Source: Victivallales bacterium (lineage in GTDB: Bacteria; Verrucomicrobiota; Lentisphaeria; Oligosphaerales; Oligosphaeraceae). Taken from it: a stretch of DNA of 64,000 bases. Position numbers and translations under genes: made by a program. Positions 1 through 64,000 of the stretch are shown here, one piece after another. The stretch spans positions 1-64,000 of the forward strand of contig JAFXUD010000087.1 in the NCBI GenBank assembly GCA_017535315.1, read 5' to 3'. Within the stretch, counting starts at the first letter, position 1; each line of letters begins with the position of its first letter. Below the pieces are notes generated by a model that was not told the DNA's origin, did no database searches, and saw only the letters and a list, made by a program, of their open reading frames with translations.

Positions 1-362
1 GGCGCGGGGGGCGTCGCCCTGTCCTTTGGTGCCTTTTCTCCGCTCGGCACTTTAGCGGCGCAGGGGGCGCAGGGGGCATCAGCCCTGTCCTTTGGTGCCT
101 TTTCTACGCTCGGCACTTTAGCGGCGCAGGGGGCGTGGGGGGCGTCAGCCCCGTCCTTGGGTGCTTTTTCTGCGCACGGCACTTTAGCGGTGCAGGGGGC
201 ACGGGGGGGGCGGCAGCCCTGTCCTTTGGTGCTTTTTCTGCGCACGGCACTTTAGCGGCGCAGGGGGCGCGGGGGGCGGCAGCCCTGTCCTTTGGTGCTT
301 TTTCTGCGCACGGCACTTTAGCGGCGTAGGGGGCGCGGGGGGCGCAGCCCCCCGTCCTTTGG
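1..362. repeat. G-rich REP-like tandem array, 66-bp period
   Basis: Six occurrences of the core GTCCTTTGG (or one-base variants) begin at 21, 87, 153, 221, 287 and 353, spaced 66, 66, 68, 66 and 66 bases. Each follows a G-rich/C-rich stem such as GGGGGGC-GCA-GCCCCCC (near 335-351), and the units are joined by a conserved linker containing CGGCACTTTAGCG. One 68-base step breaks any reading frame, so the long proline- and alanine-rich translations here are not genes. The same core occurs at 5430-5690, 8240-8269, inside the transposase gene at 19413-20606, and just after it. The array may extend beyond the window's left edge. Confidence 0.85.
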
Positions 363-388
363 TCTGAAGAAAAAACACCGAAAATGGC

Positions 389-416
389 TTGACAACCCAT
401 GATTAGGAATTATACT
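389..416 (+). promoter_or_regulatory. sigma70-type promoter for the NagB-like gene
   Basis: TTGACA (389-394) and TATACT (411-416) are separated by 16 bases and lie about 70 bases before the start codon at 485. This is the best housekeeping-type promoter at the left end, and it sits just after the G-rich array. Confidence 0.6.
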
Positions 417-484
417 TTTATTGTTGCTTAAAACACGGCGGTCCTAAATCGCCTGAACATTCAACCCAAAAACTGGAGACGCAA

Positions 485-1417
485 ATGAGAAAGTACAGCG
501 TTGTTGCACCTGAATGGTGGGATTACACGACCATCGATGATGAACTGGTCAAAGACACAGCCAAGCTGACCGTGAAGGACATGGAGCAGCTGAGCCGCCC
601 TGGCTTCAAGGTCGTCATGTATGACACCATCGAAGAGTTCTACCTTGCCGAGGCTCTTGAATACATCGAGGCGTGGAAGAAGTCCTCCCCCGACAACCCT
701 GGCGGCATCTGCGGCCCAATCGGCCCGACGGAGCAGCTTCCGCTCGTCGCCCGCATTGTCAACGCCACTGGCCTCAACCTCAAGAAACTGGATGCCCACT
801 TCTGGGGCATGGACGAATGGGTGCAGGACGGCAAGGCCGTCGGCGTCAACCATCCGCTCTCCTTCGCGAAGTGCGACAAGGAACTCTGCTTTGACCGCAT
901 CGATGCCAAGTTGCGCATGCCCGCCAAGAACCTCCACTTCCCCACTGGCGACCTGAAGGCCTACAGCAAGACCTACGACCAGTTCCACTGCTTCCTGATG
1001 CAAGGCGGCCAGGGCGACACCAAGCACTGGGCATTCAACGACCCGCTGCCACGCAAGGGCAAATATGCGAAGGAACCCCCGACGCCCGAAGAATACTGCA
1101 AACTTTCCACCCGCATTGTCAATCTGCACCCGATCACAGTCATGCAGAACGCCCGCACCTCTGGCGGCGGCAACATCGCCCTGGTTCCCACGCAGGCCGC
1201 AACCGTCGGCCCCGTCGAAACCTGGAAAGCCGACAAGGTCTCCATCTGGCAGGCCGGCTGCCATGACAACGCCTTCGGCATGAGGCTTACCACCCTGATG
1301 CTTTCCAAGAAGATCGCCGATGCGGCAGTTCCGATGAGCCTGCTCTCCAACCACCCGAACGTCCAGTTCAACTTCTTCAGGCCTGGCCTGGGCAGCTGCG
1401 CCGTTGAAATGCACTAA
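485..1417 (+). CDS. glucosamine-6-phosphate deaminase-like protein (NagB family)
   Basis: A 310-residue cytoplasmic protein of the NagB/6-phosphogluconolactonase fold. The motif KHWAFNDP at about residues 180-188 corresponds to the HIAFNEP segment of NagB that carries the catalytic histidine, and a GGGNIALVP segment follows near 227. Members of this family convert glucosamine-6-phosphate to fructose-6-phosphate and ammonia. The protein is longer than typical NagB (about 260-270 residues) and diverges around the active site, so the substrate may be another amino-sugar phosphate. The ATG is preceded by GGAGA at a good distance. It lies 15 bases upstream of a PIG-L deacetylase gene, so the two likely form an operon for amino-sugar use. 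Confidence 0.75.
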
Positions 1418-1432
1418 TCGAATCGGAGAGGC

Positions 1433-2224
1433 ATGTCAATGAGCAGAAAACCTGTCGCAATCGCTATCGTCGCACACCCAGACGATATCGAGTTCATGTT
1501 TATGGGTACCCTTCTCAACCTGCAAAGGCACGGGTATGAGATTCACTACATGACGCTTGCCAACGGCAACTGCGGCACCGCAGTCGATGACTCCGAGACT
1601 ATCGCCGCCAAGCGCAAAGGGGAGTGCCTGGCTTCCTGCGCGATATCGGGAGCCATCTACCACCCCTCCATCTGCAACGACCTGGAAGTCTTCTATAATA
1701 CAGAGAACTGCGCCAAGGTCATCAGCGTCATCCGTGAAATCAACCCCTCCATTATCCTGACGCAGTCGCCCGACGACTACATGGAAGACCACATCAACAC
1801 CTGCCGTCTGGCCGTCTCCGCCGCTTTCTGCCGCGGGATGCTCAACGCGAAGTGCTCGCCGCAGCGCGATGTCATCCAGGACGACGTAGTGGTCTATCAT
1901 GCCATTCCGCACGGCCTGATGGATCCATTCCGCAGACTCATTGAGCCCGAGTTCTTCGTGAACGTCGAGCAGGAAATGGACCTTAAGTGGAAACTTCTTG
2001 AGTGCCACAAGTCCCAGAAGGAATGGCTGGATGTCAGCCAGGGCATGGACGCCTACCAATCAACCATGGTCGAGTTTATGGAGAACCTCGGCAAGCGTTC
2101 TGGCAAGTTCAAATACGCCGAAGGCTTCCGCCGCCGCTCCTGGCTTGGCTTCTCCGCCAACGAGTGGGACCCCATCAAGGAGGTCCTGGGCGATGACGTC
2201 GTTGCCAACCCGCTCTATAAGTAA
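1433..2224 (+). CDS. PIG-L/LmbE family N-acetylglucosaminyl deacetylase-like protein
   Basis: A 263-residue protein with the signature AHPDD (residues 14-18) and a downstream EDHINT segment (about 118-123) that supplies a further metal-binding histidine, as in zinc-dependent LmbE/PIG-L deacetylases. The family removes acetyl groups from N-acetylglucosaminyl conjugates. Placed directly after a NagB-like gene, it suggests successive deacetylation and deamination of an amino sugar; that is inference. No signal peptide is seen. GGAG at 1425-1428 is close to the ATG at 1433 and better spaced for an in-frame ATG at 1439, so the true start may be two codons later. Confidence 0.8.
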   Translation: MSMSRKPVAIAIVAHPDDIEFMFMGTLLNLQRHGYEIHYMTLANGNCGTAVDDSETIAAKRKGECLASCAISGAIYHPSICNDLEVFYNTENCAKVISVIREINPSIILTQSPDDYMEDHINTCRLAVSAAFCRGMLNAKCSPQRDVIQDDVVVYHAIPHGLMDPFRRLIEPEFFVNVEQEMDLKWKLLECHKSQKEWLDVSQGMDAYQSTMVEFMENLGKRSGKFKYAEGFRRRSWLGFSANEWDPIKEVLGDDVVANPLYK

Positions 2225-2226
2225 GC

Positions 2227-2333
2227 CTGTTCTGTGCGCCACGCTTCAGCGCGGCGTTTTCCCCTCCCGCCGCTAAAGGCGGTGGGCACAAAACAAGTGT
2301 TATGTGCGCCGCGCTCAAGCGCGGCGTTTTTTT
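2227..2333. repeat. double-hairpin intergenic element, copy 1, ending as a terminator-like stem
   Basis: Two copies of the module TGTTCTGTGCGCC...GCGCGGCGTTTT surround a CCGCCGCTAAAGGCGG stem. The second hairpin, arms 2307-2315 and 2318-2326, is followed by seven T residues and would work as a rho-independent terminator for the NagB/PIG-L pair. The same modules recur at 5709-5766 and 8277-8338. An in-frame ATG at 2302 lies inside this hairpin and is not the start of the next gene. Confidence 0.75.
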
Positions 2334-2340
2334 ACCAGTC

Positions 2341-5300
2341 ATGAAAAACCTCCTCCTACCCTATCTTTTTGCTACCCTTGCCACGCTGGCTGCCACATTG
2401 CCCGTTCCCTACCTGGAGCGTTTCGACGCGCCATTGGAGAAGATGCTCCCGCACACCGCCATCGCAGAAGGCATGGGGCTGGAAAAGGGGGCACTGGAGG
2501 TCACGGGCGCCAAGGAATCCAACCAGATTGGCTTCCTCGTCCCCTTTGACGTGACGCCTGGCGAACAGTACGCTTTCCAGCTCGTCTATAAGACCACGAA
2601 AAACGTGACAAGCAATACATTCATCGCACAGGCGGTCTTCTACAACGACAAGGGAACTAAGCAGGTTGCACCGACAACCTACTTCAAGTACGCTGGCAGC
2701 CCATCGCGCTTCACCCACCGTTTGGGCGTCTTCACCGTACCTGAAAACTGCGGGCATGTAAAGCTGATGTTGCGCTTCGCGGGGATGGCCACCGACGCCA
2801 AGGTCTGGGTCGATAACCTGCGCATCGGCAAGGTCGGCCCCAATGGCGAGCCGAAGGCCATCCTGCTCGACAACTTCGACACAACCTTTGATTCATGGGA
2901 CCTGAACCACCACCTGGTTTTCGAGCGTTTCTGCATGGGGAACGGCGGTAAAATCGTCCAAGAATGGAAACAGGCGAAAATCGGCGAAGCCTTCTTTCAG
3001 TGCAACGGCAGCCTGGAGCCAATGCAGTATTCTTTGATGATTGAAAATCTCGTGCTGAAACCGCAGCGCAACTACATCTTGGAGGGCTACTACAAGGCCA
3101 CCGACGATTTTGTCTTCAACGGCCACGGCATCCTGATCTTCTTCCAAAAGGACATCAATGGCAAAGCCATCGGCCAGACCCGCTTCCACATCCGCGAGAC
3201 AAAGGGCGAGTGGAAGCCCTTCACACACACCTTCACCACCCTGCCCGACTGCTATGCGGTCGATATCGGCCTTAACACACGCAGGATGAAGCCAGAGGAG
3301 TACGTCTGCCTCGACCACCTCCGCTTTTATGAAGGCAAGGGTGACATACGCCTCGAAACCAGCGTCACCCCCGCTGAAACTAAGTTAGACTACCGCTGCA
3401 CCTTTGTCGGCATCCCGCCTGAAACCGTGCAGAAGGCCACACTCATCATCGCAGATAACGAAGGCAAGTCCATCGTCGAGAAGGATGTGCTGGCAACGCC
3501 AGACGGCACCATCGACCTAAAGCCCATCCCCGACGCCTACTACACCATCCAGTGCAAGGCTCTTGACAAGGATGGCAAGGAGCTATCCAGCGCGAAAAAG
3601 ACGCTCGCCGTCTGCAAGAACCCGACCTGGAGCAACGACTTGGGCATCATTCGCCCCGAAGACCAGCCGCCTATTCCTTGGGCGCCCCTCGCTGGGACTG
3701 CCGACGGCAAGGTCAAAACCTGGAACGACACCTTTGCCTTCAATAACACCCTGCTGATTGAGTCCCTTCCAGGCGTTCTTGCCTCGCCAATGGCTTTCAC
3801 GCTCAACGGCGCCCCCCTGACGGCGACAACGGCCCCGAAATGGCAGTGCGCCCCCTCAAGTTGCTCCGCCACGCAGCCACTGAATGGCGACGGCTGGACA
3901 GGCACTATCCAAAGCTCCGTTGATTACAGCGGCTTCACGCGTTTCACGTTCAATCTCACGGCAACTCGCGACCTTGAACTTTCCCAGGCGCAACTGGATT
4001 TCCAGCTTGCCGCTATGGATTTCCTCCACCGCAGTGATGAAAGCTGGACTGCCGTTGGCGCCATCGACCTGCATGAGACACCGCAGTGGAGTGCGAAGCA
4101 CTTCTACAACGAAGTGACATTCGGCACGCTGGAGCGAGGTCTCGTCTGGTATGCCCCCAAAGTCTATCCCGCTGTGGAAAACCACGACACGGAGTGGCTT
4201 CACGTCGATGGCTCCGACAACTCCGTCCACATCCAGTTCGAAAATGCCCCGCGCACCCTCAAGCAGGGCGAAAGCACGGTCTATGAGTTCGCCGTCGCCC
4301 CATACCCCTTCCGCCCTGTCAGCGACAAGTGGCGTACTCTCCGCTTCCGCGGCGGCGACTACAGCAACCTGGATCTGGTCTGGCAGACAAACAGTGTCTT
4401 CAAGTACTTCGGTTCCCTGCCCGACACGGACAAGCCCGCCGAACTCCACAAGATCCTCGCCGATGACAAGATCCAGTGGCTCATCTACCAGTTCCCCTTC
4501 TACATCATGGACACCATCCCCGAGTGGAGCTATTTCGAGAAGGAGTGGCGCGCGCTTCCCGCCAGGGCATACAATTTCAAGGGCGGCCCCCATGGCGGCA
4601 TGGCCTCCAAGGGCGATATCCGCCAACGCACCTGGCAGGACTACTACCTGCGCCAGTTCAAGAAGCACCTCTCCACCTTTAAGTGGGCTGGCGTCTATTA
4701 CGACTGCTTTGGCACAGATGTCCTCCAGGAGAATGGCGAGAGCTTTCACCCCACCTTTGAGACGCGCCACTTCCAGGAGCGAATCTACGCCGTCCAACGC
4801 CAGGTGAACCCCGCCACCATTACCATCACCCACCTCGGGGCTGGGCAGTTCAACACGGCAGCCGCCTTCTCGGACGCTGTCCTCATGGGCGAACAATACC
4901 GTGGGCAATTCTCCAAGCACGACTACTACACGCAATTCATGAGCCTCGACCGTTTCCGCTATGAAAACGTTCCCCAGACTGGTCCCGCGCGCATGCTGCT
5001 ACCACAGTACCGCCGCAAGGAGCAGATCGAAGGTGTCCCCACCACGATGCACTTCCTTGGCATGGCCATTCTCCATAACCTGATGATCTACCCCAATTTC
5101 ATCAAGCAGGACCTCCAGCTCGCCATCCGTGGCAAGCTCTATGAGTACGGTCTTCAGGATGCCACCTTCTACCCCTACTGGAAGCCTGGCTGCCCCGTTA
5201 GCTCATCCAATACAGCCACCAAGGCAAGCTGCTACGAGAACCCCAAGGGCCTCTTCGTCACCGTCATGAACCCCACCCCCGACGAGCAGCCCTTCACCCT

Positions 5301-5424
5301 CCACACCCAGGCCCCCTTCGCGCACTATACCCTGCTCGACGCCGACGGCACCCACGCCACCACCTCTGACGCCATCCACACCCTCCCGCCATACCAGCCC
5401 CTGTTCTTCATTCTCACACGCTAG
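2341..5424 (+). CDS. secreted GH123/DUF6067-like glycoside hydrolase
   Basis: A 1027-residue exported protein. The first about 20 residues (MKNLLLPYLFATLATLAATLP) form a signal peptide, which is why the ATG at 2341 is preferred over 2302. The N-terminal 350 residues contain two beta-sandwich, carbohydrate-binding-like segments; an Ig-like stretch follows. The central and C-terminal part resembles GH123/DUF6067 proteins: LERGLVWYAP matches their ERGLCWFAE-type motif, and WAGVYYDCFG is a barrel strand with candidate acidic residues. GH123 enzymes act on beta-N-acetylgalactosaminides, which would fit the preceding amino-sugar genes, but the family call is from motif resemblance. No clear ribosome-binding site is seen. 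Confidence 0.6.
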   Translation: MKNLLLPYLFATLATLAATLPVPYLERFDAPLEKMLPHTAIAEGMGLEKGALEVTGAKESNQIGFLVPFDVTPGEQYAFQLVYKTTKNVTSNTFIAQAVFYNDKGTKQVAPTTYFKYAGSPSRFTHRLGVFTVPENCGHVKLMLRFAGMATDAKVWVDNLRIGKVGPNGEPKAILLDNFDTTFDSWDLNHHLVFERFCMGNGGKIVQEWKQAKIGEAFFQCNGSLEPMQYSLMIENLVLKPQRNYILEGYYKATDDFVFNGHGILIFFQKDINGKAIGQTRFHIRETKGEWKPFTHTFTTLPDCYAVDIGLNTRRMKPEEYVCLDHLRFYEGKGDIRLETSVTPAETKLDYRCTFVGIPPETVQKATLIIADNEGKSIVEKDVLATPDGTIDLKPIPDAYYTIQCKALDKDGKELSSAKKTLAVCKNPTWSNDLGIIRPEDQPPIPWAPLAGTADGKVKTWNDTFAFNNTLLIESLPGVLASPMAFTLNGAPLTATTAPKWQCAPSSCSATQPLNGDGWTGTIQSSVDYSGFTRFTFNLTATRDLELSQAQLDFQLAAMDFLHRSDESWTAVGAIDLHETPQWSAKHFYNEVTFGTLERGLVWYAPKVYPAVENHDTEWLHVDGSDNSVHIQFENAPRTLKQGESTVYEFAVAPYPFRPVSDKWRTLRFRGGDYSNLDLVWQTNSVFKYFGSLPDTDKPAELHKILADDKIQWLIYQFPFYIMDTIPEWSYFEKEWRALPARAYNFKGGPHGGMASKGDIRQRTWQDYYLRQFKKHLSTFKWAGVYYDCFGTDVLQENGESFHPTFETRHFQERIYAVQRQVNPATITITHLGAGQFNTAAAFSDAVLMGEQYRGQFSKHDYYTQFMSLDRFRYENVPQTGPARMLLPQYRRKEQIEGVPTTMHFLGMAILHNLMIYPNFIKQDLQLAIRGKLYEYGLQDATFYPYWKPGCPVSSSNTATKASCYENPKGLFVTVMNPTPDEQPFTLHTQAPFAHYTLLDADGTHATTSDAIHTLPPYQPLFFILTR

Positions 5425-5429
5425 TTCGG

Positions 5430-5690
5430 GGGGCTTCACCCCGTCCTTTGGCCCGCCAGGGGGGCGCGGGGGGCTTCCCCTCGTCCTTTGACCCGCCAGG
5501 GGGGCGCGGGGGCTTCACCCGTCCTTTGGCCCGCCAGGGGGGCGCGGGGGCTTCCCTACGTCCTTTGGCCCGCCAGGGGGGCGGGGTTTCCCCCCCATCC
5601 TTTGGCCCGCCAGGGCGGCGGGGTTTTCCCCCCATCCTTTGGCCCACCAGGGGGGCGCGGGGGGCTTCCCCTCGTCCTTTGGCCACCGCC
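5430..5690. repeat. G-rich REP-like tandem array, 37-40-bp period
   Basis: Seven cores GTCCTTTGG (two written ATCCTTTGG) begin at 5443, 5483, 5521, 5560, 5597, 5634 and 5674, spaced 40, 38, 39, 37, 37 and 40 bases. Between them are CCCGCCAGGGGGGCGCGGGG and GCTTCCCC. The irregular, non-triplet spacing shows that the long readable frame from about 5448 into the next gene is not coding. It fills the gap between the GH123-like gene and the GH106-like gene together with a double-hairpin element. Confidence 0.85.
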
Positions 5691-5708
5691 TTTCGCCCCT
5701 TGCCTTCC

Positions 5709-5766
5709 TCGTCGCTGAAGCGGCGGGCACCTGTTCTGTGCGTTGCACTTCAGCGCGGCGTTTTTT
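5709..5766. repeat. double-hairpin intergenic element, copy 2
   Basis: TCGCTGAAGCGGCGGGCAC, a spacer, then CTGTTCTGTGCG and a second stem ending GCGCGGCGTTTTTT. It has the same two-stem layout as the copies at 2227-2333 and 8277-8338. The final stem plus T tract lies only about 20 bases before the start codon of the GH106-like gene. Confidence 0.7.
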
Positions 5767-5786
5767 CCCCTAAAAGGAGCCTCACC

Positions 5787-8237
5787 ATGTCCACCATCAA
5801 GAAAGCCTTCAAGTCCCCAAGCAACCTCTTCTCCCCTAGCTTCTTCTGGCTCTGGAACGACAAGCTCGACTTTGAGGCCATCAAACGCCAGATAGACGAC
5901 ATGCACGCGCACGGCATCCGTGCCCTCTGTCCGCACCCCTTCCCGAAGGCATTCCGCCCAGGTACCATGCCTTCCGAGATGGAGCCCGACTACCTCACGC
6001 CTGGGTATATGAAGGTCGTCGAAAAGGTGATGAACTATGCGAAGAGCCTTGGGATGCATGTATGGCTCTACGACGAAGGCGGTTGGCCGTCTGGTGGGGC
6101 CTGCGGCAAAATCATTGCAATGGACGAAAAGCGCTTCGCCCAACGCTCGCTGGTGCTGGACGACAAAGGCGAGCTGACCGAGCGCAGACCCGTATATCAC
6201 CCTGAAATCAGTGCACCCTACCCCTCTGTCATTGAACCAGGCGTCACGGAGCTCTTCATCAAGCTCACACACGAAGCGTACCGCAAGGCCATTGGCAACC
6301 ACTTCGGCAAAACCACCCTGATGACCTTCACGGACGAGCCAAACATGGAAGGCTTCGTCGAGGGCAAAAGCCTCACCTGGTGCTCCGACTTCGCAGAGGA
6401 GTTCGAGAAGCGCAAGGGCTATGACATCCGCCCGTATCTGAAGGCGATTATCCAAGGCAAAAAGCCTAATGACAAGTCTGCCAAGGATCTTACCCGTATT
6501 CGCATCGACTACTTCGATGTGCGCGCCGACCTCTTCCTCGAACGGTACATGCTCCCCCTGCGCGACTGGTGCCACGCCAATGGCATGCTCTCCAGCGGAC
6601 ACCTCAACGGCGAGAACCAGCCATCAGGTAACACGCGCTTCGGCTACGGCCACATCCTGCGCTCCCTGCGCGCCTTCGACGTGCCTGGCATCGATGTAAT
6701 CTGGCGCCAGCTCTACCCTGGCAAGGAGAAGCTGAAATACGTCCAAGAGGGTGCACACGACACGGAAGTCAACAACTTTAACCCCTGCTTCCCCAAATAT
6801 GCCTCGTCTGTCGCCCACCAGAACGGCGGCAAATACGTGCTGAGCGAATCGCTAGCCGTCTATGGCAATGGCATCTCGCCAGATATCATCAAGTGGGTGA
6901 TGGACTACCAGCTCGTGCGCGGCGTCAACATCTTCGTCCTCAGTGCCTACTCGATGAATGTCCGTGGCGGACGCATGGGCTCGCCTGGCATCCACTTCGG
7001 CCCGCAGCACCCCTATTGGGAGTTCATGCAACCGCTCTTCACCTACATGGAGCGCGTCGGCTCCATGCTGGCGCAAGGCAAGCCCGATGTGAAGATAGCC
7101 GTCCTCTACGACGTGCGCTCCATCTGGGCAGGCGGCAAGGACGCGCAAACGGCCATCCAGCGCCACCACCGCATCGCGGAACTGCTCCTTAAGCGTGGCT
7201 GCGACTTTGATTTCATCGACGATGAACAATTGGTACAGGCCGTCATCACCAAAGACCATCACCTCAAGATTGGCAAGATGAGCTATGAGGCCTTGGCTCT
7301 TCCGACCTTCAAGTGGGCGACGCCCCAAGCAAGCAACAAAGCCATCCGTTTTGCCGAACAAGGCGGCATCCTGCTGGATTTCGCCAGAGCATTCCACGGC
7401 TATGAATGGGGCGGAAGGGACATTGGCTCCGACCATAAGATTCTTGAAAAGGCGCCCCATACCTGCCTTATTGAAGGCAGCTCCTCCATTCGCGTCACCA
7501 AGCGTGTCGAGGGGCCCCAAGCCATCTACTTCCTCGCCAACGAAGCCATGCGTCCAGTCAAGGTTCGCATCACCTTCCAGGAAAAAGGTGCCATCCAGCT
7601 CTGCTCGCCTGATACTGGTGATTTCGAGCCAGTCGCCAGCAAGAATGGCAGCCTGGAGTGGGCTTTTGCTCCCGCTGGCTCCGCGCTTTTCGTCATCAAT
7701 GGCGATGAGCCAGAAACTTCCGCTCCCGCCCCCACTTTGCGCCACATTCGCACCCTCAAAAGCGGCTGGACTCTCCAAATGCGTAGGAAGCACTACGTCG
7801 GCAAGGATTGCTTCGTGATGGAGGAGACCCCCGATGCCCCCATCCAGCCCGTCAAGCTAGGCGACTGGCGCCCCGTCTTCGGCAACGTGTTCTCGGGTAG
7901 TGCCTTCTACCGCAACAGCTTCCGTTCCAAGGAAGCCTACGACGGATGGCTCGACCTCGGCAAAGTCCACCACTGCGCCAAGGTCATCTTCAACGGCAAG
8001 CAGCTTCCCCTGAAGTTCTTCGGGCCGCATACCTATCGTGTCCACGTGAAAAAGGGCGTGAACACCCTTGAAATCATCGTGGCCAACTCCCTGCTGAACG
8101 CCACTGCCCCCGAGCACGTCCAGAAGTATATCCGCGATACCTTCCCCCCCGAATCCCCCTACATCGGACGCTTCCGCGCCTTCAATCACGACGACCAGTC
8201 CAGCGGCCTCTTCGGCCCTGTCGTCATCCTGCGGTAA
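5787..8237 (+). CDS. GH106-like glycoside hydrolase
   Basis: An 816-residue protein whose N-terminus (FFWLWNDKLD, then QIDDMHAHGI) matches the opening of GH106-type alpha-L-rhamnosidase-like proteins. WLYDEGGWPSG at about residues 92-102 and FTDEP at about 181-185 are typical barrel motifs, the latter with a likely catalytic Glu. The C-terminal 250 residues look like beta-sandwich domains with a galactose-binding-like fold. No signal peptide is seen, so it may act in the cytoplasm on imported oligosaccharides. The ATG at 5787 is chosen because AAAAGGAG precedes it by eight bases; the frame reads open upstream only through the repeat array. Confidence 0.7.
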   Translation: MSTIKKAFKSPSNLFSPSFFWLWNDKLDFEAIKRQIDDMHAHGIRALCPHPFPKAFRPGTMPSEMEPDYLTPGYMKVVEKVMNYAKSLGMHVWLYDEGGWPSGGACGKIIAMDEKRFAQRSLVLDDKGELTERRPVYHPEISAPYPSVIEPGVTELFIKLTHEAYRKAIGNHFGKTTLMTFTDEPNMEGFVEGKSLTWCSDFAEEFEKRKGYDIRPYLKAIIQGKKPNDKSAKDLTRIRIDYFDVRADLFLERYMLPLRDWCHANGMLSSGHLNGENQPSGNTRFGYGHILRSLRAFDVPGIDVIWRQLYPGKEKLKYVQEGAHDTEVNNFNPCFPKYASSVAHQNGGKYVLSESLAVYGNGISPDIIKWVMDYQLVRGVNIFVLSAYSMNVRGGRMGSPGIHFGPQHPYWEFMQPLFTYMERVGSMLAQGKPDVKIAVLYDVRSIWAGGKDAQTAIQRHHRIAELLLKRGCDFDFIDDEQLVQAVITKDHHLKIGKMSYEALALPTFKWATPQASNKAIRFAEQGGILLDFARAFHGYEWGGRDIGSDHKILEKAPHTCLIEGSSSIRVTKRVEGPQAIYFLANEAMRPVKVRITFQEKGAIQLCSPDTGDFEPVASKNGSLEWAFAPAGSALFVINGDEPETSAPAPTLRHIRTLKSGWTLQMRRKHYVGKDCFVMEETPDAPIQPVKLGDWRPVFGNVFSGSAFYRNSFRSKEAYDGWLDLGKVHHCAKVIFNGKQLPLKFFGPHTYRVHVKKGVNTLEIIVANSLLNATAPEHVQKYIRDTFPPESPYIGRFRAFNHDDQSSGLFGPVVILR

Positions 8238-8239
8238 GA

Positions 8240-8338
8240 TGGGGGCGCGGGAGTATCCCCTCTCCTTTGACATTCTCGCCGCTGAAGCGGCGGGCACTGG
8301 CGAGAGTACCTGTTCTGTGCGCCGCGCTTCAGCGCGGC
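8240..8338. repeat. single REP-like core followed by double-hairpin element, copy 3
   Basis: GGGGGCGCGGGAG with CCCCTCTCCTTTG (about 8240-8269) is a single degenerate copy of the G-rich repeat. It is followed at 8277-8338 by CGCCGCTGAAGCGGCGGGCAC and CTGTTCTGTGCGCCGCGC plus its complementary arm. The rest of the gap to 8532 is AT-rich and holds a promoter. Confidence 0.65.
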
Positions 8339-8463
8339 AATTTACATATTATACAATCTTATAACACATAAAAAGAATACATATTTTATCATTTTGTACA
8401 TTTCTCCTCAAAAGTGATTTTGAAAAAGAAACTGTCTAATGTCTTCCTTGACATTTTGATTTA

Positions 8464-8493
8464 TTGATATACGTTATTGTATTATTGTATAAA
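8464..8493 (+). promoter_or_regulatory. candidate promoter for the tandem secreted-protein pair
   Basis: TTGATA (8464-8469) and TATAAA (8488-8493) are 18 bases apart in an abruptly AT-rich segment (8341-8530). The gene start at 8533 has AAGGAG just upstream. An overlapping TTGACA at 8448 lacks a well-spaced -10 box. Confidence 0.4.
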
Positions 8494-8532
8494 AGTGTCC
8501 CATATTAATCCCCATAAAAACAAGGAGTCAAG

Positions 8533-11067
8533 ATGGTCAAAAAACTACTGTTGTTGGTTGTTCTGGCGTGCATTTCAAGTTACTGCCAAGTGAAACCTGG
8601 GGAGAATCTCTGCGTAAATGGCATGTTGGAGGCGGATCAGGAACCGATGCCGCCATTCTGGAACTACGCCAATTCCAAGTACATCTCCTACAACCCGAAT
8701 GGTGGCCCCAACTCGACAGGCTGCCTCATTTTCGAAAACACGACTGGCGAGCCCGTCCACGTAAACGCCAGACAACATGAGCTGCATCTTATCAAGGGCG
8801 AAACCTACAAAGTCTCCCTCTATGTCAAGACAAAGAACTTCAAAAACTCAAAACACTACGGCTGGGTGGTCATCAATTCGGGCTGGTACTCCGAACAAGG
8901 CGTCCACAGCATCCCCGAAAATACCGATGGCTGGATAAAGCTGGAGGAGGAGTTTAAGCTCAAGGAATCCAGAGATGACCTTTATGGTGTCGCCCTTTTC
9001 TTCACTCAATTGACGGGTCGCATCGAGGTCGCACAGCTGAAGTTGGAGGCCATTTCCCCAGAGGCCCTGGCCAAGAGCCACCCGTCGGAAGCCACGCGGA
9101 CTATCAACGCCCCCAGACTTGTCCCCATCTCGCCTGTGCTCTACAACATCCCTGCCGAGAACAAGAAAATCGACTTCATTTTTGGCGGATTAAAGCCGAA
9201 GGGCGCCGCAACGGCGGCATTTGAACTTGACGGCAAGCCCTTGGCCTCCATGCCGCTTGACAAAAAACTGCAGCTGGCACTTGACAAGATTGCAAATGGT
9301 CCCCATACCCTTAAGGCCTCCATCATTGCAGAGGACGGCACCGTTTTCGAACGCACCTACGACATCTGCATCGTCCCCACGCCCAAAATTGATGCAACGG
9401 GCCACAAACGTCTGAACAACCTCGTTACCATCATTCTGGAGAAGAATCTTGGAAGCTCAAACGAGACCTGCTCTTTCTCCAATCCCAAGGAAGGCTGGGT
9501 TTACATCGGCCTCAAAAACGCAGGTGCCTGCACGGTGAAGTTGGACGGGAAGACGGTCATCACCGCCGAAACTCCCCGCCACGAGACCTTCCGCCAGGCC
9601 TCCATGGGTGCGCACAGACTTGAGATTCAGGGTGCCCCCAATGCGAAGCTGGTGGTCAAGTCCATCGCCAACATTTTCAACTACCCGCTTTGCGCAAACA
9701 GCCAGGTTCCCCAGAACGGTCAATACGACTGGAAGTTCCATGAAAAGTATGTCTTCCCTGCCGTCACCACTCTCAACGGCGGCTTCTGCAAGGAGGAGAA
9801 CAGGCCGAAAATTCGCGAAATGGGACTTCTCTGGATTGCCAACCTTGGCACCTCCCATCCCAAAGGCGTAGATTATCTGCTGGACAAGTTCAAGACTGCA
9901 CCTGGTCTGACATTGGACTACTATGACGGCGTCACCTGTGACGAGCAGTTCTTCTCCTCGGCAGGACTCGACTTTTATACCAAGGCCATCTGGGATTACA
10001 AGGTGCCGAACGACAAGCTCATCTACACCTGGATTGTTGGCAAGCCTGGCCTCAACGGTCCGCACAACGACTTCATGTCCGCCTCCATCAACGCCTGCAA
10101 GGGCAAGGGCATTCTGCTCTTCGAGGCCTACTGCCACGCTCGCCCCACGGAAAAAGACGCCCAGGATTATCTCCATCAAAAACTTAACGACACCATGCAG
10201 GCGTTCACCAACTTCTACCCCAACGCCGCAGCCCACAGCGGCATGCTCCTCGGCAACTTCAACCAGATTCCCGTCATCTCCCTGGACCTCATCCCCGAGG
10301 TCGATTACAAATACTATCTGGACATGCAGCTGAACATCATCGCCAACGATCCCGACTTCGCCAACCTCAATACCGTCGGCTACTGGGGTAGCTATTACGA
10401 TGACGAGGAGCTCTATCGCTGGTCATTCAAGCTACTCCGCCACTATGCAGTCGAAGGCAACACGGATATGCTCTCCAAACGGCCCAAATACAACTACACC
10501 TACAATCCTGGCCACTTGGTCAACTGTGACTTCGACAACGGTCTCGAAGGCTGGACAGTCGATGCCGCCTCCGAGAAGTCCATCACCATCGCGAAGATGG
10601 ACGCCGACTTCATCCGCAGCAGCGAAGGACGCTGGGGGTCGGGCAGCCATGGTCAGAACCTCTGCGTGCTCAAGCGAGGTGAAAACAAGGCTAACACCCT
10701 TACGCAGGTGGCAAAGGGTCTCGTGCCTGGCCGCACCTACACCCTCCAGTTCATCACCGTTGACTACGATGACCAGGTTGCCCACAAGTACAATCCCTAC
10801 GAACTGCCGCTGAAGGCAACCCTGAGCGATGGTGCCAAGATCATCCCCGAAAAGTCATACGTCTTTGTCGATAACCGCAAGACCGATCGCATCAAAAAGG
10901 CGAAAGGTGCACGCGTCAACCTGAACCATATCCGCTTCGTCGCCCAGGCGAATAGCGTCACCGTCACCTTCTCCGATGAGGCAGCCAAACCTGGCAAGCG
11001 CTATGGCTTCAACTACGTCATGATGAAGCCGTACTATGATGACGAGCCCATTGCCGATGAACAGTAG
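8533..11067 (+). CDS. secreted protein of an unrecognised family, paralogue A
   Basis: An 844-residue exported protein; the first about 18 residues are a strong signal sequence. VKPGENL begins an N-terminal beta-sandwich of the carbohydrate-binding CBM4/9 type (to about residue 180). An Ig-like region follows. A central barrel-like domain contains YDGVTCDEQFF and LIYTWIVGKPG, then DYKYYLDMQLN and GYWGSYYDDEE, rich in Asp/Glu that could be catalytic. A second CBM-like domain (VNCDFDNGLEGWTV) closes the protein. I do not recognise a named family; a glycoside-hydrolase-like role is inferred from architecture and neighbours. The next gene is a full-length paralogue. Confidence 0.6.
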   Translation: MVKKLLLLVVLACISSYCQVKPGENLCVNGMLEADQEPMPPFWNYANSKYISYNPNGGPNSTGCLIFENTTGEPVHVNARQHELHLIKGETYKVSLYVKTKNFKNSKHYGWVVINSGWYSEQGVHSIPENTDGWIKLEEEFKLKESRDDLYGVALFFTQLTGRIEVAQLKLEAISPEALAKSHPSEATRTINAPRLVPISPVLYNIPAENKKIDFIFGGLKPKGAATAAFELDGKPLASMPLDKKLQLALDKIANGPHTLKASIIAEDGTVFERTYDICIVPTPKIDATGHKRLNNLVTIILEKNLGSSNETCSFSNPKEGWVYIGLKNAGACTVKLDGKTVITAETPRHETFRQASMGAHRLEIQGAPNAKLVVKSIANIFNYPLCANSQVPQNGQYDWKFHEKYVFPAVTTLNGGFCKEENRPKIREMGLLWIANLGTSHPKGVDYLLDKFKTAPGLTLDYYDGVTCDEQFFSSAGLDFYTKAIWDYKVPNDKLIYTWIVGKPGLNGPHNDFMSASINACKGKGILLFEAYCHARPTEKDAQDYLHQKLNDTMQAFTNFYPNAAAHSGMLLGNFNQIPVISLDLIPEVDYKYYLDMQLNIIANDPDFANLNTVGYWGSYYDDEELYRWSFKLLRHYAVEGNTDMLSKRPKYNYTYNPGHLVNCDFDNGLEGWTVDAASEKSITIAKMDADFIRSSEGRWGSGSHGQNLCVLKRGENKANTLTQVAKGLVPGRTYTLQFITVDYDDQVAHKYNPYELPLKATLSDGAKIIPEKSYVFVDNRKTDRIKKAKGARVNLNHIRFVAQANSVTVTFSDEAAKPGKRYGFNYVMMKPYYDDEPIADEQ

Positions 11068-11104
11068 CAACCAAATCATAACTTTGCAAACCAAAGACCA
11101 CAAC

Positions 11105-13648
11105 ATGAAAAAATTTATATCTCTTATTCTGCTGTTGACCACGGCATTTGTCTTCGCTGAGGTCAAGCCAGGCGAGAACCTGATTCTCAACCCCAATCTT
11201 GAGGCAGACCAGATGGATTTTCCGCCCTTCTGGTCATCGCAAGGCGCCACAAACTATCTCTCCTACAGTTCCGCAGGCGGCCCTGGCGGAAAAGCCTACA
11301 TCCGCTTCTCCAGCAAAGGGAAGATGAATGACGAGGTTTCCGTGCGCCAATACGGCGTTGTCCTGAAGGCAGGCGAGAAATACAAGCTTTCCGCCATGAT
11401 CCGCACACAGGACTTCAAAACGTCACATGGTGGAATTGGCGTGGCCAACAATGGCTGGAACAATGAAATCGGCATCTTGAACAAGTCAACGTCCAATAAT
11501 ATTCCTGCCAACCAGGACTGGAATCATATCGAGCAGGTATTCACCCTGATGCCCTCCAACAACGGCAGTTATTTCATCACGCTGTTTGCCTGCCGTTTCG
11601 AGGGCACGATGGACATTGCCGATCTAAAGCTGGAAGCCCTCAGCGAGGGTGCCTTGAAGAACTCAGCCCTCTCCTCGATGGGGCGCATGGTCATGAAGCC
11701 GACCCTGATTCCGTGGACTCCTCTGCTTCATGCCATCGATCAGGCCAATCGCGAAATGACCTTCAGGTTCTTCGGCAAATTGACAGCTGATATCAATGAC
11801 TACGAGCTTGTGCTCACCACCACCGACAGCCAGGAAACCGTCCGCCAGCCTCTGCAATACAACGAAAACAAGGTCATCCTGCCAAAGGATGCGAAGAGCG
11901 GCTCCCTGAACCTTGCCATCATCCAGCGCAGCACAGGCAAGGAAATCAGCGCGGAAACCTTCACATTCGATGTCATCAGCATTCCAAAGGTCGATGCAAG
12001 TGCCCATAAGCGGTTGAACAACCTCGCTACCGAGGTGCTCAACAAGCCTGTATTGGGCGATGTCCAGAACTTTAGTTTCTCGACCATCAAGAACGGCTGG
12101 GTTTTCTTCGCGGTCAAAAACGCCGAACCAGCCAAGCTCCAGGTTGTTCTTGATGGCAAAGAAACCATCATCGAGTCTGATACGCCGAGGGCCGAGGCTT
12201 TCCGTGAAATCGGCATCGGCGAACACACGCTTGCCGTCAGCGGCGCCAAGGGAGGCTCTATTATCGCACGTTCCATCGTCGATGTCTTCAACTACTGCCC
12301 AGGCACGAACAATGGTGTTCCCGAAAACCCGCCATACAACTGGGATTTCCAGATGAAATACGGAATGCCCGCCATCACCACGCAAAACGGCGGCAGCATC
12401 CCCGAGGACAAGCGCGAATGGCTCCACAAGCACGGCTACAAGTGGCTGGCCAATCTCGGCACCACTAACCTGAAGGACGAGAAGGACCTCACCGAACGCC
12501 TTGAAAAATGCGGCGGCATGAACAAGGAGTTCTACGACGGCGTCACCTGCGACGAGCAGTTCTTCGGACAGCCCATTATGCTCCAGCTTTACACGGCAGG
12601 CCTCAAGGCCTTCACGAACCCGCAGAACAAACTCATCTACACTTGGATTGTGGGCAAGCCAGGAACACAGCTCATTGACCATGACTTCATGGCCACCAGC
12701 ATCAACGCATCCAAGAGCCGTGGCAAACTCATCTATGAAGCCTATTGCAGGACTAAGTCCACCCAGAAGGAGGCACAGGATTTCCTGGAAGTCTATGTGA
12801 CCGAAACCATCAGACGTTTCAAAGCCTTCTATCCCAATGCAGAGAAATCCACGGGCATCATTTTTGGCGACTTCAACCAGGTGCCGATTCTCTCCCTCGC
12901 ACACCACCCCGAAGTTGATTACAAGTACTACCTTGACATGCAGTTGAACCTGGTTGCCAACAACCCGAACTTCAAGGACATCGGCTGCACGGGCTACTGG
13001 GGAAGCTACTATGCCGACCATGAACTCCACCGCTGGGCCTATATGCTCCTCAGACACTACTGCGTCGAAGGAAACACCACCATGCTTTCCGACAAGTACG
13101 GCTTCTCCTACATGCCAAACCACGTCGTCAACGGCGACTTCAGGGGTAACCTCAATGGCTGGACAGCCAAAGGCAACGTCACCACTGACAAGTTCAGTGG
13201 GTTCGCCTCCGCCAGCCAGAACCGCTGGGGCGGCAACAACGGCATCGGCGACACATTCGCCGTCTTGACCAAGAACGAGGACGAGGTCAGCTCCGTCACG
13301 CAGAACGCCGTCAATCTCGTGCCTGGCAAGGCCTACTGCCTGCAATTTGCCACGTTCGACGTCGATGACGTGAAGGCCAAGAAGATCAATCCGCGCAAGT
13401 TCGGCATCACCGCCCACCTCTCAGAGGGTGCCGACATCCAGGACAAACTCTCCTGGCACCATGTCGATAAACGCATCAAGGGCCGCTACGCCCACAACAA
13501 CGGTGTCGCACGCATTAACCTCGTGCACATCGTCTTCATTGCGAAAACCGACACCGTCTCCATCACCCTCGACAACGCCGCCGCCCTCAAGGGCGAGAAA
13601 CTTGGCATCAACTATCTCAGCCTCAACCCATTCCTGATGGAAGAGTAA
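11105..13648 (+). CDS. secreted protein of an unrecognised family, paralogue B
   Basis: An 847-residue paralogue of the preceding gene with the same order of parts: signal peptide (MKKFISLILLLTTAFVFAEV), VKPGENL beta-sandwich, KRLNNL linker, barrel-like domain with YDGVTCDEQFF, LIYTWIVGKPG and GYWGSYYADHE, and a final VNGDFRGNLNGW carbohydrate-binding-like domain. The gene starts 37 bases after its twin, so the two arose by tandem duplication and are probably co-transcribed. The ATG at 11105 is preferred because it begins the signal peptide; an in-frame ATG at 11036 overlaps the upstream gene. Conservation of the CDEQFF and GYWGSYY blocks marks the likely active site. Confidence 0.6.
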   Translation: MKKFISLILLLTTAFVFAEVKPGENLILNPNLEADQMDFPPFWSSQGATNYLSYSSAGGPGGKAYIRFSSKGKMNDEVSVRQYGVVLKAGEKYKLSAMIRTQDFKTSHGGIGVANNGWNNEIGILNKSTSNNIPANQDWNHIEQVFTLMPSNNGSYFITLFACRFEGTMDIADLKLEALSEGALKNSALSSMGRMVMKPTLIPWTPLLHAIDQANREMTFRFFGKLTADINDYELVLTTTDSQETVRQPLQYNENKVILPKDAKSGSLNLAIIQRSTGKEISAETFTFDVISIPKVDASAHKRLNNLATEVLNKPVLGDVQNFSFSTIKNGWVFFAVKNAEPAKLQVVLDGKETIIESDTPRAEAFREIGIGEHTLAVSGAKGGSIIARSIVDVFNYCPGTNNGVPENPPYNWDFQMKYGMPAITTQNGGSIPEDKREWLHKHGYKWLANLGTTNLKDEKDLTERLEKCGGMNKEFYDGVTCDEQFFGQPIMLQLYTAGLKAFTNPQNKLIYTWIVGKPGTQLIDHDFMATSINASKSRGKLIYEAYCRTKSTQKEAQDFLEVYVTETIRRFKAFYPNAEKSTGIIFGDFNQVPILSLAHHPEVDYKYYLDMQLNLVANNPNFKDIGCTGYWGSYYADHELHRWAYMLLRHYCVEGNTTMLSDKYGFSYMPNHVVNGDFRGNLNGWTAKGNVTTDKFSGFASASQNRWGGNNGIGDTFAVLTKNEDEVSSVTQNAVNLVPGKAYCLQFATFDVDDVKAKKINPRKFGITAHLSEGADIQDKLSWHHVDKRIKGRYAHNNGVARINLVHIVFIAKTDTVSITLDNAAALKGEKLGINYLSLNPFLMEE

Positions 13649-13653
13649 TGTGC

Positions 13654-13697
13654 GTACTTTGCGCACACCAGCTGATTCGGCTGTGCGCAAAGCGTAC
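13654..13697 (+). terminator. hairpin after the paralogue pair
   Basis: GTACTTTGCGCACA (13654-13667) and TGTGCGCAAAGCGTAC (13682-13697) form a long stem with a small bulge and a 14-base loop, starting six bases after the stop codon. No strong T tract follows, so its terminator role is uncertain. Confidence 0.45.
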
Positions 13698-13760
13698 CAT
13701 TTACCATCACGGTCCAGCAGCGCGGGCGCTGTTCCCACACAAATAAAATAGCAAAGCACT

Positions 13761-14873
13761 ATGCAAGTACCACTTTTAGACCTGAAACAGCAGTTCAAAC
13801 AGTTCAAGGCAGAACTGATGCCCCAAATTGAAGCCCTCTGCGACAACCAGTCGTTCATATTGGGTGAACCAGTAGCTTCTTTCGAGAAAACGGCAGCCGC
13901 CTATTGCAAAGCAGGCTTCTCCTGTGCGGTCACATCGGGGTCCGATGCGCTTATCATCGCCCTTATGGCGGAAGGCATTGGCGCTGGAGACGAAGTGATC
14001 ACTACCCCATATACCTTCTTTGCAACTGCAGGTGCCATTGCGCGTGTCGGCGCAAAGCCTGTTTTTGTCGATATCGAGCCACGTTCCTACACGATAGATG
14101 CCACAAAGATTGAAACCGCTATCACGACGAAAACCAAGGCGATTATCCCCGTCCACCTCTATGGTCAGAGTGCCAACATGGGGCCGATTCTGGAGATTGC
14201 AAAGAAGCATGGTCTTGTGGTCATTGAAGATGCAGCTCAGGCCATTGGCGCCGAATACATGGGCAGACGGGTGGGCTCCATGGGCGACTATGGCTGCCTC
14301 TCATTCTACCCCAGCAAAAATCTCAGCGCCTTCGGGGACGCAGGGATGGTGACCACCCAAGTCCAGGAAAAGGCGAACATGGTCACCATGCTCCGCAACC
14401 ACGGGATGAACCCCAAATACTACCACAAGTACGTGGGCGGCAATTTCCGTATGGATGCCCTACAGGCGCTTGTCCTCAACGTCAAAATCAAGTACCTCGA
14501 CCAATGGACGGAAAAACGTCAAGCCAACGCCGCACTCTACGACAGCCTCTTCAATGACGTGCCTGGGGTTGTCACGCCATCCATTGCGTCCTGGGCGACG
14601 CGACACGTCCGCAACCAATATGTTTTGCGCATATTGGATGGCAAGCGCCAGAAGGTCTGGGATGGTCTGAAGGCTGCAAGCATCGGCTGCGACGTCTATT
14701 ATCCCGTGCCGCTTCATCTTCAGGAGTGTTTTGCACCTCTGGGGTATGCAAAAGGAGATTTTCCCGAGAGCGAAAAGGCTGCGAGCGAAACCATCGCCAT
14801 TCCAATCTATCCTGAGCTTGCGGAGGAGCAAATACGCTATGTGGCAGCCACTATAATCGGCCTGATTAAATGA
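13761..14873 (+). CDS. DegT/DnrJ/EryC1/StrS family sugar aminotransferase
   Basis: A 370-residue PLP-dependent aminotransferase. It begins with VPLLDLKQQ, typical of the family, and carries TSGSDALIIAL, VIEDAAQAIGA and the PLP-lysine block PSKNLSAFGDAG with Lys at about residue 186. Such enzymes transaminate nucleotide-linked keto-sugars to make amino-sugars for surface polysaccharides, O-antigen or glycoproteins. Its stop codon overlaps the start of an ABC exporter gene by four bases, so the two are translationally coupled. This suggests that the amino-sugar product feeds a lipid-linked or exported glycoconjugate. Confidence 0.9.
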   Translation: MQVPLLDLKQQFKQFKAELMPQIEALCDNQSFILGEPVASFEKTAAAYCKAGFSCAVTSGSDALIIALMAEGIGAGDEVITTPYTFFATAGAIARVGAKPVFVDIEPRSYTIDATKIETAITTKTKAIIPVHLYGQSANMGPILEIAKKHGLVVIEDAAQAIGAEYMGRRVGSMGDYGCLSFYPSKNLSAFGDAGMVTTQVQEKANMVTMLRNHGMNPKYYHKYVGGNFRMDALQALVLNVKIKYLDQWTEKRQANAALYDSLFNDVPGVVTPSIASWATRHVRNQYVLRILDGKRQKVWDGLKAASIGCDVYYPVPLHLQECFAPLGYAKGDFPESEKAASETIAIPIYPELAEEQIRYVAATIIGLIK

Positions 14874-16912
14874 AAAACAAGGATAGAAAAAGCTTCAAGG
14901 AAAAACTGCCGCAGAAGCCGCTTGGCTCCTGCAGTGCGATTTTTGCACGTCTGTTCAGACAATATGCGCTTCGATACTGGTTCAGGATTTTCCTCGGGGT
15001 ATTTGCTGGCTTGATCATGGGTGGCGCCATGCACGCCTACCTTACATTCCTGGATTTTGGAATCTCATCTCTGGAGGCCAACTTCGTCAAGGAAGGCAAG
15101 CGAGAGGAGAAGGCGCAAATCAGGATTGTTGATAAACTCGCATCCAATAGAACGGTCCAGTGGGTGCTGAAAACCATGCATATCGAACTGGAAAAGGACG
15201 CAACCGAGGTTATTGAAAAAGGACTCCCCGAAAACGAAAAGACAAATACCAAAGAAGCCAAGGACTCTGGTCTCTTCAGGAAAATCAACTCTGCAGCCCA
15301 CAGGTTCGGTTTCGATGTCTCAAGTGATGAAACCCTATCCTTCCCGCTAGTCTGCATGTTGATTGTCATCATGCTTTTCTTCTTTGGCATTAAATCCTTC
15401 GGCGAGTTTGTCAACAAATATTTTCTGCGATGGGTTGGCGGGCACGTTGTGGCCGACATCCGCGCCGACTTGTTTGACAACCTTCAGCGCCAGTCGCTTG
15501 CCTTCTTCTCGAAGAACGATGTGGGACAAATTATCAGTCGATGCACATACGATGCAGGAACCATTGAACACTCCTTCTACAACTGCATTGCTGAGATGTT
15601 TATCTCACCCATGCAAATCATTGTCGCCATCACTTTCCTGATTCAAAAGGCGCTGGAGGTCAATCTATTCAAGCCGACACTGATTCTCATCTGTGCCACG
15701 CCAATCTTTCTCTTTCCCGTCTATTACCTCTCAAAAATCATTCGCCGCTATCAGCATAAGGTGATGGACCGCATTTCCCTGCTGGTCGCCAAAATGCAGG
15801 AGAACCTAAGCGGTATCCGCGTCGTAAAAAGCTATAACAATGAGCAGTTTGAATCAACCAGGTTCAGAAAGGATAATGATCGTTATTTCAAGGCGGTAGC
15901 ACAGTCCATCTTGGCAGACATCTTCATGTCTCCACTGATACATATCATTGCACTAAGCATGGGGGCACTCTTCATTCTGCTCTGCTTCCAATACAACATT
16001 TCGCTTGGCACGCTGGCAGTTCTCGGCTATGCGGCACAGAACGCCTACAAACCCCTCAAGGAGCTTGCACGCATGAACGCCAACCTCCAGAAATGCGCGG
16101 CAGCCACCGAACGAATCTTTAGCACGTTGGACGTCAATGAAACTCTGCCCGAACCGCAGAATCCAATTGAGGTGCCCACGCTCAAACACGCTATCCAGTT
16201 CAAGGATGTCACCTTCTCGTATGAAAACAGTGCAGCACCTACCATCAACGGACTAAACCTGGAAATCAAAAAGGGACAGATGGTCGCAATAGTCGGCTCT
16301 ACAGGCAGTGGAAAGACCACCCTGGCAAATCTTCTGGCGCGCTTCTATGACCCGCAGCAGGGCTCCATCTCCATCGACGGCACCGACCTGCGCTCCATCT
16401 CCAACAAAAACCTCCGCGAACTTATCGGCATTGTGGCACAAGACAACTTCCTCTTCAACGAAACAGTTGCCTTTAACATCGGTTACGGGAAAATCGACGC
16501 CACGCAGGAGGAGATTGCAGCCGCAGCAAAACGCGCCAACGCGGACGATTTCATCATGGAAGACCCGCTTGGTTATGCACGCCCCTCTGGCGAGCGTGGC
16601 TGCCTCCTCTCGGGTGGACAGAAGCAGCGTATCTCCATCGCGCGTGCCATCCTCAAAAATCCGCCCATCCTCATCCTTGACGAGGCGACCAGCGCCTTGG
16701 ATACCGTCACAGAGCAGCAGGTTCAGCATGCCATCACACAACTGATGAAGGACCGCACCGTCCTTGCTATCGCACACCGTCTTTCCACCATCGTCAATGC
16801 CGATAAAATCGTTCTGCTCGAAAATGGCCGCATCGCCGAGCAGGGCACCCACCAGGAACTCTTCGACCTCAACGGCAAATACCGTAAGCTCTACGACGCA
16901 CAGAAACTGTAG
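14870..16912 (+). CDS. MsbA-like ABC exporter (fused membrane and ATPase domains)
   Basis: A 680-residue half-transporter. The ATPase domain has a Walker A motif GSTGSGKTT (about residues 476-484), signature LLSGGQKQR (about 578-586) and Walker B ILILDEATSALD (about 599-610). The membrane domain contains the predicted helices of ABCB/MsbA exporters. Helix 1 (about 36-62) and helix 2 (about 158-185) are separated by some 90 charged residues, where MsbA has a short periplasmic loop. It overlaps the aminotransferase gene by four bases. The likely role is export of a lipid-linked glycoconjugate or lipid across the inner membrane. Confidence 0.88.
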   Translation: MKNKDRKSFKEKLPQKPLGSCSAIFARLFRQYALRYWFRIFLGVFAGLIMGGAMHAYLTFLDFGISSLEANFVKEGKREEKAQIRIVDKLASNRTVQWVLKTMHIELEKDATEVIEKGLPENEKTNTKEAKDSGLFRKINSAAHRFGFDVSSDETLSFPLVCMLIVIMLFFFGIKSFGEFVNKYFLRWVGGHVVADIRADLFDNLQRQSLAFFSKNDVGQIISRCTYDAGTIEHSFYNCIAEMFISPMQIIVAITFLIQKALEVNLFKPTLILICATPIFLFPVYYLSKIIRRYQHKVMDRISLLVAKMQENLSGIRVVKSYNNEQFESTRFRKDNDRYFKAVAQSILADIFMSPLIHIIALSMGALFILLCFQYNISLGTLAVLGYAAQNAYKPLKELARMNANLQKCAAATERIFSTLDVNETLPEPQNPIEVPTLKHAIQFKDVTFSYENSAAPTINGLNLEIKKGQMVAIVGSTGSGKTTLANLLARFYDPQQGSISIDGTDLRSISNKNLRELIGIVAQDNFLFNETVAFNIGYGKIDATQEEIAAAAKRANADDFIMEDPLGYARPSGERGCLLSGGQKQRISIARAILKNPPILILDEATSALDTVTEQQVQHAITQLMKDRTVLAIAHRLSTIVNADKIVLLENGRIAEQGTHQELFDLNGKYRKLYDAQKL

Positions 16913-16928
16913 ATGCCAGTACAGTGCC

Positions 16929-16946
16929 TGGCGCTTTTTAGCGCCA
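16929..16946 (+). terminator. short hairpin between exporter and AICAR transformylase genes
   Basis: TGGCGCT (16929-16935) and AGCGCCA (16940-16946) with a TTTT loop. It lies 17 bases after the exporter stop codon. A T tract appears only about 18 bases later (16961 on), so termination is possible but not convincing. Confidence 0.35.
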
Positions 16947-16997
16947 AGGAAATACACGCTTTTTTCAAAATTCCCATAACCACTAGGAACCACCACC

Positions 16998-18113
16998 ATG
17001 ACAGAAAAACTCAACAGAAACACCTACCTCTCCAAGAACGCTGGCAACTACGAGGATAGCATCATCATCAATGGTGTGAAATACACCAAGGTCGATGATC
17101 TCCGCTACGGCACCAACCCGCACCAGACCGCCGCCTTCTACCGTCCCGAAAACGGCGGTGACGTCATCGGCAAGATGCAGGTCATCAAGAACGGCAAGAG
17201 CGGTCTCTCCCAGACCAATCTGGAGGATATCAGCTACTCCCTCAACATCGTCAAGTTCTTTGACAAGCCCGCATGTGCCTGCATGAAGCACGTCAATCCC
17301 TGTGGAGCCGCTATGGCTGCCCCTGGCGACAAACTGGTCGATGTCTATATCAAGGCACGCGACTGCGACCCGCGTGCAGCCTTCGGCAGCGTCATCGCCT
17401 TCAATGTCAAGGTCGATGCCACCACTGCAGAGGAGATCATGAAGACCTTTGTGGAGTGCGTTGTCGCCCCTGACTTCGAGCAGGCTGCCATCGACATCTT
17501 CTGCAATCCTGAGGCCAAGCTCAACAAGCACGTCCGCATCCTGAAGTGCGGCGACCTCGCCAAGCTTCCCAAATACGTTGGCGATGACACCTCCAGCGCA
17601 AAAACTATCAAAGTCCTTGGCGACGGCTCCCTCATCATCGCCGACCCGCTTATGACCAACATCCACGGCATCGCCGACCTGAAGCCCGCTACCGCCGAAA
17701 GCAAGACTCTTGGCGTCGTCACCAGTACCGTCGCCCCGAAACCAGGTCAGCTTGAAGACCTCCTCGCCGCCTGGTACATCAACATCAGCGTCCGCTCCAA
17801 TGGCGTCGTCATCGTCAAGAACGGCGGTACGCTCTGCGTGGGAACAGGCGAACAGGACCGCGTCGGTGCCGTCGAGCAGGCCATCGAGAAGTTTGGTCAG
17901 AAGTACGAAGGCAAGGAGACGCTACCCGATGCCGTCATGGCCAGCGACGGCTTCTTCCCCTTCCCTGATGGCGTTGAAGTTGCCGCGAAGGCAGGCATCA
18001 CTGCCATCATCGCCCCCTCTGGTTCTCTCAAGGACGCAGATGTCATCAAGCGCGCCAACGAGCTGGGCGTAGCTCTCTTCCATGCCCCTGAACGTGTTTT
18101 CTCCCACCACTAA
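16998..18113 (+). CDS. standalone AICAR transformylase (PurH C-terminal domain type)
   Basis: A 371-residue protein matching only the formyltransferase half of bifunctional PurH, which converts AICAR to formyl-AICAR in purine synthesis. LRYGTNPHQ near the start and the catalytic Lys-His pair in CMKHVNPCG (Lys97, His98) are clear, as are DPRAAFGSVIAFN and ASDGFFPFPD. The N-terminal IMP cyclohydrolase (MGS-like) domain is absent and is not encoded next door; the genome must supply it elsewhere or use PurO. The length agrees with the standalone family seen in other anaerobes. A hairpin terminator follows the stop codon. Confidence 0.9.
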   Translation: MTEKLNRNTYLSKNAGNYEDSIIINGVKYTKVDDLRYGTNPHQTAAFYRPENGGDVIGKMQVIKNGKSGLSQTNLEDISYSLNIVKFFDKPACACMKHVNPCGAAMAAPGDKLVDVYIKARDCDPRAAFGSVIAFNVKVDATTAEEIMKTFVECVVAPDFEQAAIDIFCNPEAKLNKHVRILKCGDLAKLPKYVGDDTSSAKTIKVLGDGSLIIADPLMTNIHGIADLKPATAESKTLGVVTSTVAPKPGQLEDLLAAWYINISVRSNGVVIVKNGGTLCVGTGEQDRVGAVEQAIEKFGQKYEGKETLPDAVMASDGFFPFPDGVEVAAKAGITAIIAPSGSLKDADVIKRANELGVALFHAPERVFSHH

Positions 18114-18124
18114 TACCCACTAAT

Positions 18125-18152
18125 TGCGCCAGCACGTTGCTGGCGCAGTTTT
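18125..18152 (+). terminator. rho-independent terminator after the AICAR transformylase gene
   Basis: TGCGCCAGCA (18125-18134) and TGCTGGCGCA (18138-18147) form a perfect 10-base stem with a CGT loop, followed by GTTTTCT. An in-frame ATG at 18137 of the next open frame lies in this loop and is rejected as a start. Confidence 0.75.
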
Positions 18153-18163
18153 CTCCCACAAAA

Positions 18164-18595
18164 ATGCGCTACCTCTTTCTTGTCCTCCTTGCATTGCTTT
18201 GTGGTTGCGTTGCCACTAGACCAGGCACATCATCCAAGAAGCCTATGCCTCTCACACGCGAGGCTCACCCGCGGCATAACCAAAAGCGTTGGCTGAACCA
18301 GCGCGAGGCTATCAACAATGTGGTTGCATTTGTGGAATATGCCAAGTATGCATCACGCCGTCCGCAGGCACTTCGCGATTATGCGCTCTATGTCCGTGTC
18401 ACATATGCCGATGTCTCAATGGGTGGCAACGACGTGGATGCTGGTGTTCGCGCCTTGAATTACATTCATAAGATTCATCTGGATTGCGGCGGTTCAGGTA
18501 AATTGTGGAAGGATGTTCTGGATTTGTCCAGGATATTAGGTAATAGTAGCGACAAACAGCCTAATGGTCTGGAGCCTCCACCTGATTACAAATGA
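18164..18595 (+). CDS. small lipoprotein of unknown function
   Basis: A 143-residue protein with a type II signal peptide: MRYLFLVLLALLCGC, where LCGC is a lipobox and the Cys at about residue 15 would be lipidated. The rest is a basic, mostly helical domain without motifs that I recognise. The ATG at 18164 is chosen because it begins the signal peptide and lies beyond the terminator. Its stop codon overlaps the birA start by four bases (ATGA), so they are co-translated, although a functional link with biotin ligation is not obvious. Confidence 0.7.
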   Translation: MRYLFLVLLALLCGCVATRPGTSSKKPMPLTREAHPRHNQKRWLNQREAINNVVAFVEYAKYASRRPQALRDYALYVRVTYADVSMGGNDVDAGVRALNYIHKIHLDCGGSGKLWKDVLDLSRILGNSSDKQPNGLEPPPDYK

Positions 18596-19398
18596 ACCAG
18601 GCTATTCCAGACATCACCGCCGACGTTCTGGCAAGGCAGCTAACAACCAAGGCCATCGGTCGTTCGCTTCTCACATTGGATTCAACGGAATCCACCAACC
18701 TGACGGCTGTCGAGCTGGCTTCTACTTCTCTTCATGGTCTGGTTGTGGTTGCCGACCACCAAACAGGCGGACGCGGGCGCAATGGACGTGCATGGTTCTC
18801 TCCGCCGCAGCGCAATCTCTATTTCAGTATCCTGCTGAAACCTCCATCCCCGCCAGCCATTGTGCCACAGCTATCCATCGTCGCGGCCCTCTCGATGCAT
18901 ACCGCTCTGTTGTCACTCTTTCCACAACTGCCCGTTGCGGTCAAGTGGCCCAATGACATCTGGATTGACGGACGAAAGGCATGCGGCATTCTCTGCACCA
19001 TGTCCGCCATTGGCAACACCACGGAATATGCCGTGCTTGGACTTGGCCTGAACATCAACACCACCCTTGATGAGTTGCCTCCTGAGTTGCACGGCACAGC
19101 AACCTCCCTGTGCATCGCCAGCGGGCATCCATGTGATCGTTGCCAAGTTCTCGCCACTTTCCTAAACACTTTCGAGCAGGACTACACCCAGTGGCTTGCC
19201 GCTGCCTCACTGGCTCCCTTCATGCCTCGCTGGAGTCAGGCTTCCCTGCTGGACGGCCACCCCGTCACCGCTGAACACGGCCATGCCATCATCGCAGGAA
19301 CCGCCCGCGGCATCACACCAGAAGGCCAGCTACGGCTGGAAACCAACGGCACCATCACTCTCATTTCCGCAGGTGACGTGGCCCGCCTCCGCCTTTAA
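18592..19398 (+). CDS. birA: biotin--[acetyl-CoA-carboxylase] ligase
   Basis: A 268-residue biotin protein ligase. It has the biotinyl-AMP loop GGRGRNGRAW (about residues 59-68), the KWPND motif (about 118-122) and a C-terminal small beta domain ending in VARLRL. It attaches biotin to the carboxyl-carrier protein of acetyl-CoA carboxylase. No N-terminal helix-turn-helix is present, so it is a class I ligase that does not act as a repressor, unlike E. coli BirA. It is translationally coupled to the lipoprotein gene upstream and is followed, 14 bases on, by the RAYT gene. Confidence 0.93.
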   Translation: MNQAIPDITADVLARQLTTKAIGRSLLTLDSTESTNLTAVELASTSLHGLVVVADHQTGGRGRNGRAWFSPPQRNLYFSILLKPPSPPAIVPQLSIVAALSMHTALLSLFPQLPVAVKWPNDIWIDGRKACGILCTMSAIGNTTEYAVLGLGLNINTTLDELPPELHGTATSLCIASGHPCDRCQVLATFLNTFEQDYTQWLAAASLAPFMPRWSQASLLDGHPVTAEHGHAIIAGTARGITPEGQLRLETNGTITLISAGDVARLRL

Positions 19399-19412
19399 GC
19401 GATGGAGATGCC

Positions 19413-20606
19413 ATGAAACTGCTTTTTTCAAGACAAGGGCGACAGTTCTTTTTCTTCACCTTTTGCATTGAAGGAAGACAGCCCCTGCTCTCGCATCTGG
19501 AGCCAGGCCCCGCTCCCAAAGTCACAACAGGGGGCGCAGCCCCCCGTCCTTTGGATGCCATTCCCCTAGGCTGCGCAGGGGGCGCGGGGGGCGCAGCCCC
19601 CCGTCCGTTGGATGCCATTCCCCTAGGCTGCGCAGGGGGCGCGGAGGGCGCAGCCCCCCGTCCTTTGGATGCCATTCCCCTAGGCTGCGCAGGGGGCGCA
19701 GCCCCCCGTCCTTTGGATGCCATTCCCCTAGGCTGCGCAGGGGGCGCGGGGGGCGCAGCCCCCCGTCCTTTGGATGGCGGTGGCAATGAGCTAGCTCATG
19801 CAGTGTTGCACCCACCTGGGGAAGCGGTACTGCGGTGGCTTCTAGCCCTTCACCGTTCCAATCCAGCCCTCACGCTTTCCAATCGCGTGATCATGCCTGA
19901 CCACGTCCATTTCGTGCTCATCGTGGATTTCGACCGCGATCCAACTTTCGACCTCATCTCCTTTTCCCAGCGGTTCAGGAATGAGGCAGGAATGGGCACC
20001 ACGCCAATCTTCCGCTGGGAGCAGGATTTCTGGCTTGTGCTTTCTTTTTCACAGAGGCAGCTCGCAGCCATCCGCCGCTACATCCGCGGCAACCCAGCTC
20101 GGGCACTATGGAAAAAGGCACATCCAAACCGCTTCCAAGTGCTGGAGGGCATCCGCCATCCATCGCTCGATACGACACTTTATTGGAGCGCGGTGGGCGA
20201 TGCGACCCTGCTGGCCTCACCATTTCGCTTCCCTGTACGCCTCACCCGCAAAATCCCCGTGGAAGGCCAAGAGGAATCCATCGCTGAGGCCGTGGAACGC
20301 ACCCACTACGGAATGATTCCCGTATGTGGCTTCATCTCGCCTGCTGAACACGAATTGGAACGCCGACTACGCGACGAACCAGTAGCACGCTGGATTAAAA
20401 CAGTGCCTCATGGCCTCAAGCCTGGCTATGATCCTTCGCTGGAAGATAGCCACGCTATAGCCGAAGGAAGGCTACTGCTCCTCTCTTCTTTCCCCCCTGA
20501 AATACCAGTTTCACCCATCTCCCGCGAAAACTGCGAAATCATGAACAGCCGCATCATCGCCCTCTGCGGTGAAGCCGCCCAGCCTATAATAACCAGCCGA
20601 TTATAG
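19413..20606 (+). CDS. REP-associated tyrosine transposase (RAYT) with in-frame REP array
   Basis: A 397-residue Y1/HUH-type transposase related to IS200 TnpA. MPDHVHFVL (about residues 161-169) gives the HUH pair His164 and His166, and RRYIRGNP near residues 221-228 gives the candidate catalytic Tyr223. The N-terminal strand RQFFFFTFCIEGRQPLL is typical. Between that strand and the next helix, residues about 39-121 are encoded by five copies of the G-rich REP repeat, giving the periodic peptide APRPLDAIPLGCAGGAGG. The C-terminal 120 residues are an extra domain that I do not recognise. RAYTs act on REP hairpins; here the enzyme carries them, and inverted REPs begin one base after its stop codon. 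Confidence 0.85.
   Translation: MKLLFSRQGRQFFFFTFCIEGRQPLLSHLEPGPAPKVTTGGAAPRPLDAIPLGCAGGAGGAAPRPLDAIPLGCAGGAEGAAPRPLDAIPLGCAGGAAPRPLDAIPLGCAGGAGGAAPRPLDGGGNELAHAVLHPPGEAVLRWLLALHRSNPALTLSNRVIMPDHVHFVLIVDFDRDPTFDLISFSQRFRNEAGMGTTPIFRWEQDFWLVLSFSQRQLAAIRRYIRGNPARALWKKAHPNRFQVLEGIRHPSLDTTLYWSAVGDATLLASPFRFPVRLTRKIPVEGQEESIAEAVERTHYGMIPVCGFISPAEHELERRLRDEPVARWIKTVPHGLKPGYDPSLEDSHAIAEGRLLLLSSFPPEIPVSPISRENCEIMNSRIIALCGEAAQPIITSRL
19528..19775. repeat. five REP cores inside the transposase reading frame
   Basis: Cores GTCCTTTGG (second copy GTCCGTTGG) begin at 19546, 19603, 19660, 19708 and 19765, spaced 57, 57, 48 and 57 bases. Each follows a GGGGGC-GCA-GCCCCC type stem and, except the last, precedes a linker ATGCCATTCCCCTAGGCTGC. 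All spacings are multiples of three, so the frame is kept, unlike the arrays at 1-362 and 5430-5690. Confidence 0.9.
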
Positions 20607-20752
20607 CCAAAGGACGGGGGGCTTTGCCCCCCGCGCCCCCTATAACACCTAGGGGCGCGGGGGCGCAGCCCCCGTCCCTTGGAAGAGCCGCGCCCATACC
20701 ACCTGGGGGGCGCGGGGGCGCAAGCCCCCGTCCCTTGGAAGAGCCGCGCCCA
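20607..20752. repeat. inverted REP pair (BIME-like) plus a further direct copy
   Basis: CCAAAGGAC at 20607 begins a REP in reverse orientation immediately after the transposase stop. It faces a forward copy that ends GTCCCTTGG at 20682, the two separated by TATAACACCTA. A second forward copy ends at 20738. Both forward copies are followed by AAGAGCCGCGCCCA. Head-to-head REPs of this sort are the classical BIME arrangement found next to RAYT genes. Confidence 0.85.
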
Positions 20753-20777
20753 CCAATACAACCTAATAGGAAGAAAA

Positions 20778-23315
20778 ATGAAAACACCTAAAATCACACT
20801 CCTTTTCTGCCTCTGTTTCCTAGCCTCAGCCCTTTTCGCGCAAGCAGCGTCCTGCAAAATCACGCTTTGCGGGAAGTTGCTCACGGCGGCCAGCCATCTC
20901 ATTGTCACGCCCGTGAAGCCCACGCCATCCGAGGTCTTTGCAGCTGAGGAGCTACGCAACCACCTGGCCAAGATGACAGGCGAGACGCTTGCCATCACCG
21001 CAGAAGGCACGCAGGATGGCAGAAGCCCGCTCTTCGTGGGGAAATGCACGAGCCTGCCCATGCAGGTCGATTGGCAGAAGCTTGGGTTGGAGGGCATCCA
21101 TATCGAAACAGCAGACAATGCCCTCGTACTTGCGGGCGGACAGCGCGGCGTCCTCTATGCTGTCTATACCTTCCTAGAGGACTATCTCGACTGTCGCTGG
21201 TTTGCCACCGACTGCATCCGCATCCCAGACAGCGGTGAAAAGCACATCGATACCATCCGTAAAGTCTATGTACCCCCGCTGGAGTACCGCAACACGGACT
21301 ATCTCTGCCACAGGGATCCCGAGTTTGCCGTGCGCAACAAGTACAACGGCTACAGCGTCAAGGCGTTCCATCCGAAATGGGGTGGCATCGTCAAGTACAG
21401 GGGCTTCGTTCACACCTTCAACAGCCTGGTGCCCCCAGAGAAATACGGCAAGGAGCATCCTGAATACTACTCGGAAATCAACGGTGTTCGCGTCACGGAA
21501 CGCTCGCAGCTCTGCCTGACCAACCCTGATGTGCTGCGTATTGCCACGGCGCAAGTGCGTGAATGGATGAAAACCTCACCCGACGCCACCATCTTCAGCG
21601 TCTCCCAAAACGACTGGCGCAATTACTGCACCTGCAAAAACTGCACTGCCATCGCGGAGCGCGAAGGTAGCCAGATCGGGCCAATTCTGGAGTTTGTCAA
21701 TGCCATTGCACGCGCTGTACGCGATGAATTTCCTGACAAGATAGTCGATACTCTTGCGTACCACTACAGCCGCAAGCCGCCCAAATACCTGAAGCCCGAA
21801 CCGAATGTCGCCATCCGCCTCTGCTCCATAGAGTGCTGCTTCGCACATCCTTTGGAAACCTGTGAGTTCAACAAGAGTTTCGTGGAGGACATCGTCGGCT
21901 GGTCGAAGATATGCAACCGTCTCCACATCTGGGACTATGTCATCAACTACCACCATAACATCCAACCCTTCACAAACCTGCGGGTACTCCGTCCCAACAT
22001 CCAGTTCTTCATCAAGCACGGCGTCACAGGCATCTATGAGGAGGCCAACTACTACAGCCTCGGCGCGGAACTGGCCGAACTCCGCTCCTACATGATGGGC
22101 AAATTCCTCTGGGATCCCGATTACGATGAAAAGAAGGCACTCACGGAGTTCGTGGAAGCCTACTATGGTGCAGCCTCCCCATTCATCCAGGAGTATCTGC
22201 ACCTCGTCCATCACCAGGTTTGCGACGTGCAAAACACCCATCTGACCATCAACCTGCATCCTGCCAAGTACCTGAGCAATCCTACTATGCTTGCAGAGGC
22301 GAAAAAGCTGTTTGACCAGGCGGAGACTGCCGTTACTGGAGATGAAACTCTCTTCTTCCGCGTCAAGCTTGCCCGCCTCCCCATCATCTACACCGAAGTC
22401 ACTCTGACCCAAAATGCGCTGAAATACGAGAATGGCACCCTCGTTAACCAGAAGAGTAACATGACTGGCCTTGTCGATGAGTTTAACGCCATCGCCACCA
22501 AGGCAGGTATGACGCGTGTCGCGGAAAACCACAATGCAACCCTGGAGAACTGGGTTCGCGCAAACAAGATCGGTGTGAATCCGCTTGCCGTGAAAACCAT
22601 TGGGAATCCCTTCATCAGGCTTGATGTCATCCCCGCCCTTGGTGGACGCATTTGGCGTGCCTACGACATCGTCTCCAGCCGTGACCTCGTCAAGATAGAA
22701 GGCGACAACAAGGCAGGCTATAGTCCTTCGGTGCACGGCATTGAGGGGTATGCGTCATCCGCATACCGCGGTCCAGGCGCAACCGATGCCTTCACCGTCC
22801 GTAAAGAAGGGTATGATTTTCTGGAAATGGAGTGCGTCTTCAAGGACGGTGTCACCCTTACCCGCAGAATCGAGCTAATTCCAGGTAAGGCTGCGTTCAA
22901 AATCACCCAGAGCATCACGAGCGACAGACGCGTCAAAGGGCGTGCTACGCGCCTGCACCCCTGCTTTGCCGTACACGACACCAACCAGATTGAAATTCAT
23001 GCGAAAATCAAAGGCAAATGGCAAATGTTTGACCTTGCACGCCCAGAAGCTCCGCAGGGCGAGTACGAAATATGGTTCAATGAAAACGACAACCGCATTG
23101 ACGGCACCTGGGCCGTCCTTGACAAGACCAGCGACACCATCCTCCTCAATACCTTCACTGATACCACCGACTTCTGCTACCTCAACTGGAACGGCAAGGA
23201 CAGGCGCATCAATCTCGAACAGTGGGGAAAGACCGTCGATTTGGAGCCAGGGAAAACCTCCACCATCGAAACCACCTACGAACTTATCCCCCTTTCACGT
23301 GCCCCGTGGAAGTAA
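20778..23315 (+). CDS. secreted DUF4838-domain protein, glycosidase-like
   Basis: An 845-residue exported protein with a signal peptide at the N-terminus (MKTPKITLLFCLCFLASALF). The first about 150 residues resemble the alpha-glucuronidase-type N-terminal domain (HLAKMTGETL, GGQRGVLYAVYTFLED). The middle matches the DUF4838 family, with FSVSQNDW, a CTCKNCTAI cysteine pair and YHYSRKPPK. The C-terminal 220 residues look like a beta-sandwich of mutarotase or lyase type. DUF4838 proteins lie in polysaccharide-use loci of Bacteroidetes and PVC bacteria, but the substrate is not known. The ATG at 20778 follows ATAGGAAG and begins the signal peptide; the frame is open upstream only through REP sequence. 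Confidence 0.75.
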   Translation: MKTPKITLLFCLCFLASALFAQAASCKITLCGKLLTAASHLIVTPVKPTPSEVFAAEELRNHLAKMTGETLAITAEGTQDGRSPLFVGKCTSLPMQVDWQKLGLEGIHIETADNALVLAGGQRGVLYAVYTFLEDYLDCRWFATDCIRIPDSGEKHIDTIRKVYVPPLEYRNTDYLCHRDPEFAVRNKYNGYSVKAFHPKWGGIVKYRGFVHTFNSLVPPEKYGKEHPEYYSEINGVRVTERSQLCLTNPDVLRIATAQVREWMKTSPDATIFSVSQNDWRNYCTCKNCTAIAEREGSQIGPILEFVNAIARAVRDEFPDKIVDTLAYHYSRKPPKYLKPEPNVAIRLCSIECCFAHPLETCEFNKSFVEDIVGWSKICNRLHIWDYVINYHHNIQPFTNLRVLRPNIQFFIKHGVTGIYEEANYYSLGAELAELRSYMMGKFLWDPDYDEKKALTEFVEAYYGAASPFIQEYLHLVHHQVCDVQNTHLTINLHPAKYLSNPTMLAEAKKLFDQAETAVTGDETLFFRVKLARLPIIYTEVTLTQNALKYENGTLVNQKSNMTGLVDEFNAIATKAGMTRVAENHNATLENWVRANKIGVNPLAVKTIGNPFIRLDVIPALGGRIWRAYDIVSSRDLVKIEGDNKAGYSPSVHGIEGYASSAYRGPGATDAFTVRKEGYDFLEMECVFKDGVTLTRRIELIPGKAAFKITQSITSDRRVKGRATRLHPCFAVHDTNQIEIHAKIKGKWQMFDLARPEAPQGEYEIWFNENDNRIDGTWAVLDKTSDTILLNTFTDTTDFCYLNWNGKDRRINLEQWGKTVDLEPGKTSTIETTYELIPLSRAPWK

Positions 23316-23348
23316 CCGCTTAAAGCAGTACTATCTTAAGGCTCAATT

Positions 23349-23915
23349 ATGCAGAACATACTGGTTTATCTCGGGGCAACAATGCCCGCCGACGGCTCCT
23401 ACACGCAGGCCGTGCAGGAGCTTGGCAAGGGGCTTGCCAAACACGGCTACACGTTGGTTTTCGGTGGCTCCAAGGAGGGGACGATGACCGTCCTCGCGGA
23501 CGCTGTACTGAACAACGATGGCAAGGCCATCGGCGTCTTCACCAAAGCGCTTCCAATGAATCTGCTCTATCCAGGTCTGACACAGACCATTATGACAGAG
23601 GATTTTCTTGAGCGCAAAAAGGAGATGTTCCGCCTGGCGGACGTTATCATCGCCATGCCTGGCAGCTTCGGCACATGGGACGAGCTCTTTGACGCCCTGG
23701 AGCGCATCAAGGTCGAAATAATCCACCATCGTCCAGCCAAGCCAGTCGCCGTGCTGAATCTCAACGGCTACTATGACGGCGTGGTTACTCTCCTTCAGCG
23801 CTCCATCCAGGAAGGCTATACAACAAAACGCTACGCGAATCTGCTCCATTCAGCTTCAACAGTCGGTGAGTTGTTCGATTGGCTTCAAGCCAACGTGGAT
23901 TCATCCAGAAAATAG
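23349..23915 (+). CDS. LOG-family (lysine decarboxylase-like) protein
   Basis: A 188-residue protein of the Rossmann-like LOG family, whose characterised members are nucleoside-5'-monophosphate phosphoribohydrolases. LVFGGSKEGTM and PGSFGTWDE (about residues 105-113) correspond to the family's GGGxxGLM and PGGxGTxxE motifs; the second Gly of the latter is Ser here. MKIL-type opening and full length agree with the family. Neighbours give no clear role. Confidence 0.85.
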   Translation: MQNILVYLGATMPADGSYTQAVQELGKGLAKHGYTLVFGGSKEGTMTVLADAVLNNDGKAIGVFTKALPMNLLYPGLTQTIMTEDFLERKKEMFRLADVIIAMPGSFGTWDELFDALERIKVEIIHHRPAKPVAVLNLNGYYDGVVTLLQRSIQEGYTTKRYANLLHSASTVGELFDWLQANVDSSRK

Positions 23916-23959
23916 AGGCAATGATAATCGAATCAAAGCCGTTTTTGTAGGGTAATATC

Positions 23960-24772
23960 ATGTATAAAAGAATAAAAGCAAAGGTATTTGAGATCATTCA
24001 GCCTGCAGAGAATGGAAAGATAGCCAGTCGCATATTTGACTACTGTATCATGTCCCTCATCGCCCTCTGCATCTTGAGTATATTTGCCGTAACTTTCGAC
24101 CTTCCAGCCAAGGTTGCCAGGCTATTAAAAATCATTGATAGAATAAGCGTGATTGTCTTTACCATTGAATATCTGCTGCGTATTTGGACCTCTGACCTCC
24201 TTTATCCAGAAGATAATAGATTATGCGCTCTGAGAAAATACCTTTTTTCTGGAATGGCCATCATTGACCTATTGGCTATTATTCCATTCAATCGTCTGGC
24301 GTTCTTCCCTGTCAGGTTAACTGCCTTACGTGCTTTTCGCCTTGTCAGAATCCTGCGAATATTCAAACTTAACCGCTATTCGGATTCCCTGACTTCCATC
24401 AGTGCAGTTTTCAAGAGCAAGGCAAAAGACATTGTTACATCCATCTTTGTGGTGTTTCTATTGCTGATTATCGCTTCGCTGCTTATTTATTTTGCAGAAC
24501 ACGATGCACAGCCTGACAAGTTCAAAAATGCCTTTTCTGGACTTTGGTGGGCGGTCGCAACGCTCACCACTGTCGGATATGGCGACATTTACCCCGTGAC
24601 AGTCATCGGTCGCGTCATTGGCGCAATCAGCGCCATCCTGGGCATCGGCATGGTTGCCATCCCGACTGGCATTATCAGCTCAGGCTTTATGGAACATCTC
24701 CAAGCTAAAAACAACAAAGAAAACAAAGAGGAAATCACATACTGCCCGCACTGCGGGAAAAAGCTGAAATAA
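23960..24772 (+). CDS. voltage-gated potassium channel (ion transport family)
   Basis: A 270-residue membrane protein with six predicted helices. Helix S4 carries regularly spaced arginines (RLTALRAFRLVRILRIFKL, about residues 113-131), and the selectivity filter TTVGYGD is at about 203-209. These mark a Kv-type tetrameric potassium channel. The C-terminal tail is charged and ends in CPHCGKKLK, a half zinc-ribbon knuckle; four such tails in a tetramer could bind metal together, which is inference. It stands alone between LOG and esterase genes. Confidence 0.9.
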   Translation: MYKRIKAKVFEIIQPAENGKIASRIFDYCIMSLIALCILSIFAVTFDLPAKVARLLKIIDRISVIVFTIEYLLRIWTSDLLYPEDNRLCALRKYLFSGMAIIDLLAIIPFNRLAFFPVRLTALRAFRLVRILRIFKLNRYSDSLTSISAVFKSKAKDIVTSIFVVFLLLIIASLLIYFAEHDAQPDKFKNAFSGLWWAVATLTTVGYGDIYPVTVIGRVIGAISAILGIGMVAIPTGIISSGFMEHLQAKNNKENKEEITYCPHCGKKLK

Positions 24773-24821
24773 TCGTGATAAAACGCAGCTTGTAAAAGAC
24801 GTTTTTATAGTCTTGTCGCGC

Positions 24822-24851
24822 TTGCAATCTGCTTACAATGAACCATATTAT
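24822..24851 (+). promoter_or_regulatory. candidate promoter for the esterase-deacetylase gene
   Basis: TTGCAA (24822-24827) and TATTAT (24846-24851) are 18 bases apart, 43 bases before the ATG at 24894. AGAAGAAACG just upstream of the start is a weak ribosome-binding site. Confidence 0.4.
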
Positions 24852-24893
24852 CACTGTATATGCCCCACCGACTAAGACAACCAGAAGAAACGA

Positions 24894-26339
24894 ATGATTA
24901 CCACTGAGACAATGCCGCTTTGGAAGGATGTGGATGCATCTATCAGTTTGACGCGCTACATCCGCGAAGACACCGTTGACAGACCCGTAATGCTGGTTGT
25001 GCCAGGGGGTGGATACGCTTGCGTATGCCGTTCGACGGAAGGGACGCCCATCGCGGAGCGCTTTGCCAGCCTGGGCTTTCAGGCCTTCATCCTGAACTAC
25101 CGCGTCGCACCAGAACGCTTTCCAAAGCCACAGCAGGACATCTTCCGCGCCATCAAGCTAATCCGCGCCCACGCAAAGGAATGGCACGTGCTCAAAGACA
25201 ACATCGCAGTAATCGGCTTTTCCGCAGGCGGGCACCTCTGCATCTCTGCAGGCCTTCTGTATGACGAGGTGGATGCCAGCGCGGGGGATGCAGCCGATGC
25301 CGAATCGGCGCGTCCCGATGCGGTGCTCTCCGCCTACCCCGTCGTCACCTTCCTAGGCAAAGGCCATTTCGGCAGCGGCAAAAACCTGCTCGGCGATGAA
25401 TACGAGGCCCGCAAGGCGGAGTTTTCGCTGGAGACGCGCGTGAACGAAAACACGCCACCCACATTTCTGTGGCATACAGTGGAGGACAAAGTGGTACCGC
25501 TGGAGAACAGTCTGCTCTATCTCGACGCCATGACCAAGCAAAAACGTCCCTGCGAACTGCACGTCTTTCAAAAGGGCGCACACGGCCAACAGCTTGGCTA
25601 TGGCAACGAAGACATCGCGGGCTGGCCTGAGCAGGCCGTCAAGTTCCTCAAGGTCATCTGCGGCTTCAAGTTTCCCCACAAGCACACAGGCAAGACCATC
25701 ATCCTCACCTTCGACGATGCCTGCAAGAACCACGTCAAAACCGTGGCACCGCTTCTGCTCAAATACGGCTTCGGCGCCACCTTCTTCATCTGCCGCTTCA
25801 GCGATGAATGGCGCAGCCAGCACGCCGACACCCTGATGGACGAAAACGACCTGCGCCTCCTCCACAAATGGGGCTTCGAGATAGGTAACCACAGTTGGAA
25901 CCACCTCAACATGGCAAAGCTGACACCAGAAGCGGTCGAGGCAGAAATCACCGCCATCAACCAGCTTCTCATCAGCGCGGGCCTGCCGACGCCTGTCAGC
26001 TTCGCCTACCCAGGCGGCCCCTACTGCGAAAACTTGAACGACGCGCTGACGCGCTTCGACTTCCGCTATGCGCGCACCACCGAAAAGCGTCCGTGGAATC
26101 CTGAAGAAGACCCCAAGTACCGCATCCCCGCCATTCCCATCAGCGGGACGGACACCCAGCCCTTTATGGATGCCGTTGCCCAGGCGGAGCCAGGCAAGCC
26201 CGTCGTGCTTGTCTTCCATGGTGTGCCAGACACCGTCCACCCCTGGGTCGATACGTCGCCAGCACTATTCGAGTTCTATATGAAGTACCTCGCGGACAAC
26301 GGCTTCGATGTCTGCGCCATGAAGGACTATCTCGCATAA
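24894..26339 (+). CDS. esterase-polysaccharide deacetylase fusion
   Basis: A 481-residue two-domain enzyme. Residues 1-255 are an alpha/beta-hydrolase of the acetyl-esterase type: oxyanion segment VPGGGY, nucleophile elbow GFSAGG (Ser about 110), Asp in EDKVVP (about 199) and His in KGAHGQQ (about 229). Residues 265-481 are a NodB-type CE4 deacetylase with TFDDA (about 272-276), metal motif HSWNH (about 333-337) and FAYPGGPY. It would remove O-acetyl and N-acetyl groups from a glycan. There is no signal peptide, so it probably works inside the cell on imported oligosaccharides. One base separates it from the next gene. Confidence 0.85.
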   Translation: MITTETMPLWKDVDASISLTRYIREDTVDRPVMLVVPGGGYACVCRSTEGTPIAERFASLGFQAFILNYRVAPERFPKPQQDIFRAIKLIRAHAKEWHVLKDNIAVIGFSAGGHLCISAGLLYDEVDASAGDAADAESARPDAVLSAYPVVTFLGKGHFGSGKNLLGDEYEARKAEFSLETRVNENTPPTFLWHTVEDKVVPLENSLLYLDAMTKQKRPCELHVFQKGAHGQQLGYGNEDIAGWPEQAVKFLKVICGFKFPHKHTGKTIILTFDDACKNHVKTVAPLLLKYGFGATFFICRFSDEWRSQHADTLMDENDLRLLHKWGFEIGNHSWNHLNMAKLTPEAVEAEITAINQLLISAGLPTPVSFAYPGGPYCENLNDALTRFDFRYARTTEKRPWNPEEDPKYRIPAIPISGTDTQPFMDAVAQAEPGKPVVLVFHGVPDTVHPWVDTSPALFEFYMKYLADNGFDVCAMKDYLA

Positions 26340-26340
26340 C

Positions 26341-27495
26341 ATGGAACAGCCCACCCCCAAAATACCATCCAAGAAGCCCATCGTCGTCGAGGGGCGCTCC
26401 AAACGCACCTTCAACGTGCCGCCGAAAGCACCTGGCTTACCTCAGGAGCCTCCTTCCAGGCGACGCTTTTCCAAAATGCGCATTCTCGTCTGGGCGCTGG
26501 AAGTAGTCATCCTGCTCTCCTGCCTGGAGCACTTCATCCTGAAGCCACATATAAGGCGTAAACGGGAAGCGGAGGCACTGGCGGCCCTGGAGGCGGCAAA
26601 GCCCCAGGCTCAGGGTGTTCCAGTGGAGCCACTGGGCGAAAAGGCACGACAAATCCCGCACATCTCAGAGGTTGTCGATGCACGCCTCGCGCCACTGGAT
26701 GGACTGGCCGATGGCTCTGAAACAGCCCAGAACGCGCAAATCAGCGTCTCCGCCAGCAACCACCTGCCCATTGAGGTGGTCAACTCCATCGGCATGGCGT
26801 TCCGCCTGATACCCGCAGGCACCTGTATCATCGGCAGCCCCGAAACCGAAGCGGGCCGCGAAAAGGTGGAGGTGCCACACGTGGCCGCCATCCCATCCCA
26901 CTTCTACATGGGAAAGTTCGAGGTTACGCAGGCGGAATGGAAGGCCGTCATGGGCGACGACAACAACCCATCTGGCTATCGCGGTGACCGCCGCCCCGTC
27001 GAGGAGATTACCTGGTACGACTGCCAGCGCTTCACTCTCAAGCTCTGCGAACTGGAAGATGTCCCCATTGGCACCTACCGCATGCCCACGGAGGCGGAAT
27101 GGGAGTACGCCTGCCGCGCAGGCACCTCCACCGCCTACTGCTTCGGGAACGACGCCAGACGCCTCGGCGGCTGGGCCGACTACGAGGAGAACAACTACGC
27201 CCACACGGTGAACGTGGGTCTGCGCCGCCCCAACGCCTACGGGCTCTTCGACATGCATGGGAATGTCTGGGAGTGGTGCTTGGACGACTACAAGAACTAC
27301 CCTGGCGACGAGACGCCCACGCAGGAGTTCCACCAGTACCCCGTCATACGCGGTGGCAACTGGTATGTAGAGGCACGTAAGTGCCGTTCCGCCAACCGTT
27401 CGCGTCTCCCCAGCGCCTCTCACGGAAACATGCTCGGCTTCCGCATTATCCGCATGGTCGTGGCACCGCCCGCCATCCAGAAGCGCCAGGAGTAG
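26341..27495 (+). CDS. membrane-anchored SUMF1/FGE-fold protein lacking one catalytic cysteine
   Basis: A 384-residue protein with a cytoplasmic proline-rich N-terminus, one membrane helix (about residues 48-68) and a C-terminal formylglycine-generating-enzyme fold (about 145-375): NSIGMAFRLIPAG, PTEAEWEYACRAG, GLFDMHGNVWEWC and RGGNWYVEARKC are canonical. In true FGE two cysteines sit five residues apart in that last block. Here the second is present (Cys about 349) but the first is Val (about 344), and no sulfatase gene is nearby. It is therefore likely a non-sulfatase member of the family. It sits one base after the esterase gene and three before a glycosyltransferase gene. Confidence 0.8.
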   Translation: MEQPTPKIPSKKPIVVEGRSKRTFNVPPKAPGLPQEPPSRRRFSKMRILVWALEVVILLSCLEHFILKPHIRRKREAEALAALEAAKPQAQGVPVEPLGEKARQIPHISEVVDARLAPLDGLADGSETAQNAQISVSASNHLPIEVVNSIGMAFRLIPAGTCIIGSPETEAGREKVEVPHVAAIPSHFYMGKFEVTQAEWKAVMGDDNNPSGYRGDRRPVEEITWYDCQRFTLKLCELEDVPIGTYRMPTEAEWEYACRAGTSTAYCFGNDARRLGGWADYEENNYAHTVNVGLRRPNAYGLFDMHGNVWEWCLDDYKNYPGDETPTQEFHQYPVIRGGNWYVEARKCRSANRSRLPSASHGNMLGFRIIRMVVAPPAIQKRQE

Positions 27496-27498
27496 CCA

Positions 27499-29364
27499 AT
27501 GTCTTCTCCCCACGACAGCACTGCCTCGACGGGAACGACAGCCGTCCCACCAGCACCCCATTCCATTTGGAAACGGTGGGCTGCGCCTGCTGCTTTTTTA
27601 ATATGCATATTTGGTTTCCTTGCTCTTTCCCTACCCCGCATCAACGACCTGATGGGACAGGACGAAGCCAGCCACTACTACAAGCTCATCCGCCTGCTCT
27701 ATGAAAAAGGGTGGCAGGAACCTGGGAAACTTATCACCTTTTCGCCGCACGGCTACCCACTCTTCGCGCTACTTGTCTGCAAGTGCCTTGGGGGCATTTC
27801 CCAAATCACCGTTCGCCTGGCGGGCGTGATTCTATGGGTGCTCACGCTAGTTGTCGTCTTCCTTGCCGATCGCGAGAAAACAACGGGATGCTTGAAAAAG
27901 GCGCCGCTGGCGTTGCTCCTTCTTGCCGTCTTTCCCGCCGTCTGCCAAGCAGCCGTCATCGTGGAAATCGACCAGACCGCCCTGCCACTTGCCTCCCTCT
28001 GCCTCTGCCTCGCTTTCAACAGGCTCCGCACGCATGGTGGCTGGGGCCCCTTCGTGCTGGCGACGCTGGCCCTTGCCGCCGCGCTCTGGTGCCGCCTCAC
28101 CACCCCGCTCATCCTCTGTGCACCATTGCTCCTGCTCACGCTCCAATGGGGGGCATGGGAGGCGAAAGCCCCCCATCCCTTGTCCAGCTCCACTACACGC
28201 ACATTGGCTGCCATAGTGTGCGGATTCTTATTCTTCCTGCTCACCTGGTGGCTCTACTGCCGTGCCACAGGCATCTCCTTCAGTGGGCCATTCGGGTACC
28301 TTTTCACCTCATTCACGGAAACCACCGTCGGCAAACGGGCGGGCGGACTCACCTTCTATGCGCAGAACCTCATCTACCTCTGCCTCTGGGGCTTCAATCC
28401 CTTCCTCATGCTGTTGTTTGCATTGGACGGTTTCCGCAGATTCAAGAAATGGAAAGCCACACGAACCATCACAAACGGTGATTCCTACTGGCTCTGCGCC
28501 GCAACGCTCCTCATCGGCTACACTTTTGTCGGCGGTGCGCTTTTCGGCTTCCCCAAATACCAGATACCTGCTCTGCCACTCATGGCACTTGCCATTTCCG
28601 ATGGCATCGACGTCAAGCTGATAGACAAGACTCCTTGCGATACTGCCTTCAACTGGATAGGTGGGATTACCGTCGTAGCCTTCTTCTTCCAGCCTGACCT
28701 CCTCTACATCATCCGCTACTCCATGCGCATGGCAAAAGCGACGGGCGTACCCGCCGTATGGGGGCTGAAATTCCCGCTCTTCACCGCCCCCCTGCTTTTC
28801 ATGGCCGTCGTGGCAGGACTTTTCCTGCTCATAGTCCTCTTCAAACGGAAGTACAAATGCCTATACACCGATCTGCTCCTCGCCTGCGCTCTTAGCTGCA
28901 ATGGAATCTGGAACGTGTGTCAGATGATGGGAGACTACTCCAGAGGCTACATCTACGGCGACAAAGGCGAGTGCATGAAACTCGCCTTCCTCATCCGCTA
29001 CAACCACCTCTTCAATCCCCCCTTCTGCGTGCCCGTGGAGGTCGTGCAATGCCTGGGGCTCTACGACACCGATGGGATGCGCCCGCAGGACGCACCCGAC
29101 GCGGAGACGCTGGCCGACCTCATCCAACGCACCTCGCCGACAGTCGTCGCCCTCTCCCCTCTGATTCAGCCAGTCGGCCAATACCGCGAGATGATGGAAT
29201 CCCCCGTTCTTCAGCAAGCTCTGGAAGGCTATGACCGCCACACCCTGCGCCACCTCACCTACTGGATAAAAACGGGAGCAGGCCATGTGTTCTCAGCTCA
29301 AAACGAGGAAGATACGAAGCCCCCTCACCCCCTGGATAAAAGCCATGAAAATACTCCAGATTAA
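27499..29364 (+). CDS. polytopic GT-C type glycosyltransferase-like membrane protein
   Basis: A 621-residue protein with about 11-13 predicted membrane helices. The first loop carries the acidic motif GQDEASHYYKL (Asp55, Glu56), typical of the catalytic Asp of PMT/ArnT-like GT-C enzymes, which use lipid-linked sugar donors. The last about 110 residues are soluble. I cannot assign donor or acceptor. The gene follows the SUMF1-like gene by three bases, and its 3' end overlaps the next glycosyltransferase by 20 bases, so it is part of a four-gene operon (24894-30652). Confidence 0.7.
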   Translation: MSSPHDSTASTGTTAVPPAPHSIWKRWAAPAAFLICIFGFLALSLPRINDLMGQDEASHYYKLIRLLYEKGWQEPGKLITFSPHGYPLFALLVCKCLGGISQITVRLAGVILWVLTLVVVFLADREKTTGCLKKAPLALLLLAVFPAVCQAAVIVEIDQTALPLASLCLCLAFNRLRTHGGWGPFVLATLALAAALWCRLTTPLILCAPLLLLTLQWGAWEAKAPHPLSSSTTRTLAAIVCGFLFFLLTWWLYCRATGISFSGPFGYLFTSFTETTVGKRAGGLTFYAQNLIYLCLWGFNPFLMLLFALDGFRRFKKWKATRTITNGDSYWLCAATLLIGYTFVGGALFGFPKYQIPALPLMALAISDGIDVKLIDKTPCDTAFNWIGGITVVAFFFQPDLLYIIRYSMRMAKATGVPAVWGLKFPLFTAPLLFMAVVAGLFLLIVLFKRKYKCLYTDLLLACALSCNGIWNVCQMMGDYSRGYIYGDKGECMKLAFLIRYNHLFNPPFCVPVEVVQCLGLYDTDGMRPQDAPDAETLADLIQRTSPTVVALSPLIQPVGQYREMMESPVLQQALEGYDRHTLRHLTYWIKTGAGHVFSAQNEEDTKPPHPLDKSHENTPD

Positions 29365-30652
29365 CACAGCCGACAAGGGTGGCGGGGCCGAGGGCAGTGC
29401 CTTCAACCTCTTCCGACGTTATCGCGAGGCGGGGCACACCTCCTGGCTGGCTGTCGGCACTAAGTATTCCGATGACAGCGACATCATCGAGATACCGCGT
29501 CTGCCAGAGAAAGGTGTTGCGAATGCCGTTTTTTTCCGCATGGCGAATCTCGCGCGCACATTGGACAAGCGCGGCGTCAAGGGAATGCGACGACTGGCAC
29601 GCCTCCTCGACCGCCATGCCAACCCGCAGCGGCTTCACGACTGGCACCTGGGGCGCGAGGAATATGCATTCCCTGGCTGCCGACAGCTTCTTGACGTGCT
29701 TCCCTCGCAGCCCGACATCATCCACTGCCATAACCTCCACGGATGGTACTTCGACCTGCGCCTCCTGCCAGAACTCTCCAGTCGCATCCCTGTCATCTTA
29801 AACTTGCGGGACGCCTGGCTCCTCACAGGCCACTGCGCCTACTTCATGGAGTGCGACAACTGGCTGCACGGCTGCGGCGACTGCCCCGACCTCGCCAGCT
29901 ACCCCGCCATACGCCAAGACGCCACGCACGAAAACTGGCTTGCCAAACGGGACATCTACAGCCGCTCACGCCTTTACGTCACAGCCCCCTCCCAATGGCT
30001 CATCGACCAGGCAAAGGCCTCCATGCTGAACGCCATCGAATACAAGGTTATCCCCAATGGCATCGATACAACGGTCTTCAAGCCAGCCGACTGCGCAGAG
30101 GCCCGCAAGAGGCTGCAACTGCCATCTGACGCAAAAATCGCCATGTTCGCGACGGCCTCCGCCAAAAACCTCTTCAAGGACCCGCAGACACTTTGCAAGG
30201 CCCTTCACATCCTTGCCAACAGGATGCCAGAACTGCATTTTCTGTGCGTCGGCACAGACTTGAAAGAACTGCGTGACCTGCCCAACCTCCACCAGTTGCA
30301 CTACGTCAGCTCTCCTGCGAAAATGGCAGACTGCTACCGCGCAGCCGACCTTTTCATCCACACCGCCCGCGCCGAAGCCTTTGGCAAGACGGTCACCGAG
30401 GCGATGGCGTGCGGCACTCCTGTCGCCGCCACCGCTGTCGGCGGCATCACAGAGCAGGTGGTCAGCGGCAAGACAGGCCTCCTCTCCGCCCCTGGCGATG
30501 CGACCGAGCTTGCACAGAACGCCCTCACGTTGCTAACAAATCCCCCCGACGACATGCGCACAGCCTGCGCCTCCCACGCCTCGCGCTACTCCCTCGATGC
30601 CCAGGTGCATGCCTTCCTCAACTGGTACGAGGAGATTGTCGGTGCACAGTAG
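29345..30652 (+). CDS. family 4 glycosyltransferase
   Basis: A 435-residue GT-B glycosyltransferase. MKILQINTADKGGGAEG opens the N-terminal Rossmann domain with the glycine loop of GT4 enzymes; VIPNGIDTTVF begins the donor domain; HTARAEAFGKTVTEAMACGTPVAAT is the EX7E-type donor-binding block. A CNNWLHGC-type insertion with cysteines (about residues 158-186, CAYFMECDNWLHGCGDC) is as in WcaC/colanic-type transferases. The start at 29345 gives the proper N-terminus and overlaps the upstream gene by 20 bases. It would add a sugar to a lipid-linked or surface glycan in the cytoplasm. Confidence 0.88.
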   Translation: MKILQINTADKGGGAEGSAFNLFRRYREAGHTSWLAVGTKYSDDSDIIEIPRLPEKGVANAVFFRMANLARTLDKRGVKGMRRLARLLDRHANPQRLHDWHLGREEYAFPGCRQLLDVLPSQPDIIHCHNLHGWYFDLRLLPELSSRIPVILNLRDAWLLTGHCAYFMECDNWLHGCGDCPDLASYPAIRQDATHENWLAKRDIYSRSRLYVTAPSQWLIDQAKASMLNAIEYKVIPNGIDTTVFKPADCAEARKRLQLPSDAKIAMFATASAKNLFKDPQTLCKALHILANRMPELHFLCVGTDLKELRDLPNLHQLHYVSSPAKMADCYRAADLFIHTARAEAFGKTVTEAMACGTPVAATAVGGITEQVVSGKTGLLSAPGDATELAQNALTLLTNPPDDMRTACASHASRYSLDAQVHAFLNWYEEIVGAQ

Positions 30653-30660
30653 GCACAGCA

Positions 30661-33600
30661 TCATTCATCATCGTCAATGTTCCCGCAGAAGAATTCCACA
30701 TTCTGATGGGAATAGGAATGGCTCCTGCATTCTCTAGCCATTTCACGGTAGTACCATTCAGCCGTCACGTCGTCATAGTCACGCTCCTTCCATCTAGTTC
30801 TCGATGATTGGTCGCGCTTTTTCACCGTAACGGTCGTCTTCACGCCCAACTTGAGCAGACAAGGCAGTACCTTGGGATTGAGCACGGAGGCAAAATCCGC
30901 CGCCGTCAGCCCCTTGCTGTTCTTCACGTGGCAATCCGCGCCATGTGCCGCCAGAAACTCCAGCGTCTGGGGCGAGCAGGAGAATACGGCGCAGAGAAAC
31001 AACGGAATGCCGTCCTTGTCTGCCACATTAACCTCCACCCCCTTGTCAAGCAGGTACTGGACGATGTCCAACCGTTCCGCACAGACGGCATGATGCAAGG
31101 GAGTGACACCCGCCTTGTTTTTCGCGTTCGGGTCCAGGCCGTGCTCGACAAGGTAGTTGACCAGCTCCAAATCCAGTCTGGCCGCACAATGGAGCAAAGT
31201 CTCGTCGCCACTGCCCACCGCATGGATGTCCGCACCACGGTTGATGAGAAACCAAGCCACGTCCAGCTTTTTGCCTTCAAGAGCGAAAAACAGGGGCGTG
31301 TCGTGGTCTTCATCCTGATTGTTGACGCTCACACCCGTGGCGTCAATTAGACGTCTCATGCCGATAAGGTCACCTTCGTAGGCCAGTTCCCGCAGGATAT
31401 GTTCCGCTTTCGCCATCGTCTCCTTCCTTGCGGGACACAGCTTCGCTATTTTCTGCGCGACCTCTTTCTGGTCGTCCGCAATAGCCTTGAACATGGCCTT
31501 TTCGTATTGTTCAATATCAGTGATGGTACCGCAGTAGTCCAGCAACAGGGAGGCAAACTGATAATGGCCATAGAAAACTGTTCTTGGAATGAGCTTCTCG
31601 TTTTCGGGGGCCTTGTCATCAATGACCTTTGCACCTCGCTCAAGCAAGAACTTCACCTTTTCAAAAACATGCTCTCGCCTATTCTGTAAAATATCATTAT
31701 CATTGACAAGATGATGTAAAGGGGTACCCCATCCTTTGCTGTGATGGTTGACATCGGCCCCTGCTTCGACCAGCGCCTTCAGAACCGAAAAGTCGTGTTC
31801 AAAGAAGATTGGAGTAATACCATCATCATCGTGCCAAATCTCGTTGACATCCGCCCCGTTTTTGAGCAAATACTCCACGATTGTCTTGGACAAGCCTAAT
31901 TGCGCACTCCAAAGGGATGGACGGGTTGTTCGGATGGCTACGCCGTGATTTATCAGATAGTCGATAGTTTCCGTGAAACAATGTGCAAACGCCACATCCA
32001 GCAGGGTGTTGCCTTCGGAATCGCACACCTGAATGTCGGCGCCATCCTCGACAAGCCTTTTGAGCTTCTCAAGATCATTCTTCCTAACCAGATCAAAGAG
32101 CTTTTTGTCACGCAAGGTGCCTCTTTTCGTCTGTTCATGTTCGCAACACAAATCCAGAATGTATTTAACGATGTGCCTATTACATGTCTCCAAGGTTTTA
32201 TCAAGTGCCTTGTCAAGAATCGCCTGACGTCGTTCTCCGCTGTATGCCTTCAGCAGCATCTGGAACGCAGCCAGGTTCCCCTCGCGGGCTGCAAGCTCGA
32301 CAGGCAGTATTCCATCCCAATCCGTGACATCTTCCTCGGCACCATACTTCAGAAGGAGTGCCATCACTGCCACATTTCCTTTCTCCGCCGCGTGATGCAT
32401 CACAGTTTTCCCATTATGCTCTTTAGCCTTGACATCAGCACCCTTTTCCAGCAAATATCTCACGATTTCCAAGTTGTCACCATCAATTGCCGCCATGAGC
32501 AAGGTTAACTTCTCGCTCCTATAGCCTTTGACGTTGACATCCGCCCCATGCTCAGCCAACGATAATGCGCATGTGGCGCATAGCCATTCTTCATAGGCTT
32601 TGACGTTGACATCCGCCCCATGCTCAGCCAACAGTTTAACGCCCTCCAAATTGCCGCTCTCCACGGCAGCAAATAACGCTGGCTCAAAACAGTCGACTGG
32701 ACGGTATTTCCATTTTGAGGATGCTTCCAGAAGAAAACGAAGTACAGCCGTATCCTTTTTATAGGCGGCAATATAGGCTGTATTCCGTAAAATACCAACA
32801 TTTTCGTTGATTGAAGGCACCTTGTCCCAAATCAGCCTGACGGCCTCCAGACTACCCACTCCCGCCCCCGCCGACAAGGCGTCTTTGAGGATGTTTTCCC
32901 CAATGCGTGCTGGATTCAGCGTCTCCAAGACAAAAGCAAGGTTCTCCAGATTGCCTCCCATTGCCGCACCTTCAAGAAGGTCGTGCGCCCAAAGCTCCTG
33001 CACGCTGGCGGCATCAATAGTTTTCAGGGCGTCGCGCAGCAATCCAAGACTTCCATGCGCCGCTATCATGCGCAGGGTATCATCCTGTGTGACATCTGCA
33101 CCGTGCTCAATGAGGCACCTGGCAACCGCCTCTTGCTTCGCTGGTTCAATCTCTAAAACCGATTCAAAGAAAAACAAATCTAAAAGCGGGACTAGGTCCG
33201 TCACGGGGTCACATTCATTGGGGTTTTCCCCTTCTTCTAGAAGGGTTTTCACCATTTCAAGGTCCCCATACGCAGCAGCCAGCGACAGCAAACGAAGCCC
33301 TTTGCGGGAAACGCCTGCTGCCAGAAGCCGTTTGACTTTCGGATAATTGAGCTGGACAATGGCATCCTGCATCGGGGTAATGCCTTTCGCGTCCTTGACA
33401 TGCGGCGAGGCCCCAGCCTTCAGCAGAATATCAACCTTTTCTGGATTGCTGGTATAATAGAGTGGCGTCCTCCCCGAATCATCTCGGCGGTTGGGGTCGC
33501 CTCCATTCGTATAGATGAACTCCACGATATCCGCAGAGCAGAAATCGATATGACTTGCAAGATTATATTTTCTATCTGCCTCCTTCAAATCAACCCCCAA

Positions 33601-34275
33601 CTTGACAAGTTTCTTTAGGTATTCCAGACTGCAACCGTTTTCAATGGCGGCCACAACAGGTGGCGTGATGTTTTCGGAAGCAACTCCGTTTATATTCGCC
33701 CCATGCTCAATCAGCAGCTTGACCAACCACATTTCGTCTTGTTCGTCATCCTGGTCATCATCTTCATCTTTGTTGAATGCAAGGTCAATGGCATGGCATA
33801 ACGGCAAGACACCCTCTGAATCAGGCTCGTTCAAGTCTGCACTGGAAATTATAGAGTCCGACATCCATTCTGAGTAACTGAAATCTTCTTCACGGCCAAA
33901 GACCTCATTCAGAACATTGTGGTCATTCCTATACAACTCCTTGACCTTCGCCAAGTCGTGGTTTACCGCTGCCGTGAAAAAGGGCCGTGTTTCATCTACA
34001 AAGGGTTCCTGAACCTGCTTTGGCTTGTCGTCCTCATCGTCATCGTCATCATCATCCTCTTCGTCCTCGTCATCCTCATCGTCCTCTTCGTCCTCGTCTT
34101 CATCCTCATCTTCAACAACTTGCGACGGTATGGTTTTAGCGTCACCACGGCACACTGCCCCCTCCTGCAAACCATCAGATCTGCCAGTGCTTCGGCAGGA
34201 AAAGAATAACACAAGCAGTATCAGACAAACAACCGCCTTCGCATAACATACAATTCTAGCAAATGAATGTGTCAT
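30661..34275 (-). CDS. large ankyrin-repeat lipoprotein
   Basis: A 1204-residue protein. A type II signal peptide ends at LFFSC (Cys about 27), so it is a predicted lipoprotein. Next come a linker, an extreme acidic tract of Asp/Glu (about residues 54-83), and then more than twenty ankyrin repeats (G-TPLH, LLE-GAD-N motifs) covering most of the rest. The C-terminal about 60 residues are basic. Ankyrin arrays bind proteins; extracellular ones are often effectors or toxin-antidote components, but no partner is seen. A 72-base duplication lies inside (32521-32632). It converges with the glycosyltransferase operon, only eight bases apart, and looks less GC-rich than its neighbours. Confidence 0.85.
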   Translation of the reverse strand: MTHSFARIVCYAKAVVCLILLVLFFSCRSTGRSDGLQEGAVCRGDAKTIPSQVVEDEDEDEDEEDDEDDEDEEDDDDDDDEDDKPKQVQEPFVDETRPFFTAAVNHDLAKVKELYRNDHNVLNEVFGREEDFSYSEWMSDSIISSADLNEPDSEGVLPLCHAIDLAFNKDEDDDQDDEQDEMWLVKLLIEHGANINGVASENITPPVVAAIENGCSLEYLKKLVKLGVDLKEADRKYNLASHIDFCSADIVEFIYTNGGDPNRRDDSGRTPLYYTSNPEKVDILLKAGASPHVKDAKGITPMQDAIVQLNYPKVKRLLAAGVSRKGLRLLSLAAAYGDLEMVKTLLEEGENPNECDPVTDLVPLLDLFFFESVLEIEPAKQEAVARCLIEHGADVTQDDTLRMIAAHGSLGLLRDALKTIDAASVQELWAHDLLEGAAMGGNLENLAFVLETLNPARIGENILKDALSAGAGVGSLEAVRLIWDKVPSINENVGILRNTAYIAAYKKDTAVLRFLLEASSKWKYRPVDCFEPALFAAVESGNLEGVKLLAEHGADVNVKAYEEWLCATCALSLAEHGADVNVKGYRSEKLTLLMAAIDGDNLEIVRYLLEKGADVKAKEHNGKTVMHHAAEKGNVAVMALLLKYGAEEDVTDWDGILPVELAAREGNLAAFQMLLKAYSGERRQAILDKALDKTLETCNRHIVKYILDLCCEHEQTKRGTLRDKKLFDLVRKNDLEKLKRLVEDGADIQVCDSEGNTLLDVAFAHCFTETIDYLINHGVAIRTTRPSLWSAQLGLSKTIVEYLLKNGADVNEIWHDDDGITPIFFEHDFSVLKALVEAGADVNHHSKGWGTPLHHLVNDNDILQNRREHVFEKVKFLLERGAKVIDDKAPENEKLIPRTVFYGHYQFASLLLDYCGTITDIEQYEKAMFKAIADDQKEVAQKIAKLCPARKETMAKAEHILRELAYEGDLIGMRRLIDATGVSVNNQDEDHDTPLFFALEGKKLDVAWFLINRGADIHAVGSGDETLLHCAARLDLELVNYLVEHGLDPNAKNKAGVTPLHHAVCAERLDIVQYLLDKGVEVNVADKDGIPLFLCAVFSCSPQTLEFLAAHGADCHVKNSKGLTAADFASVLNPKVLPCLLKLGVKTTVTVKKRDQSSRTRWKERDYDDVTAEWYYREMARECRSHSYSHQNVEFFCGNIDDDE
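32521..32632 (-). repeat. 72-base in-frame duplication within the ankyrin gene
   Basis: The 40-base segments starting at 32521 and 32593 differ by a single base (C/G) and both encode LAEHGADVNVK. The 72-base offset is 24 codons, shorter than a 33-residue ankyrin unit, so one unit here is incomplete. The copy is recent. Confidence 0.8.
34027..34113 (-). repeat. low-complexity Asp/Glu triplet tract
   Basis: About 30 consecutive TCN or TCG/TCA/TTC triplets on the plus strand encode an unbroken run of Asp and Glu in the ankyrin protein. Such triplet tracts change length readily without shifting the frame. Confidence 0.8.
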
Positions 34276-34448
34276 TTTGGTAAAATCTATCTTCCCCCAA
34301 GGGGCGTATGTTTTTTTGTTGTACCCAAGATGGGCGTGGAGTTCTTGTGGAGCATGCCGTCCACAGGCGATGCGCCCTTGCAGATGCTCCCGTTACGGCA
34401 GCATCGAAAAAACGAAAATTATGGAACAAACTGTTTGGAAAAAACGGG

Positions 34449-35495
34449 TTACAACGCCATCTCTTCCAATTCAAAGATAGATTGATTGATACGTTTGACA
34501 CCAATCTCATATTCCATAAGGAGAGAAACCAAAACATCGCCATTCATTAAGGCAATGGGGGTCTTGTCCACTTTCGACGCTTCTTCAATGGCACCCTTGG
34601 AGAAATCCCCCAATGTAATAATCAAGCCTTGTTCATGCGCACCAAGACTGCCACGTACTTGCTGCACAATGGGTGACTGAACATTGTTCTTCCAGCGTTT
34701 GACTTGAACTGCCATCTTAGTACGAATGACATTATTCGTAACCATTACCCCACGCACATCAATACCGCCATCCTTGCTTAATGGTGTCAATTCAACTTCT
34801 ACAAATCCCATTCTGGGAAGTAATTGAGAAATAAGCTCTTCAAACTCGCCAGGCTTCATCGCCTGCAATCGTTTCTTTAGCTCCAAACTAACCGTCCTGT
34901 TATGTTGTTCAATCTGAAATGCCAGGCTGTTCCCTTCCCATTGTGTCAGACCGATATACCCTTTTCCACATTGAACAAAACGCTGTGTATTACCTCGCTT
35001 TTGGGAGCGTTGAATTTCCGTGATAACTTGAGCATAGAGGCTTGCCTCTGGTGTCTTTCCACTTGAAACAATCCATCCTTCCTTAATTGCACGCTCCGTT
35101 ATATCCCTGTAATGCATAGGCTTCCGTTTCCCAAATACCTCAAGGACTTTCAATGCAGCCTCGGTGAATGACAACCCTTTGTCAGATTTGGAAGCAATTG
35201 GTTTTGATGGTTTTTCTTCAGACTGGGCTGCCTTCGTTGTTTCAGTAGATGTCTGCAAGGGTTTCTGGGCAGCATATTCTTTCAAGCCAAAATAGCCACG
35301 CTTGCACTTTATAAAAGGAGTTGTCTGAGGATTTCGCTTCATGTCCACATAGATTCGCGCACCGATGGTGGCATCTGGCGTCTTTCCATTTGTTTGCCAA
35401 AGCCCATCTGAAATAAGTGTCTCAGCCAGCTCTTTTGCAGTCAGCTCATGCCCCACTTCCATCAAAATCTTTTTCACCGCATCCAAAATACTCAT
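34449..35495 (-). CDS. Mrr-type restriction endonuclease with two HARE-HTH domains
   Basis: A 348-residue nuclease. Two winged-helix HARE-HTH domains lie at residues 1-70 (MSILDAVKKILMEVG, ISDGLW, ARIYVDMKR) and about 105-180 (LKVLEVFGKRKPMHYRDIT, TEIQRS). The C-terminal 140 residues are an Mrr catalytic domain of the PD-(D/E)xK fold: FEELISQLLPRMGF, GGIDVRG (Asp about 244) and VQVKRW (Gln-x-Lys about 262-264). Such enzymes are thought to cut modified DNA. GGAGACATA before the ATG is a good ribosome-binding site. It lies 107 bases downstream of a hipA stub on the same strand, and so may be transcribed from the hipB promoter. Confidence 0.88.
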   Translation of the reverse strand: MSILDAVKKILMEVGHELTAKELAETLISDGLWQTNGKTPDATIGARIYVDMKRNPQTTPFIKCKRGYFGLKEYAAQKPLQTSTETTKAAQSEEKPSKPIASKSDKGLSFTEAALKVLEVFGKRKPMHYRDITERAIKEGWIVSSGKTPEASLYAQVITEIQRSQKRGNTQRFVQCGKGYIGLTQWEGNSLAFQIEQHNRTVSLELKKRLQAMKPGEFEELISQLLPRMGFVEVELTPLSKDGGIDVRGVMVTNNVIRTKMAVQVKRWKNNVQSPIVQQVRGSLGAHEQGLIITLGDFSKGAIEEASKVDKTPIALMNGDVLVSLLMEYEIGVKRINQSIFELEEMAL

Positions 35496-35602
35496 TATGT
35501 CTCCTTATCGCTTTGCAGCTTTCCTATGTTTCCTTATCGGCAGAATAGAAAGGTTGTTTTCAAAACTATCATCGAGATGTGCGTCGACATGAACATGTTA
35601 CG

Positions 35603-35701
35603 TCAGCAACGCCCCTCGTCATACTGGACAGTAAAACCATCCACATCCTCAATCAAACATCCAGCGAGCCGTCCATAAAAGTATATCTGTGCCTTGCGCA
35701 T
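35603..35701 (-). pseudogene. hipA: truncated hipA, N-terminal fragment
   Basis: A 32-codon frame starting three bases after the hipB stop codon, with GGAGGAAT upstream of its ATG. It reads MRKAQIYFYGRLAGCLIED and then VDGFTVQYDEGRC before TGA, which matches the first 30 residues of HipA kinases. The remaining about 380 residues, including the kinase core, are missing; the next 100 bases hold no continuation. The toxin is therefore destroyed, while hipB and its operators remain. Confidence 0.75.
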
Positions 35702-35704
35702 GAA

Positions 35705-35908
35705 TTATTCCTCCCGTTCTGCGGGAACCGCCCCCAATTCGCAGCCAAACAAATCCAGCACCACGTTCACCTTGTCCATGCGAAGCGTCCGCTTCCCCCC
35801 TTCCAATTCGCGGATGAAACGCAGCCCGACCCCCGCACGCTCCGCCAAATCACGCTGCGTCATCCTGTACTGCTTCCGCTTCTCGCGCACAAAATCTGGT
35901 ATTTTCAT
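35705..35908 (-). CDS. hipB: HipB-like XRE-family regulator
   Basis: A 67-residue protein consisting of a single Cro/C1-type helix-turn-helix (RMTQRDLAERAGVGLRFIRELEGGKRTLR). Its length and sequence fit the short HipB antitoxins and y4mF-type regulators, and the adjoining hipA fragment supports this. It would bind as a dimer to the operators just upstream and repress its own operon. With the HipA kinase lost, it can no longer be an antitoxin; control of the downstream Mrr gene is possible. Confidence 0.88.
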   Translation of the reverse strand: MKIPDFVREKRKQYRMTQRDLAERAGVGLRFIRELEGGKRTLRMDKVNVVLDLFGCELGAVPAEREE

Positions 35909-35911
35909 TGT

Positions 35912-36011
35912 TATACCCGTTCGGTGATGTTTTCCCTTAATTTCTTATAATTTATACCTTATCGGGTATAAAATCAAGCCCATGTCATAAAAACACCCCC
36001 GTTCGGGTAAA
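35912..36011 (-). promoter_or_regulatory. hipB promoter with three HipB-like operators
   Basis: On the minus strand TTGATT (plus 35972-35977) and TAAATT (plus 35949-35954) are 17 bases apart. The perfect 18-base site TATACC-N6-GGTATA (35953-35970) fills that spacer. Two imperfect copies lie at 35912-35929 (TATACC-CGTTCG-GTGATG) and 35994-36011 (CACCCC-CGTTCG-GGTAAA), about 41 bases to either side. E. coli HipB recognises an 18-base TATCC-N8-GGATA site, so the layout fits autorepression. Confidence 0.65.
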
Positions 36012-36100
36012 AAAAACTGGTCCCGCCTTTTAGGGTTGGGATTATATTTTGGGAATTATATATTTGAGTTGCCTTGCAGTAGTTGTCTAGCAGACCAACT

Positions 36101-36131
36101 CTAGAATATCTAGAATATCTAGAATATCTAG
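36101..36131. repeat. three 9-base CTAGAATAT repeats
   Basis: CTAGAATAT occurs three times end to end (36101, 36110, 36119) and is followed by CTAG. It lies in the 709-base gene-free stretch between hipB and vapC. Confidence 0.85.
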
Positions 36132-36161
36132 GAAACCAAAGTATATAATTCCCCCAAAAAT

Positions 36162-36311
36162 CTTGCCTTGGAAATGTGCCACTTGCGTCGCTCCCGTCCC
36201 TCCCGTCGCTCTCGTCCCTTCAAGTGTTCTTTTTCCCATCCCCCTTCGCGCGTGCCGCCGTCGTTGTGGCATTGCAAAAGCATTGGAGAGGGGGCACGAC
36301 TGCCGACGACG
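36162..36311. repeat. 150-base direct repeat, copy A
   Basis: Begins CTTGCCTTGGAAATGTGCC, continues with a pyrimidine-rich arm (36187-36218) made of 9-base units GTCGCTCCC/GTCCCTCCC, then CAAGTGTTCTTTTTCCCATC and a segment ending TGCCGACGACG. Copy B at 36388-36538 is about 90 percent identical. No coding sequence is supported here. Confidence 0.85.
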
Positions 36312-36337
36312 TGGCCGCTAATACTCCTAATAAAAAA

Positions 36338-36371
36338 GGGACAGGAGCGACGGGAGAGACGGGAGGGACAG
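36338..36371. repeat. purine-rich 9-mer arm complementary to both flanking repeats
   Basis: GGGA followed by CAGGAGCGA, CGGGAGAGA, CGGGAGGGA and CAG. It is the near-complement of 36187-36218 in copy A and of 36413-36444 in copy B, so transcripts or single strands could fold in two alternative ways. Confidence 0.75.
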
Positions 36372-36387
36372 AGAGGACACAAAAAAA

Positions 36388-36538
36388 CTTGCCTTGGAAA
36401 TGTGCCACTTGCGTCGCTCCCGTCCCTCCCGTCCCTCCCGTCCCTTCAAGTGTTCTTTTTCCCATCCCCCCGTCGCGCGTACCGCCGTCGTTGTGGCATT
36501 GCAAAAGCATTGGGAAGTGGGTACGGCTGCCGACGACG
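36388..36538. repeat. 150-base direct repeat, copy B
   Basis: Same layout as copy A with small differences, for example an extra GTCCCTCCC in the pyrimidine arm (36413-36444). It runs directly into the palindrome CGACGAC-GAGAC-GTCGTCG (36531-36549). The remaining bases to 36617 hold small inverted repeats (for example GTTGCACAACC with GGTTGCAC) and no gene. Confidence 0.85.
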
Positions 36539-36617
36539 AGACGTCGTCGTTTACCGCTGTCGCGTTGCACAACCTACTGGTTGCACTTGCCTTTCTGATG
36601 ACGAAATGTCGTCGTTA

Positions 36618-37001
36618 TCAGTTGTTTGGCGCAAAAACCTTTGCATCCAGCGAGGCGATGCAGCCAAAATGCTTTTTGTTCGCACTGCATAATGTAAGCG
36701 AGTTTTCACAGGCAGTCGCAAACACGAGTGCATCGGCAAGCTGCATACCCGATTTCAACGCACATTCTTCGATGAAAATCGTGGCACGATGGGAAACAGC
36801 CTCGGTAATGGGCAGGACGATAAAATCCAGCTCATTCAGAAAACGCTTGATGAGCATCTGCTCTTGCTTGTTTCGCGCCCCTTGCATCAATTCCATATAG
36901 CTGACAGCGGAGATGAAACGATTGGCATCCTCGTTGATTTCCTTTGCAGCCTTCAAAGAACCACGAAGAGCCCAGATAAGAACATCGGTGTCAAATAGCA
37001 T
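36618..37001 (-). CDS. vapC: VapC-type PIN-domain ribonuclease toxin
   Basis: A 127-residue PIN-domain protein. The acidic residues are in place: LFDTDVLIW (first Asp), SYMELMQGAR (Glu) and QLADALVFATA (Asp). VapC toxins cleave tRNA or rRNA when freed from their antitoxin. Its ATG overlaps the stop codon of the antitoxin gene by one base, giving strict translational coupling. It appears complete. Confidence 0.9.
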   Translation of the reverse strand: MLFDTDVLIWALRGSLKAAKEINEDANRFISAVSYMELMQGARNKQEQMLIKRFLNELDFIVLPITEAVSHRATIFIEECALKSGMQLADALVFATACENSLTLCSANKKHFGCIASLDAKVFAPNN

Positions 37002-37246
37002 CAGAACTTCCTCTGCTTGCGGATTTGCTCGACAAAGGCCACGGGATCAGCCATGTCAGGCCGATCTGCCCAGATACCAAAAGCTGGCAGCTCTTCGACC
37101 TTGGCCCTGGAAGAGGTGGCTTCCGATAAAGGGACGATGATAGCCTTGCGACGACCGCGGTATGTCAGCATAACACGTTCATGGCGATTGATCGCAGACA
37201 TGACTTCATGCATTTTTTTCCGAAGATCAAGAACACTGGCTTCCAT
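37001..37246 (-). CDS. vapB: VapB/Phd-type antitoxin
   Basis: An 81-residue protein. Residues 1-50 (MEASVLDLRKKMHEVMSAINRHERVMLTYRGRRKAIIVPL) match the Phd/YefM DNA-binding fold; the C-terminal part (AFGIWADRPDMADPVAFVEQIRKQRKF) would wrap the toxin. The ATG at 37246 is chosen because AAGGAGG lies seven bases before it; an ATG two codons upstream is too close to that site. It neutralises the neighbouring VapC and likely represses the operon. Confidence 0.87.
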   Translation of the reverse strand: MEASVLDLRKKMHEVMSAINRHERVMLTYRGRRKAIIVPLSEATSSRAKVEELPAFGIWADRPDMADPVAFVEQIRKQRKF

Positions 37247-37264
37247 AGACATTCCTCCTTGTAA

Positions 37265-37305
37265 AGTGATCACTATTACTATACACTTCTGAAGAGTTTT
37301 GTCAA
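37265..37305 (-). promoter_or_regulatory. vapBC promoter and palindromic operator
   Basis: On the minus strand TTGACA (plus 37300-37305) and TATAGT (plus 37278-37283) are 16 bases apart. The palindrome AGTGATCACT (37265-37274) lies just downstream, between the -10 box and the ribosome-binding site, where an autoregulating antitoxin would bind. Confidence 0.65.
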
Positions 37306-37443
37306 ACACAATAGGTGACTTTAGAAAAACATGTTGATAGTAGCACTTCAAAAAAGCATCACATTAGGTTGAAATCCTATGTCATTCCGCTATGTTAATC
37401 GAAAGTTAGTCACATTTGAAACTAAATTTCGGTTAAGAGAAAG

Positions 37444-37626
37444 GTAACTATTCAGAAGGGGAGCAAATATACACCAGTTGCCAGACTTTCTGCGCTGTGC
37501 CGCTCCGCTACGCTTCGCGGCACGGCGCAAAGGAACTGGGATATCGCCTACCCGTGGGTTTCGCTCGCGCCAGAGGCGCTCGCTCCACCCACGGCTATAT
37601 TCTTGCCGCCGCTACGCGGCTTACTC
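37444..37626. repeat. multi-hairpin intergenic element, copy 1
   Basis: Begins GTAACTATTCAG and contains three stems: around CCGCTCCGCTACGCTTCGCGGC, then CCGTGGGTTTCGCTCGCGCC with its complement GGCGCTCGCTCCACCCACGG, then GCCGCCGCTACGCGGC. A related copy lies at 43709-43908. It fills the gap before the GH3 gene; the upstream part of that gap (37306-37443) holds nothing I recognise. Confidence 0.75.
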
Positions 37627-37662
37627 TACAAAATAAATACAAATTAATACTGGAGACAAACC

Positions 37663-39735
37663 ATGAAACTCCCATTTCGCGACAAAAAACTACCGATAGA
37701 GCAGCGCATTGACGATCTGCTATCACGGCTGACGTATGATGAAAAACTGGATTTCCTGAACTTCAAGACGCAGGGAATAGCCAGGCTGAAGATTCCAGCC
37801 TACTCCTGGTGGAGCGAGGCGCTTCACGGCCTGGCCAGAAGCGGAGCCGCCACGGTGTTTCCGCAGGCGATTGCCATGGCGGCGACCTTCACACCGCAAA
37901 TCGTCGAGAGGATGGGGAGAATCATCGCGGAAGAGGGACGAGCACGCCACTTCGACGCCTTGAAACACGGGCAGACGGGCACCTATTACGGCCTTTGCTA
38001 CTGCGCACCTAACGTCAACATCTTCCGCGACCCGCGCTGGGGACGTGGACACGAGACCTACGGGGAATGTCCCTTTCTGACGGGGCAATTGGGTGCCGCA
38101 TACGTCCGCGGAATACAGGGTAATAAAAACGGACGTTTACGGGCGGTCGCCGTGCCTAAGCACTATGCTGCCCATTCAGGGCCAGAAGCAGGGCGTACCT
38201 CCTTCAACTGCGTCGTATCGGAAAAGGATTTACAGGAGACCTATCTGCCTGCCTTTAAGGCGTGCGTAAAGGCAGGAGCAATGTCCATCATGCCCGCATA
38301 CACCGCCTGCAATGGCACGCCGTGCACCATAAACCGACATCTTCTTGTGGATATCCTGCGGAAACAATGGGGCTTCCAGGGCGTCGCCATGTCGGACTGC
38401 GGTGCAGGCGTGAGACTGGTCACAGGGCACAAAGCCTTCGACAACTACACAGACGCTCTGAAGTGCGCCTTCGAAAACGGTCTTGACATTGCCATGGACA
38501 ACCTTAATGAAGAGTATCGCAGGCAATTGCACGCCCTGAAGCTGTCACCTCAGTTCCTTGACGATAAACTGCGCCCCCAGTTTAGGATTCTCTTCCGCCT
38601 AGGGTTAATGGACGACGAACCAGACGACGTGCCTTCGCCAGACATCGTTGAATCGCTACAATTCCGTCGTGAAGCGCTGAATGCATCGCGGCGGAGCATT
38701 GTCCTGCTGAAAAACCAGAACGGGCTCCTGCCACTCGACAAGAAGAAGCTCAACTCGATTGCCGTGATTGGCCCAAATGCGGATAATGTCCACGCCTTGA
38801 TGGGCAACTACTATGGTCGTGCAACCCGAGTGGTGACACTGCTGCAAGGCATCCTGAACGAGGCGGATGGCGATGTTCATGTGATTTACGCCCGTGGCAG
38901 CGAACTGGTTCCAATGAAAACAGAGAATACTCCGACCATAGCAGAGGCTGTCAGCGCAGCTGAACGCGCGGATGTAACGCTGCTCTTCGTGGGGCTTTCG
39001 CCTGAATTGGAGGATGAGGAGACAACGGGCTGCTACTCCAAAAACGGGGCGGACAAGATCGACTTGGAATTGCCTGAAAACCAGTTGGAGTTGGTGAAGG
39101 CGGTTGCCGCCGTCGCCAAAAAGCTGGTCATCATCAACATGTCTGGTAGCGCCGTTCGGATTCCAGAGGAGAAAGCTGGCGCAGTCCTCCAAGTGTTTTA
39201 TCCAGGCGCGGAGGGTGGCACGGCGGTCGCAGACGTGCTGTTTGGCAAAGTGAACCCATCTGGACATCTGCCTGTGACCTTCTACAAGGACATCAAGGAC
39301 CTGCCTGATTTCAGCAACTACGACATGAAGGGGCGGACTTACCGCTATTTTTCTGGCGAGGTGCAATATCCCTTTGGATATGGTCTGAGCTATACGACGT
39401 TCAAATGCACCAAACTGTGCGGTCCAACGACCTGGAAGGCAAACCGCCGCAACACCCTCAAGGTGACCTGGAAAAACTGCGGCAAACGCTCTGGGGAAGA
39501 TGTTATCCAGGTCTATGTACGGGCTCTTGACGCCTCTGTCGGCACCCCCTTGCGCCAGCTGGTCGCGGTAAAGCGCGTCTCGCTCAAGCCTGGCGAGGAG
39601 AAGGAGTTTGCCATCGTGCTTTCCAACGAGGCCTTTGCCCTGTACGACGAAAACGGCAACCTGTTCTACGAGAAAGGCTCATGGGAGATTCTTGTCGGTA
39701 ACAAAACGCTCCATATTGCCTGCGAACTCTCGTAG
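37663..39735 (+). CDS. glycoside hydrolase family 3 enzyme (beta-glucosidase/xylosidase type)
   Basis: A 690-residue GH3 enzyme without a signal peptide. The barrel has YSWWSEALHGLAR, NVNIFRDPRWGRGHETYGECP and PKHYAAHSGPE; the nucleophile is the Asp in VAMSDCGAG (about residue 245). The second, alpha/beta domain begins near 340 (SIVLLKNQNGLLPL), and a fibronectin III-like domain ends the protein. The WWSEALHG and RDPRWGRGHE motifs are typical of the xylosidase/glucosidase branch of GH3. It probably hydrolyses short beta-linked oligosaccharides in the cytoplasm. Confidence 0.93.
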   Translation: MKLPFRDKKLPIEQRIDDLLSRLTYDEKLDFLNFKTQGIARLKIPAYSWWSEALHGLARSGAATVFPQAIAMAATFTPQIVERMGRIIAEEGRARHFDALKHGQTGTYYGLCYCAPNVNIFRDPRWGRGHETYGECPFLTGQLGAAYVRGIQGNKNGRLRAVAVPKHYAAHSGPEAGRTSFNCVVSEKDLQETYLPAFKACVKAGAMSIMPAYTACNGTPCTINRHLLVDILRKQWGFQGVAMSDCGAGVRLVTGHKAFDNYTDALKCAFENGLDIAMDNLNEEYRRQLHALKLSPQFLDDKLRPQFRILFRLGLMDDEPDDVPSPDIVESLQFRREALNASRRSIVLLKNQNGLLPLDKKKLNSIAVIGPNADNVHALMGNYYGRATRVVTLLQGILNEADGDVHVIYARGSELVPMKTENTPTIAEAVSAAERADVTLLFVGLSPELEDEETTGCYSKNGADKIDLELPENQLELVKAVAAVAKKLVIINMSGSAVRIPEEKAGAVLQVFYPGAEGGTAVADVLFGKVNPSGHLPVTFYKDIKDLPDFSNYDMKGRTYRYFSGEVQYPFGYGLSYTTFKCTKLCGPTTWKANRRNTLKVTWKNCGKRSGEDVIQVYVRALDASVGTPLRQLVAVKRVSLKPGEEKEFAIVLSNEAFALYDENGNLFYEKGSWEILVGNKTLHIACELS

Positions 39736-39796
39736 TTGAGTATGTCCTAGGACTATCGAAAAACTGTAGTCCAGCACGCACTTGTCAAAGCGTAGC

Positions 39797-41143
39797 TCAT
39801 GCGTTTTTCTTCGGGGGTCTCGCTAAGACAATGCCCGCAATCAGCGACAAAGCCAGAAGCATCGGGTAGTACATCGCGCCAAGAAGCTGAAGAGATGAGA
39901 CCTTGACGCCTGCCTCGTTGGACAGACCAACGGCGATTAGTATCTGCGCACCGTATGGAATCAGCCCCTGGACAACGCAGGACGCCGCGTCCAAAATACT
40001 TGCAATTCGCTTTGGTGAGCAGCCGTATCGGTCTGAAAGCGTCTTTGCGATAGGTCCAGCAATAACAATAGCCACCGTGTTGTTTGCTGTAAACAGATTG
40101 ACAAAGGAAACGAGGAGCATCACGCCCAGTTCGCATAGCTTTGAGTTGTGTATCGGCTTTTCCAGTACCTTCATGATATAATCAATGCCGCCGTTGTAGC
40201 GGATGACCTTCAGGAGACCGCCCGCGAGAATCGCCACAATCAGTGTCTCCGACATGCCAAGTGCCCCCTTACCGATCATGTCCATGCCGCTCCAGAAATC
40301 CAGTGAGCCATTGATGCAGCCGATGATAAACGCCAGCAGCGTACCGCTGAACAACAAAAGCATCACATTCAGCCCGCAAAGCGCACAGATGAGAATCAAA
40401 ATATACGGCAGAACAAGCAGGATATGCTTGAAGGCAATCGATTCAAGGCTGCCTTCAAACTCCCCTGGGGCCTTGTTTATCTGCGACAGATAGACGCCAA
40501 GCGTCACCAGAACCGCAGGCAACACTATCTTCAAGTTGGCAAGAAACTTGTCACGCATCTGGACACCCTGCGTGCGCGTGGCAGCAATCGTCGTGTCCGA
40601 TATCATCGAAAGATTGTCGCCGAACATCGCGCCGCCAACAACGGCACCAAGCATGATGGTCGGCTTGATGCCAAGCGGTTCGACCAGCCCGACAGCAATC
40701 GGCGTCAACGCCGCAATTGTGCCGCAACTCGTTCCAATCGCCAGTGAAATGAAGCAGGAGACAAGGAACATCCCTATTACCATCAGACTGGACGGTATAA
40801 GATTTCGTGCAATCACCACCGCCGCATCCACCGCGCCCATTCCCTTCGCAATCGTCGCAAACGCGCCCGATAGGATAAATATCAGACACATAAGCATGAT
40901 ATTCGCCTCGCCCATGCCATGCGCATAGACCTCCACCTTGTTTACGAGCTTCTCCTTGTGGTCCAAGAACATCGACACAGCAGACGCAACAAGGAACGCC
41001 AACGGCATCGGTACTTTGTAGAAGTCATGCGCCAGAAGCGACAATCCAAGGTAGAACACCATGAATACGATAAACGGAACCAACGCGCCAAAACGCGCTT
41101 CACGAACTCTCTCCGTGTTAAACGGCTGATTTTCCTGAGACAT
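39797..41143 (-). CDS. NhaC-family sodium/proton antiporter
   Basis: A 448-residue protein with 11-12 predicted membrane helices. FGDNLSMISDTTIAATRTQG is a signature of NhaC/ArsB-like antiporters, and the paired NNTVAIVIAGPIAKTLS block in the second half is also typical. It exchanges sodium for protons at the inner membrane. It lies 52 bases after the GHL10-like gene on the same strand and might be co-transcribed with it. A short stem (GGACTA...TAGTCC, about 39750-39774) separates it from the convergent GH3 gene. Confidence 0.88.
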   Translation of the reverse strand: MSQENQPFNTERVREARFGALVPFIVFMVFYLGLSLLAHDFYKVPMPLAFLVASAVSMFLDHKEKLVNKVEVYAHGMGEANIMLMCLIFILSGAFATIAKGMGAVDAAVVIARNLIPSSLMVIGMFLVSCFISLAIGTSCGTIAALTPIAVGLVEPLGIKPTIMLGAVVGGAMFGDNLSMISDTTIAATRTQGVQMRDKFLANLKIVLPAVLVTLGVYLSQINKAPGEFEGSLESIAFKHILLVLPYILILICALCGLNVMLLLFSGTLLAFIIGCINGSLDFWSGMDMIGKGALGMSETLIVAILAGGLLKVIRYNGGIDYIMKVLEKPIHNSKLCELGVMLLVSFVNLFTANNTVAIVIAGPIAKTLSDRYGCSPKRIASILDAASCVVQGLIPYGAQILIAVGLSNEAGVKVSSLQLLGAMYYPMLLALSLIAGIVLARPPKKNA

Positions 41144-41195
41144 TGTTTATTCCCTACACAATAAAACACTTACAGCTGAATAAAAAGCCCACACT

Positions 41196-43679
41196 TCATG
41201 GCGCGGCATAGCGTGTCTTTGCGAGACCGTCAAGGAATGGTTCCAAGCCGCCCCACTGGAAGAACTCAGCACCGTCGGCGCCAAGACGGTTGGCGTAGTC
41301 GATCTGGTCAACCAGCTCCTTGAGGTCTTCTATGGCACCGTGGCTGGACCTTGCGCCGATGGTAATCCAGACAGGCACTTTGGCGTTGTGTGCACGGCAG
41401 TACTCAATCTGCCGCTTGACCCAGCAGCGGTAGAGCAGCATGTCATAGATGTAGCCTGTGGGGGCGATCATATCCATCAGACCCTCCTGAAGCCATTTGC
41501 CAAAGGGCTGGTGCCCCTCGTTCCAGAGGCGGTAGCCGTTGTAGCGGTAGCCCTGCACGTAGGCAGAAAGCGTGACATCGGGGCACTCTTTCTTCAGAGC
41601 CGTGCGTATCTCCCGTATCCACTGGGTCAAGTTCTCGCTCTCCCACGCATACCAGTGGAGGTACTCCTCGGAGCCCATCTCGAACTCGCGCGGATCGACG
41701 CCGAACTGCGCCTTGTAGAGCTCCGCGCCACGGGCGCTTGGGTAGGAGGTAAGGCGCGCATAGTCCAGTTGGATGCCGTCCAGCTGGTACTTCTTCGCAA
41801 GGGTGACGATGTCGTGGACGCGGTAGGCACGCACTTCTGGCACGGCGGGATCCATCCAACCAGAAGGTTGTTTCTTGGCGTTCAGCATCGCATATTCGGG
41901 GTGGGCCGCCAAGAAGCCCATCGGCTTCTCCGCGCCTTCAGGCAGGAGGCAGACCAGTCCTGTCAGGCGAATGCCCGCCTTGCGCGTCTCATCGCGCAAG
42001 GCCTGGAAGAGGTCCCATTGATGGCTGCTGCGCATATAGGGGTTGCCGAGATCCGCATAACCGTTGCAACGGTTGCCAATACCAAAGGGCATCAGCTCCT
42101 TCAAGTGCGTCTTCTGCATACGCTCCACAATGTTCTTCACGGCGGCAAGCCCCTCCTCCTTCTCCTTGGGCACCAGCTGCGGCGGCAGGCAGACGCCCCG
42201 CGCCTCGCCAGGCTTGATGCAGAACGGCTCCTTGTCTGGCTGGAAAACAGGCTGTGCGGTGGCAGCTGTTGCAAAGCTGCCCTTAACAGAGACGCTCTTC
42301 AGACCTTCCCGCGTGGAGGCACGCAAGATCACGCGAATCTCAATCGTCGCTGGAAGCTTCTTGCCAAATCGTCCGACAAACCATCCTGTCGGAATGGAAT
42401 AGCGGTCGAACTGCGTGGTGCAAGGCAACTCATCGTTGTCACTGTGAACAGAAATGGACTGTACACGCTGAACAGGGAAGCGGTCGCCAGCGGCATCGAT
42501 CAGCTCTAGGCGAAAGGCAAACTCACCCTCTGTTTTGCCCGAACTGCGGAACTCGGCGATTTCCACCTTGAAAGTGGTCAAGTCCGCCAGCGTGAAAAGC
42601 CCAGCCTGCAAGGGTTGCGGGTTGCTTGAACGTCCTTCGCCGAAGAAGCCCGCTTCGGGGGAAATCTGCGGGTCAACCGCCTTTTGCACCGCGCTGCCGA
42701 GGTAGGTATCGCCATCCAGGATGTGGAAATATCGATGACCGCGAAAAACATACGCCCCTTTGGCAAGGTTGCAGTGGTATTCGGGATGATTGGTCGTGAA
42801 GGGAATCGGAAAGGAGACCTTCTTGAGACCGCCCTCCAGCGGGATGCTTTCATCAGACCACATAAAGACCTGCTCCATGGTGGTCATGTTGCAGAGCTGC
42901 CAGTAGCTGCTGCCTGCAGGAGAGCGTAGGATGCAGCGCATCGCGTTTCTCGAACGCCCCTCGCCCGTGGCAGGCAAGTACTTCAGGGTGTTTGGCGTAT
43001 CAAACTGCACCAGTTCCGCGCCAAGATGAAGTCCTGTGAAGAAGAAGGCGTTTCTCTGGTCGCCTGCCTTGAAGTAGTAGCTCCAGGCAGCGTCTTCGGG
43101 CACGTCGTCCAAATCTGGCTCGCCCTTGCGCTCACCTGGCTTCTCCGTAAAATCGGCATTCGGGATGGGAAGAAGATCCCCCTTGGCGTTGTAGAGGCGG
43201 AATTCGGTGAAGTCCGCCGTGCCCTGCGCCAGGTAGATGCATGCGATGACATTGAAGCCATCTGCCCCTTCTGGCATCGTGAAAGACAGTTCGAACTCCT
43301 TCCACTCGCGGCTGCCGTGGCAATAAACCATCGCACTGTAGTTCTTGATGGGAGCGCGCTTCATGTCCGATGTCAGAAAGTTGACGCCCGCTCGTGCGCC
43401 GCCTTTCGCCTCGATATTGCTCCGCACACGTACTTTCAGCGTGAAGGTACTGCCTGGCTTCGCCTCGAAAAACCGCTTGTTGCCCATGAAAATCTTTTGT
43501 GTATCCAGCGTGGTAGTAAGACGCATGAAGGCAATATTCCCCTCCGTGAGGCACTCCGCCTTGCCCATCGCCAGATTCGGCAAAGGATTCCAGGAGGGAA
43601 TGGATGGCTTTTTCGAAGGTCCCGCCACCAGGGAAAAAGCAAGGGAAAACAAAACATATGCAAAAAAACGATTCTTCAT
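41196..43679 (-). CDS. secreted GHL10-like glycoside hydrolase
   Basis: An 827-residue exported protein; the signal peptide is MKNRFFAYVLFSLAFSLVAG, so the start at 43679 is preferred to an upstream ATG at 43703. Residues about 20-480 are beta-sandwich domains of carbohydrate-binding type. The C-terminal about 330 residues are a barrel of the glycosyl-hydrolase-like 10 type: YQLDGIQLDYARLTSYPS carries the usual strand-4 Asp, then DVTLSAYVQGYRYNGYRLW, DMIAPTGYIYD and PVWITIGARSS. The substrate is not evident. A multi-hairpin element lies upstream. Confidence 0.75.
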   Translation of the reverse strand: MKNRFFAYVLFSLAFSLVAGPSKKPSIPSWNPLPNLAMGKAECLTEGNIAFMRLTTTLDTQKIFMGNKRFFEAKPGSTFTLKVRVRSNIEAKGGARAGVNFLTSDMKRAPIKNYSAMVYCHGSREWKEFELSFTMPEGADGFNVIACIYLAQGTADFTEFRLYNAKGDLLPIPNADFTEKPGERKGEPDLDDVPEDAAWSYYFKAGDQRNAFFFTGLHLGAELVQFDTPNTLKYLPATGEGRSRNAMRCILRSPAGSSYWQLCNMTTMEQVFMWSDESIPLEGGLKKVSFPIPFTTNHPEYHCNLAKGAYVFRGHRYFHILDGDTYLGSAVQKAVDPQISPEAGFFGEGRSSNPQPLQAGLFTLADLTTFKVEIAEFRSSGKTEGEFAFRLELIDAAGDRFPVQRVQSISVHSDNDELPCTTQFDRYSIPTGWFVGRFGKKLPATIEIRVILRASTREGLKSVSVKGSFATAATAQPVFQPDKEPFCIKPGEARGVCLPPQLVPKEKEEGLAAVKNIVERMQKTHLKELMPFGIGNRCNGYADLGNPYMRSSHQWDLFQALRDETRKAGIRLTGLVCLLPEGAEKPMGFLAAHPEYAMLNAKKQPSGWMDPAVPEVRAYRVHDIVTLAKKYQLDGIQLDYARLTSYPSARGAELYKAQFGVDPREFEMGSEEYLHWYAWESENLTQWIREIRTALKKECPDVTLSAYVQGYRYNGYRLWNEGHQPFGKWLQEGLMDMIAPTGYIYDMLLYRCWVKRQIEYCRAHNAKVPVWITIGARSSHGAIEDLKELVDQIDYANRLGADGAEFFQWGGLEPFLDGLAKTRYAAP

Positions 43680-43708
43680 GATTGTATTCTCCGTCGTAAT
43701 CATTGTTT

Positions 43709-43908
43709 GTAACTATTCAGCAAGGATTATATATTGGCACAGGCCGCCAGCTTTTCTGCGCCTTGCCGCTCCGCTTTGCTACGCGGCACGACGCAAAGGA
43801 ACTAGAGGGTATCGCCTGCCCGTGGGTTTCGCTCGCGCCAAAGGCGCTCACTTCACCCACGGCTAAACTCTTGTCGCCGCTTCGCGGCTTACCCCTCTGA
43901 ATAATCAC
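43709..43908. repeat. multi-hairpin intergenic element, copy 2, with terminal inverted repeats
   Basis: Begins GTAACTATTCAG (43709-43720) and ends CTGAATAATCAC (43897-43908), an imperfect terminal inverted repeat. Inside are the same stems as the copy at 37444-37626, including CCGTGGGTTTCGCTCGCGCC with GGCGCTCACTTCACCCACGG. It fills the gap between the tatC end and the GHL10-like gene. Confidence 0.8.
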
Positions 43909-43915
43909 CATTGTT

Positions 43916-44644
43916 CTAGAGATTCTGGTCGTTTGTTTTCTCCACGAATCTTGCTAGTAAGAGGCCGAGTTCGAAGAGCAGCCATGTGGGCAAACCGAGC
44001 ATGACCTGGCTGACCACGTCGGGCGGGGTCAGAATGGCGGAAAGCACCAGAATCCCCACGATGACGTAGGGGCGTTTCGCCGCCAACGAACTGGCCTTGA
44101 CAACGCCGAAACGCACAAGCAGCAGCACGAGAATCGGTGTCTGAAACATCAGGCCAAAGGCAAGCATCAGCCAGCCTGCAAGGTTCAAGAAACTGGCCAG
44201 TCCGATGATGGGCTGAAGCTCCGTGCTTGCAAAGCCCGTGGCAAACCTCATCAGCAAGGGCAGTATGAGCCAGACGCAGAAGCCTACACCCGCAAAGAAG
44301 AGCGTTGTGGAGAAGAGGATGCCCCACCCAAGCGCAAACCGCTCGTTCTTATAGAGGGCGGGCAGCAGAAAACGCCATAGCTGCCAGATGTTCCATGGAT
44401 AGGCCAGCACCAGCGACAGCACGAAGGCCAGTTTCAACTGCACCCAGAAGACCTCCATCGGCGAGAAATAGTGAAGCTTCCCCATCTCTGGGGGAAAGCA
44501 CCACTGCACCAGCAGGCGGATTGCATAGGGCACAAGGAAATACGCCAGTGGATAGAGCACCGTTGTCGCGGCAATCATCCACCAGAGCATGCGGCGCAGG
44601 GCCTCGATATGCTCAATGAGCGTGTTTTCCTTGCCGTTGTCCAT
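43916..44644 (-). CDS. tatC: Sec-independent protein translocase subunit TatC
   Basis: A 242-residue protein with six predicted membrane helices. LIEHIEALRRML at the start, YFSPMEVFWVQLKLAF and SAILTPPDVVSQVMLGLPTWLLFELG near the end are canonical TatC segments. It forms the twin-arginine receptor for folded exported proteins. The ATG at 44644 is chosen because it starts the MDNGKENTLIEHIE helix; the longer frame upstream overlaps the previous gene. It is four bases from the heparinase-like gene, which is an unusual partner. No tatA is seen in the window. Confidence 0.93.
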   Translation of the reverse strand: MDNGKENTLIEHIEALRRMLWWMIAATTVLYPLAYFLVPYAIRLLVQWCFPPEMGKLHYFSPMEVFWVQLKLAFVLSLVLAYPWNIWQLWRFLLPALYKNERFALGWGILFSTTLFFAGVGFCVWLILPLLMRFATGFASTELQPIIGLASFLNLAGWLMLAFGLMFQTPILVLLLVRFGVVKASSLAAKRPYVIVGILVLSAILTPPDVVSQVMLGLPTWLLFELGLLLARFVEKTNDQNL

Positions 44645-44648
44645 AATG

Positions 44649-47600
44649 TCACTGCAGGATGACCAGATTGCGATTGGAGACGGCAGCCAGACCAGCAGCT
44701 CCAGAGGCGACCACAGGACGGAACTGGCTTGAGACATTGGTTTCAAAGGCGAACTTGCCTGTCACCTTACCGTTGGAATCCAGCTCATAGAGGAAGCCGT
44801 CGCGGCAGACGGTGTAGAGCTTGCCGTTATGTTCAGCCAAACCGCCAAGCCCCGAGGGTAGCTCCGTGCTCCACGCCACCTTCATTCCCTGCCCTACGCG
44901 CACCACAGTACCGTTCTCAACGGCCACGGCGAAGCCATTGCCGCAAGAGGCCAGCTTCACGGGCACGCCGCCAAGCGGAATCGGGCTGATTTCGGGGGTC
45001 TGCTGCCTGTCCAGCGAGGTCATCACGTGGACGGCATTGTCCTCGCGTCCGCAGATGAAGACAGGCTTGCCGTCGCCGTTGATGTCGCAGACGATGGTGT
45101 CATAGTTCCAGGCACCGTTTGTACGCTGGAAGAGCAGCTTGCCCTCTGCGTTGATCATCTGGTGATAGTAATAGCCAGCGCCCAACATGATTTCATCGAT
45201 GCCATCGCCATCGCAGTCTGCGGCGGCCCCGCTGATCATGTTGTGGTAGCACTTGAACGCCCAGAGCTTCTTGCCCGTCAGGTCGTAGGCGACCGCCATC
45301 CAGCCCGTGGAGCCGACCACGAAACCAGACTCGCCCTTCGCATCCTTCTCCGCGCGTTTGAAGGGGAAGATGGTGGTGATGCGGCTGTAGATGCTGCTCT
45401 GCGTGGCAATCTGTTTGCCTGTCCCGTCATAAAGGCACCAATGGCTTTCGGGGTTCTTCACGTTGTTCAGGTCATAGCCGACCACCCAGAACTCCTGCCC
45501 CTTTGCGTCGATGATGGGGCAGACGACCGTTGCCGCACCCTCGCTGCTGACACTCCACGCCACCGTGCCATCTGGACGCACCACGCTGAAATTGCCAGCG
45601 ATGTCCCCGACGCCGAAGCCACTCTTGCCGGCGGCGAAGGCCACGATTTCATTCTCCCACTGGATTTGATGCTTGACAAAGAGCTCCTCCGCCTCGCGTA
45701 GAGCGCACGGGGCAAAGGCAACAACCTCCCCTTTTGCCTCCCTGGGCAGCTCCACCACCTCGTCAAGGGCGATGTCCGTCGGTTCGGCAAAGCCCTTCTT
45801 CCAGGCGCCAATCTGCACAGAGCGCACGCCGAAGCCAATGACGCCATTCGGGCCCACGAAGAGCTGTTCGCCGTCAAAGGCGATGCCATTGCCTTGATAG
45901 GGGCCCATAAGCACCAGCTGACCAGCCGCTGTCCACGCGCCGTCCGCCAGTTTACGCAGCTCTGCGCCAGCTTCGTGATTGAAGAAATGCGCGTTCCGCA
46001 GAACATCGCCAGAGTGCATGTCTGCACGTTGGCGGGAAAGCACCACGCGAACAACGGGGTCTGCATAGCAGTAGTCGTAATAGGCGCTGTTTTTGCCGGA
46101 GCTTGTCGGCTGGTCCTGGCTGGACAGCTCCAGCTCCGCGTCGCCACCATGGATGAAGAACTCCGTTGGCGAGGGGGTCTTCGGGAAGCCAGCGGGGTCG
46201 TAGATGTTGGCGCGCAGCTGGTCGATGGGCGTCGTGTCCGCCAACTGGTGGAACGAGATGGTCTGCGGATTCTCCCGCTTCATCTCTCCGAGGCTGCGCC
46301 AGCGGTATTCGGCAAGGAACTCCCCTGGCTCCCGCGCCTTAAGCTCGTCGATAATCCAGAAATCCCGTTTGGCGTTCCAGACGATGGTTCGCGTCCAGTC
46401 CGATGGTCCGTACTCTTCGGCGGTCACGCGCGTGACGGCGAAGCGCTTCGAGGGTGTCATCGCCTGTGCGCGGACTTGTCCCAGTGCGCCGCGGGCGGTG
46501 CCGTCGGGTCGGATGTGCTTTCCGTTCACGCTCAGGGAGAGGGTGTTGTGCTCCTCTGGACCATACAGGATGTAGTGGCCTTCGGTGAGCCAGACATTGC
46601 GCCCGCGACCATAGCGGAGAATGGCGTTCAAATCGCAGTGGCCGTGCGGAGAGCGGTTAAGCCCCGAGGTCAAGAGGAAGTCGCCGTCGCCCTCCCAGCC
46701 GCTGCGGAAATAGGCCTTGTCCAGTATGGGGAAATCGTATTTGGGGGCCTTCCTCTGCTCCAGGCGGAAATCGTCCATCGGGAAGACCAGCAGGCCGTTG
46801 TAGTGGTCGCTGATGGGATACTCCTTGGTGAGGTCAATCCCGAACTCCTCGATTCTCTCCTTGTAAGCAGATGAAATCATGCGCTTTCCAATCAGGCTGA
46901 GGATGGCCTTGGAGTCGGGATCGTCGAAGATATCGACGGCGTAGCCGAGAATCTCCGTGGAGCCACCCGTCCCCATCGCCCCTGAATCACCGTAGCCTGG
47001 TGTGCGCATGGTCTGCGCCCACTGCGCCTTTGTATAGACGAAGTAGTCCTGCATGGCAGGCTTGCGGAAGAAGGCAAGGTCATACTTGCCCGAGGCCAGC
47101 GCAAAATTGATGAAGATGCTGGTGCAGAGGTGATGGTAGCCAGGTGCGTCCTCTGGTCCGATGGAGTGTGGCTCCACGCCAATCATCGCGTTCTCGGCGG
47201 CGGCCATCCAGTAGCGGGCTGGCTCGAAGTTGTAGCGGTGCAGGAGATATTCGCCAGAGAAGTAGCTGGTGCGCGAGGCGAAAATCGGATGGTTCGTGTA
47301 GTAGGTGACAATCCCCTTGTCGTAGTTCGCGTTCACGCCCGACATCTCCCAGTAGTTCATCGTGTCCTCGCCAATCTTGAGTGTCAAGCGCGCCGCACGG
47401 GCACGGTCCTCCGCCGTGAAAAGGGGCGAATCCTCCATCCCCGCAAACTGCCAGACGGCGTTGTGCCACGAGAAGGTTGGCGGGCGGTCCGAAGTGTCCT
47501 TGAGCGTCCCGTAGAGCTCCTCGTACATCTTGAGCATCTCCGAGTAGATGTGCACGGCGGATTCGTCCCCCGTCCGCAGGAAATGGAGGTAGGGTAGCTT

Positions 47601-48239
47601 AAGGTTGTTGACGGCATACGTGCGTGGCAGCCACGCCTTTCCGTCCGTGAAAAGGTCGTAGAGCCGCTTAATCCACGTCTCACGGACGTTGTCCGAAACT
47701 GGCTTCGCAGGGAAATCGGCGCACTGGATGAAGAAGGATAGCTGCTTCGGGTCCTTAAACTTCGCCGTCAGGGCGTCTGCCGCTTCCAGCACCGCCTCCT
47801 CCGTGGCGCCACCCAGGAAGACCGCGCCTGTCTTCCAGTCGTAGAGTTCGGGCAACACGCGCGTCTCCGCACCCTTTTGCACGGAAAGGATGCGCAAGGT
47901 GGCAAGCAGCCGCCTGCCAATCATGCTTCCGTTTCCCTTGCCAACGACAATCAAGGGTCGCCCCTCGGCGCGAGCCGCAGCGGTTTCCATAATGGGGAAG
48001 GTTATACTCCAGGCGGCTGCCAGCGTCTGCTGCACCGCCGTTTCGAGCCCCTTGTTTGCCAGCTCGCCTGCTTCAATCTTCACGATGGCCCCGCGTTCCA
48101 GGTTCAGTACCCTCTGCGGCTCCCATGCCTTGAAATCAGCTGGGAATGGAACGGATTTCACTCTTTTCAACGGCGCTGCAATTGTGTTCATCATGGCAAA
48201 AAGAAAGAAGATTAGGAAAAAACTTGGATGAGGTTTCAT
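44649..48239 (-). CDS. heparinase II/III-like protein with C-terminal beta-propeller
   Basis: A 1196-residue exported protein with a signal peptide (about residues 1-22). Residues about 30-180 resemble the substrate-binding-like N-terminal domain of polysaccharide lyases; 190-470 form an alpha/alpha toroid; 490-720 are a heparinase II/III beta-sandwich with SPHGHCDLNAILRYGRGRNV, where His and Asp would bind metal. From about 890 on, repeated blades with GDGIDEIMLGAGYY and DINGDGKPVFI look like a calcium-binding FG-GAP/PQQ-type propeller. The likely activity is lyase cleavage of a uronic-acid glycan. The fusion with a propeller is uncommon. It sits four bases upstream of tatC. Confidence 0.78.
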   Translation of the reverse strand: MKPHPSFFLIFFLFAMMNTIAAPLKRVKSVPFPADFKAWEPQRVLNLERGAIVKIEAGELANKGLETAVQQTLAAAWSITFPIMETAAARAEGRPLIVVGKGNGSMIGRRLLATLRILSVQKGAETRVLPELYDWKTGAVFLGGATEEAVLEAADALTAKFKDPKQLSFFIQCADFPAKPVSDNVRETWIKRLYDLFTDGKAWLPRTYAVNNLKLPYLHFLRTGDESAVHIYSEMLKMYEELYGTLKDTSDRPPTFSWHNAVWQFAGMEDSPLFTAEDRARAARLTLKIGEDTMNYWEMSGVNANYDKGIVTYYTNHPIFASRTSYFSGEYLLHRYNFEPARYWMAAAENAMIGVEPHSIGPEDAPGYHHLCTSIFINFALASGKYDLAFFRKPAMQDYFVYTKAQWAQTMRTPGYGDSGAMGTGGSTEILGYAVDIFDDPDSKAILSLIGKRMISSAYKERIEEFGIDLTKEYPISDHYNGLLVFPMDDFRLEQRKAPKYDFPILDKAYFRSGWEGDGDFLLTSGLNRSPHGHCDLNAILRYGRGRNVWLTEGHYILYGPEEHNTLSLSVNGKHIRPDGTARGALGQVRAQAMTPSKRFAVTRVTAEEYGPSDWTRTIVWNAKRDFWIIDELKAREPGEFLAEYRWRSLGEMKRENPQTISFHQLADTTPIDQLRANIYDPAGFPKTPSPTEFFIHGGDAELELSSQDQPTSSGKNSAYYDYCYADPVVRVVLSRQRADMHSGDVLRNAHFFNHEAGAELRKLADGAWTAAGQLVLMGPYQGNGIAFDGEQLFVGPNGVIGFGVRSVQIGAWKKGFAEPTDIALDEVVELPREAKGEVVAFAPCALREAEELFVKHQIQWENEIVAFAAGKSGFGVGDIAGNFSVVRPDGTVAWSVSSEGAATVVCPIIDAKGQEFWVVGYDLNNVKNPESHWCLYDGTGKQIATQSSIYSRITTIFPFKRAEKDAKGESGFVVGSTGWMAVAYDLTGKKLWAFKCYHNMISGAAADCDGDGIDEIMLGAGYYYHQMINAEGKLLFQRTNGAWNYDTIVCDINGDGKPVFICGREDNAVHVMTSLDRQQTPEISPIPLGGVPVKLASCGNGFAVAVENGTVVRVGQGMKVAWSTELPSGLGGLAEHNGKLYTVCRDGFLYELDSNGKVTGKFAFETNVSSQFRPVVASGAAGLAAVSNRNLVILQ

Positions 48240-48563
48240 AAATGTATGTAGTTGGCTGTTTTTTCATTTATTACAAACACGATGTCTATGGTCTTTGGAA
48301 TAATGTAACATTGATTTGAGTTTTGTCCAAGAATAAAAGGGATAAATAGGGATAAAAGGGATGGAAGGGATAAAAGCAATCAAATGAGGGGCTTCTTGGC
48401 AAAAATGCACCGTTCCACACAAAAAAGTGTGATTGCGATTGGAAAAGTGAAACAGATTTGGTATAATATTGTAAATAGGATTGTGTCATCAACACGCCCT
48501 GTCCCTCTTGATAGATGACGACAGGCGACCAGCAATAACCTCGCAAAAATCCAGACTACCATC
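48240..48563. other. divergent intergenic region with 9-base repeats
   Basis: This 324-base gap separates the heparinase-like gene (-) from the ABC-2-like gene (+). It contains four units of about GGGATAAAA (48338-48375), a good plus-strand promoter (48439-48467) and no gene I can support. A short minus-strand frame here lacks any recognisable feature. Confidence 0.6.
48439..48467 (+). promoter_or_regulatory. promoter for the ABC-2-like/TPR operon
   Basis: TTGGAA (48439-48444) and TATAAT (48462-48467) are 17 bases apart, about 97 bases before the ATG at 48564. Confidence 0.65.
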
Positions 48564-49976
48564 ATGAAAGCCTTCTCGGCAATAGTTCTCCAGACCATAC
48601 GCTCCGCCATCCGAGCTAAAGTTTTCCACGTGCTTTTCGCGCTCATCATCCTTGCGGTCTTTCTTCTTCCTGTAACGGTATCGGGAGACGGTACGGCGAA
48701 GGGCCTCGTCCAGATTTCCATCACCTATTCGCTGGGCGTAGTGGTGGCGCTCATCTCGACGACCACGTTGTGGCTCTCCTGCTCGCAACTCTCGCGTGAA
48801 ATCGAGACCTACAACATCCACCTGGTGGTGGCCAAGCCCTGCCCCAAATGGAAACTCTGGTTGGGCAAGTGGTTCGGCATCTTCATCATGCACACGCTGA
48901 TTCTGCTCGTCTCCGCCACGCTAATCTTCGCCCTCATCCAGTACCGCGTTTACCGCGACACCGCTAAAGGGCGCTTCTCCAAGCAGGAGATTGAGCAGCT
49001 GAACAAGGAGACCCGCGTGGGACGCCGCTCCTTCCGCCCCGACCCGACCAAATTCGACGAGGCCGTCGAGCGCGAGTACGCCCGCAAGAAGGCGGAAGGC
49101 ACCCTCACAGGCAACGAAGAGAGCGACAAGGCGGAAATCCGTCGCCAGCTCGTCGCCAAGGAGGGCGAAGTCGCTCCAGGTACCGCAAAGACCTGGGTAT
49201 TCAAAGGCGTCACAGGCAAAGGGGAACTTTACCTCCGCTACCGAATCTACTCTGGCTCCACCTCGGCGATGGATCAGAAGACCATGCCTGGACTCTGGGG
49301 GGTGCGCGCGCCAGATGCACCGCCGACCGTGGCCGACCCATTCGTCTATATGCTGACCAGCTCCATGGGCGGCACCTTCCAGGAGGTGCGCATCAACAAC
49401 GAAGCCATCGACAAGGTCAACGGCAACACCGTCTCCATCCGCTACGTCAACCCGCCCAAGGAGGCGGAGGAGTGGCAGGGCGTTGAGGGAGCTTCTGCCA
49501 TGTTCCAGCTCAAGGACGGCCCCATCCTCATGGTGGCGGTCTCCTCCTTCCTGGAGAACTACTGCCGCGCCATGCTGCTGGCCATCTTTCAGATTGCCTT
49601 CCTGGCAGCCCTGGGGTGCGCGGTCAGCGCCGCCTTCTCCACGCCAGTCGCCGCCTTCGTCGCCGTCACCTACCTGCTCATCGGCCTGGCCGTCCGCCCC
49701 GCCATTGACGCACCTCTGCAGAACGACGACGGCTCCTACCGCTACAAGGGCTTCCATGACAAGGCTGCCCATTACCTGGCGATTGGCGTCGGGCAGATCG
49801 TGGTCTCCGTCGATGACCTGGACGCCACCTCGGCATTGGCAAACGGCCGCCTGGTGGAAAACAGCCGTCTCCTCTACTCCTTCTTCACCTTGCTGCTCCT
49901 CCGCACAGGGTTGATTTCCGCCGTCGGTCTCTGGATCATCTACAAGCGTGAACTGGGAGCCGTCATCAGGAGATAA
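48564..49976 (+). CDS. ABC-2-like membrane permease
   Basis: A 470-residue membrane protein with about six predicted helices. Helix pairs at the N-terminus (VFHVLFALIILAVFLLPVTV, YSLGVVVALISTTTLWLSC) and C-terminus surround a large hydrophilic loop (about residues 130-320). ETYNIHLVVAKPCPKWKLWLGKW matches the cytoplasmic coupling region of ABC-2 permeases. No ATPase gene is adjacent, so the partner is encoded elsewhere or is missing. The next gene, 56 bases on, is probably its functional companion. Confidence 0.7.
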   Translation: MKAFSAIVLQTIRSAIRAKVFHVLFALIILAVFLLPVTVSGDGTAKGLVQISITYSLGVVVALISTTTLWLSCSQLSREIETYNIHLVVAKPCPKWKLWLGKWFGIFIMHTLILLVSATLIFALIQYRVYRDTAKGRFSKQEIEQLNKETRVGRRSFRPDPTKFDEAVEREYARKKAEGTLTGNEESDKAEIRRQLVAKEGEVAPGTAKTWVFKGVTGKGELYLRYRIYSGSTSAMDQKTMPGLWGVRAPDAPPTVADPFVYMLTSSMGGTFQEVRINNEAIDKVNGNTVSIRYVNPPKEAEEWQGVEGASAMFQLKDGPILMVAVSSFLENYCRAMLLAIFQIAFLAALGCAVSAAFSTPVAAFVAVTYLLIGLAVRPAIDAPLQNDDGSYRYKGFHDKAAHYLAIGVGQIVVSVDDLDATSALANGRLVENSRLLYSFFTLLLLRTGLISAVGLWIIYKRELGAVIRR

Positions 49977-50032
49977 GGTGTTTGATTCCTCCTACCTTGT
50001 CACGATTTCATCCATAACACATAAAAGTCGCA

Positions 50033-51649
50033 ATGAAAAAGACACCCATTCAATTTCTATGCTTCTTTGCAGCCCTGGTCGTGCTGGCGTTTGCGCTGTC
50101 GATTCTGCAGGGACGCATGAACGCCATACGCTACAATGACAAGCTGACGGACGTGGACCCGCTGGAGAACGCACCACCCCTGGTGGCCTTCACCAGTGTC
50201 GCGCTGGGCGGATTCCGCGGCCTGGCCGCCGACCTGCTCTGGCTCCGTTCCAGCGCCATGCAGGACGAAGGCAAGTACTATGAAATGGTGCAGCTTGCCG
50301 ACTGGATCATCAAGCTCCAGCCGCGCAACACCTCCTCCCATGCCTTCCTGGCGTGGAACATGGCGTACAACGTCTCCGTCACCTTCACGAGCTTCGAAGA
50401 CCGCTGGCGCTGGGTCAAGCGCGGCATTGAGCTCATCCGTGACGAAGGGCTGGCCCTGAACCCAGGCGACCCCGAGCTCTTCCGCCAACTTGGCTGGATC
50501 TACCAGCACAAGATGGGCAAGGACCTCGATGATGCCAACCGCTACTACAAGACGGAGTTTGCCAAGGAAATGATCCGTCTTTTCGCCGACTACTATGGAC
50601 GCTGGGACGAGCTCATCAACGCCCCTACCAACGAGGAGAAGCTCCGTGCCGCCCTAAATGGCAGCAACGAGTTCTGGCGCATCATCAACAAATACAACTA
50701 CCCCAACTTCGCGGCCTTCGAGCAGCGCTTCCGCGAACTGGCCGTCATTCCGCCCGATGTAAAGAAAGAACTGGATGAACTCGGCATCGCCGACACTGTT
50801 GAAATCTGCCTGCGCTACCGCTGGATGACCCAGAAATACCGTCTCGACCCAGCCTATCTGAAAAAACTCAACGAAACCTTCGGCGAACTGGACTACCGCC
50901 TTCCCGAAGCACACGCCATCTACTGGGCGGAAAAGGGTCGCGAGCAATGGACAGCTGACAAGGACAAGTTCAAGAAGCTTTCCTGCGACCGCATGATCTT
51001 CCAGTCACTGGCTGCCGCCTTTGGAACTGGACGCCTGGTTTACCTGAAGAAGCTGGAACACCTGGAGATGACCCCCAACATAAAAATCGTCGATGCAGTC
51101 AACCGCGCCTACCAGGAGGCCTGGGAGCAGCACGGTGAAAACACCGTCGGCGGCGCCTACGGCAACTTCCTCGTCGATGCAGTCGTCACGCTCTACAAAT
51201 TCGGCGAGAAGAAAAAGGCGGAAGAGTACCGCAAAATCGGCGCATCCTACAAGCGCTACGGTGACCGCTTCACCAAATATCCGCTGGATGAATTCGTACT
51301 GAAGGAACTGGCCGAAGACATGAAGGTGGCCTCCTACCCCGTCGCCCAGGGCACTGTGCAGAGTTATCTGATGAACTCCTACTACCAGAGCGCCATCGGT
51401 GAAGAAGAGGTTGCGGGCAACTACGCCCTCATCGCCAAGCAACTCTACGACCGCTACCAGAAGTTCGTCGAAGGCACCGAAAAGCGTCGCGCCCTGCCCA
51501 GCTGGAAGCAGATGGCCAAAACCAGCCTTGAAATCACCAAGCAGCGCATCCCACCCGTGCTTGCCAAGGAGCTTGAGGCAAAACGCCCCAAGGACGGCGA
51601 GGTCTTCATCCCCGAAGCCAAGGATATCGAGGCCCCCGAGGTCAAGTAG
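50033..51649 (+). CDS. membrane-anchored TPR-like helical protein
   Basis: A 538-residue protein with one N-terminal membrane anchor (about residues 7-25) and an otherwise helical periplasmic domain. AFTSVALGGFRGLAADLLWLRSSAMQDEGKYYE followed by QLADWIIKLQPRNTSSHAFLAWNMAYN resembles TPR units. I recognise it only as a conserved companion of ABC-2-like genes in PVC-type genomes; its function is unknown. It likely assembles with the upstream permease. Confidence 0.65.
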   Translation: MKKTPIQFLCFFAALVVLAFALSILQGRMNAIRYNDKLTDVDPLENAPPLVAFTSVALGGFRGLAADLLWLRSSAMQDEGKYYEMVQLADWIIKLQPRNTSSHAFLAWNMAYNVSVTFTSFEDRWRWVKRGIELIRDEGLALNPGDPELFRQLGWIYQHKMGKDLDDANRYYKTEFAKEMIRLFADYYGRWDELINAPTNEEKLRAALNGSNEFWRIINKYNYPNFAAFEQRFRELAVIPPDVKKELDELGIADTVEICLRYRWMTQKYRLDPAYLKKLNETFGELDYRLPEAHAIYWAEKGREQWTADKDKFKKLSCDRMIFQSLAAAFGTGRLVYLKKLEHLEMTPNIKIVDAVNRAYQEAWEQHGENTVGGAYGNFLVDAVVTLYKFGEKKKAEEYRKIGASYKRYGDRFTKYPLDEFVLKELAEDMKVASYPVAQGTVQSYLMNSYYQSAIGEEEVAGNYALIAKQLYDRYQKFVEGTEKRRALPSWKQMAKTSLEITKQRIPPVLAKELEAKRPKDGEVFIPEAKDIEAPEVK

Positions 51650-51652
51650 TGG

Positions 51653-51765
51653 TTAGAGGCTAGGGATTAGGGGCTAGGGATTAGGGGCTAGGGATTAGGG
51701 CTTATTTTACACGTCCAATACGCTTTGGGCTAGGAGCTAGGGATTAGGAGCTAGGGATTAGGGTG
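51653..51765. repeat. telomere-like 14-base repeats GGGGCTAGGGATTA
   Basis: GGCTAGGGATTA occurs three times between 51659 and 51700, then GAGCTAGGGATTAG twice between 51729 and 51763. A complementary stretch (ACTAATCCC, then CCCTAACCCC) follows at 51797-51823, so the region can form a long hairpin or G-quadruplexes. It fills the 182-base gap before the amidohydrolase gene. Confidence 0.8.
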
Positions 51766-51831
51766 GAGGAGTAATATGGCTGTACTACCACATACTAATC
51801 CCTCCCCCCTCGTCCCTAACCCCTTTTTATT

Positions 51832-52650
51832 ATGAAAATCTTCGACACCCACACCCACGTATTCCCAGATAAGATCGCACACCAGGCGGTTGCTCACCTG
51901 CGGGAGCTTGCCAATGGCATCCCAGCCTTTACCGATGGCACGGCGGGTGATTTGGCGCAGAAGACAGCACAGGTAGGCTACAGTGGCTGGATGAACTGCC
52001 CTGTGGTAACCCGTCCAGGTCAGGCGAAGTCAGTGAACGCCTGGGCTGCCGCCCTCAATCATTGGCCGCACCTTTCACTTGGCGGCCTCCATCCCGATGA
52101 CGATGATAAAATCGGGCTGCTTACACACATTCAGGAACTGGGATTGCACGGCGTGAAACTGCACCCTGAGTATCAGGAGTTTCAGCTGGACGATGCACGC
52201 ATGGAGCCTGTATGGAACTACTGCGAAATACACGAGCTGCCCGTTCTCATCCACGCAGGCGAGGACATCGGCTTCAAACCACCTTATCATTCGAATCCAA
52301 AGGCTTTCGTGGAGCTTGCCAGACGCCACCCTGCCCTGACGATTGTCGCCGCTCATTCAGGCGGCTGGAAGCTCTGGGACGAGGTAGAAGAGTTCTTCCC
52401 TACAGGCGCGAACCTCTTCATTGACACCTCCTTCTCCCTCCCGTTTATGAAAGACCACGGCCAAATGGCGCGCGTCATCCGCAAAGTCGGCCTAAAAAAT
52501 GTGCTTTTCGGCACGGATTCCCCCTGGCAGGAGCTGTCCGAGGCCATCCACGACATTGCCACCTGTGGTCTGACGGACGATGAATTGCAGGATATCTTCT
52601 GGAACAACGCCAGACGCGTCTGGAAGCACTGCCCAGAGCTGCAGGCATAA
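51832..52650 (+). CDS. amidohydrolase family 2 metal-dependent hydrolase
   Basis: A 272-residue TIM-barrel hydrolase. Metal-binding motifs are seen in order: FDTHTH (His7, His9), GVKLHPEYQ, LIHAGED, VAAHSGG and LFGTDSPWQ with the final Asp. These are typical of amidohydrolase_2 proteins; the substrate cannot be read. It is followed by one base and then the release-factor-like gene, so the two are co-transcribed. Confidence 0.85.
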   Translation: MKIFDTHTHVFPDKIAHQAVAHLRELANGIPAFTDGTAGDLAQKTAQVGYSGWMNCPVVTRPGQAKSVNAWAAALNHWPHLSLGGLHPDDDDKIGLLTHIQELGLHGVKLHPEYQEFQLDDARMEPVWNYCEIHELPVLIHAGEDIGFKPPYHSNPKAFVELARRHPALTIVAAHSGGWKLWDEVEEFFPTGANLFIDTSFSLPFMKDHGQMARVIRKVGLKNVLFGTDSPWQELSEAIHDIATCGLTDDELQDIFWNNARRVWKHCPELQA

Positions 52651-52651
52651 T

Positions 52652-53143
52652 ATGGACACGCAAGAACGCAACGCTTGGCTCTCCCTCGACGAAGAGGCCC
52701 TGGCAAAACAGTGCCGTATCGACACCTGCCGCGGCACAGGTCCTGGAGGGCAGAAGCGCAACAAAACCTCCTCCATGGTCAGGCTACTGCATTTGCCAAG
52801 CGGCATCCTCTCGGAAAATGACGAAACGCGTTCGCAGCACCTGAACCGCATCTACGCCATCCGCAATCTGCGCATGAAACTAGCGCTAGGCGTGCGCCTG
52901 CCCGCTGAAAACGGCCCCATTGGCGAGCCACCAGGTGTAAACTCCGACCGCTATGCCCTCTGGCTGGCACGCATTTTAGATGCCCTTGAAGCCGTGGAAT
53001 ACCGCCTCTCCGATGCCGCCCCCGTCACTGGTCTCGGCACAGGAAAACTCGTCAAGGAGCTCGCCAAAAACCCTGCGGTCTGGCAATTCGTCAACTCACG
53101 CCGCACCGCCTTCGAGCTGCCACTCCTGAAAACGCCACGTTAG
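52652..53143 (+). CDS. release-factor-like GGQ-domain protein
   Basis: A 163-residue protein with CRGTGPGGQKRNKTSSMVRL (about residues 26-45), the GGQ loop that catalyses peptidyl-tRNA hydrolysis. It has only the catalytic domain, lacking the stop-codon-reading domains of RF1/RF2. The C-terminus lacks the strongly basic tail typical of ArfB/YaeJ, so it is a related rescue-factor type rather than clear ArfB. The ATG at 52652 gives the natural N-terminus and comes one base after the stop of the previous gene. Confidence 0.8.
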   Translation: MDTQERNAWLSLDEEALAKQCRIDTCRGTGPGGQKRNKTSSMVRLLHLPSGILSENDETRSQHLNRIYAIRNLRMKLALGVRLPAENGPIGEPPGVNSDRYALWLARILDALEAVEYRLSDAAPVTGLGTGKLVKELAKNPAVWQFVNSRRTAFELPLLKTPR

Positions 53144-53166
53144 CGCTGCGCTTTTCAAGCACCAAC

Positions 53167-56100
53167 CTATTCAAATCTGACGATGGTATAGATTTTCAGG
53201 AGTTTCTTAGGGAGAACAAAACTGATTTGGTTATCGTGATTTCGGGTAAGGTGCAATGGGATTCTTCCCTCGAAATCGGGCGAAACAGCGTATGCAGATG
53301 TCACTCCACCGATGCTAAGCGTAAAATGAATATCGTCGGTCATCGGGGGGAAGGCATTATTGGGGGCAGAAGAGACGTTTTGTGCGACTTCTGAATTCCC
53401 TGTTCCCAGGCCATTCAGCAGATGCAGAAAAATGGTTTTATCCTGTTGATACAACGTAAGAAAAACCTTCTCATTGGCATCTGTCAGAACGAGCTTGATA
53501 GCATCCCCCAAAACAGACCGCAGCAGGGCATGGTAAACCGCAGCCGCTGATGCGTCATATTCGAAAATCTTTGTAATATTATCAGTAAATGCTTCATAAT
53601 AAAGACGTTGAGATAGCGTTATCGGCAGATAGACAAATGTTCCCCGACCATGCGACTGTCTATACAGCAGAGGCTTCAGGGAGCCATCGTTCTCCTGCAT
53701 ATTCCACCTCGTGTCTGCTGAATTACGTTTCTTGTCAGCGGGGTGATTACAGGCTATGGGCTTGCTGAAGGTGAACGTCTCCCCATCTACGACCGCGCCT
53801 GTGGCGGTCGTTTGGTTTGCCCTCCCCGCGACGAGGCTGAAGCCGAATATATCCGCCAACGGCCAGGTTTTCCTGATGCGGCCCCATTGGTCCCGCGTTG
53901 CCGTCTTGGATTCCAGCAGCACTATTCCTCCGTTGGCGGCAAAACGACGGATATGCTCCAATTGTTCGTCGGAAAGACAAGAAGCCATGCCCAAATACAG
54001 CACCTTGAACGGGCGCATCTTTTCAGGGTTCCCCAACGTATCCTCTCCAATAACCTGATAGGGGATATGCAACTCCTCCAAAGTCTGCGCACAGCCAATA
54101 AGGGCGTTTGCAGGGGAAAAATCATCCTCCCAATTTCGAGTTTGAGCCGATAAAAGCAAGGCAACCTGGGCGATTGGAACAGCCCGCGTGATGTTCATGT
54201 TTTCTCTGGACGCATCGAATCGTAAGAAGTCAGGCGCATTTTCTGGCTTGGAATCCGTACCGTTGGAAAAGAAAACAGGCAGTTGTGCATTCATGTTACA
54301 GATGGCATAGCCAAAATAGGAGGTAAACCAATTACGAGTATATAGCCAGGTGAAAATGGGAGTGCCGTTATTATAACGGAAGAAATTGAAGAGTTTCTGT
54401 CCAGGGACAAACATTCGTGCCGTCAAAAGGGGATCTGAGGCGAGGGCCTCATGCCCGAACATGCTGGCAAGCTGCCCGATGCTGGTCATATCCGTGTTCC
54501 AATGGCGAGGACCTGACTGAGAAACAAGGTTTCTGAGCACACCATAACTGAACAGAGCCAGATGCGGGTTTATCTTCCGCATTTCCGCAATAAGTTTACC
54601 CTTGACTTTTCGGTTATGCTCCAGTTTCCAGGCCGTCCAAACTCGGGTAATGTCACGCTGAAAATTGTGTTGCCATTTATCGGATTCATCAACTGGGATT
54701 TGCCACCCTGTCTCTTCCGTGAAAAGGCGTCGGCAATGCTCACAGGAGCACGCATGGGAAAAAGGCCCCAACTCATCAATCTGCAATCCATCCACGCCGC
54801 AACGCACGATATTGGAAAGATATTCCGTGTACTTATCGAGGAACTGGGGATTGAAGGCGCATAATTGCACTCCTGGCAACTGCGTACTTATCGAACGATT
54901 GACCTCGCCAACGCGTTCCGCAAGTCTTCTGAACCCCGCATCGACATTCCAAAGCAAGGTCGTGTCATGGTGTTCGATAACCTTTAGTCCATGCCGATGG
55001 GCGGCCTCGCAGAGAGTGCGGATGTAATCGAATACGCGCTCATTGCTGTTCGGATACGTGTGCCTTGAATGCAAGCCGCTTAACATAATGGTATTACGGC
55101 CCTTTTGGACAGTCTCCTCCATGAATCGTTCCATCGCTTCGGGAGAAGCTAGTTCATTCAGCGAAGCTGGATTATTGCCAGCTTTCACGAACTTAATCTT
55201 GAAAAGCCATTGATTGGCGGGGTCTGAATAATCCAATCCCGTAACATGCCCTTGATAATCTTTAAGAGGAGCCGCTGTTTCCTGCCCTGGCATAGGGAGT
55301 TCCATTACCGAAACGCTTGGAGAGAAACTCAACGCACGGGGGAGATACTCCTCGTTGCGAAACAACACCGACGGTTCAAATCCATCGACACACCAGAAAC
55401 CACGCCTGCACTGGTAATCCTCCCGATTGGAAAGAAGAAACTGGTCGCCGATGCAGGAAAGGATAAAATTGCCTTTGAATGTGATATCGACATTGCCATC
55501 GTCAACCCACAGTGGAAGCGTGGCTGTCAGCATTTTTCCCTTGTCTAATGAGAGCCCATTAAAAAGCTGCTGTTCATTGATTGAGCAGCTAAAACGATTG
55601 TTCATCCCATCGGGATTTCCAGCTCCAATGGTGATAAGATGCAAGCCGTCCTTCAGACCAGAGAGTCGATAGATTCCATCTTTGCCCGACAGATGCGAAT
55701 AATAGACGCCTGGCGTTGTGGTCATCGTAACAAGTTTGCCAGCTGAAACCCAACCATAGCCTTTTTCGGGCAGAAAAGAGGCTCCATCGGCGGCGAGGAA
55801 TCCCTCGCCATGCTTTTCAGAGCCAAAGCTAAGCAGTCGTGTGGGTCTCAAGGCTTCATTGTAGCGGAAATCGGTCAAGGCATGGTCATTGTCAAAATTC
55901 TCCATTCCACCAAGTTTGATTCTCAGTTTGGCGGCGGTCATTCCACCAAACCAACCCAGACGGTTTGCAAAATCAATTTGTAGCCCGTTCCCATTCTCCT
56001 GGATAAGGGCAAGCCCTCTGATAGCGCCAGAATCAGACATGTTGCAAAAATCTCCAGCCCCAATCGGATGGCAATCAAAGGTTAATTCATGTTCTTGGGT

Positions 56101-56598
56101 TTTCAATGCTAAAAAACGCCAGGCGACCTTGGGAAGCGGATTGCCTTCAGAAAGGACGCCCTCCGATTTTACCCTGGCCCGTGAACTGTGAATGTAGCCA
56201 GCATAACTGGCCGATGAACCAATCAGACTCTTGGGCACAAAAAATGATAATTGAGGTGGATTCGCCTGGGTCAGACGATACGCTGGAACTTCTGTCTTGG
56301 TCGTGATTTCGACAGAACTGCCGTCAGCAGCCACCTCGATTTCCATTCTAAACCGATAATCGTCTTCGGTGCACCAGGCATTATAGACGCGACGGCCATC
56401 GGGCAGCACCAAGTCTGAAAAGGCTATCGGCTTGCCAGCATTCTTAGCGGCGAGCAGCCCTGTCTGGATATCCCCCACTACCGTCTGCTCCCCCAGCATG
56501 ACACGGCAATTCACCCCATCTGGACGAATGCTCAATTGACTGGCTCCATAGACAAAGCAGGAGAATAACATAAACAGGATCAAACTCTTTTGCATCAT
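53167..56598 (-). CDS. large secreted glycosidase-like protein with GATase-like domain
   Basis: A 1143-residue exported protein with a signal peptide (MMQKSLILFMLFSCFVYGAS). The N-terminal about 470 residues are beta-sandwich domains. A barrel follows (about 480-800): RHGLKVIEHHDTTLLWN, VRCGVDGLQIDELGPFSHACSCEHCRRLF, where the IDEL Asp and Glu are candidate catalytic residues and CSCEHC may bind metal. About 830-1000 resembles the glutamine-amidotransferase-like trimerisation domain of GH42 enzymes (ANGGIVLLESKTATRD). This order suggests a GH42-related or GHL enzyme; the substrate is unknown. It follows the SpoU gene by 57 bases. Confidence 0.65.
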   Translation of the reverse strand: MMQKSLILFMLFSCFVYGASQLSIRPDGVNCRVMLGEQTVVGDIQTGLLAAKNAGKPIAFSDLVLPDGRRVYNAWCTEDDYRFRMEIEVAADGSSVEITTKTEVPAYRLTQANPPQLSFFVPKSLIGSSASYAGYIHSSRARVKSEGVLSEGNPLPKVAWRFLALKTQEHELTFDCHPIGAGDFCNMSDSGAIRGLALIQENGNGLQIDFANRLGWFGGMTAAKLRIKLGGMENFDNDHALTDFRYNEALRPTRLLSFGSEKHGEGFLAADGASFLPEKGYGWVSAGKLVTMTTTPGVYYSHLSGKDGIYRLSGLKDGLHLITIGAGNPDGMNNRFSCSINEQQLFNGLSLDKGKMLTATLPLWVDDGNVDITFKGNFILSCIGDQFLLSNREDYQCRRGFWCVDGFEPSVLFRNEEYLPRALSFSPSVSVMELPMPGQETAAPLKDYQGHVTGLDYSDPANQWLFKIKFVKAGNNPASLNELASPEAMERFMEETVQKGRNTIMLSGLHSRHTYPNSNERVFDYIRTLCEAAHRHGLKVIEHHDTTLLWNVDAGFRRLAERVGEVNRSISTQLPGVQLCAFNPQFLDKYTEYLSNIVRCGVDGLQIDELGPFSHACSCEHCRRLFTEETGWQIPVDESDKWQHNFQRDITRVWTAWKLEHNRKVKGKLIAEMRKINPHLALFSYGVLRNLVSQSGPRHWNTDMTSIGQLASMFGHEALASDPLLTARMFVPGQKLFNFFRYNNGTPIFTWLYTRNWFTSYFGYAICNMNAQLPVFFSNGTDSKPENAPDFLRFDASRENMNITRAVPIAQVALLLSAQTRNWEDDFSPANALIGCAQTLEELHIPYQVIGEDTLGNPEKMRPFKVLYLGMASCLSDEQLEHIRRFAANGGIVLLESKTATRDQWGRIRKTWPLADIFGFSLVAGRANQTTATGAVVDGETFTFSKPIACNHPADKKRNSADTRWNMQENDGSLKPLLYRQSHGRGTFVYLPITLSQRLYYEAFTDNITKIFEYDASAAAVYHALLRSVLGDAIKLVLTDANEKVFLTLYQQDKTIFLHLLNGLGTGNSEVAQNVSSAPNNAFPPMTDDIHFTLSIGGVTSAYAVSPDFEGRIPLHLTRNHDNQISFVLPKKLLKIYTIVRFE

Positions 56599-56655
56599 AA
56601 TGCATCCAAAAACGAAAGGAACTACAAACGTTGCACAACAGATACAAACTGACTT

Positions 56656-57519
56656 TTAGTGTTTAACCGCTCCCGCTCTCACCTCGTTGTCGGGTGCTGG
56701 CGGGGGAACGGTCAGCATGCCAGCAGCGATACGCTGGCGCAGCACCTCATAGAGGACGATGGTGGTGGCGGTGGCAACGTTGAGCGAATCCGCCGCCCCC
56801 ATCATGGGCAGGCGCACCTTGATGTCCGCCTGGTTCATCCACAGTTCGCTCAGCCCAAACTGCTCGGCCCCGACGGCCAGCGCAACGGGTTGCGTCAAAT
56901 CTACCTCAGTCAGCATCTTGTCGGCATGGGGTGTCGTGGCGACGATGGCCACCCCCTTCTTGCGCAACCATGCCAGAGCCTCCTGCGAACTCGCCTCGGC
57001 GATGGGCATGCTGAAAAGCACGCCCGTGCTGGCACGCACGACATTGGGGTTCCACAGGTCAGTGCGCGGATCGCAGAGAATCAGCGCATCCGTGCCAGCG
57101 GCATCCGCCGAGCGCAACATGGTACCTAGATTGCCTGGCTTCTCAATCTGCTCGGCAACGAGATAAAAGGCAGGCGTCTCGCGCTGCGGAATGTCCGCCA
57201 AGGTCAGATGGCGTTGAGGCCCGATGCCCAGCAGCCCTTCTGGGCGGTCGCGATAGGTGATTTTGACAAAAGGTTCTGGCGAGACCTGGAAGAGCCGCGC
57301 CCCATGTTCATGCAATGCCGCCAACAGCTTCTCCTCGTTCTCCCCCTGGTAGAGTTCGGGGCAGTAATAAACATCGGTGATGGTAAAGTTGGCGGCCAGC
57401 GCCCGCGTCAGGGCACGATACCCCTCCAGAAGAACCACCTGGTCTTTGTCTCGGTCATGTCGATCGCGCCATTTGACAACCTGCTTCAAGCGCGGATTCT
57501 GTAGGCTAGTAATAATCAT
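56656..57519 (-). CDS. SpoU/TrmH-family RNA 2'-O-methyltransferase
   Basis: A 287-residue enzyme. An N-terminal substrate-binding domain (ITSLQNPRLKQVVKWRDR, LLEGYRALTRAL) precedes the SPOUT knot with NLGTMLRSADAAG, GAEQFGLSELWM and SLNVATATTIVLYEVLRQR. It transfers a methyl group to a ribose 2'-OH of rRNA or tRNA. The start at 57519 (MIITSLQNP) gives the usual N-terminus; the frame is open upstream but overlaps uppS. It follows uppS by 19 bases. Confidence 0.9.
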   Translation of the reverse strand: MIITSLQNPRLKQVVKWRDRHDRDKDQVVLLEGYRALTRALAANFTITDVYYCPELYQGENEEKLLAALHEHGARLFQVSPEPFVKITYRDRPEGLLGIGPQRHLTLADIPQRETPAFYLVAEQIEKPGNLGTMLRSADAAGTDALILCDPRTDLWNPNVVRASTGVLFSMPIAEASSQEALAWLRKKGVAIVATTPHADKMLTEVDLTQPVALAVGAEQFGLSELWMNQADIKVRLPMMGAADSLNVATATTIVLYEVLRQRIAAGMLTVPPPAPDNEVRAGAVKH

Positions 57520-57538
57520 AGTCGTAAGCAATAATGGC

Positions 57539-58252
57539 TCATGCCTTGCCATATCGCCGCTGGCGCTGTGAGAAGGCTTCCAGCGCGCCAACAAAGTCTG
57601 ACTCGGCAAAATCAGGCCAGAGTGTGTCAATAAAAAGAAACTCCGCATAGGAGCACTGCCAGAGGAGAAAGTTGCTGAGGCGCTGCTCTCCCGCCGTACG
57701 CATAATGAGGTCGGGATCGGGCATCTCTGCCGTCTGGAGTGCAGATGCGAAAACCTCCTCGGTGATGGCAGAGGGTTCAAGTGTCCCCTCCTTGACCTGC
57801 TGCGCGAGTTTGGCAGCGGCACCGACGATTTCGCTTCTTCCACCATAGCTGAGCGCCAACGTCAGATTGTAGTCGGAAAAGTGTTCAGTAGCCTGTATGA
57901 AGCTCTGCAACTTCCGCCGTGCGGGCCATGGAAGACGTTCAATCTCCCCTATCACACGCAAACGGATGCGGTTCTGAATGAGTTCCTGCCCCTTCTTCTC
58001 CAAGAAGTCAAACAGCAAGTTCATCAAAGCCGTGACCTCCGTCACCGACCGTTTCCAATTTTCGGTTGAAAAGGCGTATAACGTCAAGTACCTCACATCG
58101 TACTTGCGACAACAATCCAATACACGTATGACGGCCTCCGCACCCGCCTTGTGGCCTTCTGTGCGAGGCAGTCCCCTCTGCGTGGCCCAGCGACCGTTGC
58201 CGTCCATGATAATCGCAATGTGCTTAGGTTGTGTTGAGTATAACTGTGGCAT
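57539..58252 (-). CDS. uppS: undecaprenyl diphosphate synthase
   Basis: A 237-residue cis-prenyltransferase that makes the C55 lipid carrier for peptidoglycan and surface glycans. HIAIIMDGNGRWA carries the catalytic Asp17, FSTENWKR follows, and RTAGEQRLSNFLLWQ with SYAEF closes the active site. The ATG at 58252 is preferred; the frame upstream crosses a palindrome and is not conserved in character. uppS here is divergent from cdsA rather than upstream of it in the same operon, the arrangement common in other bacteria. Confidence 0.95.
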   Translation of the reverse strand: MPQLYSTQPKHIAIIMDGNGRWATQRGLPRTEGHKAGAEAVIRVLDCCRKYDVRYLTLYAFSTENWKRSVTEVTALMNLLFDFLEKKGQELIQNRIRLRVIGEIERLPWPARRKLQSFIQATEHFSDYNLTLALSYGGRSEIVGAAAKLAQQVKEGTLEPSAITEEVFASALQTAEMPDPDLIMRTAGEQRLSNFLLWQCSYAEFLFIDTLWPDFAESDFVGALEAFSQRQRRYGKA

Positions 58253-58279
58253 ATATCGTATTTCTTTCAGTGGGACATA

Positions 58280-58323
58280 GGGGTGGCGACGGCGGCCACG
58301 CCGTCGGAAAAACCTGCCACCCC
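58280..58323. repeat. nested palindrome between uppS and cdsA
   Basis: Outer arms GGGGTGGC (58280-58287) and GCCACCCC (58316-58323) enclose inner arms CGACGGCG (58287-58294) and CGCCGTCG (58299-58306). It lies in the 240-base divergent promoter region. On the other side of this gap, TATAAT at 58432-58437 is a likely -10 box for cdsA, with no clear -35 box. Confidence 0.75.
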
Positions 58324-58492
58324 CCAAGTCATTGCTCCACCACAACGTCGTCCGTTGTCCCCCGTCCGTCGTCCCAAGTCCGATATTTTTGTCATTTCCC
58401 CTTGCTTTCACAGAAAACACCATTAAACTAATATAATTTGGATTTATTTCAAGTCCATTACCCTGAAATGAAAATACCACGGAGCATCCTAG

Positions 58493-59347
58493 ATGAAAGA
58501 ACGCCTGAAAACCGCCATTCCCCTTATTCTCCTTGTTGTCCTGGCATTTGCCTTGCCAGGCATTTACGGTAACATCTTCTTCCTGCTGTTAGCATTTGGG
58601 ATGCTTGCCTGCGGATGCCACGAGGCATACACCATGGTTGATATCACCCTGAAACGCCCGCTTCAGATCTGCAGCACTATCTTTGCGGCGCTTCTGCTGC
58701 TTCTTGCCATGTTCCAGCATCAAATCCCCTTCACCCCTGTCGCCATGGCGGCAACATCGCTCTACATTCTTGCTAATTTTGCCATTCTTTTCCGCCACAA
58801 ACCAAACCAGGAAAACCTCCTCTCCACCTTCGCCAGCATGGGCATCTTCCTATATCTTGTCTGGTCACTTCTCTGCATTGCACGCCTTTTCTACCTTAAC
58901 GGCACCCACGGACGGCTTCTCCTGCTCTATATGATTGCCACCACCAAGATGGCCGATGTCGGCGCCTACATCATCGGCTCCTCGACCGCCAAAATGCCTG
59001 GCGGAAACCACAAGCTCGCCCCGACGCTCAGCCCCAAGAAAAGTTGGGAAGGGCTTTTCGGCGGCACCCTCTTCTCCGTGGCAACCGCCCTGCTTCTGCT
59101 GCTCATCCCCGCCATGACGCGCCTCAGTGGCATCAAGCTCTTCTCCTTCGGCAGCGCCCTGCTTTTCGGCATCATCGCATCCGTAGCGGGACTGCTTGGC
59201 GACCTGGCGGAATCCGCACTGAAACGGGCTGCCAACCTGAAGGACTCTGGCAGAATCCCTGGCATCGGCGGCATCCTGGATGTTCTGGACAGCCTAATCC
59301 CAGTCGCCCCGCTCTTCTTGGCTTACGTACTTCTAAAGCTCAGCTAA
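58493..59347 (+). CDS. cdsA: phosphatidate cytidylyltransferase
   Basis: A 284-residue membrane protein with about eight predicted helices. LSPKKSWEGLFGG, GDLAESALKRAANLKDSGR and PGIGGILDVLDSL match the CdsA signature, although the usual His and Arg of GHGGILDR are Ile and Val here. It makes CDP-diacylglycerol for phospholipid synthesis at the inner membrane. Confidence 0.93.
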   Translation: MKERLKTAIPLILLVVLAFALPGIYGNIFFLLLAFGMLACGCHEAYTMVDITLKRPLQICSTIFAALLLLLAMFQHQIPFTPVAMAATSLYILANFAILFRHKPNQENLLSTFASMGIFLYLVWSLLCIARLFYLNGTHGRLLLLYMIATTKMADVGAYIIGSSTAKMPGGNHKLAPTLSPKKSWEGLFGGTLFSVATALLLLLIPAMTRLSGIKLFSFGSALLFGIIASVAGLLGDLAESALKRAANLKDSGRIPGIGGILDVLDSLIPVAPLFLAYVLLKLS

Positions 59348-59348
59348 A

Positions 59349-59394
59349 CAATTATCAATTAGCATAATGCTAATTGATAATTGATAATTGATAA
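59349..59394. repeat. 35-base perfect palindrome with TTGATAA repeats
   Basis: CAATTATCAATTAGCAT (59349-59365) and ATGCTAATTGATAATTG (59367-59383) are perfect complements around one A. TTGATAA is then repeated three times (59374, 59381, 59388). It lies between cdsA and hemW and overlaps the proposed hemW start. Confidence 0.9.
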
Positions 59395-60493
59395 TTGCTT
59401 GATCAGCTCCCTTTACATACACGTTCCCTATTGCCGTGCCAAGTGTGACTACTGCGCCTTCTACTCAGTGCCTGGGTCATGCATTGAGACTCGTCGTCCC
59501 TATATTGCACGGCTTACCGAGGAGCTGACCTCTGGGGCTACACAGTGTGCTCCACTTGAAAGCATATTCGTGGGCGGCGGCACCCCTTCCCTACTCTCCA
59601 TCGACGAATGGCATAAGCTTGGCGATGCCATCCACTCGCATTACCAGCTCTCCTCTGGCTATGAATGGACGATGGAGGCAAATCCAGAAAGCCTCACTCC
59701 CGAGCTGGTCGAGTGCTGGGCCTCGCTTGGTGTCAATCGAATCAGCCTGGGCATTCAGGCCTTCCAACCAGAACTTCGCTCCATTATTGGACGCAGAGGA
59801 GATTTGGACAGGCTTAGAGAGATCATTACGGCCATACGTCAAAATGGCATCAGGCGGCTTAATCTCGACTTGATCTTCAACATCCCAGGGCAGACCCTTG
59901 CCCAATGGCATGATACCTTAATGCAGGCCCTAAGTTACGCCCCCACCCATATCTCCGCGTATGCTCTGACATTGGAGGAGGGAACACGCCTCGCAAAAAA
60001 ACTGCCGCCACTTGATGACGAGGATTTCCTTGCTTTCTGGAATGAAACGGACAAGTTGCTCGCCACGGCAAACATCCATCGTTACGAAATCTCCAATTTC
60101 AGCCTCCCTGGAGAGCAATGCAAACACAACAATGTCATCTGGCACGGTGGCACCTATCTAGGTTGCGGCCCAGCAGCCGCCTCCTTCGACGGCTCTCTTC
60201 GCTGGACAAATCTCCCCTCCATCGACCAATGGCTTGCACATCAACCGCCAGAAAAAGATCTTCTGCCACCTGATGAACGTGCCGCGGAAATCCTCGCCCT
60301 TGGCTTCAGAACCCTGGCAGGTTGGGAATGGAATGAGTTTACTGTGGTAACTGGATTCGATGCACTGGCACTGCGTGGAACTGCCTTGAAAAAACTTGAA
60401 AACATGGGGCTTGTACGCTTAACTGACCATGGAGCAACCCCCACCCCCAAAGGGGTGCTCTTCAACGACAACCTGGCAATGGAATTGATATAA
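59381..60493 (+). CDS. hemW: radical SAM HemW-like protein
   Basis: A 370-residue radical SAM protein. YIHVPYCRAKCDYCAFYS has the CX3CX2C cluster motif (Cys18, Cys22, Cys25), then IFVGGGTPSLL, MEANPESL, GVNRISLGIQAFQ and LNLDLIFNIPGQT. These are typical of HemW, a heme chaperone related to coproporphyrinogen dehydrogenase HemN. No ATG fits: the frame starts at TTG 59381 or, more plausibly, TTG 59399, close to the first conserved strand. The start region lies in the AT-rich palindrome. A clear terminator follows the stop. Confidence 0.9.
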   Translation: MIIDNCLISSLYIHVPYCRAKCDYCAFYSVPGSCIETRRPYIARLTEELTSGATQCAPLESIFVGGGTPSLLSIDEWHKLGDAIHSHYQLSSGYEWTMEANPESLTPELVECWASLGVNRISLGIQAFQPELRSIIGRRGDLDRLREIITAIRQNGIRRLNLDLIFNIPGQTLAQWHDTLMQALSYAPTHISAYALTLEEGTRLAKKLPPLDDEDFLAFWNETDKLLATANIHRYEISNFSLPGEQCKHNNVIWHGGTYLGCGPAAASFDGSLRWTNLPSIDQWLAHQPPEKDLLPPDERAAEILALGFRTLAGWEWNEFTVVTGFDALALRGTALKKLENMGLVRLTDHGATPTPKGVLFNDNLAMELI

Positions 60494-60494
60494 A

Positions 60495-60521
60495 AAAGCC
60501 CGTACTCGAAGTACGGGCTTT
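60495..60521. terminator. bidirectional terminator after hemW
   Basis: AAAGCCCGTACT (60495-60506) and AGTACGGGCTTT (60510-60521) form a perfect 12-base stem with a CGA loop, preceded by an A run. It can serve hemW and the small minus-strand frame downstream. Confidence 0.9.
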
Positions 60522-60553
60522 CATTGTCAGGTGCAGAATACCTGCTTACCAGA

Positions 60554-60829
60554 TTACCTGGTTGGTGGTGGAGTTGAGCCAGTAGCCAGTGCCATAGAAA
60601 AATCTGCAGCCGTCTCGTCCCTAGACCAATCAAGCATCAAATCCTTCTCACTTTTGGGAACTTTGACATACATGTTGTAGGTTTCAGAATCTTCAATAAT
60701 ACCGTGGTTATCCCACTTGAGAGCGTCATCACGAGAATCATCCACGAACCGAGCCATATATGTTGGGCTAGCAAAAGCGGGCGTGTCGCATTCTACAGAC
60801 ACGTATGCCATCATGGCACCGTTCTTCAT
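60554..60829 (-). CDS. small hypothetical protein, possibly a remnant
   Basis: A 91-residue frame beginning MKNGAMMAYVSVECDTPAF and ending ATGSTPPPTR. No domain or signal is recognised. The acidic, hydrophilic composition is protein-like, and it ends just before a bidirectional terminator, which supports transcription on this strand. The 130 bases upstream are not open and show no ribosome-binding site, so it could be the 3' remnant of a longer gene. Confidence 0.35.
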   Translation of the reverse strand: MKNGAMMAYVSVECDTPAFASPTYMARFVDDSRDDALKWDNHGIIEDSETYNMYVKVPKSEKDLMLDWSRDETAADFSMALATGSTPPPTR

Positions 60830-60959
60830 GCCAAACTAGAGTTCTAGACCATCTCCACACGCCTACTCGTAGTCCGTCCATATGCCAACATTGAAAACAT
60901 GGGGCTGGGATTTCTGGCAGCCGTTGAATAGTTATTCATTATTTTGGGAGAATTGATGG

Positions 60960-62423
60960 TTAATTAATCCACGGTTGGAAGTGGATGCGGTTCTGGTGCT
61001 TGCGCAGGAAATCCTCGGTGGCGCGGCGGGTGTTGATACGCGTGACGGACAGCTGGGCATCGGGGGATTCAATAAACTGCTTCAGGAGAGGAAGATTGCC
61101 CGACCCTGCGGCGGTGTGGCTGTTGAAGGCGACACGGTAGCGTCGGGCAGGGACGGGAGGCTCGCCGTTGATTGACACCAGGGTCATTTTGCCGCCATTG
61201 TTCTTGAACAGGAGATTCCACGGACCTGAATAACGGTAGGGGTTGTTGCGGAGGGCCCACTGCTCCTCCATCAGTTGCTCCAACTGCTCGGGGGTGAAAA
61301 GCGCGCTGACAATCTTGTTCTCGTATGGGATGAGCTCGAAAAGGTGCTGCTGGCGAATCTCACCAGCAGGGAGCGGCTTGTCCGTCAGGCGGCTGTGGAA
61401 GGCGGCGTTGGCGCCGACGGCCTCGGCGATGGCCTGAGCGATGAGGTCGCTTGTCTGGCAGGAAACGCCAGGACGCCCCTTCGCCGTGATCTCCTTCTCC
61501 AGCACGATGCCCAATGGCTTCTCGTTGAACTCCTTGAGCTGCTGGAAAAACGGAGCTAGCTCCTTGGACAGCTCCTCGTCCTCGGGAAGATCAGGCGTGA
61601 CTGCCTTCAGCGACGACTGGATATCGACGACCGAGTGTGTCTCCGTGTCAACCGTCAGTTTGACGACCGTGAGATACTGTGCCTGGGCGCCAGGCTGGAC
61701 ATACCAGCTCTTCAAGCCGACCTTCTGTCCAGGAAAAGTACGATGGGTGTGGGCGCCGAGAATCAGGTCGATTTCGGGAAACTCTGCCGCAATCTCATGC
61801 ACTTCATTGACGCCGCGCTTGTCAGGGGATTCCATCCATCCCTGGTGGATGGCGAGGATGATGGCATCGGGCTTCTGTGCGCAGACATCGGGCAAAAGCC
61901 GCGCCACCGCCCCATGCGCCTTCTCGCAACGAAACTGTTCAGCCGTCTTTCCGACGAGCCAGTTACGGAAAAAGGAGGCCTGCATCCCAATGACCGCCAG
62001 ACGCGCACCATTCACATCGAAGAGCCTCCAGGCTGGCGGACGCGCCTGCCCAGGCAACTGGAAATTGGCACAGAGCAACTTATCGCCGACCGACTTGCAG
62101 AAGCCGATGTAGGCGCTATAGCCATAGTCCAGCTCGTGGTTTCCAGGTACCCAGACATCATACGGCAGCACTTGAATTGGACGCATCGCCGCCTCGCCCT
62201 GCGTGATGGTCGCCATCAGGCTCCCCTGCACCACATCACCGCAATCAACCAGAAGTGTCTGGTTTGGACGATATTCGCGGCGGATAAGCGTGGCAAGGCG
62301 CAGCCACTGGTTCATCTCCGCGTGTGTGTCCGCCGTCTGGAGAATCGTGACCTCCCGCTGGGCGGCAAAAATAGCCAAGGTCAAAAACAGGACAAGCGTA
62401 CAGTATCTCCGCAAGGAAAACAT
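60960..62423 (-). CDS. 5'-nucleotidase/metallophosphoesterase (UshA family)
   Basis: A 487-residue exported enzyme with a signal peptide (MFSLRRYCTLVLFLTLAIFA). The metallophosphoesterase motifs are in order: QTADTHAEM, DCGDVVQGS, GNHELDYG and GAHTHRTF. The C-terminal 5'-nucleotidase domain (about 300-480) carries VSCQTSDLIAQAIAE and FELIPYENKIVS. It dephosphorylates nucleotides or related esters in the periplasm. The start at 62423 has GAGGAG five bases upstream. It follows the Ppx/GppA gene by 35 bases. Confidence 0.9.
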   Translation of the reverse strand: MFSLRRYCTLVLFLTLAIFAAQREVTILQTADTHAEMNQWLRLATLIRREYRPNQTLLVDCGDVVQGSLMATITQGEAAMRPIQVLPYDVWVPGNHELDYGYSAYIGFCKSVGDKLLCANFQLPGQARPPAWRLFDVNGARLAVIGMQASFFRNWLVGKTAEQFRCEKAHGAVARLLPDVCAQKPDAIILAIHQGWMESPDKRGVNEVHEIAAEFPEIDLILGAHTHRTFPGQKVGLKSWYVQPGAQAQYLTVVKLTVDTETHSVVDIQSSLKAVTPDLPEDEELSKELAPFFQQLKEFNEKPLGIVLEKEITAKGRPGVSCQTSDLIAQAIAEAVGANAAFHSRLTDKPLPAGEIRQQHLFELIPYENKIVSALFTPEQLEQLMEEQWALRNNPYRYSGPWNLLFKNNGGKMTLVSINGEPPVPARRYRVAFNSHTAAGSGNLPLLKQFIESPDAQLSVTRINTRRATEDFLRKHQNRIHFQPWIN

Positions 62424-62458
62424 AATGGCTCCTCTGTTTTGCAAGGGAGTCCTCCTGG

Positions 62459-63403
62459 TTACAGCGTAGGCAGAAACTCGCCATTCCGCAAGCCTATCAG
62501 AAGGCCCTGGCGCAGACCATACGGATTTGGCGTAAAGGATGTGTAGTTCAAGGCATGCATGAGAGCGAGGATGATAATGAGGGCGGATACCGCGACATTG
62601 GCCCTGTCCGCTGGCATTCCAGGCACCTGTTTGCGCTCCTCAATCGTCATGGGCCCCAGTTGGTCGATCAGGCGTTCAATCACATCCGCATTCACAGGGA
62701 TGACATATTCAGGCTTCCTGATGAGATGCCCTGCCGCTAGGGAGCCAACCATAAATGCACTGCCTCCGCTGATGCTCAGAGTAACCCTTTCACCGTCCGA
62801 GGACTGTCCGACTTTGATGAAGTTGTCAAAGTTCTTTTCGGCGACAATGAGTGCATTTTTCCGTGCCTGAGGCGCGCTGGGGCCTTCCAGATCGAATCGC
62901 TCCCCCCATCGGACAGCCCCAATCTGGAAACTTCTGGATTCAATAAGCAAATTGCCAGCCAGTCCGCATGAAACTTCCGTGCTTCCCCCACCAGGATCCG
63001 CGTTGACAAAGAACTTGCCCTTGCCGACAGCACAACTCGCTCCCATAAACGTGCATATCGCCTCCTGCTCACCAGATAGACGATAAGGAACGCGTTTCAG
63101 CCCTAGATTCTTCTGGCAATTTTTCAGGAAATCTACGCCATTCCTGGCATCGCGCACCGCGCTGGTGGCGCCGATGACCACCTCACAGGGGGAATACTCC
63201 GCCTTCAGCCAGGCAAGCTGCGCGCCAATCGCCTCAATCGTGCGCTGCATGGCCTCTTCTTGAAGACGGCGTTCCGCAATCCCCTGCCCCAGGCGCGTCA
63301 CCTTGCTGCGCTTGTCAGCAATCTCCGACAAAGGTGCCTCCGACAAAACCACCGTGGTCTTGACAGAGTTGCTACCGATATCCATTGCAGCCTGGTAGAG
63401 CAT
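62459..63403 (-). CDS. Ppx/GppA phosphatase family protein
   Basis: A 314-residue protein of the actin-like ATPase fold. AMDIGSNSVKTTVV is the first phosphate-binding loop, GATSAVRDARNG and DPGGGSTEVS the next motifs, as in exopolyphosphatase and pppGpp phosphohydrolase. It has only the short two-subdomain form without the C-terminal HD-like domain of E. coli Ppx. Its substrate may be polyphosphate or pppGpp. Confidence 0.88.
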   Translation of the reverse strand: MLYQAAMDIGSNSVKTTVVLSEAPLSEIADKRSKVTRLGQGIAERRLQEEAMQRTIEAIGAQLAWLKAEYSPCEVVIGATSAVRDARNGVDFLKNCQKNLGLKRVPYRLSGEQEAICTFMGASCAVGKGKFFVNADPGGGSTEVSCGLAGNLLIESRSFQIGAVRWGERFDLEGPSAPQARKNALIVAEKNFDNFIKVGQSSDGERVTLSISGGSAFMVGSLAAGHLIRKPEYVIPVNADVIERLIDQLGPMTIEERKQVPGMPADRANVAVSALIIILALMHALNYTSFTPNPYGLRQGLLIGLRNGEFLPTL

Positions 63404-63424
63404 TCGAGAATCCTTTGAAAATTA

Positions 63425-63526
63425 GGGACAGGAGGGACGGGAGCGACAGGAGCGACAGAGCCAGAGAAGCTGATGCCTTTTCGCTGTCTCTCCCGTCTCT
63501 CCCGTCTCTCCCGTCTCTCTCGTCCC
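63425..63526. repeat. 9-mer purine/pyrimidine inverted repeat
   Basis: CAGGAGGGA, CGGGAGCGA and CAGGAGCGA units (63425-63460) face CTCCCGTCT-type units (63484-63526). This is the same 9-base family as at 36187-36444. It lies between aspS and the Ppx/GppA gene and could act as a terminator hairpin for aspS. Confidence 0.8.
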
Positions 63527-63533
63527 TCTTCTC

Positions 63534-64000
63534 TTATTCCTTGATGGCAATATTGAGTTCGTCGAGCTGCTTGGGGTCAACAGTGCTGGGGGAGTCGGTC
63601 ATCAGGCAGGTGGCCTTGGCAGTCTTCGGGAAGGCGATGACATCGCGGATGGACTTGGCTCCGCAGAGAAGCATGACAAAGCGGTCAAGGCCGATGGCAA
63701 GGCCGCCATGGGGCGGCGCGCCGAAGGAGAAAGCCTCCAGCAAGTGCTCGAAGCGGAGCTTGGCCTCCTCGTCGGAGATGCCCAGCGTGCGGAACATCTT
63801 CGCCTGACGCTCGACCTGGTGGATACGGATGGAACCGCCACCCAGCTCAATACCATTCAGTACCACGTCGTATGCCTTTGCGCGAACCTCGCCAGGGGCG
63901 GTGTCGAGCTTGGGCACATCCTCGTCCATCGGACTGGTAAAGGGATGGTGGACGGCGACATAGCGCTGCTCCTCCTCGTCCCAGTCGAGGAGCGGGAACT
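63534..64000 (-). CDS. aspS: aspartate--tRNA ligase, C-terminal part
   Basis: The 3' end of a class II synthetase gene that runs off the right edge of the window. The visible 155 residues include [22 protein letters not shown], typical of Asp[12 protein letters not shown] (motif 2 neighbourhood) and motif 3 [14 protein letters not shown], followed by [11 protein letters not shown]. It ends normally. It charges tRNA-Asp or, if non-discriminating, also tRNA-Asn. Confidence 0.95.

Follow-up and report, generated by a model that had tools for sequence, protein, structure and literature searches.

How can the gene of a REP-associated tyrosine transposase (RAYT) hold a whole array of REP elements in its coding sequence and still keep its reading frame? 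The question is raised by an ORF at 19413-20606 (+ strand) of the 64,000-nucleotide stretch analysed here (the window), which belongs to contig 33 of a draft genome of 4.9 Mb in 96 contigs (G000). A first-pass annotation of the window had pointed out five REP cores inside this ORF, and had proposed that selection kept the frame intact and that the protein is made with a periodic insert of about 80 residues.

The gene and its predicted product

The ORF has 0 internal stops and lies between a birA-like gene (18592-19398) on one side and a large ORF (20679-23315) on the other. Its features are given below; the reference for codon changes is G001, the nearest relative that we have found.

19404-19407, + strand: GGAG, likely ribosome-binding site, 5 bases upstream of the ATG (from the sequence)
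19413-20606, + strand: RAYT-like Y1/HUH gene with in-frame REP array, 397 aa (NCBIfam REP_Tyr_transpos, E 1.5e-6, below cut-off)
19413-19517, + strand: codons 1-35, first strand (12 synonymous vs 1 non-synonymous codon change, reference G001)
19527-19778, + strand: in-frame REP array, about residues 39-122, with residues 41-117 predicted to be disordered (repeat search, AlphaFold2 pLDDT)
19530-19554, + strand: REP core 1, hairpin GGGGGC-GCA-GCCCCC plus GTCCTTTGG, guide GGAC on the - strand
19587-19611, + strand: REP core 2
19644-19668, + strand: REP core 3, with one stem mismatch (GAGGGC)
19692-19716, + strand: REP core 4, after a 48-nt step, the unit being 9 nt shorter
19749-19773, + strand: REP core 5
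19902-19910, + strand: HUH motif H164-V-H166 (invariant alignment columns)
20079-20093, + strand: Y223 and N227 of the Y1 motif YIRGNP (invariant alignment columns)
20145-20582, + strand: predicted C-terminal DprA-like (Rossmann) domain, about residues 245-390 (Foldseek and sequence profile)

The residues H164xH166, Y223 and N227 (the catalytic Tyr followed by NP, Y---NP) are unchanged across 38 homologues. Curated profiles recover the protein below their cut-offs, with 28.2 of 80 bits (E 1.5e-6) for the REP-associated tyrosine transposase family NF047646 of NCBIfam and 11.5 of 23 bits for PF01797 of Pfam, as a divergent relative would be, and we therefore call it RAYT-like; such a cut-off is no criterion of mechanism. 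An AlphaFold2 model built with the same 38 homologues has a mean pLDDT of 80. The first-pass annotation had suggested a fold prediction as a check, and in this model the insert stands apart: residues 41-117 fall below a pLDDT of 50, and values above 90 prevail elsewhere (264 residues at 90 or more). Searched against the PDB with Foldseek, the Y1 part matched IS200/IS605 transposases and the E. coli RAYT (2xm3, 2f4f, 4er8; prob 0.99-1.00) and the C-terminal part matched DprA (4ljk, E 4.5e-5) and ShosA (8zva, E 7.8e-5). A sequence profile matched the Y1 and DprA families weakly but in the same N-to-C order (E 0.018 and 0.08). These matches and their order therefore indicate that a Y1 domain is fused to a DprA-like domain, a joining of two ssDNA-handling domains in this group of RAYTs. 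The predicted function of the ORF product is that of a RAYT-type single-strand nuclease with a Y1/HUH and a DprA-like ssDNA-binding fold.

The genome contains the RAYT gene as one close copy and one distant relative. An IS200/IS605 insertion sequence would be expected in multiple mobile copies with defined ends, and the single close copy in 4.9 Mb does not point in that direction. The distant RAYT (L002, contig 41) has short tandem repeats at 1-140, in frame up to its likely start.

REP elements in the window and in the genome

Each REP unit is a GGGGGC-nnn-GCCCCC hairpin with GTCC behind it, which places GGAC at the 5' foot when the opposite strand is read. Hairpins of the form GGGGGCnnnGCCCCC are found 8 times in the window against 0.29 expected, a number that 0 of 100 shuffles reach, and 57 hairpins in the loci of the family carry GGAC at their foot, where shuffles give 0.85. 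The tetranucleotide conserved at the foot of the palindrome is thus GGAC and not the GT[AG]G by which REPs are recognised. Other properties are those of REPs: the elements are dispersed, mostly intergenic and often arranged as inverted pairs. By computation, the insert is made of the REPs of this very genome, as the first-pass annotation had it, since 30 exact-type copies of the core are scattered over 11 contigs and a reversed-pattern control gave 0. These hairpins are probably the cognate substrate of the RAYT.

Within the RAYT ORF, CCCCGTCCnTTGG is present in five copies (19542, 19599, 19656, 19704 and 19761), with steps of 57, 57, 48 and 57 nt and no stop in between, which confirms the number and spacing that had been read from the sequence. 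The insert that they form lies near the start of the Y1 domain, past the first strand and ahead of the HUH motif. Among the approximately 30 REP sites that we have examined in the genome, the RAYT is the sole credible gene with internal REPs. Non-coding REPs stand elsewhere in the window:

1-362, + strand: non-coding REP array, steps 66, 66, 68, 66 and 67
5430-5690, + strand: non-coding REP array, steps 40, 38, 39, 37, 37 and 40
20607-20683, + strand: non-coding inverted REP pair (REPIN), starting at the base after the stop codon (inverted repeat)
20705-20739, + strand: further non-coding REP, 56 nt past the preceding one, not a multiple of 3

Another array of the same genome (contig 88, 127808-128217) holds six REPs spaced 75-79 nt apart, and five of them have the same loop sequence (GGGGGCGCCAGCCCCCC). 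The array adjoins a predicted gene, the ORF of which may have been wrongly extended across it.

Insertion sites in related loci

A scan of the GTDB species genomes provided 49 related loci, mostly from gut MAGs named Victivallales, Kiritimatiellae, Lentisphaerae or Verrucomicrobia (Lentisphaerota/Kiritimatiellota); no RAYT relatives were found in viral contigs. REP-type inserts appear at three places of the protein. Loop A (first strand to HUH) is occupied in the window, in G001 and in L042-L044, L046 and L047, loop B (HUH to Tyr) in about 18 loci and the C-terminal tail in L045-L047, L050 and L063. At L044 and L046 loop A holds a REPIN-like inverted pair. Mapped by parsimony on a tree built from the remaining protein sequence, loop A required 2 changes and loop B 8. 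Similar repeat DNA is translated as PRPL in loop A and as PPSFA or APVPW in loop B and, being read in different frames at different loops, it must therefore be regarded as a DNA element and not as a protein repeat.

Whether internal and flanking REPs are exchanged with each other is a different matter. The internal REPs resemble their own flank or other loci to a mixed degree, the own flank ranking in the top three at just 7 of 21 loci, and concerted exchange is not claimed here. At L044 and several others there are no external REPs near the gene, and these loci therefore give no sign of copying between gene and genome. Some genomes show few REPs outside the gene.

Some loci are worth describing individually. 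L048 has no loop A insert; a 35-nt REP array stands directly upstream of its start codon (2726-2865) and its loop B contains two degenerate REP-like units of about 36 nt (3180-3260). RAYT-like genes of two genomes from the same family have long in-frame tandem units of another kind in loop B, one of about 30 residues repeated some four times (L030, 919-2022, in G008, a single 5.7-Mb contig) and one of GGAAQN type repeated about eight times (L019, 1045-2022, in G023). Both look like further cases of in-frame repeats in RAYT loops, made of other repeats.

Preservation of the reading frame

The first-pass annotation had contrasted the steps within the gene, all multiples of three, with those of the non-coding arrays. 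The non-coding steps that it named (68, 40, 38 and 37) do exist. It had listed only those that are not multiples of three; genome-wide, 9 of the 26 non-coding steps are divisible by three. For the window gene by itself the argument is weak (p=0.026 with all steps, 0.10 with distinct lengths), and we have therefore adopted a test across the family, where the contrast does hold. Among tandem arrays of G/C-run (REP) type, the period is divisible by 3 in 13 of 13 cases within the CDS and in 3 of 11 in the 700-base flanks (Fisher p=2.2e-4). The lengths of the loops tell the same story: 26 of 30 distinct HUH-to-Tyr lengths and 8 of 9 distinct strand-to-HUH lengths are in frame, as are 19 of 21 distinct lengths of REP-bearing loops (p=8e-8 against 1/3), although the array and loop counts are not fully independent because the loci are related. 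Similar units that differ by one base illustrate the effect directly, with 57 nt in the CDS of the window gene versus 56 past its stop. For the sister loci L078 and L067 the values are 48 nt in the CDS of the former and 47 in the 3' flank of the latter. Evidence for selection on the frame is strong family-wide, and inserts are tolerated only if they preserve it.

Constraint on both sides of the insert

G001 is a goat-rumen MAG in 710 contigs, also named Victivallales, of the same genus and with 91-92% identity in the core; the window genome is therefore probably that of a rumen Lentisphaerota. The comparison of substitution rates around the insert, proposed in the first-pass annotation, found constraint on either side. 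The 35 codons upstream have dN 0.013 and dS 0.79 (dN/dS of about 0.016), and the 272-codon core has dN 0.043 and dS 0.36 (about 0.12). The upstream codons are thus under strong purifying selection and, most likely, translated; together with the frame counts, this favours an insert of some 80 residues that is translated too. For the loop A insert itself we can compare L046 with L047, where it shows 1 synonymous and 5 non-synonymous changes, against 3/0 for the N-terminus and 2/0 for the stretch from the helix to HUH. Though the numbers are small, they point to constraint on both sides of the insert and to little on the insert itself beyond its frame.

Origin of the insert and alternative explanations

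The account that we favour, and regard as probable as a whole, is that REPs were inserted in their own RAYT gene, tolerated in frame, amplified in tandem and translated as a disordered linker. From the known link between RAYTs and REPs, the elements would have inserted and multiplied around and inside the gene of their own enzyme. The protein would move these REPs, with insertion concentrated on its own gene, and would remain active with the insert. Internal copies would survive in tolerant surface turns (loop A, loop B and the C-terminal tail) and only at lengths that keep the frame, and tandem duplication would then lengthen the inserts, two steps that the data above support. In the window, one REP unit in loop A probably became five tandem copies, and these a translated disordered linker of about 80 residues.

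It is also conceivable, if unlikely, that the REPs in the gene are functional. Hairpins in its mRNA or DNA would then give enzyme or host a means to adjust the expression of the gene or to cut the locus itself, in the manner of the self-regulation or self-cleavage that the first-pass annotation had considered. REPs in RAYT genes do persist over deep divergence, and REP-motif matches in the family are enriched about 9-fold in the gene (32 in 54 kb of RAYT ORF vs 16 in 253 kb outside). In G100, G104 and G105 the top matches are at the RAYT locus. Against this idea, the insert mRNA folds no more strongly than shuffles that preserve its dinucleotides (z -0.55), internal REPs vary freely in number, site, orientation and loop sequence, and many homologues (L049, L052-L061) have none. 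A broader proposal, that the own gene of Y1-DprA RAYTs would be a standing reservoir of substrate, with internal REPs kept for action in cis (self-regulation or seeding of new REPs) and the translated linker joining this to the protein, appears improbable to us as well.

Somewhat less credit is due to phase variation, by which length changes in the G-rich insert would turn the protein on and off. In G001 the insert is a 127-nt stretch with long G-runs and two units instead of five, and it is one base off frame; L070 and L074 also lose the frame across REP-type inserts in loop B. However, only a few of the REP-bearing lineages are affected, and all the relatives cited as out of frame are draft MAGs, in which G-runs assemble poorly. 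Directly past the stop codon the G001 contig (L041) ends in G14C6, a sign that REPs gave the assembly trouble. Together with the G-runs and the 710 contigs, this makes an assembly error the likely reason for its frame loss, with slippage or a recent loss as less likely ones. The first-pass annotation had named a widespread frameshift in a close relative as evidence against its reading; a frameshift does occur in the nearest relative, but this is a single fragmented MAG.

We give little weight to the idea that the gene is a decaying RAYT copy, left open by chance in G/C-rich repeats that are poor in stops. A second forward frame is indeed free of stops in the array region, stops being found in just one of the three, and the Pfam and NCBIfam scores are low. 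The dN/dS values, the conserved HUH, Tyr and Asn and the frame test (p=2e-4) already contradict it. An assembly artefact with a wrong copy number is just as improbable: G000 is a draft and G001 has fewer units, but the units are not identical (one 48-nt step, GAGGGC in the third) and the frame is kept, both of which speak for a real sequence, and related inserts are present in many other assemblies. Least plausible of all is a functional protein that starts 3' of an insert with an untranslated upstream part since, in spite of an in-frame TTG seen by inspection in each REP, there is no in-frame ATG from the end of the insert to M161, and the 35 codons ahead of it show conservation at the protein level and supply the opening strands of the modelled Y1 sheet.

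Relation to known systems

As a kind, in-frame REPs in RAYT genes are already known. REPs inserted in tnpA-REP genes without loss of frame were described as unique to subclass 2.4, where they usually lie between HuH and Y (Quentin, Siguier, Chandler and Fichant, 2018, PMC6006769). The window gene is like these in having REPs both flanking the gene and inside it, in frame, the site in subclass 2.4 being a peripheral variable region. The window insert, unlike those of subclass 2.4, stands before HUH (loop A). The motifs are NH[IFV]H, WQ and YIxNNP in subclass 2.4 and DHVH, WE and YIRGNP here; subclass 2.4 lacks a C-terminal extension whereas the window protein has a DprA-like one; and the REPs are tagged GT[AG]G there and GGAC in the window group. 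The motifs, the extension, the GGAC and the second site before HUH mean that the group does not fit subclass 2.4. The main text of that paper mentions neither DprA nor GGAC, and a search of the main texts of openly accessible papers found no Y1-DprA fusion.

DprA and ShosA share the fold of the C-terminal domain at about 20% identity, which in the window protein is fused to the Y1 domain. The E. coli RAYT (TnpA-REP, PDB 4ER8) shares the Y1 HUH fold (Foldseek prob 1.00) and the REPs flanking its gene; its PDB chain of 165 aa has no DprA-like domain. We know of no REPs inside the E. coli gene. Its guide is GTAG (PMC6006769).

Short palindromes in frame have also been described in many genes for intragenic GTAG/CGTC REPs and Rickettsia palindromic elements, where clusters encode 43-82 residues and were proposed to lie in loops or linkers (Di Nocera et al., 2013, PMC3733652). 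The host genes in that study were varied (repair, tRNA), whereas in the window genome the RAYT is the only one, with the tag GGAC next to the stem.

New here are a second enzyme group (Y1 plus DprA-like), GGAC-tagged REPs, a second insertion loop and a quantitative test of the frame. In-frame REPs in RAYT genes, once a curiosity of one subclass, recur in a differently built group of gut Lentisphaerota/Kiritimatiellota, in more than one loop and with a different guide. Where arrays of similar units differ by a single base between coding and non-coding DNA, they provide a clean natural test of frame selection, and so many natural insertion variants are material for studying the sites of REP insertion and a possible action of RAYTs on the gene that encodes them.
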